64,000 bases of DNA, taken from positions 930,001-994,000 of the forward strand of contig NZ_JALPRP010000001.1 of the NCBI RefSeq assembly GCF_023195915.1. Direction: 5' to 3'. The notes beneath the pieces are model-generated. The model was not told the DNA's origin. It did not search any database and worked only from the letters and a program-made list of their open reading frames with translations. Of the stretch, positions 1 to 64,000 are shown piece after piece. This DNA comes from Methanoculleus sp. 7T (lineage in GTDB: Archaea > Halobacteriota > Methanomicrobia > Methanomicrobiales > Methanoculleaceae). How positions within the stretch are numbered: the stretch's first letter is position 1; the number at the start of each line of letters is the position of its first letter. Made by a program: the position numbers and the translations under genes.

Positions 1-827
1 ACCGCCTCGAGCCCGCGGTCGCAAACCGCTTCGACACGATCCTGGTCTCCATCGATGGTCCCGAGGGGCTCACCGACGCCCACCGCGGTGAGGGGACGTT
101 TGAGCGGATCACCACAAACCTCCGCAGCCTCGCGGCAGGCGGTTTTGCCGGCGAGGTGATCGCCCGGATGACGGTGACCGAGGATACCGATATCGTGGAG
201 GCCGTCCGCTACCTCACGGAGAACGACCGGTTCTCATTCCCGGCCGTCCACTGGCAGATGGACGCAAACTTCTGGAACGACTACCGGATGCGGGACTACG
301 CCGCGTGGGTGGAGGAGAGTTACAATCCAGGCATCAGGTCGCTCGCTGAGTTCTGGGTGGAGACGATGCGGGCGGAGGGGAGGGTGCTCCGGTGGTATCC
401 CTTCATGGACCCGATGCAGGACATGCTCCTCGCTCGGCCGAGCATGCTCAGGTGCGGGTGCGGCCACGCGAACTACAGCGTCATGACCGACGGGCATATC
501 GCGCCCTGCCCCATCATGGTCGGCATGAAGGACTACTACGTCGGGCAGATCAAGACCGCCGACCCGCTCCGCCTTCCGGTGACGGCCGTGGGGAGCCCCT
601 GCACGGAGTGCGGCATCCTCGACTTCTGCGGCGGCCGGTGCCTCTACTCAAACATCACCCGCCCCTGGCCCGAAGAAGGGCGGCGGGTCGTCTGCGGGAC
701 GGTGGAGAACCTCCGCCAGGCACTCTCGGCGGCGCTCCCCGAGGTCCGGGAACTCCTCAGGGAAGGGACAATCCGGATGGAAGACTTCGACCACCGGAAG
801 TACAACAGCTGCGAGATTATACCGTGA
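1..827 (+). CDS. Radical SAM/SPASM peptide-modifying enzyme (5' end outside window)
   Basis: The frame is open from the left edge, so the N-terminal CxxxCxxC cluster site is outside the window. The visible part keeps the later radical SAM barrel signature VSIDGPEGLTDAHRG and ends in a SPASM-type cysteine domain: CGCG, a CPIM cysteine, CTECG and CGGRC. SPASM domains hold auxiliary iron-sulfur clusters in enzymes that modify ribosomal peptides or enzyme cysteines. The overall form resembles the archaeal AF1577-type putative peptide-modifying enzymes, but that subfamily is a guess from memory. It converges on the glycine-zipper gene 27 bases away. No small Cys-rich substrate peptide can be seen downstream; one could lie upstream of the window. 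Confidence 0.85.
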   Translation, partial: RLEPAVANRFDTILVSIDGPEGLTDAHRGEGTFERITTNLRSLAAGGFAGEVIARMTVTEDTDIVEAVRYLTENDRFSFPAVHWQMDANFWNDYRMRDYAAWVEESYNPGIRSLAEFWVETMRAEGRVLRWYPFMDPMQDMLLARPSMLRCGCGHANYSVMTDGHIAPCPIMVGMKDYYVGQIKTADPLRLPVTAVGSPCTECGILDFCGGRCLYSNITRPWPEEGRRVVCGTVENLRQALSAALPEVRELLREGTIRMEDFDHRKYNSCEIIP

Positions 828-853
828 TGGAGAGGGGCCGGGGAAGACCGGCC

Positions 854-1639
854 CTACTCCTCCCCGAGCCCAGCCAGGAGTTCCTGAGCGCCCTCCACCA
901 TGGCACGGGCGGCTTTCACCTTCGCCTTCACGACGGCGTGGTTGCCGTCCTCAAGCGCCGTCTCCGCCTCTTGGTAGAGGCTCTCGGCACGGTCCGTCCG
1001 TGCTCTCGGCTTCCTGACGTCCAGCCCCTCGACAGCCGCAAGTTCGACCTCCTCTTGGACGGCAAGGAGGTCCCCGTAGAGTTCCTCCAAGAGTTCGCGC
1101 AACTCTTCGGTCCGGGCCTCGTCCTCCTCCCGCTTCTGCCTGCCGCGCTCGCGGAGCGCCTCCCGGGCCTCCTCCTGCCCTGCAAGGATCGCCTGGAGTT
1201 CGTCCTCGACGTCCTTGACCGCCTCCGCAAGCACCTCGGCAAACGCGGTCCGTTCCTCGCGGGAGGACTCATAGCCTTCGTACGCTCCGTATGCGCCGCC
1301 GGCCGCCGCACCGCCGATGACGTCGCCGATGTCCCGCTCGCCCCTGAGGATGCCGCCGATGAGACCACCGAGACCGGCCCCGGTGACGGCTCCCGCGAGC
1401 CCTTTCTTGATCTCTTTTCGCTCCCGGTCGACGGTATAACTCACCCGGACGTTCTCTTGGTCGATAACGACCTCCATCTTCCCCTGCTCACCGATGTGCC
1501 GGATATCCATCCTCGATGTCGTCTCTCCGACATCCTGGTGCATAATCTCCGTGCCCCTGAGTGCGAGGTGCGACATCAGCCGCTCCACGAAATCTTGGTA
1601 GAGAGAGGAGACTCCCTGACCGTAATAGATAAACGCCAT
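854..1639 (-). CDS. Glycine-zipper and coiled-coil protein of unknown function
   Basis: This 261-residue protein has three parts: a soluble N-terminal domain (about 1-85), a glycine-rich stretch with repeated AGxGxGGLIGG and GGAAAGGAYGAY patterns typical of glycine-zipper membrane segments (about 85-130), and a long charged Glu/Arg helix ending in Ala-rich heptads (about 140-261), probably a coiled coil. The start is placed at 1639 because GGAGG lies just upstream; an in-frame ATG at 1684 would add 15 residues without such a site. I do not recognise a family. The architecture suggests a membrane-associated or self-assembling protein, which is inference only. Confidence 0.75.
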   Translation of the reverse strand: MAFIYYGQGVSSLYQDFVERLMSHLALRGTEIMHQDVGETTSRMDIRHIGEQGKMEVVIDQENVRVSYTVDRERKEIKKGLAGAVTGAGLGGLIGGILRGERDIGDVIGGAAAGGAYGAYEGYESSREERTAFAEVLAEAVKDVEDELQAILAGQEEAREALRERGRQKREEDEARTEELRELLEELYGDLLAVQEEVELAAVEGLDVRKPRARTDRAESLYQEAETALEDGNHAVVKAKVKAARAMVEGAQELLAGLGEE

Positions 1640-1798
1640 ACGTACCTCCGTTCTGCCGTTCGATAATAAAGGCTCCGGCATCATAGGATAAAAACCTTTT
1701 CAGGCGTGATTTTCTTGAAAAATGACCTAAACTAAAAACCGCTTGTCGGGAGAGAGCAACATTCATCCGGCCGGAAGGACGAACACTTTCCAGATACC

Positions 1799-1963
1799 AT
1801 GACGAAAATCGGGCTCATCCTCTGCAGAATCGGGCTCCACCGCTGGGGCAGGAAGCGGGGCTACGACGAGTACTCGTCAAACGTCATCGAGTGGGAGCAG
1901 CGGTGCGAGCGGTGCGGAACGAGGAAGCGGTGGGTCGAGGTGAAGCGGGACCGCAGGCGCTGA
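1799..1963 (+). CDS. 54-residue putative zinc-ribbon protein
   Basis: A short frame starting ATGACGAAAATC encodes 54 residues with a CRIGLHRW motif near residue 9 and a CERCG knuckle near residue 36, followed by a basic tail. The Cys-x4-His plus CxxC arrangement can hold one zinc ion. Small proteins with an LGxHxW...CxxC pattern are common in archaea and phages and are mostly uncharacterised. It ends five bases before the convergent histidine kinase gene. No clear ribosome-binding site is visible, so it may be translated from a leaderless transcript. Confidence 0.6.
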   Translation: MTKIGLILCRIGLHRWGRKRGYDEYSSNVIEWEQRCERCGTRKRWVEVKRDRRR

Positions 1964-1967
1964 CGGC

Positions 1968-3422
1968 TCAAACGCCGCCTGCGGCACCGGCATCCCGAAC
2001 CCGCCAACCGCCGTCCGGGACCAGCATCTCGAACCGTGCACCCCTCCCGGTCTCCCCGGTCTCCCGGACGGTAATCCCAGTCGTCGCAAGGACCTCCCGC
2101 ACGAAGAAGAGGCCGAGACCGGTATTCCTCCCGAAACCACGCTGAAATATCTTTTCTTTCTCGCCGCTCGGTATCCCGGGGCCGTCGTCCTCAACCACGA
2201 CGACGAGGCTGCCCTCCCGGCGGGAACATCGGAGACTGATCGTCGGGGCCGGTCCTGCATACCTGACCGAATTCTCGAAGATGTTGTAGAAGGCCTTCTC
2301 CAGCATAGGATCGGCATAAACCTCGACCCCATCTACCCAGGTAAGAATAGTGAACCCGAGGGCGAGGCTCGCGGCTGCCCTGGCCAAGCACTCGCGGAGG
2401 TCCTGATACTCCGGATCCCGGACCCCCAGCCCCTGATAGTCCTGGGTGAATGCAATCTGGCGTTGGATGAACCCGACAGCCCTCTCTTGTCGGTCAAGGT
2501 ACCCGAGGAGAACCGGATCGGTTGTTTGCTCTCTTGCCAGCGCAAGATAGCCATGGAGGACGGTTAACTGGTTGAGGATGTCGTGCCGGGTGAAGCTTGA
2601 GAGCAGGTGCATCTTCCGGTTCGCGGCGATCAAAGCCGCTTCCGTCTGCTTCCGGGCGGTGACGTCCCGGACGATGGCTTGGATGCTGGGCGGGCCTTTC
2701 ACGTTCAACCGGCTCGCGCTTATCTCCACATCGTACGTCTTCCCGCTTGGCGCGGCGATCTGCCACTCGAAGAACTGCGGCTGTCCGGCATACGCAGCCT
2801 CCATTCTCTCGACAGCCCCCGTCAGCGCCGAAACGCCGTCAGGCTGGATGGGACTTGAGAGTTCCCAGGGCGCCTTCCCGATAAGGAGCTCCCTGGTGCA
2901 CTGGAAGGTCTCAAGGGCTTTTGAGTTGCAGTCGGCGAACCGATCGCCCTCAAAGATGAAGATCGGATCGTTCGCCCCCTCAAAGAGTGTTCGATAGCGC
3001 TCCTCCGAGTCCCGCAGCGCCATGACGGCCCGCCGGCGCTCCACCGCCTGCACGACCCAGTGTTCAAGCTCGGCGAATTGCGATCGCGGGTCGCCTCCCT
3101 TCTGGACGTAGCCGTCCGCACCGCAGTTGAGCGCCTCCACGACGACCTCCTCGCGGCCGCGCCCGGTAAAGAGGATGAACGGGAGGTCCCCGAAACGCCG
3201 CCGGATCTCTTTGAGCAGCCCGATGCCGTTCATATCGGGCATCTGGTAGTCGGCGACGACGGCGTCGTAGTTCTGCTTGCCGAGCAAGGCCAGCGCCTCC
3301 CGGCCGGAGGGCACGGTCTCGACGGTAAGCGCACCCGAACGTTCGAGGAACGCCTTAACGATTGCAAGAAAGGCCGGTTCGTCATCGACGTAGAGTACGG
3401 AATACCGATCCGTCGGTAACAT
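1968..3422 (-). CDS. Hybrid REC-PAS sensor histidine kinase
   Basis: A 484-residue cytoplasmic signalling protein. An N-terminal receiver domain (about 1-115) carries the acidic pair D13/D14, phosphoacceptor D58 in VVADYQMPD and K108. A PAS domain follows (about 140-258). The kinase core has an H-box with H280 in SSFTRHDILNQL, an N-box around YNIFENSVRYAG and the DDGPGIP ATP-lid motif. No membrane segment is present, so it senses an internal cue or is driven by phosphotransfer to its own receiver. REC-PAS-kinase proteins with FTRHDILNQL-type H-boxes are frequent in Methanomicrobiales. No partner regulator lies nearby, and the output is unknown. Confidence 0.9.
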   Translation of the reverse strand: MLPTDRYSVLYVDDEPAFLAIVKAFLERSGALTVETVPSGREALALLGKQNYDAVVADYQMPDMNGIGLLKEIRRRFGDLPFILFTGRGREEVVVEALNCGADGYVQKGGDPRSQFAELEHWVVQAVERRRAVMALRDSEERYRTLFEGANDPIFIFEGDRFADCNSKALETFQCTRELLIGKAPWELSSPIQPDGVSALTGAVERMEAAYAGQPQFFEWQIAAPSGKTYDVEISASRLNVKGPPSIQAIVRDVTARKQTEAALIAANRKMHLLSSFTRHDILNQLTVLHGYLALAREQTTDPVLLGYLDRQERAVGFIQRQIAFTQDYQGLGVRDPEYQDLRECLARAAASLALGFTILTWVDGVEVYADPMLEKAFYNIFENSVRYAGPAPTISLRCSRREGSLVVVVEDDGPGIPSGEKEKIFQRGFGRNTGLGLFFVREVLATTGITVRETGETGRGARFEMLVPDGGWRVRDAGAAGGV

Positions 3423-3538
3423 CTCCAGATCAATTTATGTCGTGAGCGGCTATAAAAATGCGCTGTAAAAAAGGTGATACCCTGATTCAGGGAAGATTTG
3501 GCGCACAGGGGGTCCAGGGGAACATCTTCGCCGGAGGG

Positions 3539-4114
3539 TTAACGGCGTACGCTCTTCCCCACAGAGAAGGCCTTCGCGAGCACCCCGCCAAGCGCGTAGT
3601 ACTCCTGCCGCATCGAGTCATAGGCGAACGGCCGAATCTTCTCGATATCGGGCTTGCCGTCCGGCCCAAGGACGCTCTCGTCCACCTTGACGTCGAGGAT
3701 CTCGCCGATGAACTGGGTGTGCACCCCGACCTCGACCGTCTGGAGGAGCCGACACTCGAGGACGACCGGGAACTCCCCGACATACGGCGCGTTCACCTGC
3801 TCGGCCTTCACGGGCGAGAGCCCGGTGGCGGCGAACTTATCCGTATCCCGGCCTGAGACGATGCCGAAGTAGTCGGCCTCCTTCACATAGTCGACCGACG
3901 GTATGCTGATCGTAAACTCGCGCTCACGCATCAGGTTCTCGTAGGTCTGCCTGACCTTCTGAACCGAGACCGCAACTGCAGGGGGGCGGGACGAGCAGAT
4001 CCCGCCCCATGCGGCGGCCATGGCATCCGGTCGGCCGTCCGGGCCGTAGGTCCCGATGATCAGGTCGGGGTGGGGATAGAGGAGTGTCCGTGGTCCAATC
4101 GATATCTTCGTCAT
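3539..4114 (-). CDS. Flavin reductase family protein (FMN-binding split barrel)
   Basis: The 191-residue sequence has the profile of the flavin reductase-like FMN-binding split barrel: an N-terminal GTYGPDGRPDAMAAAWGG strand-turn, the SSRPPAVAVSVQKVRQTYENL segment that contacts flavin phosphate, and a C-terminal half with VLECRLLQTVEVG and a GEILDVKVDE strand. In archaea such proteins bind FMN and act as small flavoprotein oxidoreductases with undefined partners. It is a single gene, transcribed leftward, and separated from the histidine kinase by about 115 bases. The electron partner cannot be inferred here. Confidence 0.88.
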   Translation of the reverse strand: MTKISIGPRTLLYPHPDLIIGTYGPDGRPDAMAAAWGGICSSRPPAVAVSVQKVRQTYENLMREREFTISIPSVDYVKEADYFGIVSGRDTDKFAATGLSPVKAEQVNAPYVGEFPVVLECRLLQTVEVGVHTQFIGEILDVKVDESVLGPDGKPDIEKIRPFAYDSMRQEYYALGGVLAKAFSVGKSVRR

Positions 4115-4170
4115 GGACTACGTTTCGTCGCCGGACCCGGATAAACCTTTTCGGGCTCCGGGTTTTTCGG

Positions 4171-5100
4171 TCACGCAGCGCCCGACGCCCCTGTCTTCCG
4201 GTATTGCACCGAGCGATAGAGGAAGTAGCCGACGATGGCGAAGGTCGCTATCGGCGAGAGCCAAGTGGGGATGTTGAACCCGAAACTGTCGGCGAGCATG
4301 ATCGTCCCGAGCACCAGGATGGAGTACATCGCCCCGTTCTTGAGGAAACAGAAACTCCTGATCCGGTCGACACCCTTGACGGTCAGTTCCCTGACCACGA
4401 TGGCCCCGATACCGTTCCCTATCAGGATGAGAGGGACCGAGAGAGTGAAGGCGAACGCCCCGATGACGCCGTCGATCGAGAAGGTCGCGTCGAGGACCTC
4501 CAGATAGGCGACTTTCGAGAGGTCAGACATCCCCGGTTGTCTCAGCCGGGCCTCCTGCACCTCGGCGTTCTGCCTGAACCCGTGGACGATGAAGAAGGCG
4601 GTCGAACCGAGCACGGCCGCGAACCCCATCATGGCGTTGATCTGGAGGGCGAACCAGACAAGGGCGGCAAGCAGGATCGAGACGACCGCGTAGAACCAGA
4701 CGGCCTGTCTGGAGAAGAACGCTTCGCTCCGGAGCCCGCAGTTCTTCTCCTCCACAAAGAGCCAATGGAAGAAGAGGAAGACAAGGAACGTTCCTCCGAA
4801 GATCAGGAGGATCGGGGCCGACTCCTCGATCGCGGCCACGACCGAGGGATCGCTGGAGAAGGTCGCGAGTAGCGCCCCTACGGGCCCGAGCGACGGCGTC
4901 GTCGCCCAGACGATCAGCCACGGCAGGAGACCTCGGACCACGAAGACCGCGAAGATCAGGCCCCAGAGGAGGAACCATCTGCGGGCCCTCTCCCCCATCG
5001 TCGCGAGGACGTCGGCATTGATGATGGCGTTATCGATGCTTGAGACGATCTCGAAGACCGAGAGACCCGCCACGGTCAGAATAATCAGTAGCCAGTCCAT
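4171..5100 (-). CDS. DUF475 family integral membrane protein
   Basis: About 310 residues with roughly eight hydrophobic segments. The first contains FEIVSSIDNAIINADVL, the acidic signature shared by DUF475 proteins and the related TerC group, and a second acidic copy EVLDATFSIDGVIGAF lies near residue 220. Paired acidic motifs in the membrane suggest a cation-binding or transport role, but substrates of DUF475 are not established. I place the start at the ATG of MDWLLI (5100); an in-frame ATG at 5133 would add 11 charged residues. No strong ribosome-binding site supports either. Confidence 0.85.
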   Translation of the reverse strand: MDWLLIILTVAGLSVFEIVSSIDNAIINADVLATMGERARRWFLLWGLIFAVFVVRGLLPWLIVWATTPSLGPVGALLATFSSDPSVVAAIEESAPILLIFGGTFLVFLFFHWLFVEEKNCGLRSEAFFSRQAVWFYAVVSILLAALVWFALQINAMMGFAAVLGSTAFFIVHGFRQNAEVQEARLRQPGMSDLSKVAYLEVLDATFSIDGVIGAFAFTLSVPLILIGNGIGAIVVRELTVKGVDRIRSFCFLKNGAMYSILVLGTIMLADSFGFNIPTWLSPIATFAIVGYFLYRSVQYRKTGASGAA

Positions 5101-5217
5101 TTTTTGTAGTACACGATCTCTCCGTGATCGCATATAAGGAAATGAGTCCGGCCCGACCGGGGGTTATGTTCATATATCATATCCGGCATGATTCAGCCGT
5201 CAACGGAGGAAACGTAT

Positions 5218-5670
5218 ATGGGACTTGTGAAGTGCTGCCGTGAACAGGTCGTCGCCGTCTCGCCGGACACGCCGGCGGTGGAGGTGGCGAGGATTATGGG
5301 AGAGAAGAACGTCGGAAGCGTCGTCATCGTCAGCGGCGACAACCGGCCCGTCGGGGTGATCACCGACCGCGACCTGACGGTCAGGGTCATGGCGCAAGAG
5401 AAGAATCCCGGCGAGGTGCGGGCTGGGGATATCGTGACCAGGGACGTGATCACGTTCCGAGACAGCATGGGAGTCTACGAGGCCATCCAGAAGATGACCG
5501 CCGAAGGCATCCGAAGAATGCCGGTCATCGACGATGCCGGGAAACTGATCGGGATCGTCACCATGGACGATATTGTCCGCATGCTGGGCGAGGAGATGGC
5601 CGCTATCGCAAAGAACATCGAGAAGCAGAGCCCGCCCATGCAGAGAGAGGCCCCGCCGATACCCATGTGA
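5218..5670 (+). CDS. Tandem CBS-domain protein
   Basis: 150 residues made almost entirely of two CBS modules (about 7-60 and 70-125), recognised by VGVITDRDLTVRV and LIGIVTMDDIVRML. CBS pairs bind adenine nucleotides or S-adenosylmethionine and usually regulate a partner. The C-terminus is a short Pro/Met-rich tail. The start is set at 5218 because GGAGGA lies at 5205-5210; an upstream ATG at 5188 adds ten residues that overlap this site. It is a single gene divergent from the DUF475 gene and is followed by a strong hairpin-plus-T terminator. Confidence 0.88.
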   Translation: MGLVKCCREQVVAVSPDTPAVEVARIMGEKNVGSVVIVSGDNRPVGVITDRDLTVRVMAQEKNPGEVRAGDIVTRDVITFRDSMGVYEAIQKMTAEGIRRMPVIDDAGKLIGIVTMDDIVRMLGEEMAAIAKNIEKQSPPMQREAPPIPM

Positions 5671-5673
5671 GGG

Positions 5674-5696
5674 AGGGGCCGGCGCCCCTGTTTTTT
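5674..5696 (+). terminator. Hairpin plus T-run terminator after CBS gene
   Basis: A six-base-pair stem AGGGGC/GCCCCT with a CGGC loop is followed at 5691 by six T residues. It starts three bases after the CBS stop codon. Confidence 0.6.
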
Positions 5697-5716
5697 CGGG
5701 CGGGGCTCTCCCGCCC

Positions 5717-6172
5717 CTACCCGGTGGCGAAGGCGATGACCTCCCCGGACTGGTTCATCGACCCCTCCATCGCCCGGATCATCTCCTCCCATGTCGCCCC
5801 GGGCGCGAGTGCAAGGTCGAGGTCGAGCGCATAAACCCTGAAGAGGTAGGCCTCGGCCTCTCCGGCCTCGGGGCAGGGGCCCCGGTAACCGATGGTGCCG
5901 AAGTCGTTCGTCCCCTGCACGGCATGGAGGGGCGACTCCACCACACCTTCGCCCGGAAACCCCTCAGGGATCAGCGGGACGGCGGGGAGGTTCCAGAGGA
6001 CCCACGCTACCTTCGACGGCCCATCCTCGGGGCTCGTCGTCGCGAGAACCGCAAGCGATTTGATGTTCGGCAGGATCCCCTCCACCCGGATGGGAGGCGA
6101 CCGGTTCGCTCCCTTGCAGGTGTAAACCGCAGGGAACTCCTCGAAGTCCAGTTTTAATGTCAGTCTAGGCAT
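5717..6172 (-). CDS. PEBP/YbhB family protein 1 (diverged ligand site)
   Basis: 151 residues with the phosphatidylethanolamine-binding protein (Raf-kinase-inhibitor-like, YbhB/YbcL) fold: N-terminal FPAVYTCKGANRSPPIRV, a VLWNLPAVPLIPEG core, AVQGTNDFGTIGYRGPCP and a C-terminal FRVYAL strand. The usual anion-pocket motif DPDAP...HW is replaced here by SPEDGPSKVAWVLW, so the pocket is altered. It is the last of four tandem leftward paralogues. The bacterial YbhB group has no firmly assigned substrate. A cytoplasmic location is likely because no signal peptide is present. Confidence 0.9.
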   Translation of the reverse strand: MPRLTLKLDFEEFPAVYTCKGANRSPPIRVEGILPNIKSLAVLATTSPEDGPSKVAWVLWNLPAVPLIPEGFPGEGVVESPLHAVQGTNDFGTIGYRGPCPEAGEAEAYLFRVYALDLDLALAPGATWEEMIRAMEGSMNQSGEVIAFATG

Positions 6173-6232
6173 CGTATCGGGCTCCGTCGATAGTCCCGTT
6201 CTTGGGCCAAAGTATAAAAAAGGTTTGCGCGG

Positions 6233-6700
6233 TCACCGAGAGTACACGGCGACGGTTTGGCCGAACTGGAGGATGTGGCCCCGCATGGCGTCGATGAGGT
6301 CGTGCTTGCCGGCACCGGCCGGCACCTCGAGCATAGCATCGAGCCCGTAGACCTTGAAGAAGCACTGGTGCGTCTCCCCCCTCGGCGGACAGGGGCCGCG
6401 CCACCCGAGGGTTCCGTAATCGTTCGTCCCCTGCACGGCATCCACCGGGGCCGTCACGACGCCCTGCGGCGGGATGCCTTCCGGGATCACGGGTGCCGGC
6501 GCGAGGTTCCAGATGATCCAGGTAGTGAACGAACACCCCGGTTCAAAAGGGTTCAGGGCAAAGACCGCCATCGACTGCGCCTCTGGGGTGAACCCCCGGA
6601 CCCTCAGTTCGGGAGAGAGGTCGGGGCCGTCGCAGGTGTTCCAGACCGGAAGCTCCGCCGAGCGGAGAGAGACGATCAATCTGCCGATTCCGGGGCCCAT
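6233..6700 (-). CDS. PEBP/YbhB family protein 2 (diverged ligand site)
   Basis: 155 residues of the same PEBP fold, with VWNTCDGPDLSPELRV, IIWNLAPAPVIPEGIP, AVQGTNDYGTLGWRGPCPP and a C-terminal FKVYGLD strand. As in the neighbouring copy, the DPDAP motif is absent: the equivalent stretch is LNPFEPGCSFTTW, in which Thr replaces the pocket His. Spacing to the flanking copies is 30-60 bases, with no obvious separate promoter. The start ATG lacks a good ribosome-binding site and may be slightly misplaced. Confidence 0.9.
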   Translation of the reverse strand: MGPGIGRLIVSLRSAELPVWNTCDGPDLSPELRVRGFTPEAQSMAVFALNPFEPGCSFTTWIIWNLAPAPVIPEGIPPQGVVTAPVDAVQGTNDYGTLGWRGPCPPRGETHQCFFKVYGLDAMLEVPAGAGKHDLIDAMRGHILQFGQTVAVYSR

Positions 6701-6732
6701 ACAGGGGTTCTCGGTGCAGGAAGATAAAAAGG

Positions 6733-7227
6733 TTATGGGGGCCGGGACCTGGTCTCCGGCGGGACCGCGAGCACCTTCTCGCGGGCGTAGGTTGCCGTCG
6801 TCTCACCGTAGCCGGTGGCGGAGGTTGCGAGCGCATCCTCCAGTTCAACCCGTTCGGCGCCCGGCGGGAGGTCGAGTTCCCTCCCCACGCCAAAGACCCT
6901 GATGAAGAAGCGATGCAACACGCCCTTCGGCGGGCAGGGGCCGGCGTAGCCTATCCTCCGGAAGTCGTTCCTTCCTTGGACGGCAGAGACCGGGTGAGAT
7001 GGGCGGGGTTCCCGAAGAATGCCCTCCGGGATCTCGCCCGTCGACGGTATGTTCCAGGCAAGCCAGTGCGTGAACGTGCCCCGCGGGGCGTCAGGGTCGT
7101 CCATGATGACCGCGAGGTAGGGTGCATCCGACCCGGAAACCCTGATCCGCGGGGAGATATCGTCCCCGTCGCAGGTATGCTTCGGGGGAAACCGGTCGAA
7201 ACCGATCTCGACGGTCAGGTTCTGCAT
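6733..7227 (-). CDS. PEBP/YbhB family protein 3 (canonical ligand site)
   Basis: 164 residues. This copy keeps the canonical PEBP pocket DDPDAPRGTFTHWLAW and GPCPPKG, together with FPPKHTCDGDDISP near the N-terminus. The start is well supported by GGAGGAG about eight bases upstream. The C-terminus carries a short extra basic tail. It lies between diverged copy 2 and canonical copy 4 on the same strand. Confidence 0.92.
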   Translation of the reverse strand: MQNLTVEIGFDRFPPKHTCDGDDISPRIRVSGSDAPYLAVIMDDPDAPRGTFTHWLAWNIPSTGEIPEGILREPRPSHPVSAVQGRNDFRRIGYAGPCPPKGVLHRFFIRVFGVGRELDLPPGAERVELEDALATSATGYGETTATYAREKVLAVPPETRSRPP

Positions 7228-7293
7228 GCTCGATTCTCCTCCGGCACCTCCGTGGGGAGGGTCGTATATACCCGTTGCGGTGTGGGATCGGGC

Positions 7294-7767
7294 CTAGCAC
7301 CGAGGCCGGATCTCGGCCGCTCTCCCGTATGCCGCCACCGCCTCGCCGTACGCCCGGATCGCGTCCGTCATGGCGCGCCCGAGGTCGACACGATCGGCTC
7401 CGGGTGGCAGATCGAGCGGTTCGGCGAGCCCGTAGACCCGGAAGAGGTAGCGGTGGGACTCGCCCCGCAACGGACAGGGGCCACGGTAGCCGATGGTGCC
7501 GAAGTCGTTCGTCCCCTGCACCGCGCCGACCGGCTCCGAGAGAATCCCTTCTGCCGGGAGGCCTGCCGGGATCGTCTCCGCAGCCGGAATGTTCCAGATG
7601 AGCCAGTGGGTGAGCGTGCCTCGGAAGGCGTCGGGGTCCTCCATGACGACCGCGAGGTACGGCGTCCTCGCACCCAATATCCTGAACCCAGGCGAGGTAT
7701 CGGCGCCGTCACAGGTGTGTTCCGGGGGGAAGATGCCAAAACCCAGTATGACGTTGAGGGGTTCCAT
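7294..7767 (-). CDS. PEBP/YbhB family protein 4 (canonical ligand site)
   Basis: 157 residues with EDPDAFRGTLTHWLIW, GTIGYRGPCPL and a FRVYGLAEPLDL strand, a near-canonical anion pocket in which Phe replaces the usual Pro. It begins 15 bases after the phosphoribosyltransferase stop codon, so the two are probably cotranscribed, with the other three PEBP genes following. The link to the phosphoribosyltransferase is positional only. Confidence 0.92.
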   Translation of the reverse strand: MEPLNVILGFGIFPPEHTCDGADTSPGFRILGARTPYLAVVMEDPDAFRGTLTHWLIWNIPAAETIPAGLPAEGILSEPVGAVQGTNDFGTIGYRGPCPLRGESHRYLFRVYGLAEPLDLPPGADRVDLGRAMTDAIRAYGEAVAAYGRAAEIRPRC

Positions 7768-7782
7768 CCCTGTGCCCCCGCA

Positions 7783-8487
7783 TCAGAAGAGCCCCATGTC
7801 CCGGGCTTGGATCAGCAGTTCCTCTACCTCCTGATCAGTGATGTCGTGCCACCGCTCGTACGCCTGCGCCACCGCGAAGATGCGGCTGGTCCTGATGTTC
7901 GGGCAGACGACGAGATCCGCCTTCTCGGCGATGAAGTTGACGGCGTGGAGCGACCCGGTGGGGACCGCCACGACGACCTGGCGGGGGGACTCGGCCCGGG
8001 CAGCCTCCACGGCGGCAAGCATCGTATACCCGGTTGCGAGACCGTCGTCGATCAGGATCGCGGTCCGGCCCGAGAGCCCCGGACCCTGCCGGCCGCCGGC
8101 GAACTTCTGTATCCGCTCCTCCACGTTCTTCTTGGCCTTCGCGACCGCCGCATTCACCTCCGCCTCCGAGAGGTCGAGCCCGGCCATGAGAGCACGGTTC
8201 AGGAAGACCCGTCCGTCCCAGGTCACGGCGCCGAACCCTGCCTCGGGGTTCCAGGGGATCTGCACCTTCCGCACCACCGCCATCCGGAGCGGGGCCTTGA
8301 GCGCCCGTGCCACCTCAAGCCCCGGCGGCACCCCCCCGGCAGGGATGGCGCAGACCACCGCATCCCCGATCGTCTCCAGCGGCGAGAGGATCGCCGCGAG
8401 TTGCCTCCCGGCATCGGTCCGGTCCTCAAAAACACCGAGCCTATCCCGTATTCCTCTATCCTCAATGATCCGGCCCGTATCCAGCAT
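7783..8487 (-). CDS. Phosphoribosyltransferase family protein
   Basis: 234 residues with a type I phosphoribosyltransferase core. The PRPP-binding loop AILIDDGLATGYT sits at about 143-155, and a dinucleotide-like VVCAIPAGGVPPG turn lies near 45-56. Enzymes of this free-standing group transfer or release phosphoribosyl on unknown acceptors. The start is set at MLDTGRII (8487); the frame stays open upstream but would then run antisense through the RNase HI gene. It heads a leftward set with the four PEBP genes and is divergent from RNase HI. Confidence 0.88.
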   Translation of the reverse strand: MLDTGRIIEDRGIRDRLGVFEDRTDAGRQLAAILSPLETIGDAVVCAIPAGGVPPGLEVARALKAPLRMAVVRKVQIPWNPEAGFGAVTWDGRVFLNRALMAGLDLSEAEVNAAVAKAKKNVEERIQKFAGGRQGPGLSGRTAILIDDGLATGYTMLAAVEAARAESPRQVVVAVPTGSLHAVNFIAEKADLVVCPNIRTSRIFAVAQAYERWHDITDQEVEELLIQARDMGLF

Positions 8488-8625
8488 AGGTCCGCATCTA
8501 CTGCGCAGAGATATTAACATCTTCCGGTGAGCAGTCGTCCTCCCGGAGAAGCGATACCAATAACCCTCCGGAGATCGATGATCAAGCGGTAGATGATGCA
8601 GAGAGACAGACCGGAGGAGGCGCCG

Positions 8626-9057
8626 ATGACGGCAACCGATGCGGTGGTGCTGTATACCGACGGCGCGTCCCGAGGAAACCCAGGGGACGCCGCATGGGCG
8701 TACGTGATCGTGCGAGGCGGGGCCGTCGCCGCCAGTTCTTCCGGATACATCGGGACGGCGACCAACAACGTGGCCGAGTATCACGCCGTCATCAACGGTC
8801 TTCGCGCCGCCCAAGCGTTCACCCAAGGGAGGCTCAAGGTCAGGTCGGACTCGGAACTGGTCGTGCGCCAGCTCACCGGCCGGTACCGCATCACAAAAGA
8901 GCACCTGGCCGACCTCGCCGATGAGGTGCGGCGGCTGATGCGCAACTTCTCGGAGGTCGGGTTCGAGAGCGTGCCGAGGGAGCACCCCTGTATCCAGCTC
9001 GCCGACCGCCTCTGCAACGAGAGACTGGATACGGAGAGGCGGGGCAGACATGAGTGA
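8626..9057 (+). CDS. rnhA: Ribonuclease HI-like protein
   Basis: 143 residues from the chosen start. Catalytic carboxylates are visible as D12 in LYTDGASRGNPG, E51 in NNVAEYHA and D75 in RSDSELVV, with a further Asp in QLADRL near the C-terminus. It removes RNA from RNA-DNA hybrids. It has the short prokaryotic/archaeal form without the basic handle region. GGAGGAGG just before 8626 fixes the start; an ATG at 8593 is less likely. It overlaps the next gene by eight bases, suggesting coupled translation with trmO. Confidence 0.92.
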   Translation: MTATDAVVLYTDGASRGNPGDAAWAYVIVRGGAVAASSSGYIGTATNNVAEYHAVINGLRAAQAFTQGRLKVRSDSELVVRQLTGRYRITKEHLADLADEVRRLMRNFSEVGFESVPREHPCIQLADRLCNERLDTERRGRHE

Positions 9058-9490
9058 GATCGAGTGCATCCCTATCGGCGTCGTCCGGTCGCCCTACCGG
9101 GAGCGGGGCGATGCACCTCGGCAAGGGCGGCTCGCGGCCGAGACCGTCGCGGAGATCCATGTCTACGACGCCTACGTCCCGGGGCTTGAAGACGTGGAGC
9201 GGAGCAGCCACCTCATCGTGCTCTACTGGCTCGACCGGGCGGAGCGAGGGCTGCTCTTCGCAAAACCTCCGGGGGAGACCCGGTCTCGGGGGGTCTTCTC
9301 CACCCGCTCGCCGGCCCGGCCGAACCCGATCGGGTTTGGGATCGTCGACCTGGTCAGGCGCGACGGCGGCGTCCTGGTGGTCAGGGGGCTCGACGCACTC
9401 GACGGGACGCCGGTGCTCGACATCAAGCCCTACTCCCCGGAGATCGACTGCATTCCCGAAGCGACGGGCGGGTGGCATATCAAGAAATAA
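9050..9490 (+). CDS. trmO: TrmO-type tRNA m6t6A37 methyltransferase
   Basis: 146 residues of the TsaA/TrmO beta-barrel family. Characteristic stretches are IPIGVVRSPY at the start, GVFSTRSPARPNPIG in the middle and LDIKPYSPEID near the end. TrmO uses S-adenosylmethionine to methylate N6-threonylcarbamoyladenosine at position 37 of certain tRNAs. It overlaps rnhA by eight bases. The assignment is based on conserved motifs; substrate specificity in archaea is less well tested than in bacteria. Confidence 0.9.
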   Translation: MSEIECIPIGVVRSPYRERGDAPRQGRLAAETVAEIHVYDAYVPGLEDVERSSHLIVLYWLDRAERGLLFAKPPGETRSRGVFSTRSPARPNPIGFGIVDLVRRDGGVLVVRGLDALDGTPVLDIKPYSPEIDCIPEATGGWHIKK

Positions 9491-9664
9491 GCCGGGTTCA
9501 GGGGAAGGGACCGCTTTTAGGTTCTTGGACCCCATCACGGCGCCTCTCAGGAACGATACTCCGGAGGCCGAACGGGGGAATTTGCCATCAACTATACCTT
9601 TTTGTGACGCTTACCGTTAATATATAGTAACTCCAGACCATCCTTATAAGAAGGATACAATACC

Positions 9665-9673
9665 GCGGAGGAT
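9665..9673 (+). promoter_or_regulatory. Ribosome-binding site of the Mrp/Nbp35 gene
   Basis: GGAGGATAT lies seven bases before the ATG at 9681. A TATA-like TTAATATATAG is at about 9616-9626, some 60 bases upstream of the gene. Confidence 0.6.
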
Positions 9674-9680
9674 ATTTCTG

Positions 9681-10571
9681 ATGGCTCAAACAAACGAACC
9701 GAATACATGCACCGGGAACTGCGCCGGCTGCCCGTCTACGACCAAATGCGAGGACCCAAGAAACGTGGGCGCCCCAAAGGGCCTCCCCCCGAAGGCAGAT
9801 ATCAGCGTGAAGCACGTCGTCCTTGTCCTCTCCGGAAAAGGAGGGGTCGGGAAGAGCACGGTATCGGCAAACCTCGCCTACTCCCTCGCCAACCGCGGCT
9901 ATAACACGGGTCTTATCGACCTCGACATCCACGGCCCCGACATCCCGAAGATGCTCGGCGTCGAGGACGCCCGCCTCCAGTCGTACGACGGGAAGGTCAT
10001 CGAGCCGGTCAGGGTCACCGGCAACCTTGCGATCGTCTCCATGGCGTTCCTGCTCCCCGAGCGCAACACTCCCGTGATCTGGCGCGGGCCGATGAAGATG
10101 ACCGTCATCAAGCAGTTTTTAGAAGACGTCAACTGGGGCGACCTCGATTACCTGGTCGTCGACCTCCCGCCGGGCACCGGCGACGAAGCCCTCACCATCG
10201 CCCAACTCGCCCCGAACATCGCCGGAGCGGTCATCGTCACCACCCCGCAGGAAGTAGCGATCCTCGACTCGAGCAAGGCGGCCGAGTTCATCAAGAAACT
10301 CGAGCTCCCGGTCCTCGGAATCGTGGAGAACATGAGCGGGTTTGTCTGCCCCCACTGCAAGGAGGAGATCGACATCTTCGGCAAAGGCGGTGGAGAGAAA
10401 GAGGCAAAAGAACTCGGTGTGCCCTTCCTCGGGGCCATCCCGCTCGACCCCGAGATGCGGAAGGCGGCGGACGAAGGCAGGCCCTTCATCATCCGTCATG
10501 CCGGGGACAACCCGACCTGGAAGAGTTTCGATGCCATCATGGAATCCCTTGTGAAGCAGATCGAGGAGTAA
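9681..10571 (+). CDS. Mrp/Nbp35-type iron-sulfur cluster carrier ATPase
   Basis: 296 residues. An N-terminal cysteine cluster (C10, C14, C17, C23) precedes a deviant Walker A loop LSGKGGVGKST (about 50-60), the VVDLPPGTGDEALT motif, and a C-terminal CPHC pair that binds a bridging [4Fe-4S] cluster in dimers. Proteins of this family assemble and transfer iron-sulfur clusters in the cytoplasm. The next gene starts one base after the stop codon, so the two are cotranscribed. Confidence 0.93.
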   Translation: MAQTNEPNTCTGNCAGCPSTTKCEDPRNVGAPKGLPPKADISVKHVVLVLSGKGGVGKSTVSANLAYSLANRGYNTGLIDLDIHGPDIPKMLGVEDARLQSYDGKVIEPVRVTGNLAIVSMAFLLPERNTPVIWRGPMKMTVIKQFLEDVNWGDLDYLVVDLPPGTGDEALTIAQLAPNIAGAVIVTTPQEVAILDSSKAAEFIKKLELPVLGIVENMSGFVCPHCKEEIDIFGKGGGEKEAKELGVPFLGAIPLDPEMRKAADEGRPFIIRHAGDNPTWKSFDAIMESLVKQIEE

Positions 10572-10572
10572 T

Positions 10573-10893
10573 ATGGAGTATTCACGGATTCTTGCCGGCC
10601 AGGAGGACCCCCTCCCGGTATTTGCGAAGATCGTCGAGGCGCTCGAGAACTTCGAGGAGTTCCCCTTCCTGCTGGAGTCCGTCTACCGCGAGGCATCGGA
10701 ACTCGACGACGAGGACCTCGACCGCCTGCGGTTCGGCCTCGTCCGCCTGCAGGTCTACGCCGACATCCACCGCTACGAGGACATGGAGGCGACGCAGCAC
10801 ATGAAGTACGTGGCCTCCGTGCTCGAACGGATACTCTTCGGCAGGCTCCTCCTCGAGGGCGAAGAGGCGGGCGGCAGGCAGCAGTGCTGCTAG
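10573..10893 (+). CDS. Small acidic helical protein, function unknown
   Basis: 106 residues, strongly acidic and predicted helical, ending in a Gln-Gln-Cys-Cys tail. I do not recognise a family. It begins one base after the Mrp/Nbp35 stop, and the C-terminal Cys pair next to an iron-sulfur carrier gene suggests a possible role in cluster or metal handling; that is inference. A run of seven T residues at 10925-10931 follows. Confidence 0.65.
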   Translation: MEYSRILAGQEDPLPVFAKIVEALENFEEFPFLLESVYREASELDDEDLDRLRFGLVRLQVYADIHRYEDMEATQHMKYVASVLERILFGRLLLEGEEAGGRQQCC

Positions 10894-10924
10894 CCCGGCC
10901 GGCGGGGAAAATCCGGAGAGTATC

Positions 10925-10931
10925 TTTTTTT
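10925..10931 (+). terminator. T-run terminator after the Mrp operon
   Basis: Seven T residues 32 bases after the stop codon in the 90-base convergent gap. Archaeal transcription commonly ends in such tracts. Confidence 0.45.
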
Positions 10932-10972
10932 CATCTGCCCGAGGCCCGCGCACCAGTACGCGAGCCGCCTCC

Positions 10973-10979
10973 AAAAAAA
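10973..10979 (-). terminator. T-run terminator after glnA
   Basis: Seven A residues on the top strand (T residues on the coding strand) start five bases after the glnA stop codon. Confidence 0.45.
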
Positions 10980-10983
10980 GAGA

Positions 10984-12312
10984 TTAATATGTCGCGAGAT
11001 ACCGGTCGAGTTCCCAGGGGTGGACCGTCGTCCGGTAGGACTCCCACTCGGCTTCCGTAACGCTCGTGAGCGCCTCAACGACATGGGGGCCGAGCGCCCG
11101 GCAGACGAGGTCGTCGGCGAGCAGGGCCTGGTGGGCGGCGTAGAGGTCCCCGGGAAGCGTCTCGATCCCGGAGCGGTCCCGCTCTTCCGGCGTCATATGG
11201 TAGATGTTCTTATCGACGCCCGCCGGGGGTTCGATCCCCTCCCGGACTCCCTCCATCCCGGCGGTGAGCATCGCGGCGAAGGTGAGGTAGGGGTTGCAGG
11301 TCGGGTCGGGGCTGCGGAACTCGACCCGGGTGCTGTTGCCGCGCGGCGTCGGCACCCTGACGAGAGCCGAGCGGTTGCCGGCGCTCCAACTGATGTAGCA
11401 GGGGGCCTCATAGCCGGGGACGAGCCGTTTGTAGGAGTTGATCGTCGGATTTGCGACCCGGGTGACGGCCTTTGCGTGCCGGAGGAGGCCGCCGATGAAA
11501 TGCATGCAGGTCTCGGAGAGCTGCAGGGGCGCGTCCGGGTCGTAGAACGCGTTCTTGCCGTCTTTTTCGAGCGAACAGTTGGTGTGCATCCCGCTCCCGC
11601 ATATGCCGTAGATCGGCTTTGCCATGAAGGATGCGTGCAGGCCGCGCATCAGCGCCATCGTCTTGACCGCGAACTTGAAGGTGATGACGTTGTCCGCCGT
11701 ATGGAGGGCGTCGCTGTACTTGAAATCGATCTCGTGCTGGCTCTCGGCCACCTCGTGGTGCGACGCCTCGATCTCGAACCCCATCTCGGTGAGGGCGATG
11801 ATGATCTCGCGCCTGACATCCTCGGCCAGGTCGGTCGGCGCGAGGTCGAAGTAGCCGCCGACGTCCTGGAACTGCGTGGTCGGCTTGCCGTCGATCATCC
11901 GGAAGAGGAAGAACTCCAGTTCCGGGCCGGTGTTGAAGATGTACCCGTCCCGCGCCGCATCCTCCATCGCCCGCCGCAACACGTAGCGTGGGTCGCCCTC
12001 GAAGGGTTTGCCGTTCGCCTTGTAGACGTCGCACATAAAGCGCGCCACCGTGTACTCCTGCGGCCGCCAGGGCAGGAGGGTGTAGGTGGAGAGGTCGGGT
12101 CGAAGCACCATATCCGACTCCTCGATCCGGACGAACCCCTCGATCGACGACCCGTCAAACCCGATACCGCCGGTCAGTGCTTTCTCCGCCTGCTTCACCG
12201 GGATGGCGACGTTCTTGGGCATGCCGAGGAGGTCGGTGAACTGGAGACGGAGGAATCGGACGTTATCCTGTTCGATGCGTTCAAGCATCGCAGAAGTGGC
12301 ATCGCGGGACAT
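10984..12312 (-). CDS. glnA: Glutamine synthetase type I
   Basis: 442 residues, the usual length for GS I. It makes glutamine from glutamate, ammonia and ATP in a cytoplasmic dodecamer. Visible signatures are the beta-grasp domain with GFDGSSIEGF, the metal-ligand region PELEFFLF, the ATP-site stretch GSGMHTNCSL and the KRLVPGYEAPCYISWSAGNRS loop. The adenylylation-loop tyrosine motif of GS I-beta is not evident, consistent with the alpha type. It is divergent from the glutamate synthase genes, with an NrpR-like site between. The TATA box lies about 25 bases before the start codon, so the message is probably nearly leaderless. Confidence 0.96.
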   Translation of the reverse strand: MSRDATSAMLERIEQDNVRFLRLQFTDLLGMPKNVAIPVKQAEKALTGGIGFDGSSIEGFVRIEESDMVLRPDLSTYTLLPWRPQEYTVARFMCDVYKANGKPFEGDPRYVLRRAMEDAARDGYIFNTGPELEFFLFRMIDGKPTTQFQDVGGYFDLAPTDLAEDVRREIIIALTEMGFEIEASHHEVAESQHEIDFKYSDALHTADNVITFKFAVKTMALMRGLHASFMAKPIYGICGSGMHTNCSLEKDGKNAFYDPDAPLQLSETCMHFIGGLLRHAKAVTRVANPTINSYKRLVPGYEAPCYISWSAGNRSALVRVPTPRGNSTRVEFRSPDPTCNPYLTFAAMLTAGMEGVREGIEPPAGVDKNIYHMTPEERDRSGIETLPGDLYAAHQALLADDLVCRALGPHVVEALTSVTEAEWESYRTTVHPWELDRYLATY

Positions 12313-12314
12313 GT

Positions 12315-12328
12315 GGAAGTCTACTTCT
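12315..12328 (-). promoter_or_regulatory. NrpR-like operator GGAA-N6-TTCT before glnA
   Basis: GGAAGTCTACTTCT contains the perfect short palindrome GAAGT-CT-ACTTC (12316-12327) and differs from the methanogen NrpR consensus GGAA-N6-TTCC by one base. It lies between the glnA TATA box and start codon, a usual position for repressor sites. Confidence 0.45.
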
Positions 12329-12335
12329 ATCCGAT

Positions 12336-12347
12336 GGAATAAATACC
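12336..12347 (-). promoter_or_regulatory. TATA box of glnA
   Basis: On the coding strand the sequence is GGTATTTATTCC, centred about 29 bases before the glnA ATG. Confidence 0.55.
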
Positions 12348-12356
12348 TATTGTCAC

Positions 12357-12365
12357 AAATATAAT
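12357..12365 (+). promoter_or_regulatory. TATA box of the glutamate synthase operon
   Basis: AAATATAAT about 55 bases before the first ATG of the operon; GAGGT at 12409-12413 is the likely ribosome-binding site. Confidence 0.45.
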
Positions 12366-12417
12366 CGAGCAGAACTACAGAAAAAACGTTAACAGGACGT
12401 TATTCACCGAGGTTACA

Positions 12418-13506
12418 ATGTGCGGCATATTTGGTGTAATGGATAAGAGGCGCCAGATGATGGATGGTTCCGGCATCCGGCAGGCCCTCTCCATGATGAA
12501 CGAGCGCGGCAGCGGCGAGGGGGCGGGGTACGTCGCCTACGGCATATACCCCGACTACCGGGACTGCTACGCGCTTCACGTCTTCTTCGACAACGCCCGT
12601 GAGAGTAAAGCGGCTGTCGACACAACCCTGGAGCAGTGGGGGACGATCGAGCACGACGAGGCGATCCCCACCTACGACCAGCCGAACCTCCGGGCAACCT
12701 GCACCCCCTGGCGCTACTTCTTCAAGCCCGACCCCTCCCTCGCGCCAGGGAGCGCATCGCCGGAGAAAGAGATCATCACGAACCTTGTGATGCAGATCAA
12801 TGCGGGCGCAAACGGCGCCGAGATCGTCTCGTCCGGGAAGAACGTCGGGGTCTTCAAGGCCGGAAGCTCCAGAGGAGCTGAAGGAGCCGGAGGAGCCGGC
12901 AGCCGGCCTGAGGCCGTGGCCGACTACTACCGGATCGAGGACTACGAGGGCTACATCTGGCTCGCGCACAACCGCTACGCGACGACGAGCCCCGAGAAGT
13001 GGGAGCGGCCCGACCCGTTCAACCTGCACGACTGGAGCGTCGTGGAGAACGGAAAGACCACCACCTACGGCGCCAACCGGCGCTACATCGAGAGTTTCGG
13101 GTACAACTGCTCGACCTCCACCGACAGCGAGGTCATCGCGTACCTAATCGACCTCTTGGTGCGGCGGCACGGCCTCGACATCAACCTCGCCGTCCGGGCG
13201 CTCGCCCCGCCGTACTGGGAGGAGATCGACCGGATGCCCGAAGCCGAGCAGAAATTATGCCGCGCCCTTCGGTTCGCCTACGGCTCCGCGACGATGAACG
13301 GGCCGTTCACCGTCGTTGCCGCGAACCCCAATATGATGGTCGGGTTCACCGACCGGGGCAAACTCCGGCCGATGGTCGTCGGCGAGTGCGGCGACCGCCT
13401 CTACATAGCAAGCGAAGAGTCGGCAATCCGCGCCATGGAACCCGGAGTCGAGTCGATCATGCGGCCGGCTGCAGGAGAAACGGTGATTGGGAGGGTTGCT
13501 CAATGA
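12418..13506 (+). CDS. Archaeal glutamate synthase, glutaminase (class II amidotransferase) subunit
   Basis: 362 residues beginning MCGIFGVMD, with Cys2 as the N-terminal nucleophile after Met removal. Conserved amidotransferase residues appear in WLAHNRYATTSP and STSTDSEVIAY. The subunit hydrolyses glutamine to supply ammonia for glutamate formation; archaeal glutamate synthases are split into separate genes for the domains fused in bacterial GltB. A low-complexity Ser/Gly/Ala insert lies near residues 145-165. Its stop codon overlaps the next start codon (ATGA). Confidence 0.9.
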   Translation: MCGIFGVMDKRRQMMDGSGIRQALSMMNERGSGEGAGYVAYGIYPDYRDCYALHVFFDNARESKAAVDTTLEQWGTIEHDEAIPTYDQPNLRATCTPWRYFFKPDPSLAPGSASPEKEIITNLVMQINAGANGAEIVSSGKNVGVFKAGSSRGAEGAGGAGSRPEAVADYYRIEDYEGYIWLAHNRYATTSPEKWERPDPFNLHDWSVVENGKTTTYGANRRYIESFGYNCSTSTDSEVIAYLIDLLVRRHGLDINLAVRALAPPYWEEIDRMPEAEQKLCRALRFAYGSATMNGPFTVVAANPNMMVGFTDRGKLRPMVVGECGDRLYIASEESAIRAMEPGVESIMRPAAGETVIGRVAQ

Positions 13507-15020
13507 GCAGCAACTTCGGCAGCATCCCGCTCCGCTACCGGGTCAGTATCGACCGGGAGCAGTGCATGGAGTGCGGACGGTGCATCGATAACTGTTCCTA
13601 CGGCGTCTTCCGGCGGGATGGGGACCGGATCCTGATCAACTCCCGGAAGTGCACCGCCTGTCACCGGTGCCTCGCCTACTGCCCCCGTGACGCCATCATG
13701 CTTGAGGAGCACCCCTGCGACTACCGGAGCCACCCAGTCTGGAACCGGCAGGTCAGGGAGGCGATCTACAACCAGGCACGGACCGGCAAGATCATCCTCG
13801 CCGGGATGGGCAGTGTCGCAAACCTCCCGGTCATCTTCGACCACCTGATGCTGGACGCCTGCCAGGTCACCACGCCGCCCACGGACCCGCTCCGCGAGCC
13901 CGTCGAACTCCGGACCTACCTCGGGAAGAAGCCGTCGAGACTGGACTTCCGGCGGAATTCGAACGGGGACGTCGAACTCTCCACGGAACTCGCCCCGAAC
14001 CTCATGGTCGAGACCCCGATCCTGCTCGGCCACATGAGTTACGGTGCGATCAGCCTCAACGCTCAGGTCTCCATGGCGAGAGCGGCAAAGGAGACGGGCA
14101 CCTACATGGGTACCGGGGAAGGCGGACTGCATCCCGGTCTCTATCCCTACCAGGACCGGATGATCGTCCAGGTCGCCTCCGGGCGGTTTGGTGTGAACAT
14201 CGATTACCTGGAGCGCGGTGCGGCTATCGAGGTCAAACTCGGCCAAGGTGCAAAGCCGGGCATCGGCGGGCACCTCACGGGCGAGAAGGTCAGTAAGGAT
14301 GTCTCCAGAACCAGGATGATCCCGCAGGGAAGCGACGCCATCAGCCCGGCGCCGCACCACGACATCTACGGCATCGAGGACCTCCCCCAACTCGTCAGGT
14401 CCATCAAGGAGGCGACGGGGTGGAAGAAGCCGGTCTTCGCCAAGGTCGCGGCCGTCAACAACACTGCCGAGAACGTGGCGGCCGTTGCCCGCGCATCGGT
14501 CGACGCCATCGCCATCGACGGGTTCCGCGGCGGCACCGGCGCGGCACCGCGGGTCTTCCGCGACCACGTCGGCATCCCGATCGAGGTCGCCATCGCGAGC
14601 GCCGACCGAGAACTCCGCAAGCAGGGACTCAGGAACGAGGTATCCCTCATCGCCTGCGGCAGTATCCGGGAGAGCGCGGACGTCGTGAAGGCGATCGCTC
14701 TCGGCGCGGACGCAGTCTACATCGGCACCGCGGCGCTCGCGGCGATGGGCTGCCGGGTCTGCGGGAACTGTTACCAGGGCCTCTGTCCCTGGGGTATCGC
14801 CACCCAGCGCGACGACTTGGTGCAGCGTTTGAACCCCGACGTTGCATCAAAGCAGGTGGCGAACCTGATCCATGCATGGACGATGGAGGTCACCGAACTG
14901 ATGGGCGCGGCCGGTATCAACAGCATCGAGAGTCTGCGGGGCAACCGCGACAGGCTCCGGGGCTTTATGCTGGATGAGGGCCTGCTGAACGTCCTCGACG
15001 TCAAACCGGTGGGAGCGTGA
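13503..15020 (+). CDS. Glutamate synthase, FMN synthase subunit with N-terminal ferredoxin domain
   Basis: 505 residues. Two [4Fe-4S] motifs, CMECGRCIDNC and CTACHRCLAYCP, occupy residues 20-65. The FMN-binding TIM barrel follows, with GHMSYGAISLNAQ, GTGEGGLHP, GQGAKPGIGGHL, DGFRGGTGAAP and the 3Fe-4S cysteines CRVCGNCYQGLC. It makes glutamate from 2-oxoglutarate and ammonia using electrons passed through the clusters. The start at 13503 overlaps the previous stop by four bases. Confidence 0.94.
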   Translation: MSSNFGSIPLRYRVSIDREQCMECGRCIDNCSYGVFRRDGDRILINSRKCTACHRCLAYCPRDAIMLEEHPCDYRSHPVWNRQVREAIYNQARTGKIILAGMGSVANLPVIFDHLMLDACQVTTPPTDPLREPVELRTYLGKKPSRLDFRRNSNGDVELSTELAPNLMVETPILLGHMSYGAISLNAQVSMARAAKETGTYMGTGEGGLHPGLYPYQDRMIVQVASGRFGVNIDYLERGAAIEVKLGQGAKPGIGGHLTGEKVSKDVSRTRMIPQGSDAISPAPHHDIYGIEDLPQLVRSIKEATGWKKPVFAKVAAVNNTAENVAAVARASVDAIAIDGFRGGTGAAPRVFRDHVGIPIEVAIASADRELRKQGLRNEVSLIACGSIRESADVVKAIALGADAVYIGTAALAAMGCRVCGNCYQGLCPWGIATQRDDLVQRLNPDVASKQVANLIHAWTMEVTELMGAAGINSIESLRGNRDRLRGFMLDEGLLNVLDVKPVGA

Positions 15021-15027
15021 GCAACGA

Positions 15028-15765
15028 ATGGTAAAACCAGTCACGATTGATGCGAAGGGGATGCACTACACCCCCTTAAACCAGCAGATTCGGAAGGCCG
15101 TGGAGGACGGGGCCAGCGAGGTTATCGTCGAAAACGTCCTCGGACAGCGGTTCATCGGCGACGGTCTCCGGGGAGACGCCACCATCCATATCCACGGTGT
15201 CGCGGGCGGCGACCTCGCCATGTTCATGAGCGGGCCGACCGTCATCGTCCACGGCAACGCGGAGCACGCCCCCGGCAACACGATGGATTCCGGGAAGGTA
15301 GTGATCCACGGGAGCGCCGGCGATGCGGTGGCGCACAGCATGCGGGGCGGCAAGGTCTTCGTCCGCGGGGACATCGGCTACCGGGGCGGCATCCATATGA
15401 AGCAGTACGAGACGCAACGCCCCATACTGGTCGTCGGAGGGTCGGCGCAGACGTTCCTCGGCGAGTACATGGCCGGCGGCCTTCTCGTCGTCCTCGGTCT
15501 CGACGGGGTCATGAAGGCCCGCGAGATCGGAAGCGGGATCCACGGCGGGGAGATCATCATCCGCGGAGATGTGGGCGATTCCTGCCTCGCCGCAGGGGCA
15601 AAGAAGGTGTCGCTCACCGATGCGGACCGCGCACGGATCGCCCCGGTTCTCCGGGAGTTTGCCGGCGACTTCGGGCTCGACCCGGAGCCGCTCGTGAGCG
15701 CGGACTACACCCGGATCGTTCCTGCAAGCGCAAGGCCCTTTGCCGGGAAGTATACGTGGGAGTGA
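15028..15765 (+). CDS. Glutamate synthase, GXGXG (alpha C-terminal) subunit
   Basis: 245 residues forming the right-handed beta-helix seen in the third domain of bacterial GltB. Repeated glycine turns such as GDGLRGDATIHIHG, SGKVVIHGSAGDAV and GGEIIIRGDVGDS mark the coils. In bacterial enzymes this domain is structural and couples the glutaminase and synthase sites. It starts seven bases after the previous stop. Confidence 0.92.
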   Translation: MVKPVTIDAKGMHYTPLNQQIRKAVEDGASEVIVENVLGQRFIGDGLRGDATIHIHGVAGGDLAMFMSGPTVIVHGNAEHAPGNTMDSGKVVIHGSAGDAVAHSMRGGKVFVRGDIGYRGGIHMKQYETQRPILVVGGSAQTFLGEYMAGGLLVVLGLDGVMKAREIGSGIHGGEIIIRGDVGDSCLAAGAKKVSLTDADRARIAPVLREFAGDFGLDPEPLVSADYTRIVPASARPFAGKYTWE

Positions 15766-15770
15766 TGGGG

Positions 15771-16790
15771 ATGGATACGAAGACATTCAAAGATCTGGAG
15801 GCCGAGGTCTGGGCTACGGACCTCTGCTCCGGGTGCGGGGCGTGCGTGGCGGTCTGCCCGGCGGATGCCCTCCGGTTCGCACCGGGGAACACCGATGCAC
15901 CGGTGAACATCGGTTACTGCAAGGCCGAGAACGACAGCGTCCCCTGCGGGGCATGCTATGCGGCCTGTCCGAGGGTCGACCTCACGTCGCAGGGGAAGAT
16001 GCTCGGGTCGTACCAGGAGATCGTTGCGGCCCGGTCGGTATTCCCGGTTGAGCGGAAGCAGAGCGGCGGCGCAGTGACGGCGATCCTCGTCAACGCCCTC
16101 GATGAGGGGTTGATCGACGCGGTCGTCACGGTGACGAGGGACCCTTGGACGATGAAGCCGTCGTCGGCGGTGATCACCTCCGGAGACGCGCTCATCCAGC
16201 ACGCAGGGAGCCGCTACTCGTGGTGGGTGCCGCTCCTTGCGTCCCTCAAAGAGGCCGTGGTCACCCGGAAGTACCGGCGGATCGCGGTCGTAGGCGTGCC
16301 CTGTGTGGCACGGGCGACGCAGGCGATCCGGGCGAGCGACCACGACCTCCTTCAGCCCTACGCGAAGGCGATCCGGCTCGTGATCGGCCTCTTCTGCACG
16401 GAGACCTTCGACTACGCGAAACTGGTCGAGGGAAAACTGCAGTCCGAGCGTAAGATCGAGCCCTGGGAGATCCAGCGTCTGGACATCAAGGGGAAACTGG
16501 ACGTCTACCTGCAGGATGAGCGGCATGTCTCCATTCCGCTCGCCGAACTCCAGGAGTCGGTCCGGCCCGGGTGCCGGGTCTGCACCGACTTCACGGCGGT
16601 GGAGGCGGACGTCTCGGCCGGCGCGGTCGGGTCGCCAGACGGCTACACGACGCTTGTGATCAGAAACGACATCGGCAGAGGATTCGTCGACCGGGCGGTC
16701 TGGCAGGGGAAACTTGCGACCGGCGGGAGCGTCGACCTCGCCGCAGTCGAGCGCCTGGCTGCGAAGAAGGCAGAGCGCCGGAAGGAATAA
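15771..16790 (+). CDS. F420-binding FrhB/FpoF-type subunit linked to glutamate synthase
   Basis: About 339 residues of the coenzyme F420 hydrogenase/dehydrogenase beta-subunit family. Two N-terminal cluster motifs, CSGCGACVAVCP and CGACYAACP, precede the flavin- and F420-binding region with KQSGGAVTAIL, AVITSGDALIQHAGSRYS and GVPCVARATQ. Proteins of this family take hydride from reduced F420 by way of FAD and pass electrons to iron-sulfur clusters. As the last gene of the glutamate synthase operon it is best read as the electron-input subunit. In-frame GTG or ATG codons at 15756 and 15765 are alternatives; 15771 has the better spacing to GGGAG. Confidence 0.9.
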   Translation: MDTKTFKDLEAEVWATDLCSGCGACVAVCPADALRFAPGNTDAPVNIGYCKAENDSVPCGACYAACPRVDLTSQGKMLGSYQEIVAARSVFPVERKQSGGAVTAILVNALDEGLIDAVVTVTRDPWTMKPSSAVITSGDALIQHAGSRYSWWVPLLASLKEAVVTRKYRRIAVVGVPCVARATQAIRASDHDLLQPYAKAIRLVIGLFCTETFDYAKLVEGKLQSERKIEPWEIQRLDIKGKLDVYLQDERHVSIPLAELQESVRPGCRVCTDFTAVEADVSAGAVGSPDGYTTLVIRNDIGRGFVDRAVWQGKLATGGSVDLAAVERLAAKKAERRKE

Positions 16791-16795
16791 TCCTC

Positions 16796-16802
16796 TTTTT
16801 TA
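16796..16802 (+). terminator. T-run terminator after the glutamate synthase operon
   Basis: Seven T residues starting six bases after the stop codon. Confidence 0.45.
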
Positions 16803-17041
16803 CCACCGGAACTCAAAGGGCCGCCTCCGGACGATCTCGAAGCCTTCTTGAGAGCGACGGGCTCCGAAGCGCTATCTCTCCAGCCACCTATCGCCTTGCA
16901 CTGCCCGCCCCAAAGGGGGGGAAGAGGCGCGGAACGCCGGTGCCGATAGGGTGGTGGCGGTGCTGGTGAAGGTGCTCAGGCGTGCGGATGAGAGAGCTGC
17001 ACGTCGGAGAGGTTCAGACAGGCAAACCTTGAGATCACTCG

Positions 17042-17125
17042 GTCTACTACGAGAGGCTGCTCGCGGTCTCTCGGGACGGGGATTGGAACGGCTGGATCGC
17101 GTTCTTCTTCAACGCCATCGAGCCG
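17042..17125 (+). pseudogene. Remnant of a Fic-family protein C-terminus
   Basis: The frame from 17042 reads VYYERLLAVSRDGDW followed by WIAFFFNAI. This is the conserved C-terminal segment of Fic-domain AMP-transferases, in which a YY-x-L helix precedes DW-x-x-W-x-x-FF. Neither the catalytic HPFxxGNGR helix nor any open frame upstream is present, and the downstream part is out of frame. The rest of the 450-base gap between 16790 and 17246 holds nothing else I can identify. Confidence 0.45.
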
Positions 17126-17245
17126 TTTCAATATTGCAGAGAGGAACAGGACGAAGAGCGAGTACCTACGTTTTCGTGCATGTTTCCCATCACTGAAGGG
17201 GACCGGTTGTGAGTATTCTGGCACCAGCAAATCGGTCCGTGTGTA

Positions 17246-17587
17246 TCAAAACCCCGATCCAATACCAACAAAATAATATGCGGGTGCCGGGATACCCGCA
17301 AACAAGGTCGCCCCAAAATCCCTTGGCCGGGAGGGGGACACCTCTTCGCAGACGGTGACCAGGTAGTCCATCTCCTGCCCGTCGAACTCACCGAGGCCCT
17401 TTGAACGGTGGCCGGAGACATCGATCCCGATCTCGGCCATCGCCCGGACGGCACAGGGGTTCAGGATTCCCGGTGCGGTGCCGGCCGAGAAGGCCTCGTA
17501 ACGGTCACCATAGCAGGCGTTCAGGTACCCTCCGCCATCTGCGAGCGGGCGGAATTGGGTGCAGACGAAGAGCCCTTCCTCGTCACG
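17246..17587 (-). pseudogene. Frameshifted arsC-type arsenate reductase (LMW phosphatase fold)
   Basis: A GTG just after the upstream gene opens the expected start, but the P-loop needs three small deletions to be undone: one base before LFVCT, two bases within the CTHNSARS motif and one base after MAEG. In the present sequence the active site reads CTQFRPLADGGG, so the CX5R catalytic loop is lost. Beyond it the frame is intact: YLNACYGDRYEAFSAGT, AMAEIGIDVSGHRSK and MDYLVTVCEE are typical of arsenate reductases. The end is truncated in GSGF. It sits at the 3' end of the metalloid operon, 4 bases from the DGC gene. Confidence 0.75.
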
Positions 17588-17590
17588 AAC

Positions 17591-18463
17591 TCACTCCAGC
17601 CCGAGCGCCTTCAGTGCCGCCCGGGCGATCAGCTCCGGCGGGATCGACTCATAGCGCTCGCCGCCGTACTCGACCGCACGGCACTCGACATCATCCTGCC
17701 CGGTGATGCAGGCGCAGGAGGCGCAGGGCGTGCTGGTAACCTCCATGCCTTCGATGAGGTTCTCAAGCGGCACCCCATTGAAGAGGATGCAGTTTGAGTC
17801 CGCTATCGCCTCGTTTTCAAGGACGGTCTCGATGAACCGGACCGCGATGCCTTCTTCCTCAAGGATGGGGCGTATCTGCTCGACGACGTCCATCACCGAC
17901 CGCCCGGTCGCGCCGCACCGCTCGCAGGTGTTCTCGATGTCTCTTCCGACATGTTGCCATTCGACGACGAGAGTATCCGTCGAGCCCCCGCAGCCGCAAT
18001 CGGTACCGCAACCACAGCCGCATCCACCGGAGCCCTCAGACTTCTGCTCCTGCTTCTCTCTTCCCCGTCCCTCCCAGGCGGCGGAGACGACCGTCTCCAC
18101 GTCCTCTCCGGAGAGGTCGAGGCTTCCGCCCTTCTCGATCCCGAGATCTGTGACCACGATCTCCTGGTCGGGCGTAACCCCGGCCCGCTCGGCGATCTGG
18201 CGGGCGCAGCCGACCGGGCAGCCGTCGATGACGATCACCTCGTCCGCCGCCTCGACTTTCTTCTTGATCGAGGGCGTCCCGACGGCGAGGGATGCCGTGC
18301 AGGCGATGTTCCCGTATCCTTCCTTCGTCAACTGGACGGCAGCCTCGTTTGTAAGCTGTCCGGCCTTCGATGCGCCGGCGCAGGCGAAGATGATCCGCGT
18401 CGTTCCGCCCGCCGGCTCGACGCCGCTCCCGCAGGTGCACTGCGGCACTGTCTGTTCCGCCAT
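17591..18463 (-). CDS. DGC-domain zinc-binding protein fused to a DUF2703-like domain
   Basis: 290 residues. The first half (about 20-125) is a DGC domain, named for its conserved Asp-Gly-Cys, here VIDGCPVGCARQ, with an extra cysteine in IIFACAGASKAGQ. A Gly/Cys-rich linker CGCGCGTDCGCGG follows at about 150-165. The second half (about 170-265) resembles DUF2703, with CERCGATG and a CASCACITG tail. All parts are rich in potential metal ligands. The function is unknown; operon context suggests metal or metalloid binding. The start has GGAGTGA ten bases upstream. Confidence 0.85.
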   Translation of the reverse strand: MAEQTVPQCTCGSGVEPAGGTTRIIFACAGASKAGQLTNEAAVQLTKEGYGNIACTASLAVGTPSIKKKVEAADEVIVIDGCPVGCARQIAERAGVTPDQEIVVTDLGIEKGGSLDLSGEDVETVVSAAWEGRGREKQEQKSEGSGGCGCGCGTDCGCGGSTDTLVVEWQHVGRDIENTCERCGATGRSVMDVVEQIRPILEEEGIAVRFIETVLENEAIADSNCILFNGVPLENLIEGMEVTSTPCASCACITGQDDVECRAVEYGGERYESIPPELIARAALKALGLE

Positions 18464-18464
18464 C

Positions 18465-18707
18465 TCACTTCACTCCAAGCAGTATCTGTTTGATATCCTC
18501 GACGCAGGGGACGTGGCCGACGACTTTAGCCTCGCCATCGACGTAAAGCGCTGGCGTCAGCATCACCCCTCGCTCGATCATCGCACTGAGGCTCTCGATC
18601 TTGTGGATCTCCGCATCGATCTTGAGTTCCCTGACGGCGATCTCGACATTCTTGTTCATTCGCTTGCACTTGACGCAGCCGGTCCCGAATACCTCTATCA
18701 GCACCAT
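18465..18707 (-). CDS. TM0996/MTH895-type small thioredoxin (copy 1)
   Basis: 80 residues. The redox motif is C11-VK-C14 in FGTGCVKCKRMNKN, followed by a MLTPALYVDGE cis-proline segment. These short glutaredoxin-like thioredoxins reduce protein disulfides and are often found beside DUF318 permeases. It ends one base before the DGC-DUF2703 start. The start at 18707 is preceded by GGGGAG; an in-frame codon at 18752 would overlap the upstream DGC gene. Confidence 0.9.
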   Translation of the reverse strand: MVLIEVFGTGCVKCKRMNKNVEIAVRELKIDAEIHKIESLSAMIERGVMLTPALYVDGEAKVVGHVPCVEDIKQILLGVK

Positions 18708-19087
18708 GGTTTCTCCCCCCGGAGAATGCAGATCCCGGCGTCTCGCACCCATCCGGCGGAGACGACCGCATCGACGTCCTGCGGGTCGATCCCTAGGTAG
18801 CCAGTCGATCGGAGGGGGAGCCCGGCAACGACGATATACTGGTCGGGCTCAAGACCCAGCCGCTCAAGGATGGCCCGGGCGCAGCCGGTCTCGCAGCCGT
18901 CGATGACCACGACGTCGTCAGCAGCCTGCACCTGTTCGATCTCGGGCCTGCACACGGCGGCGACGGCCGCGACGGCAACAAGGTCGCCGTAACCCTCACG
19001 GGCGAGCCGCACCGCGCCTCGGCAAGCGAGTTGTCCAGCGTACGACCCTCCGCAACAGGCGACAATAACACGCCGTTCGCGGACCAT
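18698..19087 (-). CDS. DGC-domain zinc-binding protein (stand-alone copy)
   Basis: 129 residues, one DGC domain. CCGGSYAGQLACRGAV at the start, CRPEIEQVQAADDVVVIDGC and GCARAILERLGL give five cysteines for metal binding, and it ends in Trp-Cys. It is a paralogue of the N-terminal half of the fused protein two genes downstream. The ATG at 19087 has GGGGTGA upstream; a GTG at 19096 is possible. It overlaps copy-1 thioredoxin by ten bases. Confidence 0.85.
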   Translation of the reverse strand: MVRERRVIVACCGGSYAGQLACRGAVRLAREGYGDLVAVAAVAAVCRPEIEQVQAADDVVVIDGCETGCARAILERLGLEPDQYIVVAGLPLRSTGYLGIDPQDVDAVVSAGWVRDAGICILRGEKPWC

Positions 19088-19092
19088 GCCCG

Positions 19093-19326
19093 TCACCCCT
19101 GCAGGATCTCCTTGATCTCCTTGACGTCCGCTACCCGGCCGGAGACCTTCAGTTCCCCATCGACGGCAAGGGCAGGGGTCAGCATCACGCCGCGATCCAT
19201 GATCTCTGTGATGTCGTCGACCTTGACGAGTTCGGCCTCGATGCCGAGGTCTTTAATCGCCGTCTCCACGTTCTTTGCGAGCCGCTTGCACTTGGCGCAG
19301 CCGGTTCCGAGCACTTCTATCTTCAT
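19093..19326 (-). CDS. TM0996/MTH895-type small thioredoxin (copy 2)
   Basis: 77 residues with C10-AK-C13 in LGTGCAKCKRLAKN and MLTPALAVDGELK. It is similar to copy 1 over its whole length, so the thioredoxin-DGC pair looks like a local duplication. Its start codon overlaps the stop of the upstream 89-residue protein by four bases. Confidence 0.92.
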   Translation of the reverse strand: MKIEVLGTGCAKCKRLAKNVETAIKDLGIEAELVKVDDITEIMDRGVMLTPALAVDGELKVSGRVADVKEIKEILQG

Positions 19327-19592
19327 TGTTTCTTCACCTCGTTCTGATACTCTAAAAGGAGCGCCGCCCGGTAGAGCGGTTCCGCCTCCTTCGGGATGTA
19401 GTTGTAGATCTTTACCTGTCTCATCAGTTCATCGCCGATAGCCGTCTCGCCGGAGAGGTTAAAGGCGACCGTGTCGGCCAAGATATCGTCGAGCATCGTG
19501 AGCCCGACGACGACCCCGCCGACCTCAATCCGGCGGACGCGCCGCAAGGCTTCGGCGGCGCAGCAGGGTTTTTCTCTCTTCTTTGTCTCCAT
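19323..19592 (-). CDS. Small conserved permease-associated protein, function unknown
   Basis: 89 residues, starting METKKREKPCC and followed by RRIEVGGVVVGLTMLDDILAD and an acidic helical C-terminus with KIYNYIPKEAE. Apart from the Cys pair near residue 10 no catalytic motif is visible. It lies between the first permease and thioredoxin copy 2, overlapping the latter by four bases, so it belongs to the same operon. A role as a small adaptor of the permease is inference only. Confidence 0.7.
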   Translation of the reverse strand: METKKREKPCCAAEALRRVRRIEVGGVVVGLTMLDDILADTVAFNLSGETAIGDELMRQVKIYNYIPKEAEPLYRAALLLEYQNEVKKQ

Positions 19593-19602
19593 GGGTTCTC
19601 TC

Positions 19603-20682
19603 CTAGAGTAGTGACATCCCGTTCCCGTACAGGAACCCGGCAATGGTCGCGAAGACGACCACCAGCCCCACATAGGCCGCTGTCTTTTTCGCCCCCATGA
19701 TCCGGTGGAGGACAAGGACGGAGGGGAGGCTGACCGTCGGACCGGCGAGCAGGAGGGCAAGCGCCGGCCCTGAGGCCATGTGCCCGGTGGTGTAGCCGAA
19801 GGTCGTGCCGATGATCGGGACCTCAAGCAGCGTTGGCATGTAGAGGATCATCCCGACAACGGCCGCAAGGAAGTTCGCCCCGAGCGAGTTGTTCCCGAAG
19901 TAGGGCTGGAAGGTCTCCGGCGGGAGGAAGAACGCGATGATCCCGACGAGGAAGGTCCCCCCGATCAGGATGGGAAAGATCTTCTTCGTCAGGTCCCATG
20001 TCTCCAGCCCCCAGTCGGTCACTTCGTCCTTATCGAAGTAGTAGATGAGCAGGACGGCGATCGCGAGGGTGAGGATGTAGACGATCGAGAGCCGGATCAC
20101 CCACTCAAGCGGCGACGCCCCGAAGACCAGCACCCCGACGAGGAGGGCGAAGAACGCGGGCGTGACCCAGCGCGGCTTCTCCTCCTCGCATGCCCCGGCG
20201 ACGCTTGGGGCCATTGCCTTCTGCTTCAGGGTCTCCACGTCCGTCGACCGGAAGATCAGTGCCATGGCAAGCCCGATCACAATGGCGAGGACGACTGCAG
20301 AGACTGCCCTCGCCACCCCAAGGCTGAACCCGAGCACCCGGGCGGTGTAGATGATCGCGAGGATGTTGATGGCCGGCCCTGCAAAGAGGAACGTCGTCGC
20401 GGGGCCGATGCCGCTCCCTTTCTTGAGGATGCCGGCAAAGATCGGGAGGATAGTGCAGCTGCAGACAGCAAGGATCGTCCCGGATACCGATGCTATCCCA
20501 TAGGAGATGTGCTTGGGCGTGTCCGGGCTGAAGTACTTCAGTATCGCGTCCTTCTTCACAAAGGCCGCGATGGCGCCGGCGATGAAGAACGCCGGGACCA
20601 GGCAGGTGAGGACGTGTGCCGAGAGGTAGTCGAGCACGGAGGCAAGCCCGGATGCCAGAGCGCCGATGAGGATGTCAATCAT
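19603..20682 (-). CDS. DUF318-type permease (COG0701), metalloid-associated
   Basis: 359 residues with about ten membrane segments. The family signature is CSCTILPIFAGI in the second helix pair, followed by FAGPAINILAI, and a repeated glycine-rich GPTVSLPSVLVL motif near the end. Members related to ArsP export trivalent organoarsenicals through such a cysteine site; others have unknown cargo. It is the second permease of the operon, separated by 41 bases from the first. Confidence 0.88.
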   Translation of the reverse strand: MIDILIGALASGLASVLDYLSAHVLTCLVPAFFIAGAIAAFVKKDAILKYFSPDTPKHISYGIASVSGTILAVCSCTILPIFAGILKKGSGIGPATTFLFAGPAINILAIIYTARVLGFSLGVARAVSAVVLAIVIGLAMALIFRSTDVETLKQKAMAPSVAGACEEEKPRWVTPAFFALLVGVLVFGASPLEWVIRLSIVYILTLAIAVLLIYYFDKDEVTDWGLETWDLTKKIFPILIGGTFLVGIIAFFLPPETFQPYFGNNSLGANFLAAVVGMILYMPTLLEVPIIGTTFGYTTGHMASGPALALLLAGPTVSLPSVLVLHRIMGAKKTAAYVGLVVVFATIAGFLYGNGMSLL

Positions 20683-20723
20683 AGTCTGTTCCTTTCTTCA
20701 TTCTTGTATGCTCAATCTGCGAT

Positions 20724-21629
20724 TCAGATGACGGCAAGGGTCTGGAACGCCACGCCGGCCAGGACGGCGACGCCGAGGATGATTACCACGAAAGCGGCGA
20801 GAAGGCGCCGCTCGAAGATCGCGGCAAGCAGCGTCACCTCCGGGATGCTCGCTCCCGCGCCGCCGATGATCAGCGCCATCACGGCGCCGATGCCCATTCC
20901 CTTATCGAGGAGGACGGCGCTCACCGGGATGAGCGTCTCCGCCCGGATGTACATCGGCACGCCGATGACCGCCGCGACCGGGATGGCGAGGGGGTTGCTC
21001 GGTCCCGCGACCGTGACGATCAGGTCTTCGGGGACGAACCCGTAGATGAACGCCCCGATCCCGGCGCCGAGCAGGAGGTAAGGGAGCACCTGCCGGAAAA
21101 GACCGACCGCGAAAGAGAACGCCCCCCGAATCCGGGCGCCGTGGCTTGCATCGCAACTGCAGGGTTCCGGCCTCCCTTCGACCATCACATCTTTGACGTA
21201 GCGCCCGTAGCCGAGCCGGCCGAGGAGCCAGCCCAGCACGACTGCGGCCGTGAAGGTGACGGCGGCGTAGACGGCAGTCGGGACGACCCCGACGAGCGCC
21301 ACGAGGAGGGCGAGGATCACCGGGTTCAAGAGCGGGGAGGCGAGCAGGAACGACATGCAGACCCCGAAGGGAACCCCGACATCGAGGAGGCCGAGCAGGA
21401 TGGGGACGGTCGAACAGGAGCAGAACGGGGTGAGCGCCCCGAACCCGGCCGCGATGACGTTCCCGACGCCCTGCCGCCTCCCGGCAAGCACGCTCCGGAT
21501 CCGCTCCTCGGGGATGTAGGCCTGAAGCAGCCCGACGAGGAAGGTGATCCCCACAAAGAGCAGGACCAGTTCCCCGGCGATGACGACGAAGAACTGTCCG
21601 GCGGTAATAAGGCTGGTGACAGTATCCAT
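20724..21629 (-). CDS. DUF318-type permease (COG0701), second paralogue
   Basis: 301 residues with about eight membrane segments. It has CSCSTVPILLGLLDVG and FLLASPLLNPVI, the same signature as its neighbour, plus a central loop EPCSCDASHG with an extra Cys pair that could bind metal. It starts six bases after the FtrB stop. The two permeases differ in length and loop, so they may carry different substrates or form a heteromer. Confidence 0.88.
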   Translation of the reverse strand: MDTVTSLITAGQFFVVIAGELVLLFVGITFLVGLLQAYIPEERIRSVLAGRRQGVGNVIAAGFGALTPFCSCSTVPILLGLLDVGVPFGVCMSFLLASPLLNPVILALLVALVGVVPTAVYAAVTFTAAVVLGWLLGRLGYGRYVKDVMVEGRPEPCSCDASHGARIRGAFSFAVGLFRQVLPYLLLGAGIGAFIYGFVPEDLIVTVAGPSNPLAIPVAAVIGVPMYIRAETLIPVSAVLLDKGMGIGAVMALIIGGAGASIPEVTLLAAIFERRLLAAFVVIILGVAVLAGVAFQTLAVI

Positions 21630-21635
21630 GACTGC

Positions 21636-22022
21636 TCACTCACCAATCTCGCTTCTCTTCAGAACTCCCGGATTCTGCCGGGGGCTGTAGCAGCCGTACT
21701 CCATCATCGGAATATGCCCCCTCATCTTCCGGAAGAATAGGTTGCAGCGGCATTTGCCCTCGCTGGCGATCTCCTCTTGGTGATAGGCGCAGGGGCAGGC
21801 GATCTTCGCATCATCTTCGGGCACACCCCTCCGGATGCGGCAGGGGCAGTAGCGCCTGCCGTAGCGGAGCTGGTTCCGGGCGAGCCCCCGGATGACGGCG
21901 TCTCTAACCCGTTCGTCCGGGTTGAGCACGAGATCGTGTTCGCGGGCGTACTCTTCAGCCCAGACACGGATCTCCTTGACCAGTTCATCCTCGGTTAGAG
22001 TCGTCGGTTCGTCGTCTGCCAT
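21636..22022 (-). CDS. ftrB: Ferredoxin:thioredoxin reductase catalytic chain-like protein
   Basis: 128 residues with the diagnostic spacing CPC (59-61), CPC (76-78) and CRC (91-93), which holds a [4Fe-4S] cluster beside a redox-active disulfide in FTR. The enzyme passes single electrons from ferredoxin to thioredoxin disulfides. Located upstream of two permeases and two thioredoxins, it is the likely reductant source for them. The start at 22022 is preceded by GGAG; a longer frame from 22070 would overlap the small Cys-rich gene. Confidence 0.88.
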   Translation of the reverse strand: MADDEPTTLTEDELVKEIRVWAEEYAREHDLVLNPDERVRDAVIRGLARNQLRYGRRYCPCRIRRGVPEDDAKIACPCAYHQEEIASEGKCRCNLFFRKMRGHIPMMEYGCYSPRQNPGVLKRSEIGE

Positions 22023-22035
22023 ACTCCGCGCCCGG

Positions 22036-22176
22036 TCATTCCTTCTTCTCGTCTGTCTTCTTCGGTACAACCTTCACGCCGCCGCAGCAGCAACCGCAGT
22101 TACCCTCCGGTGCAAGGAGTCTCCTAAACCTTCCGACGATGCTTTCCTTCTGGTTGTTGCCGGTTTCGTCTGTCAT
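22036..22176 (-). CDS. 46-residue Cys-rich peptide (CGCCCGG)
   Basis: A short frame reads MTDETGNNQKESIVGRF, then a CGCCCGG cluster at about 28-34 and a Lys-rich tail. GGAGAG lies nine bases upstream and the ArsR-type operator at 22195-22214 directly precedes it, which makes it the first gene of the metalloid operon. Four clustered cysteines suggest metal or metalloid binding. It is shorter than most automated gene-calling thresholds. Confidence 0.7.
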   Translation of the reverse strand: MTDETGNNQKESIVGRFRRLLAPEGNCGCCCGGVKVVPKKTDEKKE

Positions 22177-22194
22177 GGCGATACTCTCCAGAGT

Positions 22195-22214
22195 GTTTCA
22201 ATATTATTTGAAAC
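22195..22214 (-). promoter_or_regulatory. Operator 1 of the metalloid operon (TTTCA-N8-TGAAA)
   Basis: GTTTCAATATTATTTGAAAC is a palindrome with seven-base arms directly before the ribosome-binding site of the first operon gene. A TATA-like CTTTTATC lies about 20 bases further upstream, so a bound repressor would cover the transcription start. Confidence 0.7.
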
Positions 22215-22247
22215 AGTGTGGGAACCTCTACCTGATAAAAGTTGTGG

Positions 22248-22265
22248 TTTCAAAAAGAGTTGAAG
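22248..22265. promoter_or_regulatory. Operator 3, imperfect copy (TTTCA-N8-TGAAG)
   Basis: TTTCAAAAAGAGTTGAAG repeats the spacing of operators 1 and 2 with one mismatch in the outer arm. It lies 34 bases upstream of operator 1. Confidence 0.45.
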
Positions 22266-22275
22266 TGGAGATCAT

Positions 22276-22485
22276 TCAGCAAACTTGCGGTAGAGCTCGG
22301 TCAGGGTCGTTCGATATCTCCCAGAGAACCTCTCTGCCGGCTGCGATCGGCCTGATGAGGACCAGATTCATCACGGCATAGGGCGCGAGGTCCAGACATT
22401 GCATCGTCCGGAGCGCCCCCTCGACGATGGCAGCGAACCCTTCCCTCAGTTCGTACCGCCGGAGCCAGAAGCAGATCGGCCCCAT
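22276..22485 (-). CDS. Possible short protein between operators, unrecognised
   Basis: 69 residues from MGPICFWLRRYELREGF; the frame stays open for about 110 bases further upstream without an ATG. It has normal amino-acid composition with two cysteines and a hydrophobic centre, and it ends just before operator 3. It may be a real gene or the tail of a decayed one. No family is recognised and no ribosome-binding site is visible. Confidence 0.3.
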   Translation of the reverse strand: MGPICFWLRRYELREGFAAIVEGALRTMQCLDLAPYAVMNLVLIRPIAAGREVLWEISNDPDRALPQVC

Positions 22486-22616
22486 GTGGTCAGGATGATC
22501 CGTGCAACCCCTGCCGCCGCCGACGAAACCGACGCTTTTACTGTCTATACTTTCTCTGCAGTCGAACGGCCGGTTCGTATCCCGTACGGTAGCAGCGAAA
22601 GATTATAGGCATTCCC

Positions 22617-22636
22617 ATTTCATGTTATTTTGAAAT
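22617..22636 (+). promoter_or_regulatory. Operator 2 at the ArsR promoter (TTTCA-N8-TGAAA)
   Basis: ATTTCATGTTATTTTGAAAT lies four bases before the arsR start. A TATA-like GATTATAGG at about 22601-22609 sits some 25 bases upstream, so the site overlaps the transcription start and implies autoregulation. Confidence 0.65.
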
Positions 22637-22639
22637 ATT

Positions 22640-23113
22640 ATGTGTGATATCCCGATGACAGAAGACGAAAAATACCAGGATGCATCCCTGCCCCTCCCTC
22701 CTGACATTGAGGAGTCGCTCTACCGGTGCGGCGGCATCGCAGGACTGGTAGAGCAGTTGCCGGGCGATCCGGCGCTCAAACGGCAGAGCACTCTCTACCG
22801 TGCGCTCGCCGATCCGCTCCGCCTCAAGATCCTCGCGATGCTTTCTGTGCAGTCGCTCTGTGTCTGCGTCATCAAGGCGGTGCTTTCAATAGCAGATTCG
22901 AAGTTATCCTACCATCTCTCAGTCCTGAAGAAGGCGGGACTGATCGCCGGAGAGGCACAGGGGAACTGGATCATCTACCGGCTCACCGATGATGGGGCGG
23001 TGTGGACTGCACGACCCGGCATGGGCCACGACGAGCAGGCTAATACCGGGAACGCAGAGCGCTCAAGACCGCCGGCGGACAACTACGGCCTGCTGTTCAG
23101 TCTGCACAGGTAA
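22640..23113 (+). CDS. arsR: ArsR-family metalloid-responsive repressor
   Basis: 157 residues. A winged-helix domain (about 50-115) contains LADPLRLKILAML, the recognition stretch SKLSYHLSVLKKAGL and the wing GNWIIYRLT. The C74-V-C76 pair in SLCVCVI matches the position of the arsenite-binding CVC of classical ArsR. After residue 118 the sequence loses typical ArsR features and may reflect a frameshift or acquired tail. It is divergent from the FtrB/permease operon and shares its operator motif. Confidence 0.9.
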   Translation: MCDIPMTEDEKYQDASLPLPPDIEESLYRCGGIAGLVEQLPGDPALKRQSTLYRALADPLRLKILAMLSVQSLCVCVIKAVLSIADSKLSYHLSVLKKAGLIAGEAQGNWIIYRLTDDGAVWTARPGMGHDEQANTGNAERSRPPADNYGLLFSLHR

Positions 23114-23257
23114 GTCTCTTTGGTGCGGTAGTCGGTCAGCGGGAACCCTGACCCGAGTGAGTGGGGTCTGCCGGATCGGTATCCAGATCAGCGGTATTTC
23201 TCTTGGGGTACAAGTTCACTCTAGTGATCGAGTACCTAGGCACAGTTTGGTCTGTTG

Positions 23258-23425
23258 ATCTCCGGTGTGCTCGGCGTTGATCTCGGGATTGTCAACATCG
23301 CTGTTGACTCCGACGGCGCCGTCCATTCGGGCGATGCTGTCACCCGTACTCGGGAGAGGCACGGAAGCCTTCGGGCTGCTCGCCATCTACCTCCAACAGA
23401 GGGGCGGGGCGACCGGGCCGTAAAA
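23258..23425 (+). pseudogene. Remnant of an IS200/IS605-type TnpB gene
   Basis: The frame reads GVLGVDLGIVNIAVDSDGAV followed by HSGDAVTRTRERHGSLRAA, the first RuvC motif of TnpB, with its catalytic Asp in GVDLG. The continuation LQQRGGATG is in another frame and ends at a stop. The rest of TnpB, including the zinc finger and later RuvC motifs, is missing. The remaining part of the 23113-23945 gap holds one more gene fragment and a hairpin, listed separately. Confidence 0.65.
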
Positions 23426-23623
23426 CACGGCCCGTCATATTCTCCTGATCGAGATCTCACCCGATGAGGCGGGAGAACCGGTGCGGCGGTCGATGAAGCG
23501 ATAGGTCAGGTGTTCACTGTGCGGGAGCGTGTACAGAACCCCCACCGACCCTCGACGTAATTTCGGTGTTGCCGCATTCACCAACGGTGATGGTGATCCC
23601 GGAGAAAGCCCTCGCCGGAGAGA

Positions 23624-23679
23624 TTGATCGATGCGGTCGTCACGGTGACGAGGGACCCCCGGACGATGAAGCCGTCGTC
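23624..23679 (+). pseudogene. Fragment duplicated from an FrhB-like gene
   Basis: These 56 bases match 16110-16165 inside the glutamate synthase FrhB-type gene at 53 positions, on the same strand, and read LIDAVVTVTRDPRTMKPSS. No start, stop or flanking homology of useful length remains, so this is a relic of a paralogue or a partial copy. Confidence 0.6.
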
Positions 23680-23869
23680 CCCCCGCTCATGCTGATCGGC
23701 GCGGTGGCGCTCGTACCGAAGGAAGCGCCGGTTCGACGCGACGGTCGTGAAACCGTCTGTTCGGTCAAGACGAACGGCATTGACGAGACCGTGATCGTCC
23801 GCCCTGGCGAGCGGATGCCAGTCGGACGGCACGGTTGTCACCGGGTCGTCGCACGTCGACCAGGCCTCG

Positions 23870-23897
23870 GTGCACGGGAATCGGTTCTCCCGTGCAC
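23870..23897. repeat. Perfect 10-bp-stem hairpin
   Basis: GTGCACGGGA and TCCCGTGCAC are separated by eight bases. It lies 48 bases beyond the stop of the leftward surface-protein gene and has no T-run, so it may be a 3' stability element or a relic of a mobile element end. Confidence 0.5.
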
Positions 23898-23944
23898 CCG
23901 GTCCCTGGCGGGGACATGCCTCGATGCAGCAGAGGTCCGGGTGC

Positions 23945-26900
23945 TCAGACCTCCTCTCCGGCCTTCGCCTCTTCCGGTGGCACTGGAGACTCATCTAGGG
24001 TTACCGGGGTCTCGTTCGGGGTCACCGAAGTCTCGCACGGGGTTACCGGGGTCTCGTCCGGGGTTACCGGGGTCTCGTCCGGGGTTACCGGGGTCTCGCC
24101 CGGGGTTACCGGGGTCTCGCACGGGGCCGCGCTGACCAGCCCTGCGTTCCGCGTTAACGTCCCGGACGGCGCAACGTCAAACCGATCCGTTGTTCCCGCC
24201 TCAGGGTCGACGTCGCTCCCGGATCCCGGCACAGTGAAATCGAAACCCTCCGGCGGCATAAATTGGAGGAAGTAACGCCGGTACGCACTGACGCTGAAGG
24301 TGTACTCACCGTCATCCCCGGTGATCGTCGAGCTTGACAGCGTGCCGTCAGGATTCATGAGGTCTACACAGACACCCGGAAGAACAGGCTCACCTGCGTC
24401 CCATACGCCGTCGGCGTTGGCGTCGTTCCAGACGGTGCCGGTAACAATACCCGGCAACAGCATATAGTACATCCCGGCATCCCTGACGATTGTATCATCC
24501 CCGCTGACCGTGAAAGGATCGGTCATACCGGTCACCGGGTCGACGCGGCTGTCCTCGCCAGGGTCTGTGAGGACGTAATTCTCCGGCGGGATAAATGCCA
24601 GGGAGTACTCGCCGGGCAGGAGAGGGCCGAAAAGGTACGTGGCCCCGGCGAAGTAGGCTGCGTCTCTTGTGCGGGCCGACGCCACCACAGCGCCGTCAGC
24701 GTCCAGGAGCCGGACCTCGACATCGGCCATGCCGCCCTCCCCATGATCCCAGACACCGTCCTCGTCATCGTCACTCCAGGTCGTTCCGTAGACCCATCCA
24801 TATGCTGCCGCCGGGGTTTCGGTCTGGTATTCCCCGACGAGACCCGCATTCAGGGTTTCCCCTCCGGGCTCCTCAAATCCCTCGGTTCCAAGATCCGCAC
24901 GTGCCACGTCCCCGTACATCCTGGCAGCACTGTCCAGGCCAGGGACGGTGCAGGAGTAGCCGCTTGGAAGAAGGAATTCGACGCCGCCGTAGCCCCAGTA
25001 GTACGCGCCGCTGGTCGGAAATTGGTATGAACCGTTGGAATCGGTGACTGTACCGCCGATCAGCGAGGGCTTGGTACTGAGCAGGTGGATGCGGATGCTG
25101 GGGACACCCGGGTCGCCCGGGTCACGGATGCCGTTCGCATTCAGGTCGTACCAGACCTCCCCTGAAAACGAGCGGCCGCCTCTGACCAGCCCTGCATCCC
25201 GCGTCACCGTCTCTGACGGCACAACGTCGAACGTATCCGTTGTGCCCGTCTCGGGGTCGACGTCGCTCCCGGAGCCGGGCGTGACGAATATTACCTTGAA
25301 CTGCTTCGGCGGCGCAAACCGGAGGGAGTAGCACCCTGGCTCGTCGACACAGAAAGTGTACACGCCGTCGTCCCCGGTGATCGTTGAATCTACCGGTACG
25401 CCGCCGGCACTCATGAGTTCTACGCGGATACCCGAAGAAGCGGGATCATCATTGTCTTTTACGCCGTTTGCTTCGATGTCAAGCCAGGCAATGCCGGTGA
25501 CAATACCCGGCTCCCCGGAAGGCGGAGCCTCTACAACCACCCCGGCATCGCGGGTGACCTCGGTCCCGGTGAGCTTAATGTTCCCCGTCCTCCCGGTCGC
25601 CGGGTCTGCGTCGCTGTCAAGGGTGTCATCGCTGCCCTGGCATGCGGCCGTGAAGGTGTAGCCCTGCGGCAGGCCGAAGACAAGGTAGTAGTCACCCGGC
25701 GGCAGACCGGTGAAGAGGTATCGCCCTGCCGCATCGGTCGTCGTGGCGTCGACGGGCGTGCCGTTTGTGTGGTAGAGCGTTACTGAGGCGCGGAGAAGCC
25801 CCGTTTCGTCACCATCTTGGATACCGTCTTCGTTCGTGTCTACCCAGACAAAACCGTCAACCGACCCGGTTATCTCCGGTTGCAGCACGATGAACCCGGC
25901 GTCCCACCAGTCCCGCTTCTCCCCGGCCTTGAGGGTGATCGTCTCTGTTCTGCCGGTCGTTTGATCCGCGTCGCTGTCGCACGCATCGTCGTCACCGACA
26001 CCCTGCCTCGTAAAGACCATTCCCGCCGGGGGCACGAACTTCACGGCGTAGTCTCCCGGCGTAAGGCAGGCGAAGTGATACCTGCCGTCCGCACCGGTCT
26101 TCGTTGCGGCGACCTCGCAGAGGTCTGCATCCAGGAGCGCAACGTTGACGCCCTCGATCCCCGGTTCTCCTGGGTCCTGGATGCCGTCTGCGTTGGTATC
26201 GTTCCAGACGAAGTCACCGAGCGAGGATGGTGCGACTGTGGGCATGGGCTCCGGGTTCGTCGGCGTCGGACAGTTCGCCGGCAGGCTCGACGATTTTGAA
26301 GAGGCTTTCGACACAGCCCGCGGCGTTATGGTGAATTTGACGACCCAGGCATCGGTATCCACCGGCCCCCCCTTCCCGGTCGCGTTGAACGTCCCGGCAA
26401 AGGCATACTCAGTGTTCGACACCTGGACGGCCGACGCTGCTCGGTCTCCCGGGTTGATCCCGCCGAGCGTCATGCTTCCTTTAACTCCCCCGACGCCGTC
26501 GAGTTTGACGACCCAAGCGTCACCTCCAGCCGGGTCCTTCCCGCTCTCCCCGACAAAGAGATATCCTCCGTCCGTCGTGGCGATGATCGATTCAGCAGAC
26601 TCGTTCGTCCCCGCGTCCCCATAGGTCCGGTTCCAGACGACCTTGCCGTCAGACCCCATCCTGACGACTAGGGCGTCATTTTCGGTCCGGTTGGCCGCAT
26701 CCCTCCTCATGTAACTCCCGGCAAAGACGAGACCCCCGTCCGGGGTTGCCGTGAGTGCCCGGGCGGTATCGTTCTCCGGGCCGCCAAACGTCGTGTTCCA
26801 GACCGGGGTCCCTGCGGGGTCGAGTTTCGCGACCCAGGCATCGATGGCGAACGCCCCAAACGACTCCGTGCTCCCCGCGACGGCGATGTTGCCGTCGGTC

Positions 26901-27535
26901 GTCTCAATGACCGAGTATGCGGCATCAGAGGAGCCCGGCTCTCCGAAGGTCCGGTTCCATACTTCACCTCCGGTGGCGTTGATCTTGATCACCAGGATAT
27001 CGGTAGCAGAGGACCCCGGAGGTGTGACCGTCCCGGCGACGACATAGCCGCCGTCACGGGTCTTTGCGGCCGCGTATGCCGATGCATTGATGTCGGCCCC
27101 ACCGAACGTCGTGTTCCAGATGATCCCTCCCAGGGGATCAAACATCACGACCCGGGTGCCGGTATCTTTCCGTGTGCCCCCGGTTGCCTGGGTGAGCGAC
27201 CCCGCAAAGAGGTAATTCCCATCGGTTGTGTTGACCAGTGCCCGGGCGGCATCCGCCTCACCGGCGTCGAACGTCCGGTTCCAGCGCTCGTCTCCGGTTC
27301 CGGTCAGGTTGACCACCCAGGCGTCACGTTCCCCGACCCCGAACGAACCGGTATCACCGGCGAAGAGGTATCCTTTCCCATCAGGATTCGGGAGGAGGGC
27401 GTATGCCGAGTCGTTTGCATCCGGCCCGCCGTAGGTCTTGTTCCAGGTGACCGAAAAGTCCACTGCGGCCGCGCTCGACGTTACGGCGAGCGTGCAGACC
27501 AGAAAAACTATTACCAAACTGAGATTTCGCTTCAT
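23945..27535 (-). CDS. Large secreted protein: N-terminal propeller-like repeats, SdrD B-type repeats, Thr/Pro tail
   Basis: 1196 residues with a signal peptide (about 1-26, LVIVFLVCTLAVTSSAAA). About seven repeats with WNKTYGGP and WNRTFG motifs and DGGYLFAG turns fill residues 30-410; they resemble beta-propeller or delta-60 domains of archaeal surface proteins. Five to six SdrD B-like domains follow (about 440-1130), marked by GxVWxDxNADGIxDxGE calcium-loop motifs. The tail is a series of seven-residue TPxETPV repeats. No C-terminal membrane anchor is present, so it is either released or the 3' end has been lost. A role in cell surface or adhesion is inferred. Confidence 0.88.
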   Translation of the reverse strand: MKRNLSLVIVFLVCTLAVTSSAAAVDFSVTWNKTYGGPDANDSAYALLPNPDGKGYLFAGDTGSFGVGERDAWVVNLTGTGDERWNRTFDAGEADAARALVNTTDGNYLFAGSLTQATGGTRKDTGTRVVMFDPLGGIIWNTTFGGADINASAYAAAKTRDGGYVVAGTVTPPGSSATDILVIKINATGGEVWNRTFGEPGSSDAAYSVIETTDGNIAVAGSTESFGAFAIDAWVAKLDPAGTPVWNTTFGGPENDTARALTATPDGGLVFAGSYMRRDAANRTENDALVVRMGSDGKVVWNRTYGDAGTNESAESIIATTDGGYLFVGESGKDPAGGDAWVVKLDGVGGVKGSMTLGGINPGDRAASAVQVSNTEYAFAGTFNATGKGGPVDTDAWVVKFTITPRAVSKASSKSSSLPANCPTPTNPEPMPTVAPSSLGDFVWNDTNADGIQDPGEPGIEGVNVALLDADLCEVAATKTGADGRYHFACLTPGDYAVKFVPPAGMVFTRQGVGDDDACDSDADQTTGRTETITLKAGEKRDWWDAGFIVLQPEITGSVDGFVWVDTNEDGIQDGDETGLLRASVTLYHTNGTPVDATTTDAAGRYLFTGLPPGDYYLVFGLPQGYTFTAACQGSDDTLDSDADPATGRTGNIKLTGTEVTRDAGVVVEAPPSGEPGIVTGIAWLDIEANGVKDNDDPASSGIRVELMSAGGVPVDSTITGDDGVYTFCVDEPGCYSLRFAPPKQFKVIFVTPGSGSDVDPETGTTDTFDVVPSETVTRDAGLVRGGRSFSGEVWYDLNANGIRDPGDPGVPSIRIHLLSTKPSLIGGTVTDSNGSYQFPTSGAYYWGYGGVEFLLPSGYSCTVPGLDSAARMYGDVARADLGTEGFEEPGGETLNAGLVGEYQTETPAAAYGWVYGTTWSDDDEDGVWDHGEGGMADVEVRLLDADGAVVASARTRDAAYFAGATYLFGPLLPGEYSLAFIPPENYVLTDPGEDSRVDPVTGMTDPFTVSGDDTIVRDAGMYYMLLPGIVTGTVWNDANADGVWDAGEPVLPGVCVDLMNPDGTLSSSTITGDDGEYTFSVSAYRRYFLQFMPPEGFDFTVPGSGSDVDPEAGTTDRFDVAPSGTLTRNAGLVSAAPCETPVTPGETPVTPDETPVTPDETPVTPCETSVTPNETPVTLDESPVPPEEAKAGEEV
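23997..24124 (-). repeat. Six tandem 21-base repeats in the surface-protein tail
   Basis: The unit GGGGTTACCGGGGTCTCG plus three variable bases encodes ETPVTP with one changing residue. In-frame expansion by multiples of 21 bases would lengthen the stalk without shifting frame. Confidence 0.8.
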
Positions 27536-28208
27536 ATGTCATCTCCTGGTTCGATGTCGCCCTCTCACACCCCGGTGATCGCATGCATTATCCGAAAGAG
27601 AGTGAAATGATGTGCCCGGTTAGAGATGCTGGTTGCGGGATCTACAGTTCTGGTGGTCAGTATTCATCTGTTGAGCAGTGCTTGAAATACCGTTCGCCGA
27701 GAGGATTGGCCACAATTAGCCTATGAGTATAATAATCTATCTTAGAGTCCTATGGAGACCGACACCCGGGTTCGTCGGGCCGCCTTGGAAGTCCGGACGG
27801 CAGGAGCCCTCCGGGGCCGGAACTGCCGTGCCGCCGCAGTCTCGTACGGATCAAGCCGGCGACCGCCCCGGGGAGCATCGTAGCAATGCAAAAAGAAACG
27901 GGGGCTGCCGTTTTCAACCCCGGACCGGATGATGAGCGGTTCTCCCCGTGGAGAACCGTTAATCGAGGCTGCAACTGCCATTGCCGGTACGGGTGCGACG
28001 GTTCCGATCCCGGCAATCGCAACCGCCCCCATCTACCCAACAACGGTGCCGTCTGCTACGATCTCCGGGTAATTCCACGCCGAATATCCATCCAGCCGAC
28101 ACGGAGGCGTGCAGCCGGCTCGCGTAGGTTTAAGCATATCGCACAACACCGCCGGGTAAAGGAAATGTTTTTGATATCGTCAAGGAGAGAGGCGTCTCGT
28201 GAACATCC
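27536..28208. other. Intergenic region without a recognised gene
   Basis: About 670 bases. It holds the upstream region of the surface protein, a nine-base-pair hairpin CGGTTCTCC/GGAGAACCG at 27937-27958, and GC-rich sequence with short open frames of unusual composition on both strands. No family was recognised in any frame; decayed mobile DNA is possible. Confidence 0.4.
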
Positions 28209-28625
28209 ATGGATGCAAAAAAGATCATTGCAGGGGGGTTCATCGGCGGTATAGCCCTCCTCATCGTGAACTTCGTCATCTCGGCCCTCATAATGCTTAT
28301 CGCCCCCTACGACGTCCTCGCTCTGGGCGGCATGCGCCCGGCGGACGATCCGCTGGTGCTGTTCTTCTTCGCCTATCCGTTCGTTCTGTCGTTTGCGGCG
28401 GCCATCCTATTCGATCTGGTGAAGGACGCGTTGCAGGGCCCGCCAAGCAGCAGAGGGATGATGTTCGGTGCGGCGCTCATCCTGATCTACACGATACCCA
28501 GCGTCTTCATCGCCTTCGCGTCGATGAACTACCCGGTCGGGTTCTATCTCGAAGACCTCCTCTTCGGGATAATAGGTTTTCCCCTCATCGGCGCCATCTA
28601 CGCCCTGATCTGGGAGCATCTCTAG
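28209..28625 (+). CDS. Four-helix membrane protein, function unknown
   Basis: 138 residues with hydrophobic segments at about 8-32, 48-70, 84-108 and 115-136. It starts MDAKKIIAGGFIGGIALL and ends in IWEHL. The helices contain no charged transport motif that I recognise. It stands alone between the surface protein and the convergent cca gene. Confidence 0.7.
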   Translation: MDAKKIIAGGFIGGIALLIVNFVISALIMLIAPYDVLALGGMRPADDPLVLFFFAYPFVLSFAAAILFDLVKDALQGPPSSRGMMFGAALILIYTIPSVFIAFASMNYPVGFYLEDLLFGIIGFPLIGAIYALIWEHL

Positions 28626-28713
28626 CCGGCTCTCACCCCTGTCCCGCCGGGTGCCGGTCTCGGGAGAGCTCCGCCACCCGAAACGAGCGGCGAGGGCATC
28701 GGAAGGCCCCCCG

Positions 28714-30087
28714 CTACTTCCCCGTCATCCGGCGGATCCGCGCGAGCGGCGACGAGCGTTCGAGGAACGCGGAGATGAACCCGGCAAACTCCTCCTCCCA
28801 GCACGCCGCACCGGCGTTCACCGTCCAGCCCTTCTTCATCGAGCGGCGGACATGTTTGCCGAGCGCGACGTCAAAGAGGACCTTCGACCGCAGGAGGTCG
28901 ACCGCACGGGTGAACGTCCGGGGGAGTTCCACCACGTAGCGGCCGTCCTCGATGTAGGGGCCGGCGAGGACCTCGTCGTGGACGTACTTCGCAAGGAACT
29001 TCTCGGCGTTCCCCCGCGACGAGACCGGCGGCCCGATGTGCCGGCGCATCACCGGGACCTCGTCGGCCATCAGTTCGAAGAGGAGCATGCACCGATCGTC
29101 CTGCATGCAGACGTCGATGCGGTTAGCCGGGAACCCGCTCCGCTCGAGGAGGTCGCGGATCGAATCGGCGGACTTCCGGAGTTGGGGCACCACCGTGTCG
29201 GGCGTGTAGTCGGGCGTCGCAAAGGTGATGGAGAAGAGGTACGTCCCCCGCGCCGCAAGCAGGCGGGCAAAGACCTCCCGGGTGAGCGGCGGAGACGGCG
29301 GCCGGCAGAAGAACGCCTCCGACGGCTCCTCAAGGTAACCGCGGGCGAGTTCCACGAACTCGAACATCCGCGAGAGCGAGAGCGCCGCCGCCACGTTCCT
29401 CTCAGGGTCCACGGGGTCGATGACGACGAGCGGTTCCTCGAAATCCTTCGCTCTGTGCTCCTCGATATCGATCACCTCCCCCGGTTTCCAGCAGGCGGCG
29501 GCTTTGAGGAGCGGGTGGAATCCGCCGTAGTAGATCGTCAGGATCTCGCAGAGGTAGCCCGAGAACCCCTCGGTCATGTGGTCGGACCCGTAGACCCCGC
29601 CCGCCTTCGCGAACTGCTTCAAGAGGAGGACGTCGTCGGCGTAATCGCCGATGCGGGCCCGGATGTAGCGGGTGTGAAACGGTGTCCGGTCCACGGCGCT
29701 CTTGATCTCGGTGGCGCTCGGGACCGCGTAGCAGGGGACGAGATCGATGTCCAGCGAGTTGATCGTTGCGTTGACGTAGGGGTGCTCCGCGTACTTCTCG
29801 CGCCATGCCGCGCCGAACTCCTCCGCAATCCTGCGTGCCAGAGAGAGGCCTTTCTCTTGGAGTTCCTCTCGGGGGAGGGAAGGGTCGAAGAGCATGAATA
29901 CGTCGAGGTCGCGGTCGCCCCTGATGAAGGTGTCGCGGGCGACCGACCCCACCATCATCGCCTTCGCCATCCCCGACCGCTCCACCGCCTCGATCAGACG
30001 CTCTCCCATCGTCCGGATGTAAGTCCGCTCTTCGGGCGTGGGACGGATCCGCTTGAGCACCTCCTCCTCGCAGGGGCACCGGGTCAA
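28714..30087 (-). CDS. cca: CCA-adding tRNA nucleotidyltransferase (archaeal class I)
   Basis: About 457 residues, the usual archaeal length. The catalytic site is GSVARDTFIRGDRDLDVFM, with the GS loop and the DxD metal ligands. Further archaeal features are HPYVNATINSLDIDLVP, GVYGSDHMTEGFSGYLCE and the C-terminal FARYL-type tail region. The enzyme adds CCA to tRNA 3' ends using CTP and ATP. The most likely start is a TTG at 30087 that overlaps the thpR stop (TTGA); a GTG at 30060 is an alternative. Confidence 0.93.
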   Translation of the reverse strand: MTRCPCEEEVLKRIRPTPEERTYIRTMGERLIEAVERSGMAKAMMVGSVARDTFIRGDRDLDVFMLFDPSLPREELQEKGLSLARRIAEEFGAAWREKYAEHPYVNATINSLDIDLVPCYAVPSATEIKSAVDRTPFHTRYIRARIGDYADDVLLLKQFAKAGGVYGSDHMTEGFSGYLCEILTIYYGGFHPLLKAAACWKPGEVIDIEEHRAKDFEEPLVVIDPVDPERNVAAALSLSRMFEFVELARGYLEEPSEAFFCRPPSPPLTREVFARLLAARGTYLFSITFATPDYTPDTVVPQLRKSADSIRDLLERSGFPANRIDVCMQDDRCMLLFELMADEVPVMRRHIGPPVSSRGNAEKFLAKYVHDEVLAGPYIEDGRYVVELPRTFTRAVDLLRSKVLFDVALGKHVRRSMKKGWTVNAGAACWEEEFAGFISAFLERSSPLARIRRMTGK

Positions 30088-30623
30088 AGCGGGACCTCCG
30101 CAAGATCCTCGTAGATCGATCCGCGGGGCGTAAGCGTGCTCTTCTTGAGTTTGATGCTCTCCACCCGGGCCCTCCCGAGCGGTTCGCGCGGCGTGCATGC
30201 CACCTGCGGGATGAGCGAGGGATGGAACTCCTTCACCCGTGCAAGCGTCGCATGGGGACGGAAGGGGCGGCTCTCCCGAGGAAACCCAAGCGGGGCGAGA
30301 AGGTCGTCCACCTGCCGGGCGAGGGCGGCGCTCTCCCCGGCATCGGTGATGTCGCACCAGACCACCCGCGGCCTCCGCGGGGGGTTGCAGACCGCGCAGC
30401 CGACCGTCAGTTCGAAGGGAGCGGCCTTGACGGCCCGGAGAGCCTCGATGATCGGCTCGATCCTCTCGGGTTCGACTTCTCCGAGGAACTTGAGCGTGAT
30501 GTGGAGGTTCGCAGGGTCGACGATTGCGAGCCGCCCGCCTGACTCCGCCAGGATCGCCTGGGACTCACGGACCCGCTCACGGATCTCGTCGGGCAGATCG
30601 ATTGCAACGAACGTCCTGACCAT
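30084..30623 (-). CDS. thpR: RNA 2',3'-cyclic phosphodiesterase (2H family)
   Basis: 179 residues with two HxT motifs of the 2H phosphoesterase fold: H41-ITL in NLHITLKFLGEV and H124-ATL in RPHATLARVK. ThpR opens 2',3'-cyclic phosphates and can ligate 2'-5' RNA ends. It overlaps the cca gene by four bases, a common archaeal pairing around tRNA 3'-end work. Confidence 0.93.
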   Translation of the reverse strand: MVRTFVAIDLPDEIRERVRESQAILAESGGRLAIVDPANLHITLKFLGEVEPERIEPIIEALRAVKAAPFELTVGCAVCNPPRRPRVVWCDITDAGESAALARQVDDLLAPLGFPRESRPFRPHATLARVKEFHPSLIPQVACTPREPLGRARVESIKLKKSTLTPRGSIYEDLAEVPL

Positions 30624-30793
30624 ATTACCGTACTATCGTGCCTCACTCTACAAAATGGTGATTGTCCGGTGCGGGCGCACCCGGCGGAACGCGGCGGGCA
30701 GGCGGCGGAGGAGCGGATCAGGCGCTACTTCTCCCGACGATTCGCACAGGCATCTTGGGTGCGCGCCTGTTGGGAAACAGCGTCCCACACAGA

Positions 30794-31123
30794 ATGAGAT
30801 CTGTTATAACCGTCCAGAGCGAAAACATAACGACCGAATCCGGGGGTATTACCATCTCAGATACAGCGCAATTCATCGTATATACACTAGAATTCTGCCC
30901 GAATTGCGAAATTCTCAAAGAGTTCCTGGCCTCCAAGGGCGTCTCCTTTGTCGAGTGCGACATGGCGTCCGCCGAGGCGCTGACGGAACTCCGCATGAAC
31001 GGCATATTCGTCCAGGAAGCGCCGGTGCTGCAGAAGAGCGACGCATTCTATACGTCCGGCGACCTCTTTGCCGGCGGCGCGTTCCAGGAAGACCTTGTCG
31101 CCGACCTGATCGCGGAGGCATGA
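30794..31123 (+). CDS. NrdH-like glutaredoxin of anaerobic ribonucleotide reductase
   Basis: About 109 residues with C35-PN-C38 in LEFCPNCEILKEFLASKG and a glutaredoxin fold reading on to ELRMNGIFVQEAPVLQ with its cis-proline. It overlaps nrdD by four bases (ATGA). In Methanosarcina a similar glutaredoxin next to NrdD serves as its disulfide reductant. The N-terminus is uncertain: an upstream in-frame start at 30662 is open but of poor composition, and the ATG at 30794 lacks a clear ribosome-binding site. Confidence 0.8.
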   Translation: MRSVITVQSENITTESGGITISDTAQFIVYTLEFCPNCEILKEFLASKGVSFVECDMASAEALTELRMNGIFVQEAPVLQKSDAFYTSGDLFAGGAFQEDLVADLIAEA

Positions 31124-34100
31124 GGTTGACGCGCAAGTCGACGCAGACGACCATCTTCGGGGATTTCATCCCCACCTTCCCGAAAGTCCGGACCTCGCGG
31201 GGCTACCTCCTCGACTGGGATAGGAACAGGATCGTCAGGCAGATCATAGAAGAGAGCCGCCTCGTCGAGGTCTTCTACGGCTACGAAGGGGCCGACGAGG
31301 AGACGGCACAGGATATCGCCCGGCGGGTCGAGAAGAAGATCCAGATGCTCGGGCTGCAGTCGCTCTCCGGTCCCCTGATCCGCGAGATCGTCAACATGAC
31401 GCTCCTTGAGCGCGGGCTTACGTCCTACCGCAACGTCTGCACGAGGGTCGGGACCCCGGTCTTTGATGCACACCTCATCGATGTCGGGCGGGGGTTCGAG
31501 GCGCACGACAACGCCAACCTCCAGGAGAACGCCGAGACGTCGCACAAGAAGAAGGCGGACAAGATCAGTAAGGAGCAGTACCTCCTGCAGCTCCCCCCGG
31601 ACCTTGCGGACCACCACCTCCGCGGCGACCTCCACATCCATGACCTGGAATACTTTGGTACGCGCCCGTTTTGCATCGACGGGAACACAGCCATACCGGT
31701 ACGGACGGGCAACCGCATCCGGAGCATCCTTCCTGCCGAACTCATGTTCCCCGGTGACGAATGGCGCCCTGAAGACCTCTCCGCGCTCACACCGCAGGGC
31801 TGGAGGCGGGTCGGCAAGGTGACCCGCCGGAGGGTGAAACCAGGCGAGATGCTCCGGGTCCGGACGTCGAGCGGACAGTCGCTCTCGGTCACCGGGGAGC
31901 ACCGGATTCCGGTTCGCACCGGAGACGGTATGGCCGTTCGCCGTGCCGACGAGGTGCGCGCCGGGGACGTCCTCTACAGGATCCCGAGGACCGACGCCAT
32001 CCGCGGAGAGACCATAGAGGCGATCGATCTCATCAGGGAACTGCCTGCATCGGTGCCGGCCGACCTCCTCGAGAACGTCTATGTCCGCGGTGCCGAAGAG
32101 ATATTCGTCGAAACGGTGCGGACCGGGCGGGCCGCCACGTACACGGAGATCTCCCGGACGCTCGGGGTCGAGCACCGGCAGCAGTGGTACACCCGCGGGA
32201 TCATGCCGATTGCTCTCTTTGCAGCCTTCTCTCGCCGCTATGGCGTCGAAGACTACAGCCGGGTCACCGTCGGGGTCACCGGGAGCGAACACGAACTGCC
32301 TGCGGTTCTCACGCTCACGCCGGAACTCATCCGCCTTCTCGGGTTCTTCGTCGCCGAAGGCAACTACAACGTCTCGTTAGAGGCCGGGCAGTACAACCTG
32401 GCGATCACCGAGAACGCCCAGGCACCCGCGATCCAGACGGCGGCATGCACCAGCCTGAACACCTTCGCAACACTCGCCGGAGGCACCCCCGACACCGCCA
32501 CCATTTACGGGGTCGAGGTGGAACGTAACCGGGCCCTGCAGGTCTACTTCGGCGGAAAACTCGCCTACCTGCTCTTCCGCTACGTCTTCGGCATTCCCGA
32601 GGGAGCGGCCGGAAAACGCCTCCCCTGGATAGTCTATCATCTCGACGACGTGCTCCTCCACGAGTTCCTCTCCGCCCTCTTCACCGGGGACGGCTCAGCC
32701 TATTATCGCCCCGAGAAGTCGGACTGCATCGTCAACTACACCTCCGTCTCCCCGGCGCTCCGGCAGGAACTCTCGCTCCTGCTCACCGCGCTCGGGATGT
32801 CGCCCCACATCGTCGAACTCTACGGCGAGGAAGAGCGGCGGACGCTCTATAGGCTCCAACTCAACGGGCGCAAGAACATAGAGACGTTCGCCCGGTACGC
32901 CACGTTCCTTGACCGGAGGCAGGACCATATCGACGGTTTCCTCTCCGCAGTCAAGGAGGGGCGAGGCCGGGAGCGGGAGGAGACCGTCGTCGAGGTCTCC
33001 CCGACGGAGCCCACCGGCGAGTACGTCTACGACTTCTTCCTCACCGGCGACGGGACCGAGGAGAGCCATACGTTCTATGCCTCCGACGGCCTGCTCATCC
33101 ACAACTGTCAGGATTGGGACCTGCGCTACTTCTTCTACTACGGCCTGATGCCCGACGGCAACGGGACGAAGGCCTCGGTCGCCGGCCCCGCAAAGCGGGC
33201 CGAGGTGGCGGTCCTCCACGCGGTCAAGGCGCTCGGCTCGGCCCAGACGAACTTCGCCGGCGGCCAGGGCTACTACAACTTCCTCACGTTCATGGCGCCC
33301 TTCTTCGAAGGGATGGACTACGGCGGGATCAAGCAGTTGATGCAGATGTTCGTCTACGAGATGACCCAGATGATGGTCGCCCGGGGCGGCCAGGTCGTCT
33401 TCTCGTCGGTCCAACTCTCTCCGGGGGTCCCCACGCTCTGGAAGGACAAGCCCTGCGTCTACCGCGGCAAGGTCTGGGACGGGAAGCAGGCGCCGCTCCG
33501 GACCTACGGCGAGTTCGAACGGGAGGTCAGGCTCCTCTTCAAGGCGCTGATGGAGGTCATGCTCGAGGGAGACTACTGGGGCAAGCCCTTCTCCTTCCCG
33601 AAACCAGAGATCAGCATCGAGCCCGACTTCCTCAACGAGAACGAGGAGTTCAACCGGGAGCACCCCGACCTCCCCACCTACCACGACCTCTACCTGATGA
33701 CCTTTGAACTGGCGTCAAAGTACGGCACCCCTTACTACGACAACCAGATCCCCCCGTACCGGGGCGCCGGAGAGGGAATCTCGTGCTACCAGTGCCTCGC
33801 GGGCGACGAACTGGTCCCGGTGGCCGACGAAGGCGGAAGGATCGCCGTCAGGACGATCAGGAGCCTCTTCGATGCCGCGGCAAAGAACGGGAGGCGGATC
33901 GACTCGTTCGGCACGGAACTCGCCTACTACGACGGCAAGGCCCCGAGCGTCGACTTCACGACTCTGGAGTCGTCTCTCCGCCCGTTCCATGGCGTGATGC
34001 GGCAGCGGTACACCGGGGACCTCCTCCGGATCACCCTCGAGTCGGGCCGGCGGATCACCGTCACGCACGACCACCCGGTCTACACCCTCAACGGGGGAAG

Positions 34101-36141
34101 GTTTGTTCGGGAGACGGCGGGAGACCTCGAGGTCGGCGACTACCTCCCGGTGCTAAAGACGGGCGGGTTCTGCGAGAGGCAGGTTGCGGAGATCGACGTT
34201 GCAGAGGCTCTTAAAATGGCCGGCTACGCCGACGAGATCCGCGCCTGCGAAGACGGGGTGAAACTCAGGAGCGCAAGGCGCCCCGGCCTGCCCCGCACCC
34301 TCACGGTCGACCGGGACCTCGCAAAGTTCCTCGGCTACTACCTTGCGGCCGGGTCTCGCGACCACAGCGGTCGGCGGTATACGGTCGGGCTCTCGTTTGA
34401 GAAGCGCGAGGCGGACCTTGCGGCCGACGCCGCCGCATGCATCCGCGCCGCACTCGGGTACGAGCCGGAGGTCCGCGAGTCGGCGGCGGGAACCGTCGTC
34501 GTCGTCAAGAGCAAACTCGTCTACCTCCTGGTCGACGCCCTCGGGTGCGGCTCTTCCGCCGCCGATAAAACGGTCCCCGACCTCCTCTTCAACCTCGACC
34601 GCACCCTGGTCGGCGACTACCTCGGCGCGGCCTTCCGGGCCACCGAGGAGAGATCATCAGGGCGCCGTGCCCGGAGCATCAGGCTGAAGGCGGCCTCACG
34701 GGATGCCGTCCAGAAACTGGTCTGGCTGGCGGGGGAGATCGGCGTCCAGATGGGCTATGTCGAACGGGAGGAGACGGTCCGGGGATCCGGGTGCGAGACC
34801 AAGACCTACGTCTGCAGGATCACGGCTCAGGACCAGATCGACCGGTTCCACGCGGAGACCGGATACTCTGCGGATGTGCCCGTCGGGAGGCAGACCGGCA
34901 GCGCTTTCACACACCTTCCGGAGAGCGGGCACGCCCTCGGATACGCCGGCCTCGCCTGCGCCGGCAGGTACAGCGCCGGCGGGATCGAGGGGATCCAGGT
35001 ATCGCTGGTCCTCCCCTCCGCCACCCGCGCGGCCGATATCGAGCGGCTCGCCCGTGGGGACGTCCACCCGCTCCGCATCCGCTCGATAGAGCCGGTGACC
35101 TGCGACGGCTACGTCTACGACCTCGTCGACGTCGACGGCACCCACACCTTCTCAAACGCCCTCGGCATCGTGACCGGGAACTGTTGCGCCTACCAGTTCT
35201 CCTCGCTCGCCAACGAGGACGCCGACTTCGAGGACAAACTCTACTTCAGGGAGGGGAAGCACTTCTCGATGGGCTCGTGGCAGGTGATGTCCATCAACTG
35301 CCCGCGGGCGGCGTACAAGGCGGAAGGCAACCAGGAACGGCTCTTCGCGGAGTTGAAGGCGCTCATGGACACCGCCGTCGAACTCTACCGGATCAAGCGC
35401 CGGTGGATGTCGCTGATCCGGGCAAACGGGCGGATGCCGTTTGCGATGCAGCGCCCGAAGGACCCGAACACCGGCGAGCGCGGTGCGGTTGCCGTGGACC
35501 TCGAAGGGCTCGTTTACACCATCGGCGTGGTCGGCGTCAACGAGATGGTCCAGCACTTCACCGGCCATCAACTCCACGAGTCAAGAGACGCGTTCCGTCT
35601 CGCCGTCCGGGCCATGACCGAACTTGAGATGTACGCCCGCGAACTCTCGGCGAAGTACAACATGACGATCGCCCTTGCCCGCACCCCGGCCGAGACGACC
35701 GGCCAGCGGTTCGCGGTCGCCGACCTCCTCGACGAGCGGTTCCGGGAGCACGCGCTCAAGGTCGTCAAGGGGAATGTGGAGAACGCGCTCGATATGCTCG
35801 GCACGACGCTCGACCTCCCCATCTACTACACCAACGGGACCCACATCACCCCGGCGGCCCCGGTCCCGCTCACGAAGCGGATCGAGATCGAGCACGTCTT
35901 CTTCCCGATCGTGGACGGAGGGAACATCTTCCACATCTGGCTCGGTGAGGCTCGTCCGGACCCCCGTGGTTTGATGGAGATGGCGATGAACCTCTGCCGG
36001 ACCACTCAGATCGGCTACTTCGCCTTCACCCGCGACCTGACGGTCTCCCTCAAGGAGTTCCGGGAACTCAGGCCGAGACACGAGGAGCCCGGCGGGAAGG
36101 CGGCCGGGACGGCCCCGGCGGCGGACCGGGCGGATGCCTGA
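31120..36141 (+). CDS. nrdD: Anaerobic (class III) ribonucleotide reductase with two inteins
   Basis: 1673 residues as translated, 732 after removal of two inteins. Extein regions carry HDLEYFGTRPF...CQDWDLRYFFYYGLMPDG, GGQGYYNFLTFMAPFFEG, VFSSVQLSPGVPTLW, GISCYQ...CCAYQFSS and a terminal NLCRTTQIGYFAFTRDL. The enzyme reduces ribonucleoside triphosphates without oxygen. After TRDL the chain continues SLKEFRELRPRHEE and stops; the usual zinc-binding cysteines and the RVTGY glycyl-radical motif are not seen here, nor in the 85 bases downstream. No NrdG activase gene is in the window. The start overlaps the glutaredoxin stop. Confidence 0.9.
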   Translation: MRLTRKSTQTTIFGDFIPTFPKVRTSRGYLLDWDRNRIVRQIIEESRLVEVFYGYEGADEETAQDIARRVEKKIQMLGLQSLSGPLIREIVNMTLLERGLTSYRNVCTRVGTPVFDAHLIDVGRGFEAHDNANLQENAETSHKKKADKISKEQYLLQLPPDLADHHLRGDLHIHDLEYFGTRPFCIDGNTAIPVRTGNRIRSILPAELMFPGDEWRPEDLSALTPQGWRRVGKVTRRRVKPGEMLRVRTSSGQSLSVTGEHRIPVRTGDGMAVRRADEVRAGDVLYRIPRTDAIRGETIEAIDLIRELPASVPADLLENVYVRGAEEIFVETVRTGRAATYTEISRTLGVEHRQQWYTRGIMPIALFAAFSRRYGVEDYSRVTVGVTGSEHELPAVLTLTPELIRLLGFFVAEGNYNVSLEAGQYNLAITENAQAPAIQTAACTSLNTFATLAGGTPDTATIYGVEVERNRALQVYFGGKLAYLLFRYVFGIPEGAAGKRLPWIVYHLDDVLLHEFLSALFTGDGSAYYRPEKSDCIVNYTSVSPALRQELSLLLTALGMSPHIVELYGEEERRTLYRLQLNGRKNIETFARYATFLDRRQDHIDGFLSAVKEGRGREREETVVEVSPTEPTGEYVYDFFLTGDGTEESHTFYASDGLLIHNCQDWDLRYFFYYGLMPDGNGTKASVAGPAKRAEVAVLHAVKALGSAQTNFAGGQGYYNFLTFMAPFFEGMDYGGIKQLMQMFVYEMTQMMVARGGQVVFSSVQLSPGVPTLWKDKPCVYRGKVWDGKQAPLRTYGEFEREVRLLFKALMEVMLEGDYWGKPFSFPKPEISIEPDFLNENEEFNREHPDLPTYHDLYLMTFELASKYGTPYYDNQIPPYRGAGEGISCYQCLAGDELVPVADEGGRIAVRTIRSLFDAAAKNGRRIDSFGTELAYYDGKAPSVDFTTLESSLRPFHGVMRQRYTGDLLRITLESGRRITVTHDHPVYTLNGGRFVRETAGDLEVGDYLPVLKTGGFCERQVAEIDVAEALKMAGYADEIRACEDGVKLRSARRPGLPRTLTVDRDLAKFLGYYLAAGSRDHSGRRYTVGLSFEKREADLAADAAACIRAALGYEPEVRESAAGTVVVVKSKLVYLLVDALGCGSSAADKTVPDLLFNLDRTLVGDYLGAAFRATEERSSGRRARSIRLKAASRDAVQKLVWLAGEIGVQMGYVEREETVRGSGCETKTYVCRITAQDQIDRFHAETGYSADVPVGRQTGSAFTHLPESGHALGYAGLACAGRYSAGGIEGIQVSLVLPSATRAADIERLARGDVHPLRIRSIEPVTCDGYVYDLVDVDGTHTFSNALGIVTGNCCAYQFSSLANEDADFEDKLYFREGKHFSMGSWQVMSINCPRAAYKAEGNQERLFAELKALMDTAVELYRIKRRWMSLIRANGRMPFAMQRPKDPNTGERGAVAVDLEGLVYTIGVVGVNEMVQHFTGHQLHESRDAFRLAVRAMTELEMYARELSAKYNMTIALARTPAETTGQRFAVADLLDERFREHALKVVKGNVENALDMLGTTLDLPIYYTNGTHITPAAPVPLTKRIEIEHVFFPIVDGGNIFHIWLGEARPDPRGLMEMAMNLCRTTQIGYFAFTRDLTVSLKEFRELRPRHEEPGGKAAGTAPAADRADA
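31672..33105 (+). mobile_element. Intein 1 of NrdD, with intact-looking LAGLIDADG endonuclease
   Basis: 478 residues (185-662). It begins with Cys in TRPF/CIDGNTAIPVR and ends YASDGLLIHN/CQDW, with a penultimate His. Block B is VTGEHRIPVR and block F is YDFFLTGDGTEESHTFYA. Two dodecapeptide motifs, LLGFFVAEGNYN (about residue 407) and SALFTGDGSAYY (about 520), keep their acidic residues, so the homing endonuclease could still cut. Confidence 0.92.
33793..35181 (+). mobile_element. Intein 2 of NrdD, with degenerate endonuclease motifs
   Basis: 463 residues (892-1354). It begins ISCYQ/CLAGDELVPV and ends ALGIVTGN/CCAYQF, where Gly replaces the usual penultimate His. Block B is VTHDHPVYT and block F YVYDLVDVDGTHTFSN. 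The dodecapeptide motifs read LGYYLAAGSRD and YLGAAFRATEE, so both catalytic acids appear lost. Splicing residues Cys1, the block B His and the final Asn are present. Confidence 0.9.
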
Positions 36142-36225
36142 CCGCAATCATACCTTTTTTGACCCTGCAGGGAGATTCTGATAGGAGCCGCCTGCCGAAG
36201 GGCTGCGGCGGCGTGCGAGGCATCC

Positions 36226-37257
36226 ATGATCGATCTGACGACTCCGCTTCTTGCCATCGACGTCGGGAGGGGCACTCAGGACATCCTAGTCTACCAGCCC
36301 GGCCGACCGATTGAGAACAGCATCAAACTGGTCCTCCCCTCCCCAACCGTGGTGGTGGCGGAGAAGGTCAGGCAGGCAACCAGAGCCGGGCTCCCGGTCT
36401 TCCTCGACGGGTTCCTGATGGGCGGCGGCGCGAACACCGGCGCGCTACGGGAGCACCTGGCCCGAGGCCTCCCCGTCTACGCCACGCCCGGGGCCGCCGG
36501 GACCATCCACGACGATATCGAGAAGGTGCGCTCGATGGGCGTGGAGATCCGGGCCGCCGCTCCGGAGGACGCGGTGACCATCCATACCACCGATTACATG
36601 GAGCCCGAGCTCCGGAAGGCGCTCGCCCTCTTCGGTGTTGAATACCCCGAGAACGTCGCGGTCGCGGTCCAGGACCACGGCTACTCACCGCACCGGAGCA
36701 ACCGTATCCGCCGGTTCGAACTCATGCGCGACCAGTTGGACGCCGGAGACTGGGACCTCCTCTCGCTCGTTGCGGACCCCCCGCTCCACGATATGACGAG
36801 GATGCAGGCGGTGCGGCGGCAGGCGCCGGGAGCCCTCGTCACCGATACCGGGCCGGTCGCGCTCATCGGGGCCCTCTGCGACCCGTGGGTGCGGCAGCGG
36901 GCGAGGGAAGGGATCATCCTCGTCAACGTCGGGAACGGCCACACGCTCTGCTTCACCTTGAAAGGAAGGGAGATCTACGGGCTCTTCGAGCACCACACCG
37001 GCGCGCTCGACCCCGCAAAACTGCAGCATTATATCTGGAAACTCGCCGACGGCACGCTGACGTCGGAAGAGGTCTTCGACGACGGCGGCCACGGGGCGGC
37101 GGTCAGGAAACCGCTCGTCACCGATACGGTGGTCGTCACCGGCCCAAACAGGCTCAGGCTGATGCCGGAGGCCTACCAGGCGGCGCCCTTCGGGGATATG
37201 ATGCTCTCGGGGTGCTTCGGGCTCATGCACCTCTGGAAACAGCTCAGGGAGCGGTGA
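36226..37257 (+). CDS. DUF1786 family protein (actin/hexokinase-like)
   Basis: 343 residues. The N-terminal LLAIDVGRGTQDILVY resembles the phosphate-1 loop of the actin/hexokinase ATPase fold, and VNVGNGHTLCF with GLFEHHTGAL forms the second half, as in archaeal DUF1786 proteins. The biochemical role is not established. It is a single gene 84 bases after nrdD. Confidence 0.85.
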   Translation: MIDLTTPLLAIDVGRGTQDILVYQPGRPIENSIKLVLPSPTVVVAEKVRQATRAGLPVFLDGFLMGGGANTGALREHLARGLPVYATPGAAGTIHDDIEKVRSMGVEIRAAAPEDAVTIHTTDYMEPELRKALALFGVEYPENVAVAVQDHGYSPHRSNRIRRFELMRDQLDAGDWDLLSLVADPPLHDMTRMQAVRRQAPGALVTDTGPVALIGALCDPWVRQRAREGIILVNVGNGHTLCFTLKGREIYGLFEHHTGALDPAKLQHYIWKLADGTLTSEEVFDDGGHGAAVRKPLVTDTVVVTGPNRLRLMPEAYQAAPFGDMMLSGCFGLMHLWKQLRER

Positions 37258-37472
37258 GGCGCCCTCCTGGGGGGATGCAAGGGGTTCTCCCCCTAGTAGG
37301 CCATTTCATCTTATTGTGCTGGTTCTGGTGCGGCTCACCTGCCTCTCACGGAAGCATGCGGGAGAATGCATGGGGCGGAGCAAGAGGCTGTACGCATGAA
37401 AGCGACCGATTTTCCAGGCTCGCCCCAGGCAGTGGAACGTGATGGGAATCGCCTTGGGGGTTGGGCCGGGAA

Positions 37473-37540
37473 GTGCGACCGGCCGAAGGGCGGGAGCTCG
37501 AGCACCGCTAGGTGCGCAGGGGGATGCTCCCCCCTCCCCG
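37473..37540. repeat. Intergenic repeat copy 1 (GAGCTCGA...CACCGCTAGGTG)
   Basis: GTGCGACCGGCCGAAGGGCG, then GGAGCTCGAG, CACCGCTAGGTG and a run of G and C. Copy 2, 237 bases to the right, shares the GAGCTCGA and ACCGCTAGGTG cores and the same order. Confidence 0.6.
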
Positions 37541-37709
37541 CACAAGCCGGACCCGGGGCACGATAGAACAGGGAGCCCCCGGTCGCCGACCCGGGGATGC
37601 CTGTGTGGAAAATTTGGGTGAAATGCTCCACTAGTAAGGCGCTACCTGCAAACCTCCTCTAAACCCCCACTTGAAGACCTCCGGACGTGAGAAGACCGAA
37701 GGTCTTCGA

Positions 37710-37775
37710 GTGCGATGGGCGGAACACCCGGAGCTCGACCACCGCTAGGTGAGGGGGGCGAGCCCCCCCTCCGCT
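37710..37775. repeat. Intergenic repeat copy 2 (GAGCTCGA...CACCGCTAGGTG)
   Basis: GTGCGATGGGCGG, GGAGCTCGAC, CACCGCTAGGTG and a GGGGGGCGAGCCCCCC inverted repeat. Its order matches copy 1, which suggests a dispersed repeat family in this genome. Confidence 0.6.
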
Positions 37776-37845
37776 GTCCCCACTTCGCACCGTCAGGTGC
37801 CAGCATGATTGCTCTCCCCGCAGAAACCGGGAAAAATGAGCCCGC

Positions 37846-39393
37846 TCAGGCCGTCTCCCCGAACCACCCGAAGAGACCGCGGAACAACCCCGCGATCGCA
37901 TCGAACGGCGACGATGCGGCCGCGACCCCCGCACCGGCCCCGCGCGCGGCCCCCCCTTCCTCGGCATAGATTGCCGTCAACTCCTCCTTCCCGAGGCCCT
38001 TCAGGATATCGAGGTGCCCCGCCGCCTCGGCGACGATCGCATCGTGGTCGACGCCGCGCTTCCACGCTTCGATCATCGTCTCCGACGGGCGGAGCGGCGA
38101 GGTATCGATACCCGCATGCGCATAGAGGGCGGGGAGAGACGACGTTTCCGCCGCACCCGCATTCTCAGACGGCCTGACGGCAATCACCGGGTCGGAGAGC
38201 CCCACCGACGGGTAGTCTTGGCCGCCGGCAAAAGCATAGGCCCTAAAAGCGAAGAGATCCGGGTTCGTCGTCAGGTTGGTGACCAGCCGTTCCTCTGAGA
38301 GGGTGAGATCCGCAAGCGTCAGCCTGCCGGCGCGGGTGGCGACCGAGAACTCCCAGACGGCTCGCTCGCCGTCCCGGAGGGTCTCGGGCTCGCGGGTCCT
38401 CGTGATCTCGTAGACCCCGGTCTCGCCCGGCGGCGGCACCAAGACGACGTAGACCCGGTCTCCTTCCGCGAGCGTCATGTTCCGGACCTCGGTCGTCACA
38501 CTGACGGTGAACGTCTCCCCTTCGAGCGCCGCACGGGGATGCCGGCCGCCAAGGCGCATGGCGGTATCGAGCAGCCAGTCGAGGTTCGCTATCTCCACCC
38601 CGTTCCGCGTGAGGGCCAGGTCCTCCGGGGTCCGGTCGAGGAGCACCCCGACACCCTTGACCAAGAGGCCGTCACGCGGCACGGTGACCGTAGGCGGTCC
38701 CTCGGTCGTGTTCTCACCGGGGGTGTAGGGCGATGCGGGAGTGATGAGTTGGTGGTTGCTCTGGACCAGCGGGCGGTCGTGGGACTGGTGCGATTTCGCC
38801 AGGGTCGCACCCGGCCGCGGCGGGATATCCCGCTCCAGCGTCGGCGTCGGTGTCGCCGTCTCCTCAGGCTCCTCGTCGTCGGAGTCGTCGCTCTGCGAGG
38901 GTGTCGTCGCGGGGGGTTCCGGCGTGGTCGTGGCATTCGTGGTGACCGTCACCTCCGGTGCGGACGTCGTTGCCGGCGCCTCGTCGGTGGGAGGGTTCTT
39001 CTCCTTGACATCCTTCTCACCCGCTTCCTCCGGCGTCGGGGTCACCGTAGGCGTGGCCGTCGCCGTCGGAGACGGCTGGGCGTGGGTAACCGGCACCTTC
39101 GCGACGACGGGCTTCTCATCACCGGCAGCCTCGGTATCGTCGCTCGCATCGTCTCCGGCCCAACCGACGATCCGCCCAAAAAGACTCGACCCGCCCCAGA
39201 CCGGCGGCAGTGTCGCCGCGATGCCCCCGGCCGGGGCGGGATCGCCAGCAACCGTTGAGATAACGAGCCCGGACGTCTCCCGGAAAATCCCCGAACACGG
39301 GAACACAACCGCAGGGACAAGGAGGACGCCAGCACCGATGCAGAGCACCGCTGCCGCGAGGAGAAGGCGCCTCAACGGCATCCCCTCCGGCAC
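37846..39393 (-). CDS. Secreted Thr/Pro-rich protein, family not recognised
   Basis: About 515 residues with a signal peptide or anchor (about 5-32, LRRLLLAAAVLCIGAGVLLVP). A low-complexity Thr/Pro/Glu stretch (about 75-215) is probably an extended stalk. A folded domain follows (about 230-415), containing GVLLDRTPEDLALTRNG and VSVTTEVRNMTLAEGD with beta-strand spacing. The C-terminus is helical with a Gly/Ala-rich segment. A TATA-like TTTATATC on the coding strand lies near 39500, over 100 bases upstream. The start may be GTG at 39393 or ATG at 39381. The function is unknown; extracellular or cell-wall location is inferred. Confidence 0.75.
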   Translation of the reverse strand: MPEGMPLRRLLLAAAVLCIGAGVLLVPAVVFPCSGIFRETSGLVISTVAGDPAPAGGIAATLPPVWGGSSLFGRIVGWAGDDASDDTEAAGDEKPVVAKVPVTHAQPSPTATATPTVTPTPEEAGEKDVKEKNPPTDEAPATTSAPEVTVTTNATTTPEPPATTPSQSDDSDDEEPEETATPTPTLERDIPPRPGATLAKSHQSHDRPLVQSNHQLITPASPYTPGENTTEGPPTVTVPRDGLLVKGVGVLLDRTPEDLALTRNGVEIANLDWLLDTAMRLGGRHPRAALEGETFTVSVTTEVRNMTLAEGDRVYVVLVPPPGETGVYEITRTREPETLRDGERAVWEFSVATRAGRLTLADLTLSEERLVTNLTTNPDLFAFRAYAFAGGQDYPSVGLSDPVIAVRPSENAGAAETSSLPALYAHAGIDTSPLRPSETMIEAWKRGVDHDAIVAEAAGHLDILKGLGKEELTAIYAEEGGAARGAGAGVAAASSPFDAIAGLFRGLFGWFGETA

Positions 39394-39750
39394 CCGCGGT
39401 CTCCGGACAACCCGACCGCACGTTCTGTTGCAGGAGAGGCGGGTCTTGCCGCCCGCCCGGATCCTCCGTTCATGGGAGTCTCATGATGAGGCCCCCGATA
39501 TAAATAATTTCTGGATCAGCGCCCTTTGGGACTCTATTGCAGGGATCCGCCCCTCGGCATCCACCATTCCGCAACTCCCCTTCGCAGTTTGCGTGAGACT
39601 GCATCGCCGCTCGCTACAGGATTAACTCATGCATCCGAGTCTTCAAAATCGGGCGGCTCGATGCACCGGAGCAGAATGGTCCCGAGGATCGCTAGAAACA
39701 CCGGGCGACCCGAAGTTCGAGACGACTGAACAAAAAGAAGAGGGGGAGGT
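39394..39750. other. Intergenic region between secreted-protein gene and nusA
   Basis: About 355 bases. Apart from the TATA-like element near 39497-39508 for the leftward gene and a short T-run on the nusA coding strand near 39732-39740, I see nothing in it. Confidence 0.5.
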
Positions 39751-40200
39751 TCAGGCGGTCTCGTTCTGCATCAGCTGGACGTCCGCGATGTCGTGCTGCC
39801 GCTGCGCAAGAACCTTTGCCTTGAAGATATTCTTCCCTGCTTTACCGATGGCAAGTCCCCGGTCCTCATCGCGCACCTCTACGCGGGCGATCGGCTGATC
39901 CTCCGCGTCGGTGGTGAAGTCAATGTCGGTGACGTTGGCGGGGAGGAAACAGTTCCGGATGAACTGGCTCGGGTCTGCGGAATACTCCACGACCTCAATC
40001 CGCTTCCCCATCACATCTGAAGCCTTCTTGATGCTTGATCCGCCCTTGCCGATGGCAAGCCCCATGTCGCCGGGATTGATCACGAAGATGATACGTTCGT
40101 TGCGGTTGTCGACAATACAATCGCGGCTGCCTGCGCCGGTGAGGCTCTCGAACTGGGAGATGAGGCGCATACACTCCTCAGTCAGCACGACCTGTGGCAT
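39751..40200 (-). CDS. nusA: Archaeal NusA-like transcription factor (two KH domains)
   Basis: 149 residues made of two KH modules with GxxG loops: LAIGKGGSSIKKA (about 58) and LAIGKAGKNIFKA (about 120). Archaeal NusA lacks the S1 and polymerase-binding domains of the bacterial form. It is the last gene of the RNA polymerase operon, the usual archaeal order rpoA2-rpl30e-nusA. Confidence 0.93.
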   Translation of the reverse strand: MPQVVLTEECMRLISQFESLTGAGSRDCIVDNRNERIIFVINPGDMGLAIGKGGSSIKKASDVMGKRIEVVEYSADPSQFIRNCFLPANVTDIDFTTDAEDQPIARVEVRDEDRGLAIGKAGKNIFKAKVLAQRQHDIADVQLMQNETA

Positions 40201-40203
40201 TGT

Positions 40204-40491
40204 TTACACTCTCGCGACATTCAGGATATCGGATTCACCTGGCTCGACTACGGCAAGCGCACTGACGACGTAGGGCATGCCGCAGGCTTTCCCGAGTTGG
40301 ACACTCGAGCCTTCGTAGACGTAGACAGGGATATCGGTTTCTTTCACGAGGTTTTTGACGGATTCGGGGCTGTTTGCAGCCACCACGACAAGTTTTGCCT
40401 TGCCTTCTTCGATGCATTCTTGGGTCTTGTTCTGGCCCAGGAATACGGTACCAGTCTTCACGGCTTTACGTAGTGAAGCGTTAAAGTCCAT
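40204..40491 (-). CDS. rpl30e: Ribosomal protein L30e
   Basis: 95 residues of the L7Ae/L30e RNA-binding fold with AKLVVVAANSPES and the VQLGKACGMPY loop. It lies between rpoA2 and nusA with gaps of 12 and three bases. Confidence 0.95.
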   Translation of the reverse strand: MDFNASLRKAVKTGTVFLGQNKTQECIEEGKAKLVVVAANSPESVKNLVKETDIPVYVYEGSSVQLGKACGMPYVVSALAVVEPGESDILNVARV

Positions 40492-40503
40492 AATACGATT
40501 CTC

Positions 40504-44321
<3,818 letters not shown>

Positions 44322-44342
44322 AGTTTGATTGAGCCCCCTCTC

Positions 44343-46157
44343 TTATACCATATCATCAAGTCTCAGGCGGGGGGCGATGCCCATGCTCTTCATCTCGTCG
44401 AGGAGGAGCTTGAAGGCGTAACTCATCTCGACAGGGTAGATATCTGTTTCGCTGCCGCAGGCAAGACACCGGGTGACCTTCCTCTTCCGGTCGAGCATCG
44501 CCACCATGCCGCACTTCGCACAGACCCACTGGGTCACCTTGTCCGACTCGTCGAGCAGCCGCTCCTTCAAGGCCATGGCCGCACCGTGGCCGATCATCAC
44601 GTCCCGCTCCATCTCACCGAACCGGAGACCACCTTCACGGGCACGTCCTTCGGTCGGCTGGCGGGTGAGCACCTGCACGGGGCCGCGCGACCGTGCGTGC
44701 ATCTTGCTCGATACCATGTGGTAGAGCTTCTGGTAGTAGATAACGCCGACGTAGATATCGGCCGCAAACCGGCGGCCGGTGATGCCGTCGTACATCACTT
44801 CGCGGCCGTCGTGGGAGAACCCAAGTTCCTTGAGCGATCTCCGGAGGTCCGCCTCGCGCTCGCCGCGGAACGCGGTCGCGTTGATCCGGCGCCCTTCGAG
44901 TGACCCGACCTTGCCGCCCAGCATCTCGAGCATATGCCCGATGGTCATACGGCTCGGGACTGCGTGGGGGTTGATGATCAGGTCGGGCGTCATACCGGAC
45001 TCCGTGAACGGCATGTCCGCCGAAGGCTGGATGAGCCCGATAACACCCTTTTGACCGTGCCTGGATGCGAACTTGTCGCCCACCTCCGGCACCCGGAGGT
45101 CACGGGTCCGAACCTTCACGAGGCGTGAGGAGTTCTCGCCCTCGGTGATGATGACGGTATCCACGATACCGTGCTCGTTGCTCCGCATCGTGACCGAGGT
45201 GTCGCGCCTTTTTTCGACGGCGATGAGCTCGCTCGTAGGTTCTTCGAGGAACCTCGGCGGAGAGGTCTTCCCGATCAGCACGTCTTTTTCACGGACGACC
45301 GTCTCGGGGTTGATGACGCCGTCGTCGTCGAGGTTCGCGTAGTACTCGGAGCCGTGCGCACCGGAGACCTCTTCGTCGGGGATCTCGATCCGGTCGACCT
45401 GACCGCCGGGGTAGCGCCGCTCCTCGCCGTCGTAGGTACGGAAGAAGTGCGACCGCCCGAGGCCCCGGTCGATGGAGGCCTTGTTGATGATCAGCGCATC
45501 TTCAATGTTGAACCCCTCGTAGGAGATGATCGCGACGACGAAGTTCTGGCCTGCGGGCCGGTCGTCGGAGCCGATCGCGTCCGAGGTCTGGGTGTAGGTG
45601 AGCGGCTTCTGGACGTAGTGGAGCATGTGCCCCCGCGTGTCGGGGCGGAGTTTCATGTTCGCCGCACCGAACCCGAGCGCCTGCTTGACCATCCCTGCGC
45701 CCATGGTGACACGAGGACTGGCGTTGTGCTCCGGGAACGGGACGTGCGCCGCCCCGATACCCAGAATGAGCGAGGGGTCGATCTCGAGATGCGTGTGTTC
45801 GGGGGTGAGGTCAGCCTCGTTGATGGCGATGAAGAGGTCGTCTTCCTCCTCGGCATCGATGAACTCGACTGCACCCTTCCGCACCAGGTCCTCGAAGGTC
45901 ATTTCGTTGCTCCGGAGACGCTCGATATCCTCATTGGTCACCTCCGGTTTGCCGTCCCTGACCACGATCAGAGGTCGGCGCGCTCTCCCGCGGTCGGTGT
46001 GGATGATGACGTCGTTGTTGAACCCCTTGTAAGAGACGTTGACCTCGGTGGGGAGCTCGCCGTGCCGGCGCATCTCACGCATCCGGGCAACGAGATCTTT
46101 CGGATCGTCCACGAGCCCGATGAGAGCACCGTCGACGAAGACGCGCGACTGTCTCAT
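44343..46157 (-). CDS. rpoB1: DNA-directed RNA polymerase subunit B'
   Basis: 604 residues, the C-terminal half of the second-largest subunit. It holds the hybrid-binding stretch GYNIEDALI-like [27 protein letters not shown] and a zinc ribbon CAKCGM...CLACGS. It overlaps B'' by four bases. Confidence 0.97.
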
Positions 46158-47695
46158 GCCGTCTCCCTCCGGAGGGCGATGACGCCCATATCATACAGAA
46201 TATTCTTCACTTCCTCTTCGTCGATGACGCCCTTGCTGATCTCAACCATCTGGGCGAAGTTCTTCACCAGCCCACAGTTCGGACCCTCAGGGGTCTCGCT
46301 CGGACAGATCCGACCCCATTGGGTGGGGTGCAAGTCACGGGCCTCGAAGTGAGGCTGCGAACGGGAGAGCGGAGAGATCACACGACGGAGGTGAGAGAGT
46401 ACCGCCATGTGGTCCACCCGATCCAGGAGTTGCGAGACACCGGTGCGCCCGCCCACCCAGTTACCGGTGGCAAGCGGGTGCAGCAGCCGCTCGGTCAGGA
46501 CGTCCGCGCGCACGGCGGTGCCGATCGAGAGGTCGCGGTGGCGCATACTGGCCCGCTCGAGTTGGTACTTCACATCCCTTGTTAAGCGGTTGAGCGAGAT
46601 CCGGAAGAGGTCTTCCATCAGGTCGCCGGCGAGTTTCAGCCGCTTATTCGCGTAATGGTCCTTATCGTCGATCCGGCGCCGGTCAAGCACCAGGTCGAAA
46701 CAGGCCTCGGCCATGCGGCCGAGGAAGTGCGCCTTCGCGAGGCGGACGCCCTCGACCGCCGTGTGGTACCCCGGGTCTTCTTCCTTCAGGCCCACGGGCA
46801 TTAGGTAGTTTAAGTGCGGGAGGAGGTAGTTATCGAGGACGAACTCAGCCCTCTTGCGCTGGTAGTCCCGGGTCTGGTTGGGGGCGAGTTTCTTCCCGAC
46901 GTACATGACGCCATCGTCGACCGTGTCGCACTCGCTCTCCTCCAGGTTCTGCATCATGAAGGTGAGGATCTCTTCGTCGGTCGAGACCGCCTCCACGATG
47001 TCGTGGTCGCCCTGGAGTCCCAGCGCCCGCATGAGGTCGACGAAACGAAGGTGTCCGGCGACCGACGGGAACGAGACTTCGAGCAGGTTCTTGCGGTTCC
47101 GCTCGACGATCACGAGCGCCCGGTAACCCCGGAACTGAGAGAAGACCTTCGCTACGTAGATCCGCTCGTTGTAGCGCTCGGTGAACTCGGTCATGATCTT
47201 GTTCGAGGCAAGATCCTCAAGCGTCATCAGCACCCGCTCGGTGCCGTTAACAATGAAGTAGCCACCGGGGTCAAGAGGGTCTTCACCGTGCTCGGTCCGC
47301 TCGGCGTCGCTCATGTTGTAGAGGTTGCAGGCGGCCGAACCCACCATCACCGGCAGCTGCCCGATGACGGTGACGACCGGATCCTGCCGCTCTTCGCCCT
47401 GAACGAGCGTCATGTCGAGTTGAATCGGTGCTGCATACGTGAGGTTCCGGAGGCGCGCCTCGCTCGGGAAGAGCTCGGACTGCGACCCGTCCGCCTCACG
47501 GACGAGGGGTTTCTTCACCTCGATCTTGCCCAGTTCAACCCATACAGCCTCTTTGCCCTTACCACGGGTCTCAATATCGGTCTCAATAATACGTTGTTCG
47601 TCGACGACTTTCTGAAGATTGTGCAGGAGGAAGTTATTATAAGAGTCTAACTGGTGACGTGCTACGTGCTCCCGCGAAAAATATGCTCTCGACAA
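46154..47695 (-). CDS. rpoB2: DNA-directed RNA polymerase subunit B''
   Basis: 513 residues, the N-terminal half of the second-largest subunit, ending at THPTQWG-type [20 protein letters not shown]. The split of B is characteristic of most methanogens. The apparent start is a TTG codon in TTGTCGAGAGCA (47695), 43 bases after rpoH, with no strong ribosome-binding site. Confidence 0.95.
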
Positions 47696-47738
47696 AACAC
47701 TTCTGTCTAACAGATGGATCAGCTCCCCGGCCTTTGAA

Positions 47739-47990
47739 TTATTTCTTCGGTCTCTTCATGACGAGGCGGTATGCTTCGGCTCTACCCGCCGTGCGACTGT
47801 CGCGAATGATCCGGATGACATTCCCGGCGTCGCCCCCGATAGCCTTGACTGCTGGATCGTCATGATAAATTTTTGGCAATTGCTCCAAAGAGATATGGTA
47901 CGTCGCAAGAAGCTCCGCTACCTCTTCTTCGCTCATAATCTGATGGTCCGGAACCATCTCGTGTTTGAGTACGTCAAGTGCGGTGCCCAT
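47739..47990 (-). CDS. rpoH: DNA-directed RNA polymerase subunit H
   Basis: 83 residues of the archaeal RPB5 C-terminal domain: [21 protein letters not shown], the [15 protein letters not shown] strand and [17 protein letters not shown]. It opens the polymerase operon, 78 bases after tRNA-Lys on the same strand. Confidence 0.96.
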
Positions 47991-48068
47991 CGCTCACACC
48001 TCACCGACGAAAGAGTTGCGTATCAGATGCATCACCTTTTCAAAAACCATAGACATCGCCCATGGCAA

Positions 48069-48142
48069 CGGGCCCAAGGGGATTTGAACCCCCGACCACC
48101 TGGTTAAAAGCCAGGCGCTCTACCTAACTGAGCTATAGGCCC
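48069..48142 (-). tRNA. tRNA-Lys (UUU)
   Basis: The coding strand folds into a complete cloverleaf of 74 nucleotides: acceptor GGGCCTA paired with TGGGCCC, anticodon stem CCTGG/CCAGG with loop CTTTTAA (anticodon TTT), T arm with TTCAAAT, and discriminator G. No intron and no encoded CCA. A TATA box lies upstream at about 48181-48193. Confidence 0.95.
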
Positions 48143-48180
48143 CGCGCGTACTGCCATCTAGCATTATTACAATGCGAGAA

Positions 48181-48193
48181 TAGTATAAATACT
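48181..48193 (-). promoter_or_regulatory. TATA box of tRNA-Lys
   Basis: TAGTATAAATACT on the top strand, centred about 45 bases upstream of the mature tRNA 5' end. It may also feed the rpoH operon. Confidence 0.55.
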
Positions 48194-48332
48194 TTACTTA
48201 CGGGCGTATCATATAATTCGCAGTCCAACGATATAAACCTTTCAATTCTCAACCGTCTCCGGGCGTACCGGAATATTTAATGCCCTCCGAGAGCCTGATC
48301 GTTATAGATATCCTCTGAAACCCGGGTGCAGC

Positions 48333-48767
48333 ATGACCCACCTCAAAGACCATGCGGATACGATCATATCCGCCTTGTCCGGCGTGACCAAGGGCATTTA
48401 CCTGCTCATCGCGGTCTCGCTCTCGCTGCTTGCGATCGTCTCTTTCTACGATGTCGCCCTACAGGTAGCAGCGCTCATCCATGCCGGCGACATGACGCAG
48501 GGCGTGCTCCAGGTGCTGCACGCGCTCCTGCTCACCATCATCATTGTGGAGATCCTGGAGACGGTGACGGCGTACTTCAGGACCAATCGGGTGCAGGTGA
48601 CGCCGATCCTGATCGCGGGCATCACGGCGATGGTGCGGCGGGTGCTGACCTTCGGCGTCGAGCCGGTCGAACCCCTCGATATCGGCATGACGCTCGCTGC
48701 AATCCTTGTGCTCACGGTCGCGGTCGTATTCATCGGGCGCCAAGAACGTGCGGATAATTATTACTAG
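48333..48767 (+). CDS. PsiE-family small membrane protein
   Basis: 144 residues with four hydrophobic segments (about 20-42, 60-80, 88-108 and 118-138). It resembles the phosphate-starvation-inducible PsiE family, with IVEILETVTAYFRT and an acidic pair in the third helix region. The role of PsiE is unclear. Divergent from tRNA-Lys and convergent with the response regulator. Confidence 0.8.
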   Translation: MTHLKDHADTIISALSGVTKGIYLLIAVSLSLLAIVSFYDVALQVAALIHAGDMTQGVLQVLHALLLTIIIVEILETVTAYFRTNRVQVTPILIAGITAMVRRVLTFGVEPVEPLDIGMTLAAILVLTVAVVFIGRQERADNYY

Positions 48768-48901
48768 CGGACAATTTTTCACCACATTTTGAGGATGTTG
48801 CGCGGCAGGCGTGAAATTTTAGATGCCCCGACCCGCTAGACTGCTCGGAGGGCACGCACCCGTTGAAAAACAGACACTCGAAAATATAGGCGGAATGCGG
48901 T

Positions 48902-49540
48902 TCAGTGCGCTTCAAAGATGTCTGCAAACTGCGCCCGAATCTGATCTAGTCGCTCCTCTTGGAGTTTGATGCTCATTGCCATGCTTTTTATGGCCCGCGT
49001 GATATTCTCCCCCATTCCCGCCCGGGCATCCTTGATGCTGTAGGTGGTCTCTAAGATCTTCAGGAGGCGCTTGTTGATATCAACGCTCTTTGAGAGGCGT
49101 TCATACTCGTCGATGACCTGAGGGTCCGCGCCGGCTTCGCGCGCCCGCTCGATATCGGCGGCGATGGAGTGCCTGCGCGCCAGCACATGTTCGATGGCCT
49201 CATAGAGTTGGTGGTGGGTGGTGGGCTTGAGGATATAATCCTCGATGTAAACACCGTACTCATTAGCCTCCTCAGGCGTAAGAGGTTTGGCGGTCAGCAT
49301 GAGGACGGGGATGTTCCTCGTCGCAGGGGCGGTCTTGATCTTCTCAAGCGTCTCCCATCCGTCCATCGGCTCCATCATGATGTCCAGAAGGACCAGGTCC
49401 GGCGTGGTCGTCTTTAAGACTTCCAGACATTCCTCACCGCTAAAGGCGGTGATTGGCCGATAGCCACCACGCTCCAGCATGGTGACAAAGACATCGACGA
49501 TCATGGGGCTATCGTCGACAACAAGTATGGTATACATCAC
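48902..49540 (-). CDS. Response regulator with helical C-terminal extension
   Basis: 212 residues. The receiver (about 1-122) has D9/D10, phosphoacceptor D53 in LVLLDIMMEPMDG, T83 and K105. Instead of a DNA-binding domain, residues 125-212 form a long charged helix with heptad patterns. The start overlaps the roadblock gene by four bases, so the two proteins are probably translated together. Output is likely protein-protein contact. Confidence 0.9.
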   Translation of the reverse strand: MMYTILVVDDSPMIVDVFVTMLERGGYRPITAFSGEECLEVLKTTTPDLVLLDIMMEPMDGWETLEKIKTAPATRNIPVLMLTAKPLTPEEANEYGVYIEDYILKPTTHHQLYEAIEHVLARRHSIAADIERAREAGADPQVIDEYERLSKSVDINKRLLKILETTYSIKDARAGMGENITRAIKSMAMSIKLQEERLDQIRAQFADIFEAH

Positions 49541-49914
49541 GCCTCCTCTCCGATCCCGACTGCTATATCTAATAACCGTCTCTGTACTGTTGGGAGATCC
49601 GCAGACATATCTATTACCGCTACGATCAGGGCTACCTCACCCACTCTCACGACGAGGATTACAGCGTCGGTTGCGGTAATGGTGACCATTGAAGGCCGCT
49701 GTACATGGACACTGCCGCAAGCTGCCTCGGCCGAAGCAAGGACCGTTGCGCTCATTGCTGCGAAAAGGGACGATGACAGGCTACCATCCCGAAAGTACTT
49801 ACCCATAACCAAGCCCTCACAGGATACGAGGGCGCATGCGACGACACCGACGACTGATCGGATCTCATCGATATATTTCTGGGCATTCTCTCCCGCAAAG
49901 GGATGGTGACTCAT
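49537..49914 (-). CDS. Roadblock/LC7-domain protein
   Basis: 125 residues of the roadblock/LC7 fold: an N-terminal helix YIDEIRSVVGVVACALVSCEG, a central helix LFAAMSATVLASAEAA and strand pairs VQRPSMVTITATDAVILVV. Such proteins regulate small GTPases or similar NTPases by dimerising. No GTPase gene is adjacent; the closest NTPase is MinD, divergently encoded about 375 bases away. Confidence 0.85.
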   Translation of the reverse strand: MSHHPFAGENAQKYIDEIRSVVGVVACALVSCEGLVMGKYFRDGSLSSSLFAAMSATVLASAEAACGSVHVQRPSMVTITATDAVILVVRVGEVALIVAVIDMSADLPTVQRRLLDIAVGIGEEA

Positions 49915-50290
49915 ATTTTACCCCAGGATGTCTCCATGGAAGTATCTGCATCGCATCATATATGAATATCGAATCGGTGCCGCACCGGGTAGACGCATAT
50001 TCCGCTTTCGGCTACGGCCGGTGCGACCCCGAGCCCAATCCCGAGCTAGGGCAGGGGTGCGGCCGGCGAGCCGCGGACAAACCACCCCCACGAGCGCCGA
50101 GAGAGGAGCCTCTCTCGGGTCGACCGCCCGGCTCTTTCCACGTTGCTCCGCGATTTAATTTTTATCGAACGGATAAATCCCAGCGGAGGTATCCCATACC
50201 GCAAAAATAGTATCCGGGCCCGCTCGTGAAAGCGGCAGGAAGGATATGTTTAAATCAAAGAACTGCAATCTATCCTTGAGACGGTTTCAG
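49915..50290. other. Divergent promoter region between roadblock and minD genes
   Basis: About 375 bases. A TTTAAA element at about 50250-50256 lies some 35 bases before the MinD start. GC-rich sequence around 50040-50100 shows no gene. Confidence 0.4.
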
Positions 50291-51076
50291 ATGATCAGAG
50301 CCTACACCATCGCCTCCGGAAAGGGCGGAACCGGGAAGACGACCGTCACCGCAAACCTAGGAACAGCTCTTGCCCAGTACGGCAGGGAGACATGCATCAT
50401 CGACACGGATATGGGCATGGCCAACCTTGGGCTGGTGCTGGGGCTTACAGAGACGCCGGTCACGCTCCATGAGGTTCTGGCAGGGAAGGCACCGATTCAG
50501 GATGCGATGTACGAGGGGCCGTACGGCCTGAAGGTCGTGCCGAGCGGCCTGTCGCTTGAGGGGTTTCAGAATGCGAACCCCGAGCGGCTCAAAGACGTGA
50601 TGCGAGATCTCACCGACCGCTGCGATTTTCTGCTCCTCGACGCGCCTGCCGGCATCGGCACTGATGCAGTCATACCGCTCACCGTGGCAGACGAGGTATT
50701 GCTGGTTGTGAATCCCGAGATCTCCTCGCTCGTGGATGCCCTGAAGATCAAGATCCTGACAGAGATGATCGGCGGCAGCGTCGCAGGAGCGGTCCTCAAT
50801 CGGGCGACGTTGGAGAGCACCGACGTGAACCGGAAGAAGATCGAGAAGGCCCTCGGCGTGCCTGTCCTCGATACGGTTCCTGAGGATGCAAACGTGCGGA
50901 GGGCGGCGGCGGCTAGGACACCGGTCATCGTTCGATCGCCGGGATCCGAATCGTCAAAAGCATTCCGTCGAATTGCAGCCACGCTGGCAGGAGTCCCTGT
51001 TGAGGAGAAGCCCGATGCGGTTCAGGAAGGGTTTATCGAGCGACTCGCCCGCGCACTATTCAGGAGAGAACCATGA
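50291..51076 (+). CDS. minD: MinD/ParA-family ATPase
   Basis: 261 residues from MIRAYTIASGKGG. The deviant Walker A motif KGGTGKTT is at 11-18, a DTDMGMANLG switch loop follows, and LLLDAPAGIGTDA is the Walker B region. MinD proteins bind membranes and position division or cell-surface machinery. A frame start at 50246 with AGGAAGGAT upstream is possible, but the 50291 start fits family length and the ATG at 50246 falls inside a TATA-like stretch. It overlaps the next gene by four bases. Confidence 0.9.
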   Translation: MIRAYTIASGKGGTGKTTVTANLGTALAQYGRETCIIDTDMGMANLGLVLGLTETPVTLHEVLAGKAPIQDAMYEGPYGLKVVPSGLSLEGFQNANPERLKDVMRDLTDRCDFLLLDAPAGIGTDAVIPLTVADEVLLVVNPEISSLVDALKIKILTEMIGGSVAGAVLNRATLESTDVNRKKIEKALGVPVLDTVPEDANVRRAAAARTPVIVRSPGSESSKAFRRIAATLAGVPVEEKPDAVQEGFIERLARALFRREP

Positions 51077-51276
51077 TGTTGGATATCAATGCAGTCATGA
51101 TAGTCTTACTCTCGATAATCATCATCTGCCTGCTGTTCATCATGTACGTGATGTACGTGCGCATTCAGCAGCTCCTCACGGAGGTCGACGCACTGACAGG
51201 CAGAATGGAGATCACCGGCAGCGAACTGGAACAACTGACGCGGAGTGTCGAAGAGTATAAGAAAATGCGAGGATAG
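51073..51276 (+). CDS. Small single-pass membrane coiled-coil protein
   Basis: 67 residues: one hydrophobic segment (about 8-28, VMIVLLSIIIICLLFIMYV) followed by a charged helix with heptad spacing to the end. The start overlaps the MinD stop by four bases, suggesting a membrane partner or anchor for MinD. I do not recognise a named family. Confidence 0.75.
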   Translation: MMLDINAVMIVLLSIIIICLLFIMYVMYVRIQQLLTEVDALTGRMEITGSELEQLTRSVEEYKKMRG

Positions 51277-51305
51277 GTTCTCCTATCCCCGCTCCCACGA
51301 AGCGA

Positions 51306-51314
51306 AGATATATC
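51306..51314 (+). promoter_or_regulatory. TATA box of tRNA-Pro
   Basis: AGATATATC about 30 bases upstream of the mature tRNA 5' end. Confidence 0.5.
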
Positions 51315-51341
51315 AGTGATTCGAGCACATACTATGAGGGA

Positions 51342-51415
51342 GGGGCCATAGGGTAGCCTGGGCATCCTAGGAGACTGGGGGTCTTCTGACCTGCGTTCAA
51401 ATCGCAGTGGCCCCA
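51342..51415 (+). tRNA. tRNA-Pro (GGG)
   Basis: 74 nucleotides with acceptor GGGGCCA/TGGCCCC, anticodon stem GGAGA/TCTTC with loop CTGGGGG (anticodon GGG), T arm CTGCG/CGCAG with loop TTCAAAT and discriminator A. No intron and no encoded CCA. Confidence 0.93.
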
Positions 51416-51456
51416 TCGTATCTTTTTTCTGTCCGCCGGACGTAAGTATCAGCAGC

Positions 51457-52314
51457 ATGAGATTTCAACAGGGCTGCACGGACTGCCTGATCTCCCGTGT
51501 CGAGTACGAGAGCCGGCTCTGTACCGACGATCCGGCGCTTATCCGAAAGACCGTCGAGGCGTGCCGAGATCTCCTCCGGCGCTCTTGCGCGGACCCGGTG
51601 CCCGCACCCGTCATCGCAAGCCGCGTGCACCGCCTCGCCTATCGGATGGCCGGCGACGCCGACCCGTACCGGGCCTTGAAGCAAGCCAACAACGAGGATG
51701 CGACGGCGGTCTCTCTGGCGGTGCGCGGGGATCTCTCGACGTTCCGCGACCTTGCGCTTGCGTCGATCATCGGCAACACGCTCGATTACGGGTCGCAGGC
51801 CCACACCGTCACCGATAACTTCGTCGAATTCTTCCGCCGGGAGTTTGCGGCGGGGTTGACCGTCGACGACACCGAAGCGATGGAACCGCTCACCTCCCGC
51901 GTGGTCTACCTCGCCGACAACTGCGGGGAGATCGTCTTTGACGCCCTTCTCGCCGACTACCTCAAGAAGAACGGGTCGCACGTCACGTTTGTCGTCCGGG
52001 GCGCGCCGATCCTGAACGATGCTACGCTTGCGGATGCGATGGCGCTCGGTCTCGACCGCCGGGTGGACACGCTCACCACCACCACGGACGGCATCGCCGA
52101 ACTCGGCCTCAACCTGGAACTTATCCCGCCCGTCCTCGCCGACGCCCTCGACCGTGCGACGCTCATTATCTCCAAGGGCATGGCCAACTACGAGTCGCTC
52201 TCCGATGAGCGCGACCTCCCGCCGGTGGCCTACATGATGTCGGTCAAGTGCGGCCCGATCGGCGCCGATATCGGCATCCCGGTCGGCTCCCGGGTCGCCC
52301 TCCTCCACGAGTGA
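51457..52314 (+). CDS. DUF89/COG1578 family metal-dependent phosphatase-like protein
   Basis: 285 residues. CTDCLISR near the start and the catalytic region VVYLADNCGEIVFDALLADYL (about 148-168) match the archaeal DUF89 fold, whose members are metal-dependent phosphatases that act on phosphorylated metabolites; the substrate of this branch is not known. KGMANYESL near residue 245 is a second conserved stretch. Single gene, 41 bases after tRNA-Pro. Confidence 0.85.
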   Translation: MRFQQGCTDCLISRVEYESRLCTDDPALIRKTVEACRDLLRRSCADPVPAPVIASRVHRLAYRMAGDADPYRALKQANNEDATAVSLAVRGDLSTFRDLALASIIGNTLDYGSQAHTVTDNFVEFFRREFAAGLTVDDTEAMEPLTSRVVYLADNCGEIVFDALLADYLKKNGSHVTFVVRGAPILNDATLADAMALGLDRRVDTLTTTTDGIAELGLNLELIPPVLADALDRATLIISKGMANYESLSDERDLPPVAYMMSVKCGPIGADIGIPVGSRVALLHE

Positions 52315-53020
52315 ACCGTCCCGGACCCCGGGGGCAGGTGCGGTTGGGACGGCGCGGGCGGCGGGACCGCCACCGCGCCGTGCCGGGCAACCGCGTATAC
52401 ATATAAAAATTGCGGTTGGAATTACACCGGATTTGAAGGAATATTCGTCTCAAAGGGGCCCCCTCAAGACCCTGATTATTATTATAGACAAAATATATGC
52501 GCAGATATTTATCAGAAAATATTATATAATGCGTATTATAGACACTGGATCGGGGTAAGACCACACCCAGCGATCATCAGTCACTCAATTCCAGTCAGCA
52601 ATCGTCACAACCTACCACCAACTACCACGCCTACCTGAATTACACGAGTTCGATTGGGGGCGCAGCCCGGCAAACGCAAGCGCTTCCCTGCACCAGCGTT
52701 CAGCGACCAAAGCGACGAGATTACAACCGGATCACGACTTCTCCGGGTGTGGCCCCCCCACCTCATTCCGTGAGGCATAGACCCCACCTCAATTTTTTCG
52801 CCGGGTTTGTGGATACCCTACGGGAGTGATGTTCACCGTAGGATAATCAAGACAGAGAATCACAGCAGAAATTATCAAAATTCTGCCACCAGAAATAGAC
52901 AAAAGGCACGTTTTTCGAGATTTAGAACCAAGAGAGGGGCAAGGCCCAGTGGGAGGAGAAGGTTTGCGACCCACACATAGTTCAAAATGCTAGGATCCTC
53001 TAGATTTTTCGGATAAGGTC

Positions 53021-53147
53021 ATCCAAATACGTCACTGCCAGGAGGGGGCACCATCTCTCGACCCCCCTCAAAATACGATGCCCAGAGGGAGGCCTAGTTC
53101 ACGTTCTGACGCCCATTATGACTCAATCCCCTGCCAACCAGGAGGCC
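53021..53147. repeat. Island-flanking repeat R1
   Basis: Starts CCAAATACGTCACTGCCAGG and contains GTTCACGTTCTGACGCCCA. It is a diverged tandem neighbour of R2 with the same order of blocks. Confidence 0.5.
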
Positions 53148-53280
53148 ACCCAAAACGCCTCTGCCGGGAGAGGGACGCCCCCTCCCGGCCCCTTCCCCGC
53201 GATACCCAGTGGGAAGCCGCGTTCACTATTTGGCATCTATTACAACTCAAATCTTCGTTAGCTTATGTGAGGATTCTCCG
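53148..53280. repeat. Island-flanking repeat R2
   Basis: Starts ACCCAAAACGCCTCTGC and ends TTAGCTTATGTGAGG plus ATTCTCCG. Start and end blocks match R3 on the far side of the island. Confidence 0.6.
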
Positions 53281-53753
53281 AACCGTGTGGATCTCCGATC
53301 ACCAGCACATAGGGGATGTGCTCATGTGTAAGGGCGCTTCGAGTTATAGGGTCTTCAATCGCCAGGTGGTTCACAGTATATCGGCGATTTATTGGAGGGG
53401 CGTCCAGAATGTTCACGTCCCCAGACGCTAATTTTAGTCGGGTATCGCCATAACTGCCCCCGCCCCCAGGGGCGGGGGAGGAGGCCGGAGGCCGGGAGGG
53501 GTGGGGGTTACGGGTATCCACACTACTGCAGGGCGATGCTGGGAAAAGCGGACTCATTTCGTCTTCGCTCTCCATCCCCAACCAACACCCAGATCACCAC
53601 CTTTTGGCTTGTAACCGACACGCCCCCATAAACATTCTTGGACAACCTAGCATCCCGTTTGTAGCCCTTGACCCGAAAGATCTTTTAATCTTTAGTGGAA
53701 TATCCCCTTACAAGTCTTTACAACAGAAATAGGGCTACCCAAAAGGTATCAAT

Positions 53754-54680
53754 ATGAGCGAAAGACAGAATATTCAAACTCGATTAGACTCCATCAGTCA
53801 GCGTAGTTCATCGAGCGAATCTAAAGACCGATCTAAACACTATGACAATGAGCGCCAAGATAAAGATGGGAGCACAATACCTCGTCCATTCGTTAAATGG
53901 GCCGGTGGAAAGAGATGTCTCTTAAATGATTTAATCGCGAACCTTCCAGAAACCTTTGAGGAATATTATGAGCCTTTCGTCGGAGGTGGAGCGCTTTTTT
54001 TTGCATTACATAATAGAATTAAGAAAGCCTACTTATCCGATATTAATCTTGATCTGATGCTGGTGTATAGCGCAATAAAAAAAGATCCCTATCAGCTCCT
54101 TGAAGCGCTCAAAATTCACGCAAATAGTCACTCCAAGGATTACTACTATTCGATCCGCTCTGAACACGAGTTAAAGGACCCAATTGATATTGCAGCAAGG
54201 TTCCTTTACTTAAATAGGACGTGTTATAACGGGTTATACAGGGTGAATAAAGCAGGTCAGTTCAACGTTCCAATAGGGGATTATAAAAACCCAAATATTG
54301 TCCAGGAAGCTAACATTTTGGCGTGTCACGAAGCGCTGAAAAAAGCGGAGATAAAGTACAACGAATTTGATCATATTTACCCCAAGAAAAATGATTTCGT
54401 ATATTTCGATCCGCCGTATCATCCGACAGATGATGCCTCATTTACAAGTTACACCAAACAGAACTTCACTGAGACAGATCAAGTTAGATTGAAGGATTTT
54501 GCATTAAATCTTCATAAAAAGGGAGTAAAAGTGATGCTCTCAAATTCAAATACAAAATTCATTAGAGATATATATAAGAATAAAGCATTTACTTTATTGA
54601 TAGTCAATGCCCCACGATATGTAAACTGTAAATCAGAAGGGCGAAGTGCTGTCGAGGAAGTTCTAATTAGGAGTTACTGA
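53754..54680 (+). CDS. DNA adenine methyltransferase, Dam/D12 class
   Basis: 308 residues. After a hydrophilic N-terminal stretch (1-45) come PFVKWAGGKRCLLNDL and YYEPFVGGGALFFAL, the AdoMet-binding motifs of alpha-class (D12) N6-adenine methyltransferases. FLYLNRTCYNGLYRVN follows and the catalytic motif is VYFDPPYHP (about residue 218). It is clearly AT-richer than all neighbouring genes, with codons such as TTA, ATA and AAA common, which marks transfer. It overlaps nothing but is followed after one base by the nuclease gene. The recognition sequence is unknown. Confidence 0.93.
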   Translation: MSERQNIQTRLDSISQRSSSSESKDRSKHYDNERQDKDGSTIPRPFVKWAGGKRCLLNDLIANLPETFEEYYEPFVGGGALFFALHNRIKKAYLSDINLDLMLVYSAIKKDPYQLLEALKIHANSHSKDYYYSIRSEHELKDPIDIAARFLYLNRTCYNGLYRVNKAGQFNVPIGDYKNPNIVQEANILACHEALKKAEIKYNEFDHIYPKKNDFVYFDPPYHPTDDASFTSYTKQNFTETDQVRLKDFALNLHKKGVKVMLSNSNTKFIRDIYKNKAFTLLIVNAPRYVNCKSEGRSAVEEVLIRSY

Positions 54681-54681
54681 T

Positions 54682-55146
54682 ATGGAGCAAGGCGGTACAA
54701 TCGCGAACAAAACAGGAAAACTCCTTGAAACATTTATAGAAAACCTACTGATACAAAAAGAATACAAATACGTACAAAAGAAAAGGTTTGATTCCGCAAC
54801 ACACATGCTGGATCAGCCAATCTATTCTAAACAATATAATGTTTGCACTGGGATTTATGACACCCCAATCCGTTGTGATTTTATTGTGTTTCATCCGGAG
54901 AAACACCCCGATCGCTTGATAATCGAGTCCAAATGGCAGCAATCTTCCGGTTCTGCAGATGAAAAGTATCCTTACACGATACATAACATAAAAGAAAAAT
55001 ACCCATGTGATACAGTCCTTGTTCTTGACGGCGATGGCTATAAGAAAGGGGCAGAGAAGTGGGTACGCGATCAAGTGGGTGAGAAATTGCGACACGTGTT
55101 TAACATGCGAGAATTTCAAAAGTGGGTTAATCAAGAGGGGCTATAA
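54682..55146 (+). CDS. Putative type II restriction endonuclease, PD-(D/E)xK fold
   Basis: 154 residues. PIRCDFIVFHPEK supplies an Asp after a beta-strand, and LIIESKWQQSSG (about residue 78) the ExK pair, matching the PD-(D/E)xK nuclease core; a further Asp-rich stretch VLVLDGDGY follows. It starts one base after the methyltransferase, which is the usual arrangement of small type II systems. AT-rich like its partner. A role as a DNA repair or maintenance nuclease is the main alternative. Confidence 0.75.
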   Translation: MEQGGTIANKTGKLLETFIENLLIQKEYKYVQKKRFDSATHMLDQPIYSKQYNVCTGIYDTPIRCDFIVFHPEKHPDRLIIESKWQQSSGSADEKYPYTIHNIKEKYPCDTVLVLDGDGYKKGAEKWVRDQVGEKLRHVFNMREFQKWVNQEGL

Positions 55147-55448
55147 AAACCATAGGCATAGCATTAGGCCCATCCTACTCCGTAATCATCGCACTGCAAC
55201 GCACCGAGTGGACACACTCTGAAATCATTCCCAAAACGCCTCTGCTAAGAGTGGGACTCACGTTCTGACGCCCAACATGGTTCAACTTTCTGCTAACTTG
55301 TGTGAGGGTGCTCCGGCCCGCAAATCTTCAATTGTTAGATTTTTTAGGATGTGCCTCCTAGGGCAAACTTCTCAGCGAATCAGAAGATTGCTTTCACACA
55401 AAAAAGATAAAGGGGCCCAGAAGACATTTTTTGAGGGCGCGATCCCCT
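55147..55448. other. Right flank of the R-M island
   Basis: About 300 bases with repeat R3 and AT-rich sequence up to the pgk stop codon. No gene is seen. Confidence 0.45.
55229..55315. repeat. Island-flanking repeat R3
   Basis: Starts CCCAAAACGCCTCTGC (as R2), contains CACGTTCTGACGCCCA (as R1) and ends TGCTAACTTGTGTGAGG plus GTGCTCCG (as R2). It lacks the C-rich middle of R1 and R2. Confidence 0.6.
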
Positions 55449-56663
55449 TCACCCGAAGATCTTCCGGGACATCTCCAGCGCCTCGATGGCAGGCATCTTC
55501 TTCCCGGTCAGGAACTCGATCGCCGCCCCGCCGCCGGTGGAGATGTGCGTGAACTCATCCTCAAGACCGAGCCGCTCGATGGCCGCTCCGGAATGCCCGC
55601 CGCCCGCCACCGAGAACTCGACGGTCGAGGCCGCCTTCAGGATCTCGAACGTCCCGACTGCGAACTGCTCCTCTTCAAAGAGCCCGGCCGGACCGTTCAC
55701 CACGACCGTCCCCGACTCGCCGATCTCCCGCGAGAGGAGGTTGATCGACTCGCTCCCGAGGTCCAGCACCTGGGCGTCCTCCGGGACGGCGTCCACCGGG
55801 TACTCCACCCGCACGCCGTCCTCGCGGACAGCGACCGAGTGCGGCATCCCGATCCGGGTCCGGTATGTCTCAAGGAGGTCTTTCGCCTTATCGACCTCGC
55901 CCAGATACCCGAGTTGCTCGATGAGTTGGGTCGAGGGCTTCCCGATATCGTAGCCTGCCGCAAGCAGGAAGACGTTCGCCACCACACCGACCACGACCAC
56001 CCGGTCGGCGGTCCCCCGCTCGAGGACGTTCTGCGCGACCGCAAGCGAGTCGTCCACCTTCGTCCCGCCGAGCACGAAGGTGACGGGGCGCGGGGCGCCG
56101 GAGAAGACCCGGGAGAGGTTCGCGACCTCCTTCTCCATCAGGAGGCCGGCCACCGACGGGAGCGCAAGCGGCAGCCCCACGATCGACGGCTGCGACCGGT
56201 GCGCCGTGCCGAAAGCGTCGTTGACGTAGGAGTCGGCCATCGACGCCAGTTTCCGCACAAGGATGGTCTTCTTCGCCTCTTCCGGTTTTAGGGTCAGGTT
56301 CTCCTCGGCGGCGAACCGGAGGTTCTCGAGCATCAGGACATCCCCGCGCTTTGCGTTCCGGATAGCCTCTCGGGCGCACCGCCCGAAGATATCGTCCACG
56401 TAGGTCACCGGGCGGCCGAGCAGCCGCTCCAGTTTCGCCGCATGCGCCTCAAGCGTCGTGTAGTCCTTCTTGCCGGGCCTGCTCTGGTGCGTGAGGACGA
56501 CGAGCTTGGTATCCTCAAGCGCCTGCACCGTCGGCAGATGCTCCCGGAACCTCTTGTCGTCGAGGATCTGGTTCGACGAGGGATCGATGGGGGAGTTGAA
56601 ATCAACCCGCAACATCACCGTTCCCGTCAACGTTCCTGCATCAGCAAGCGTACCGATATCCAC
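55449..56663 (-). CDS. pgk: Phosphoglycerate kinase
   Basis: 404 residues. MLRVDFNSPID opens the 3-phosphoglycerate side, ALEDTKLVVLTHQSRPGKKD follows, and the nucleotide side shows VTFVLGGTKVDD and FSVAGGGHSGAAI. It interconverts 1,3-bisphosphoglycerate and ADP with 3-phosphoglycerate and ATP; in a methanogen it serves mainly gluconeogenesis. A GTG start 22 bases after atpD suggests read-through from the ATP synthase operon. Confidence 0.95.
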   Translation of the reverse strand: MDIGTLADAGTLTGTVMLRVDFNSPIDPSSNQILDDKRFREHLPTVQALEDTKLVVLTHQSRPGKKDYTTLEAHAAKLERLLGRPVTYVDDIFGRCAREAIRNAKRGDVLMLENLRFAAEENLTLKPEEAKKTILVRKLASMADSYVNDAFGTAHRSQPSIVGLPLALPSVAGLLMEKEVANLSRVFSGAPRPVTFVLGGTKVDDSLAVAQNVLERGTADRVVVVGVVANVFLLAAGYDIGKPSTQLIEQLGYLGEVDKAKDLLETYRTRIGMPHSVAVREDGVRVEYPVDAVPEDAQVLDLGSESINLLSREIGESGTVVVNGPAGLFEEEQFAVGTFEILKAASTVEFSVAGGGHSGAAIERLGLEDEFTHISTGGGAAIEFLTGKKMPAIEALEMSRKIFG

Positions 56664-56684
56664 CGGGTATCACCTGTACCCTAA

Positions 56685-57311
56685 TCAGGCACTCCGTGCC
56701 TTAATCTTTTTCAGGCGGAAGAGCTCCTCGCGTTCCATCTCGTCGAGCCGCATCTTGATGAAGTCTCTGGCCTCGGTGAGCTCCGGGATCACCTTGAACT
56801 CGAGCGCGTTCACACGCCGCTTGGTGCTCTCGATCTCATCGAGCAGCCGCTTCATGGTCGTCTCGATCTCAGCCGCCTCGATGATCGCCTCGAGCAGGTC
56901 CTCAAACGCCTCGGCGGTCTCGTCGATGACGGCGGACGTCCCGAGCATCCCGTAGCCGCGGTCGAGCACGCCCTTCCGTACCGAAGACGACTGGATCTCC
57001 GGGACGACGACGCCCATGATGTTCTTGCTCTTTAAGGAGATTGCGGGGATGTCCGCCGTCGAGAAGGCGGCGGCCTTCACCCCGATCGCACCCTCGACGG
57101 TCTCCGCGAGGGCGATCATCTCCATCGCATGCGTATAACGCTCCATCAGTGCGCCGCGGCTGTCTTTCGCCTGCTGCAGCACCTTGAAGAACTCCAGGAT
57201 CAGCCCATCGCGCTTCATCTTTAAGATGTTGTAGCCGCGCTCCGAGAGTTTGATCCGTCGCTTGACGCCGATCAACTCTGAACGGGTCGGCTTGATATCT
57301 CGTAGCGCCAT
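56685..57311 (-). CDS. atpD: A-type ATP synthase subunit D
   Basis: 208 residues, an antiparallel helical hairpin that forms the central stalk. MALRDIKPTRSELIGVKRRI and VNALEFKVIPELTEARDFIKM are typical ends. ATG at 57311 has GGGGTAAG upstream; GTG at 57317 is an alternative. Confidence 0.95.
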   Translation of the reverse strand: MALRDIKPTRSELIGVKRRIKLSERGYNILKMKRDGLILEFFKVLQQAKDSRGALMERYTHAMEMIALAETVEGAIGVKAAAFSTADIPAISLKSKNIMGVVVPEIQSSSVRKGVLDRGYGMLGTSAVIDETAEAFEDLLEAIIEAAEIETTMKRLLDEIESTKRRVNALEFKVIPELTEARDFIKMRLDEMEREELFRLKKIKARSA

Positions 57312-57317
57312 GGACAC

Positions 57318-58703
57318 TTACCCCTGTGCCTTCTTCCGGTACTTCGGGTGATACTTCTGGATCAGTTCGCGGTCGATACGCACGAGCTGCTCTTCAGGCA
57401 GCGTCGCGAGGAGTTCCCAGCCGAGGTCGAGCGTCTCCTCGATCGACCGGTCCTCATACAGGCCCTGCCTGACGAACCGGTCCTCAAAGAGGTCGGCGAA
57501 CTCAAGGAACATCCTGTCACGCTCCGAGAGCGCGTCCTTGCCGACGATGGCCACAAGGCCGCGGAGGTCGTTACCTTCCGCGTATGCCGCGTAGAGCTGG
57601 TCCGAGACCTTCTTGTGGTCCTCACGGGTGTGCCCCTTCCCGATACCGAGGTTCATCAGACGGGAGAGCGAGGGCAGCACGTTGATCGGCGGGTAGATAC
57701 CCTTCCGGTGCAACTCACGGTTGACCACAATCTGGCCTTCGGTGATGTAGCCGGTCAGGTCCGGGATTGGGTGCGTGATATCGTCGCCCGGCATCGTCAG
57801 GATCGGGATCTGGGTCACCGAGCCCTTGACGCCCTTGATGATACCGGCACGCTCGTAGATGCTCGCAAGGTCCGTGTACATGTACCCGGGGTAACCGCGC
57901 CGGCCGGGCACTTCCTCACGGGCCGCGCCGATCTGACGGAGCGCCTCGCAGTAGTTGGTCATATCCGTCAGGATGACCAGCACATGGTAGCCGAGGTCGA
58001 ACGCCAGGTACTCGGCCGTGGTGAGCGCGAGACGCGGCGTGATGATCCGCTCGACTGCCGGGTCGTCTGCAAGGTTCAGGAAGACGACCGCCCGTTCAAG
58101 GGCTCCCGTCTTCTCGAAGTCGGCCATGAAGTAGTTGGCCTCTTCCCTCGTGATACCCATGGCCGCAAAGACTACGGCGAACTCTTCCGTCGAGCCGGGC
58201 ACCTTTGCCTGCCGGGCGATCTGAAGCGCCACGTCGTTGTGGGGCAGACCGGAACCCGAGAAGATCGGGAGCTTCTGACCACGGACAAGGGTGTTCGTCC
58301 CGTCGATGGTCGAGATACCCGTCTGGATGAAGTCCGCAGGGGACGCACGGGCGTAGGGGTTGATGGCCGCACCCGTGATCTCGAGCCGCTTTTCGGGCAC
58401 GATCTCCGGGCCGCCGTCGATCGGCTTGCCGCCGCCGGAGAGGATACGGCCGAGCATATCCTTCCCCACCGGCATCTTGATCGTCTCGCCGGTGAAGCGG
58501 ATTCCTGAATCCCTGCCGATACCTGCGGTGGTCTCAAAGACCTGGACGACCACGATCTCGTCGCTCGTGTCCAGCACCTGGCCGCGCTTGACCGTGCCGT
58601 CGGCAGTCACGATGTTGACAAGCTCGCTGTATCCCACCGGCTCCGTCTTCTCGACGAAGACCAGAGGGCCCGCGATCTGTGCAACCGTTCTGTACTCCTT
58701 CAT
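57318..58703 (-). CDS. atpB: A-type ATP synthase subunit B
   Basis: 461 residues, the non-catalytic nucleotide-binding-fold subunit of the A1 head. The P-loop region is altered to [10 protein letters not shown], as usual in B subunits, and [19 protein letters not shown] is conserved near the C-terminal part. The start follows the A subunit stop by two bases. Confidence 0.97.
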
Positions 58704-58705
58704 GG

Positions 58706-60460
58706 TTACGCCGTCCTCATTGCGCCAAATTCAGCTTCCATATCCTTCAGGATCTTCGCAAGCACCGGCTCGTAGTCCTTGATGAACTTGATCTGCGGAA
58801 GCTCGTTCTTGCTCTTCACGGTGACGATCTGCTGCGGGGTCGCTCCGCCCGCCTGGGCAGCACGCGCAAGGTCGGCGTAGGTCTTGATCGCCTTCATCAT
58901 GTCGTACTGCTTGGACATGGGACAGTAGGTATCCACCGCGTCGAAGGCGTTCTGCTGCAGGAAGATCTCACGGATCATCCTCGCCACCTCGATGGTGATC
59001 TGCTCCTCGTCGGGCAGAGCGTCGGAACCGACCAACTGGACAATCTCCTGGAGTTCGGCTTCCTTCTGGAGGACGCCCATCGCCCAGGCACGGAGGGGGT
59101 TCCACTCGGGGGAGACCTCACGGTCGTACCACTCGTTGAGCGAGTCCAGGTAGAGCGAGTAGGAGTTCAGCCAGTTGATGGCCGGGAAGTGCCGGCGCTG
59201 GGAGAGCTTCGCGTCCAGTGCCCAGAAGACCTTGACGATACGCAGAGTGTTCTGGGTGACCGGCTCTGAGAAGTCGCCGCCCGGAGGCGAGACCGCACCG
59301 ATGACCGAGACCGAACCGGCCGTATCGTTCACGTTCACGACACGGCCCGCCCGCTCGTAGAACTCGGAGAGGCGTGCCGCAAGGTACGCGGGGTAACCCT
59401 CTTCGCCGGGCATCTCCTCAAGACGGCTCGAGATCTCACGCATCGCTTCAGCCCACCGAGAGGTGGAGTCTGCCATCAGGGAGACATCGTAGCCCATGTC
59501 ACGGAAGTACTCGGCGATCGTGATGCCCGTATACACGGACGCCTCACGGGCCGCAACCGGCATGTTTGAGGTGTTCGCGATCAGAACCGTCCGCTCCATC
59601 AGCGGCCGGCCGGTCTTCGGGTCCTCAAGTTCCGGGAACTCAGTCAGCACCTCGGTCATCTCGTTGCCGCGCTCGCCGCAGCCGATGTAGACGACAATCT
59701 CGGCATCGGACCACTTCGCGAGCTGCTGCTGGGTGACCGTCTTGCCGCTCCCGAACGGTCCGGGGATGGCCGCCGTGCCGCCCTTGGCGATCGGGAAGAG
59801 ACCGTCCAAGATCCGCTGACCGGTGATCAGCGGGACATCCGGGTTCAGTTTCTCCTTCACGGGGCGGGGCACACGAACCGGCCAGCGCTGGAGCATCGCG
59901 ATCTCGGTGCCGTCCTCAAGGACGCAGATCGTCTCGTCCACCGTGAAACTGCCGCCCGAGATCTTCTTGATCTTGCCGCCCTTCGACCGGGGCGGGACCA
60001 TGACCTTATGGACGATGTTCGTCTCCTGGACCGTGCCGAGGATGTCCCCGGCCTTGACGACGTCGCCGGCCTTCACCGTGGGCACGAACTCCCACTTCTT
60101 CTCGTGAGAGAGGCCGGGAGCCGAGACGCCGCGCTCGATGAAGTTGCCCATCTTGTCCACGAGCACTTCGAGCGGCCTCTGGATCCCGTCGTAGATACTG
60201 GTCAGCAGACCGGGCCCGAGCTCCACTGCGAGCGACAAACCGGTGTTCGCCACCGGTTCGCCGGGCCTGATGCCGGCGGTATCTTCGTAGACCTGGATGA
60301 TGATGTTTTCACCCTGGATCTTGATGACCTCCCCCATCAGTTCCTCATTGCCGACCTTCACCACGTCGTACATGTGTGCGTCGAGACCGACAGCAGTGAC
60401 GACCGGCCCTGAAATCCGTTTCAGGACTCCCTGAGTCCTGTTTTCTTTTGCTTTTTCCAT
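58706..60460 (-). CDS. atpA: A-type ATP synthase catalytic subunit A
   Basis: 584 residues. The catalytic P-loop is [14 protein letters not shown] (about 230), preceded by the non-homologous insertion typical of A subunits, and [25 protein letters not shown] is conserved. No intein interrupts it, unlike some archaeal copies. ATG at 60460 overlaps the F stop codon (TAATG); an in-frame GTG at 60469 is less likely. Confidence 0.97.
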
Positions 60461-60762
60461 TACTTCCACAGATCAACACCCACCGATCTCTTGATTCTCT
60501 CTCTCATCGACAAGCCGCCCTCTTCTCCGCCGATGGCGATCACCGTCGGCTTGACGGAGTTTTCGAGGGTGGTGCGAAGTCGCAGGGGGATCCGCTCCAT
60601 GTCGCTGCCCTTCAGCACGAGAATGCCGACGTCCTTGTCTTGGAGCACCTGGTTGACGTACTCGACCAGCCGCTCGTCGGTCTCGGCCGCATAGGTCTTT
60701 CTGACGCCCGCGAGCCGGAAACCGAGGATAAATTCACTGGTACCGACAACTGCTATCTCCAT
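60460..60762 (-). CDS. atpF: A-type ATP synthase subunit F
   Basis: 100 residues: [20 protein letters not shown] at the start and [11 protein letters not shown] near the end, a Rossmann-like regulatory subunit bound to the central stalk. It ends by overlap with atpA and lies two bases after atpC. Confidence 0.95.
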
Positions 60763-60764
60763 AC

Positions 60765-61820
60765 TTACATCACCAGGTAACCCTGTAGCCGCTCACCGGG
60801 GAGGTTGGCTTCCTTGCCCCGGGCGAGGGCGCGAAGGTTCGCGACCTCGTACTTCTTCTCCTCCAGGTAGACGAGGATGGGAAGGATCGAGAACGGATAC
60901 CGCTTCGACATCCGCTCCATCTGATCCAGCTGGACCCGGGTCAGCGCAACCTCGATCTCATGGATGGCATGCTTCTCCCGAATCGCCTCCAGCGTGTTCA
61001 GGAGCGGGACCGCCCTCACCTGCCTCTTCAAGGCGTCGATGAACTCGTCCCGGTCTTCAAGCCCGGAAAGCCGCTGCAACTCCTCCACCGAGAACGAGCC
61101 GCCGGGAATCATCAGTTCCCGCACGTCCTCATGGACGTGCCCGGCCCGGAGGCGGAAGAGGTTCTGGATGTTCCGGATATCGATCTCGAGCTCGATGTAT
61201 TTCAGGAATATATCCCCGCCCTTGACGCCTCCCTTCGCGTCGGCGATGAGCCGTGCGTAGTAGCCTTTGTAGAGTTCGTTCTCCAGATGGGCGAACGATC
61301 CGGTCTCCATCGCGCGGGGGAGTTCCCGTTCAAGGATCGGGTAGAACCGCTCACCCTTGAGCGCCTCGGCAACCCGCTCCGGCGACTCTTCGGCGATAAG
61401 ACGGTCGAGAGCGACCTTATCCAGCCTGCCGGCCGGGACCAGGACCTCCTTGATCTTGCCGGACTGCATCCTCTGCATCTTTCCGCGCAGGATGGTGACG
61501 ACGTTCTGGATATCCCAGCGGCGCAGATAACTGGCGGTAAAGTGCTTCAGTTCACCGGGCACGAGTTCCAGGATGCTCTGGTACTCCTTGGCAAGGTTCC
61601 AACTCAAGGCCACCTCGACGAGGTTGATACCGGAGAAGGAGGTACCGAGTTCATCGATCTCGGACCGGTAATTGGTCTCGCCGATGAACCGGGTGATCTC
61701 AGGCAGGCTCATGTTCAGCATGCGGAGATAATCCTCGCGCGGTATCAGCAACGACTTGCGCACCCGCATGCGGGTGCAGGCGTAGATGTACGGAGCCGAT
61801 CCGCTACTTATCTCTGCCAT
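60765..61820 (-). CDS. atpC: A-type ATP synthase subunit C
   Basis: 351 residues of the funnel-shaped, helical V/A-ATPase C (d) subunit that joins the central stalk to the membrane ring. Repeats of three helical bundles are visible, with [17 protein letters not shown] and [17 protein letters not shown]. Confidence 0.93.
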
Positions 61821-61832
61821 TTATGAACCTCC

Positions 61833-62411
61833 TTATGTAAACAGAATATCTGACGCATCCTTCAGGCCGGATTCCCATACTTCGTCCAGGAACGTGCTGT
61901 AGCTGTAGTCGAGCTGCAGCTCGCCGTCGGTGCTCTCAACAATGATGCCGCCGGGGATATCGACCGGCGCACCCACGGTGTAGCCCGAGAGAGTCTTCAG
62001 CCGGGAGACGATCTCCTCGACCACGGGGAGATCCCGCTCGTTTGCGTGCACGACGCCCTTCTTGATCTCCTTTGCCGCTCTCTTCAGCAGGTCCGTGAGC
62101 GCCTTCTCGTGGAACTCGGCAGGCAGATCACCGACAGCGGCGAGCGAGGTCGAATAGACCTGATCGAGGAGGGTCTTCTGGGCGTTCAAGACCTGCCGCT
62201 TGACGACAAGGTTGGCCGCAGAGACCTCTTGGTTGACGACGTGGGTGACCGTCCGGTCCGCTTCCTCTTTGGCCGACATCTTGATCTCGGCAGCACGGGC
62301 TTGTGCGTCCCGGAGGATCTCCTCGACGTCGGCCCGGGTCCCCGCCCGGATCGCCTCGACCTCCTTTCGCCCTTTCTCCCTGATCTCGTTGACGACTGCT
62401 TCGAGTCCCAT
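61833..62411 (-). CDS. atpE: A-type ATP synthase subunit E
   Basis: 192 residues. The N-terminal half is a long charged coiled coil (about 5-95), which with subunit H forms the peripheral stalk, and the C-terminal half has GGIIVESTDGELQLDYSYS. It lies 21 bases from the end of the c-ring gene. Confidence 0.94.
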   Translation of the reverse strand: MGLEAVVNEIREKGRKEVEAIRAGTRADVEEILRDAQARAAEIKMSAKEEADRTVTHVVNQEVSAANLVVKRQVLNAQKTLLDQVYSTSLAAVGDLPAEFHEKALTDLLKRAAKEIKKGVVHANERDLPVVEEIVSRLKTLSGYTVGAPVDIPGGIIVESTDGELQLDYSYSTFLDEVWESGLKDASDILFT

Positions 62412-62422
62412 GGTTCACTCCA

Positions 62423-62671
62423 TCAGAACAGAAGCAGCAGTGCAACCACAAGACCGAAGATGACGATGGTTTCAGGAATCACAGTGAAGAGCAGTGCGAG
62501 ACCGAACATATCCCTGTTCTCTGCGGTTGCACCGACTGCCGCCGCACCGATGCCCATCTCTGCGAGGCCGGTGCCGACACCGGTGAGACCTACCGCGAGG
62601 CCTGCGCCGACTGCTTTCATTCCCAACTGCGATGCCTGTGCTATCTCAAGGGTCGTACCAACATCTACCAT
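62423..62671 (-). CDS. atpK: A-type ATP synthase subunit K (c-ring proteolipid)
   Basis: 82 residues, one two-helix hairpin. The ion-binding carboxylate is the Glu in FTVIPETIVIFGL of the second helix; the first helix is Gly/Ala-rich with a second Glu in GLAEMGIG. The Glu-Thr in helix 2 resembles Na+-binding rings, but helix 1 lacks an obvious Gln ligand, so the coupling ion cannot be decided by eye. Confidence 0.94.
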   Translation of the reverse strand: MVDVGTTLEIAQASQLGMKAVGAGLAVGLTGVGTGLAEMGIGAAAVGATAENRDMFGLALLFTVIPETIVIFGLVVALLLLF

Positions 62672-62675
62672 TTCT

Positions 62676-64000
62676 TTATTCCTCCGTAAACTTAGATTTC
62701 ATTCCAAAGGGATTGTACTTCTTGCCTCCACCTTTGTAGAACTTGGTGAAGAACTCAACATAGTGAAGACGAATCGAGTGCAGACCGCCGCCGAGGAGGC
62801 CGAGTGCCGTGTTCAGCACGTGCCCCGTCAGGAGGACGAGAATGCCGACAATGATGATGATCACGCCTAGCGGGGTGATCGCTTCAAGCTGGGGCTGTAT
62901 CATCATGCCGATCGCGATGTAGTTGACCACCATCGCGATGGCGACCGAGGATAAGCCCACCGCCACGAGACGGGCGTAGGACAATACGTGACTGATGATC
63001 GTCGGAAGTTCGACAATCTCAAGCGGGTTCTCCTGTGCGATCCCGAGAACGCCTGCTACCAGAAGGATGACGCCCACCACGGCGGCAACGTTGAGCCCCA
63101 TGGCGACGACGGGAAGACCCGTCAGGTCGGGCATCATCGGGATGGCGTAGAACGCCCATATGATGAGGATGATACCCCACATGGCACCGAGCCATCCGGC
63201 GTTGGAGATTGCCGCTTTTACCGCGTGCTTTCCGTGGTAGAGCCTCCGGGCGTTGGCCATGCCGAGGATGCGCCCGAGCGTGATATGCAGAATACCGATC
63301 CAGATCGCGATGATCATGAGTTCGGCTACCTGCGGGCCGTGACCTGCCGCCGCGGCTCCTCCGATGTTGAGGTGCCGGGAGAAGATCAGTGCCGGCCAGG
63401 GGAGCGAGGCCCCGAAGATCTCACTGTAGAGCACGCCGAAGATGATGCTTGAGATACTTGCGTAACTGAGCACCTTGAGAAGCATCCTTCCTTCGTCGCC
63501 CTTCACGAACTTCCGTAAGCCGAGACTCAGCGCGAGCAGGACAGCTCCGTAACCCACGTCGCCGAGGATCATACCGAAGAAGATGGGAAACACGATGGCT
63601 ACCATCAGCGTCGGGTCGATCTCGGAGTACCGAGGCCGTGCGTAGATATCCATGAGCATCTGCGTCGGCGTGGCGAACGACGGGTTCTCATACTCCACCG
63701 GGACCTTGGCGTCGTCGTCGACTTCCAGTTCCTCGATGTAGATCTTACCGTTGGTCGCCTTGACCAGTGCTTCCTGGATCTTGTCCGCCCGGTCGTCGGG
63801 CACCCATCCTTCGGTGATGAAGGTCTCTTCCGTGGTAGCAAACCGCAACGGGGCTTCCGCCCGCTCTACGTCAGCCGTGAGTAGTTCATCGCATGCTACC
63901 AGGAAGTCGGTATGCCTCTCGCGGACCCCCGCGATCTTTTCGTTGACCGCGGCTATCTCGCCTCCGATCTTTTGGGCCTCGTCGGCGTGAACCTTCAGGC
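62676..64000 (-). CDS. atpI: A-type ATP synthase subunit I (5' end outside window)
   Basis: The frame stays open to the right edge, so the N-terminus is outside the window. About 441 residues are visible: part of the cytoplasmic coiled-coil region and about seven or eight C-terminal membrane helices with FGMILGDVGYGAVLL and SYARLVAVGLSSVAIAMVVN, the region that bears the conserved arginine of the ion channel. It is followed four bases later by atpK. Confidence 0.95.
   Translation of the reverse strand, partial: LKVHADEAQKIGGEIAAVNEKIAGVRERHTDFLVACDELLTADVERAEAPLRFATTEETFITEGWVPDDRADKIQEALVKATNGKIYIEELEVDDDAKVPVEYENPSFATPTQMLMDIYARPRYSEIDPTLMVAIVFPIFFGMILGDVGYGAVLLALSLGLRKFVKGDEGRMLLKVLSYASISSIIFGVLYSEIFGASLPWPALIFSRHLNIGGAAAAGHGPQVAELMIIAIWIGILHITLGRILGMANARRLYHGKHAVKAAISNAGWLGAMWGIILIIWAFYAIPMMPDLTGLPVVAMGLNVAAVVGVILLVAGVLGIAQENPLEIVELPTIISHVLSYARLVAVGLSSVAIAMVVNYIAIGMMIQPQLEAITPLGVIIIIVGILVLLTGHVLNTALGLLGGGLHSIRLHYVEFFTKFYKGGGKKYNPFGMKSKFTEE

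Follow-up and report, generated by a model that had tools for sequence, protein, structure and literature searches.

Class III ribonucleotide reductases, oxygen-sensitive enzymes that supply the precursors of DNA, are described, in the literature that we searched, as a single catalytic chain (NrdD) that bears its own glycyl radical. In the NrdD of P. copri (PDB 8p23) the core comprises residues 123-671 and the radical domain, residues 676-739 with the radical on Gly711, is mobile as a rigid body (PMC11226230). For the NrdD3 type a QCCR/A finger loop has been described, and within class II the NrdJa/NrdJb reductases carry the C-terminal zinc finger on a chain apart from the catalytic one (PMC9669993). 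Split nrdD genes are also known from phages, with breaks that have neighbouring pieces and are either ascribed to introns, inteins or homing endonucleases or left unexplained; the excerpted text of that source (PMC3653736) describes none of them as a conserved split at a domain border with an autonomous radical-domain gene. Free-standing glycyl-radical domains are known for pyruvate formate-lyase, where YfiD/GrcA of E. coli and Y06I of phage T4 were the sole validated cases at the time of writing and others were thought possible (PMC8683613).

The window analyzed here is a stretch of 64,000 nucleotides from Methanoculleus sp. 7T. It includes an nrdD gene whose start shares the bases ATGA with the stop of the preceding nrdH-like redoxin gene, as read directly from the sequence (Table 1). 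The nrdD product is a precursor of 1673 aa that yields an extein of 732 aa after removal of two inteins, each lying at one of the protein's two conserved cysteines. The second interrupts the finger loop that carries the predicted thiyl-radical cysteine; after intein removal the loop reads YQCCAY and is identical across the body and fused relatives listed. The large chain encoded here comprises the complete catalytic barrel with its QCCA finger loop. The two inteins are absent from the first-pass annotation, and relatives of the same genus have zero, one or two, as judged by the length of the open reading frame. The gene 3' of nrdD belongs to DUF1786, for which Pfam gives the description of a putative activating enzyme of pyruvate formate-lyase.

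Table 1 Features of the split class III reductase in the window, elsewhere in its genome (G000) and in two virus records
Feature	Location	Strand	Basis or remark
nrdH-like redoxin, CPNC	30794..31123	+	Glutaredoxin PF00462, E 5.5e-5; NrdH/Grx NCBIfam matches
nrdD body, class III ribonucleotide reductase catalytic subunit, without glycyl-radical domain	31120..36141	+	PF13597, E 2.7e-122, and TIGR02487, E 5.4e-129, both above cut-off
Extein 1, barrel start and weak ATP-cone match	31120..31671	+	PF03477, E 0.0015, under its cut-off
Intein 1, LAGLIDADG domain, inserted before the conserved Cys of GTRPF/CQDWDL	31672..33105	+	Intein_splicing PF14890 (two stretches), LAGLIDADG_3, TIGR01443/01445
Extein 2	33106..33792	+
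Intein 2, inside finger loop YQ/CCAY	33793..35181	+	TIGR01445, PF14890
Extein 3, barrel end	35182..36138	+
DUF1786 gene	36226-37257
Tail gene, 120 aa, glycyl-radical domain	G000:C1:1320113-1320475	minus	PF13597 503-562, E 6.7e-15
NrdG2 activase	G000:C2:390547-390996		TIGR02495, above cut-off
Tail-nrdH-nrdD body run, virus records	L223:9327-12073; L226:9487-12007

The first-pass annotation had noticed that this NrdD appears to lack the zinc-binding and glycyl-radical C-terminus and had offered, among its explanations, that the radical domain is encoded elsewhere or that the gene is shortened; the observation and both explanations are borne out. The match to PF13597 falls into three stretches, the last of which stops at position 510 of 562. 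The frame closes with GYFAFTRDLTVSLKEFRELRPRHEEPGGKAAGTAPAADRADA at 36141, and neither CxxC nor RxTGY is found between this stop and the next gene at 36226. The C-terminus reads GYFAFTRDLTVSLKEFRELRP, followed by a Gly/Ala-rich stretch. The alignment to fused NrdD stops after GYFAFTRDLTVSL, at about 36055, which we take as the fission point, and the variable tail beyond it is without cysteine. Aligned by phmmer to the P. copri NrdD, the body stops at chain index 676 of 743, an index that matches the published numbering (PMC11226230) if the P. copri chain has four extra N-terminal residues; the fission point thus coincides with the border between core and radical domain of a protein that is itself one chain. 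Intact bodies of the same order likewise stop at profile positions 510-518, with C-termini such as ..TRDLTVCLKQFREYHP or ..TRDLTVSLHQF, so that neither chance nor a frameshift confined to this gene accounts for the ending. Some bodies retain the first zinc cysteine (DLTVCL) as a vestige. Compared with fused NrdD, the body is shortened by a cut at the border between barrel and radical domain.

The PF13597 profile search places the radical domain in a separate gene, 354 kb from that of the body. This 120-aa frame, the kind of small CxxC...RxxGY protein that had been suggested as a search target, is the one NRDD match above cut-off in the genome besides nrdD. The tail reads MKWSPEQQ..YKCHTCHFVVDETPCPHCG..MCPLDHCDCHH..YCPLCGHAVCPECGSHDVVQISRVTGYLQDVAGWNAGKQQELKDRVRYSVV and ends in CPLCG..CPECGSHDVVQISRVTGYL. 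Cys71, 74, 79 and 82 and the residues R92-V-T-G-Y96 are invariant among 41 aligned relatives, as is the motif that they form across 75 aligned sequences. The small chain is a free-standing glycyl-radical domain, with its predicted zinc site at Cys71/74/79/82 and the predicted radical on Gly95 of RVTGY. All of its glycyl-radical matches are to NrdD/NRDD families, its remaining matches are weak ones to zinc-ribbon models, and no resemblance to a radical domain of the pyruvate formate-lyase type was found among its Pfam and NCBIfam matches. The tail region aligns to positions 697-737 of the P. copri chain, and an additional zinc-ribbon-like region forms the N-terminus. The AlphaFold2 model of the tail alone is of low confidence (mean pLDDT 64.6), with 70-82 in the zinc-ribbon region and 33-48 in the glycyl loop and C-terminus. 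Purifying selection on the tail is strong, with a median dN/dS of 0.15, and of 0.08 in the radical half (residues 69-120).

Across the order the tail gene is flanked by pyrF-like and cbiZ-like genes, named from reading of the sequence, and this arrangement matches in 20 of the 20 loci compared. It overlaps the cbiZ-like (cobinamide salvage) gene; class II reductases require cobalamin. No conserved gene context was found in the neighbourhood of tails in other families. A desulfoferrodoxin-like neighbour, again read from sequence, was given no weight, as it lies near one tail only and is not common to the others.

The distribution of the two halves was surveyed in genomes of the Methanomicrobiales, an order of methanogenic archaea, with relatives from Methanoculleus, Methanoregula, Methanospirillum, Methanomicrobium and Methanolinea. 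A profile built from 14 tails found the stand-alone tail in 88 of 99 genomes with a completeness of 90% or more. The other 11 are ten genomes of genus g17 and G086, in which the body is present and no tail was found. An NRDD search of 100 genomes of the order found neither body nor tail in twelve, all of genus g17. Across the order the separate frames match NRDD from about position 503 to 562, and bodies are conserved at about 80% identity with an open reading frame. The split of NrdD holds throughout the Methanomicrobiales; one genome (G001) encodes an extra NrdD, full-length at 569 aa. Most sister-order genomes have the radical domain fused to the barrel, in frames of about 760-820 aa. These NrdD3-type chains have the same catalytic chain, mostly at 62-72% identity to the window body, which they match to about its residue 703-706, and an NrdH-like redoxin upstream; past the end of the body they run on into SRVTGYLQ.VSGWNA.K.QELKDR. 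The split form differs from them in having the radical domain on a chain of its own, which brings a first CxxC pair and the added zinc-ribbon-like region.

We interpret the pair, with a probability of roughly 90%, as a two-chain class III (NrdD3-type) ribonucleotide reductase in which NrdG2 makes the radical on the small chain and the small chain docks in the barrel of the large one. Since the tail and body genes are widely separated in those genomes of the order that we examined, their linkage comes from viruses only. In two large IMG/VR records (127,665 and 135,061 bases) the tail, an nrdH-like redoxin and the body follow one another, near thymidylate synthase. Tail and redoxin are separated by a 27-base gap in one record and overlap by 4 bases in the other, and the bodies end in GYFAFTRDITISKNEYRWRRS and GYFAFTKDFTVCNNAYRKY. 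This order suggests that the three proteins form one enzyme, and the gene run is the best evidence for it. Eight further virus records (L213-L220) have a tail frame of 109-157 aa; no NrdD body was found within these records, which may be fragments. In several of them the tail adjoins terminase, baseplate or replication genes, and terminase, portal, head or baseplate genes mark several as tailed viruses. Further virus records carry fused NrdD.

We infer that the two chains form a complex, that the radical forms on the small chain and that electrons reach the active site by way of the redoxin. The small chain would dock into the barrel of the large chain, and NrdG2 would abstract hydrogen from Gly95, probably while the small chain is docked there. 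The radical would then pass from Gly95 to the finger-loop cysteine of QCCA, with electrons supplied by NrdH. The activase is encoded in the genome of the window, on a contig other than that of body and tail; a search for nrdG had been proposed in the first-pass annotation, as had one for another reductase, and a class II enzyme was indeed found. Its extra N-terminal zinc-ribbon-like region, together with a first CxxC pair of its own, would allow the small chain to stand alone. By analogy with YfiD, whose N-terminus helps binding (PMC8683613), these two features may also aid docking.

One alternative is that the tail is a spare part like YfiD/GrcA, which only repairs NrdD cut by oxygen and is not a regular radical subunit. 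Stand-alone tails do occur beside fused full-length NrdD in some sister families, namely f8 (L101, L102, L106, L109) and f24 (L103, L104), and tails in virus records without a detectable body recall T4 Y06I and E. coli YfiD, which serve pyruvate formate-lyase (PMC8683613). In the Methanomicrobiales, however, the bodies are without a radical domain, so there is no intact NrdD of the same type to repair and the radical glycine can come from the tail alone. For this order we consider the spare-part reading improbable, although it may fit other archaea and the tail-only viruses. One further tail copy, L105 (in G172), has a disrupted C-terminus. In a tree of 43-residue radical domains the Methanomicrobiales tails are compatible with a single origin (support 76/75, not starred); the columns are too few to resolve whether the stand-alone tails of other families share it. 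The tails beside intact NrdD in f8 and f24 point to a possible path, in which a spare part came first and later replaced the built-in domain of the Methanomicrobiales.

A second alternative, which we regard as less probable still, is that the body represents an NrdD that has decayed or been put to another use, that class II does all the work and that the tail has another role. The genome of the window, like most of the order, does encode a class II reductase, and may therefore be able to do without class III. Yet the frame of the body is open and conserved across the order, its QCCA finger loop is intact, and the tail is strongly constrained. A PF02867 search found no class I or II reductase in eight genomes of the order; the six of these with at least 90% completeness (G018, G047, G059, G077, G087 and G097) have both NrdD halves. 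Thus the split pair very probably works where it is the sole reductase, a conclusion to be read with the draft state of the assemblies. Furthermore, the genus that lost class III is missing both halves together, and all twelve of its genomes without NrdD have class II. An assembly or frameshift artefact, conceivable given that the genome of the window is a draft in 46 contigs, has a negligible chance of explaining the split, since it recurs with distant halves in the single-contig genomes G004, G034 and G040.

The two-chain reductase of the Methanomicrobiales thus has likenesses to several described systems. With YfiD/GrcA and T4 Y06I it shares a small free-standing glycyl-radical-domain protein that is also virus-borne, but those proteins belong to pyruvate formate-lyase, whereas the tail belongs to NrdD and has zinc cysteines. 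YfiD/GrcA replace a damaged domain, the tail of this order one that is missing from the large chain; a partner enzyme with its own damageable radical domain is present in some sister families but not in this order. NrdJa/NrdJb has the same division into two chains but is of class II, with a cobalamin radical and no glycyl radical. A separate NrdD radical domain is not described in the literature searched, though an earlier description elsewhere is possible; as far as that literature shows, the two-chain form is new among class III reductases. In practice, it is misleading to annotate the bodies as complete proteins and the tails as fragments.

With middling confidence, we also propose a portable radical subunit that would be the sole one in the Methanomicrobiales, a spare beside intact NrdD in some other archaea and, when virus-borne, a means of loading host NrdD in trans during infection. 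An extension of the spare-part idea to NrdD is plausible. A two-chain form natural to a whole order would bring this idea, proved at the time of PMC8683613 for pyruvate formate-lyase only, into DNA precursor synthesis, and would account for the carriage of an apparently orphan fragment of 110-157 aa by viruses. It would also mean that a small exchangeable protein is the place where the radical is installed, swapped or renewed, and docking, activation and catalysis would become experimentally separable.
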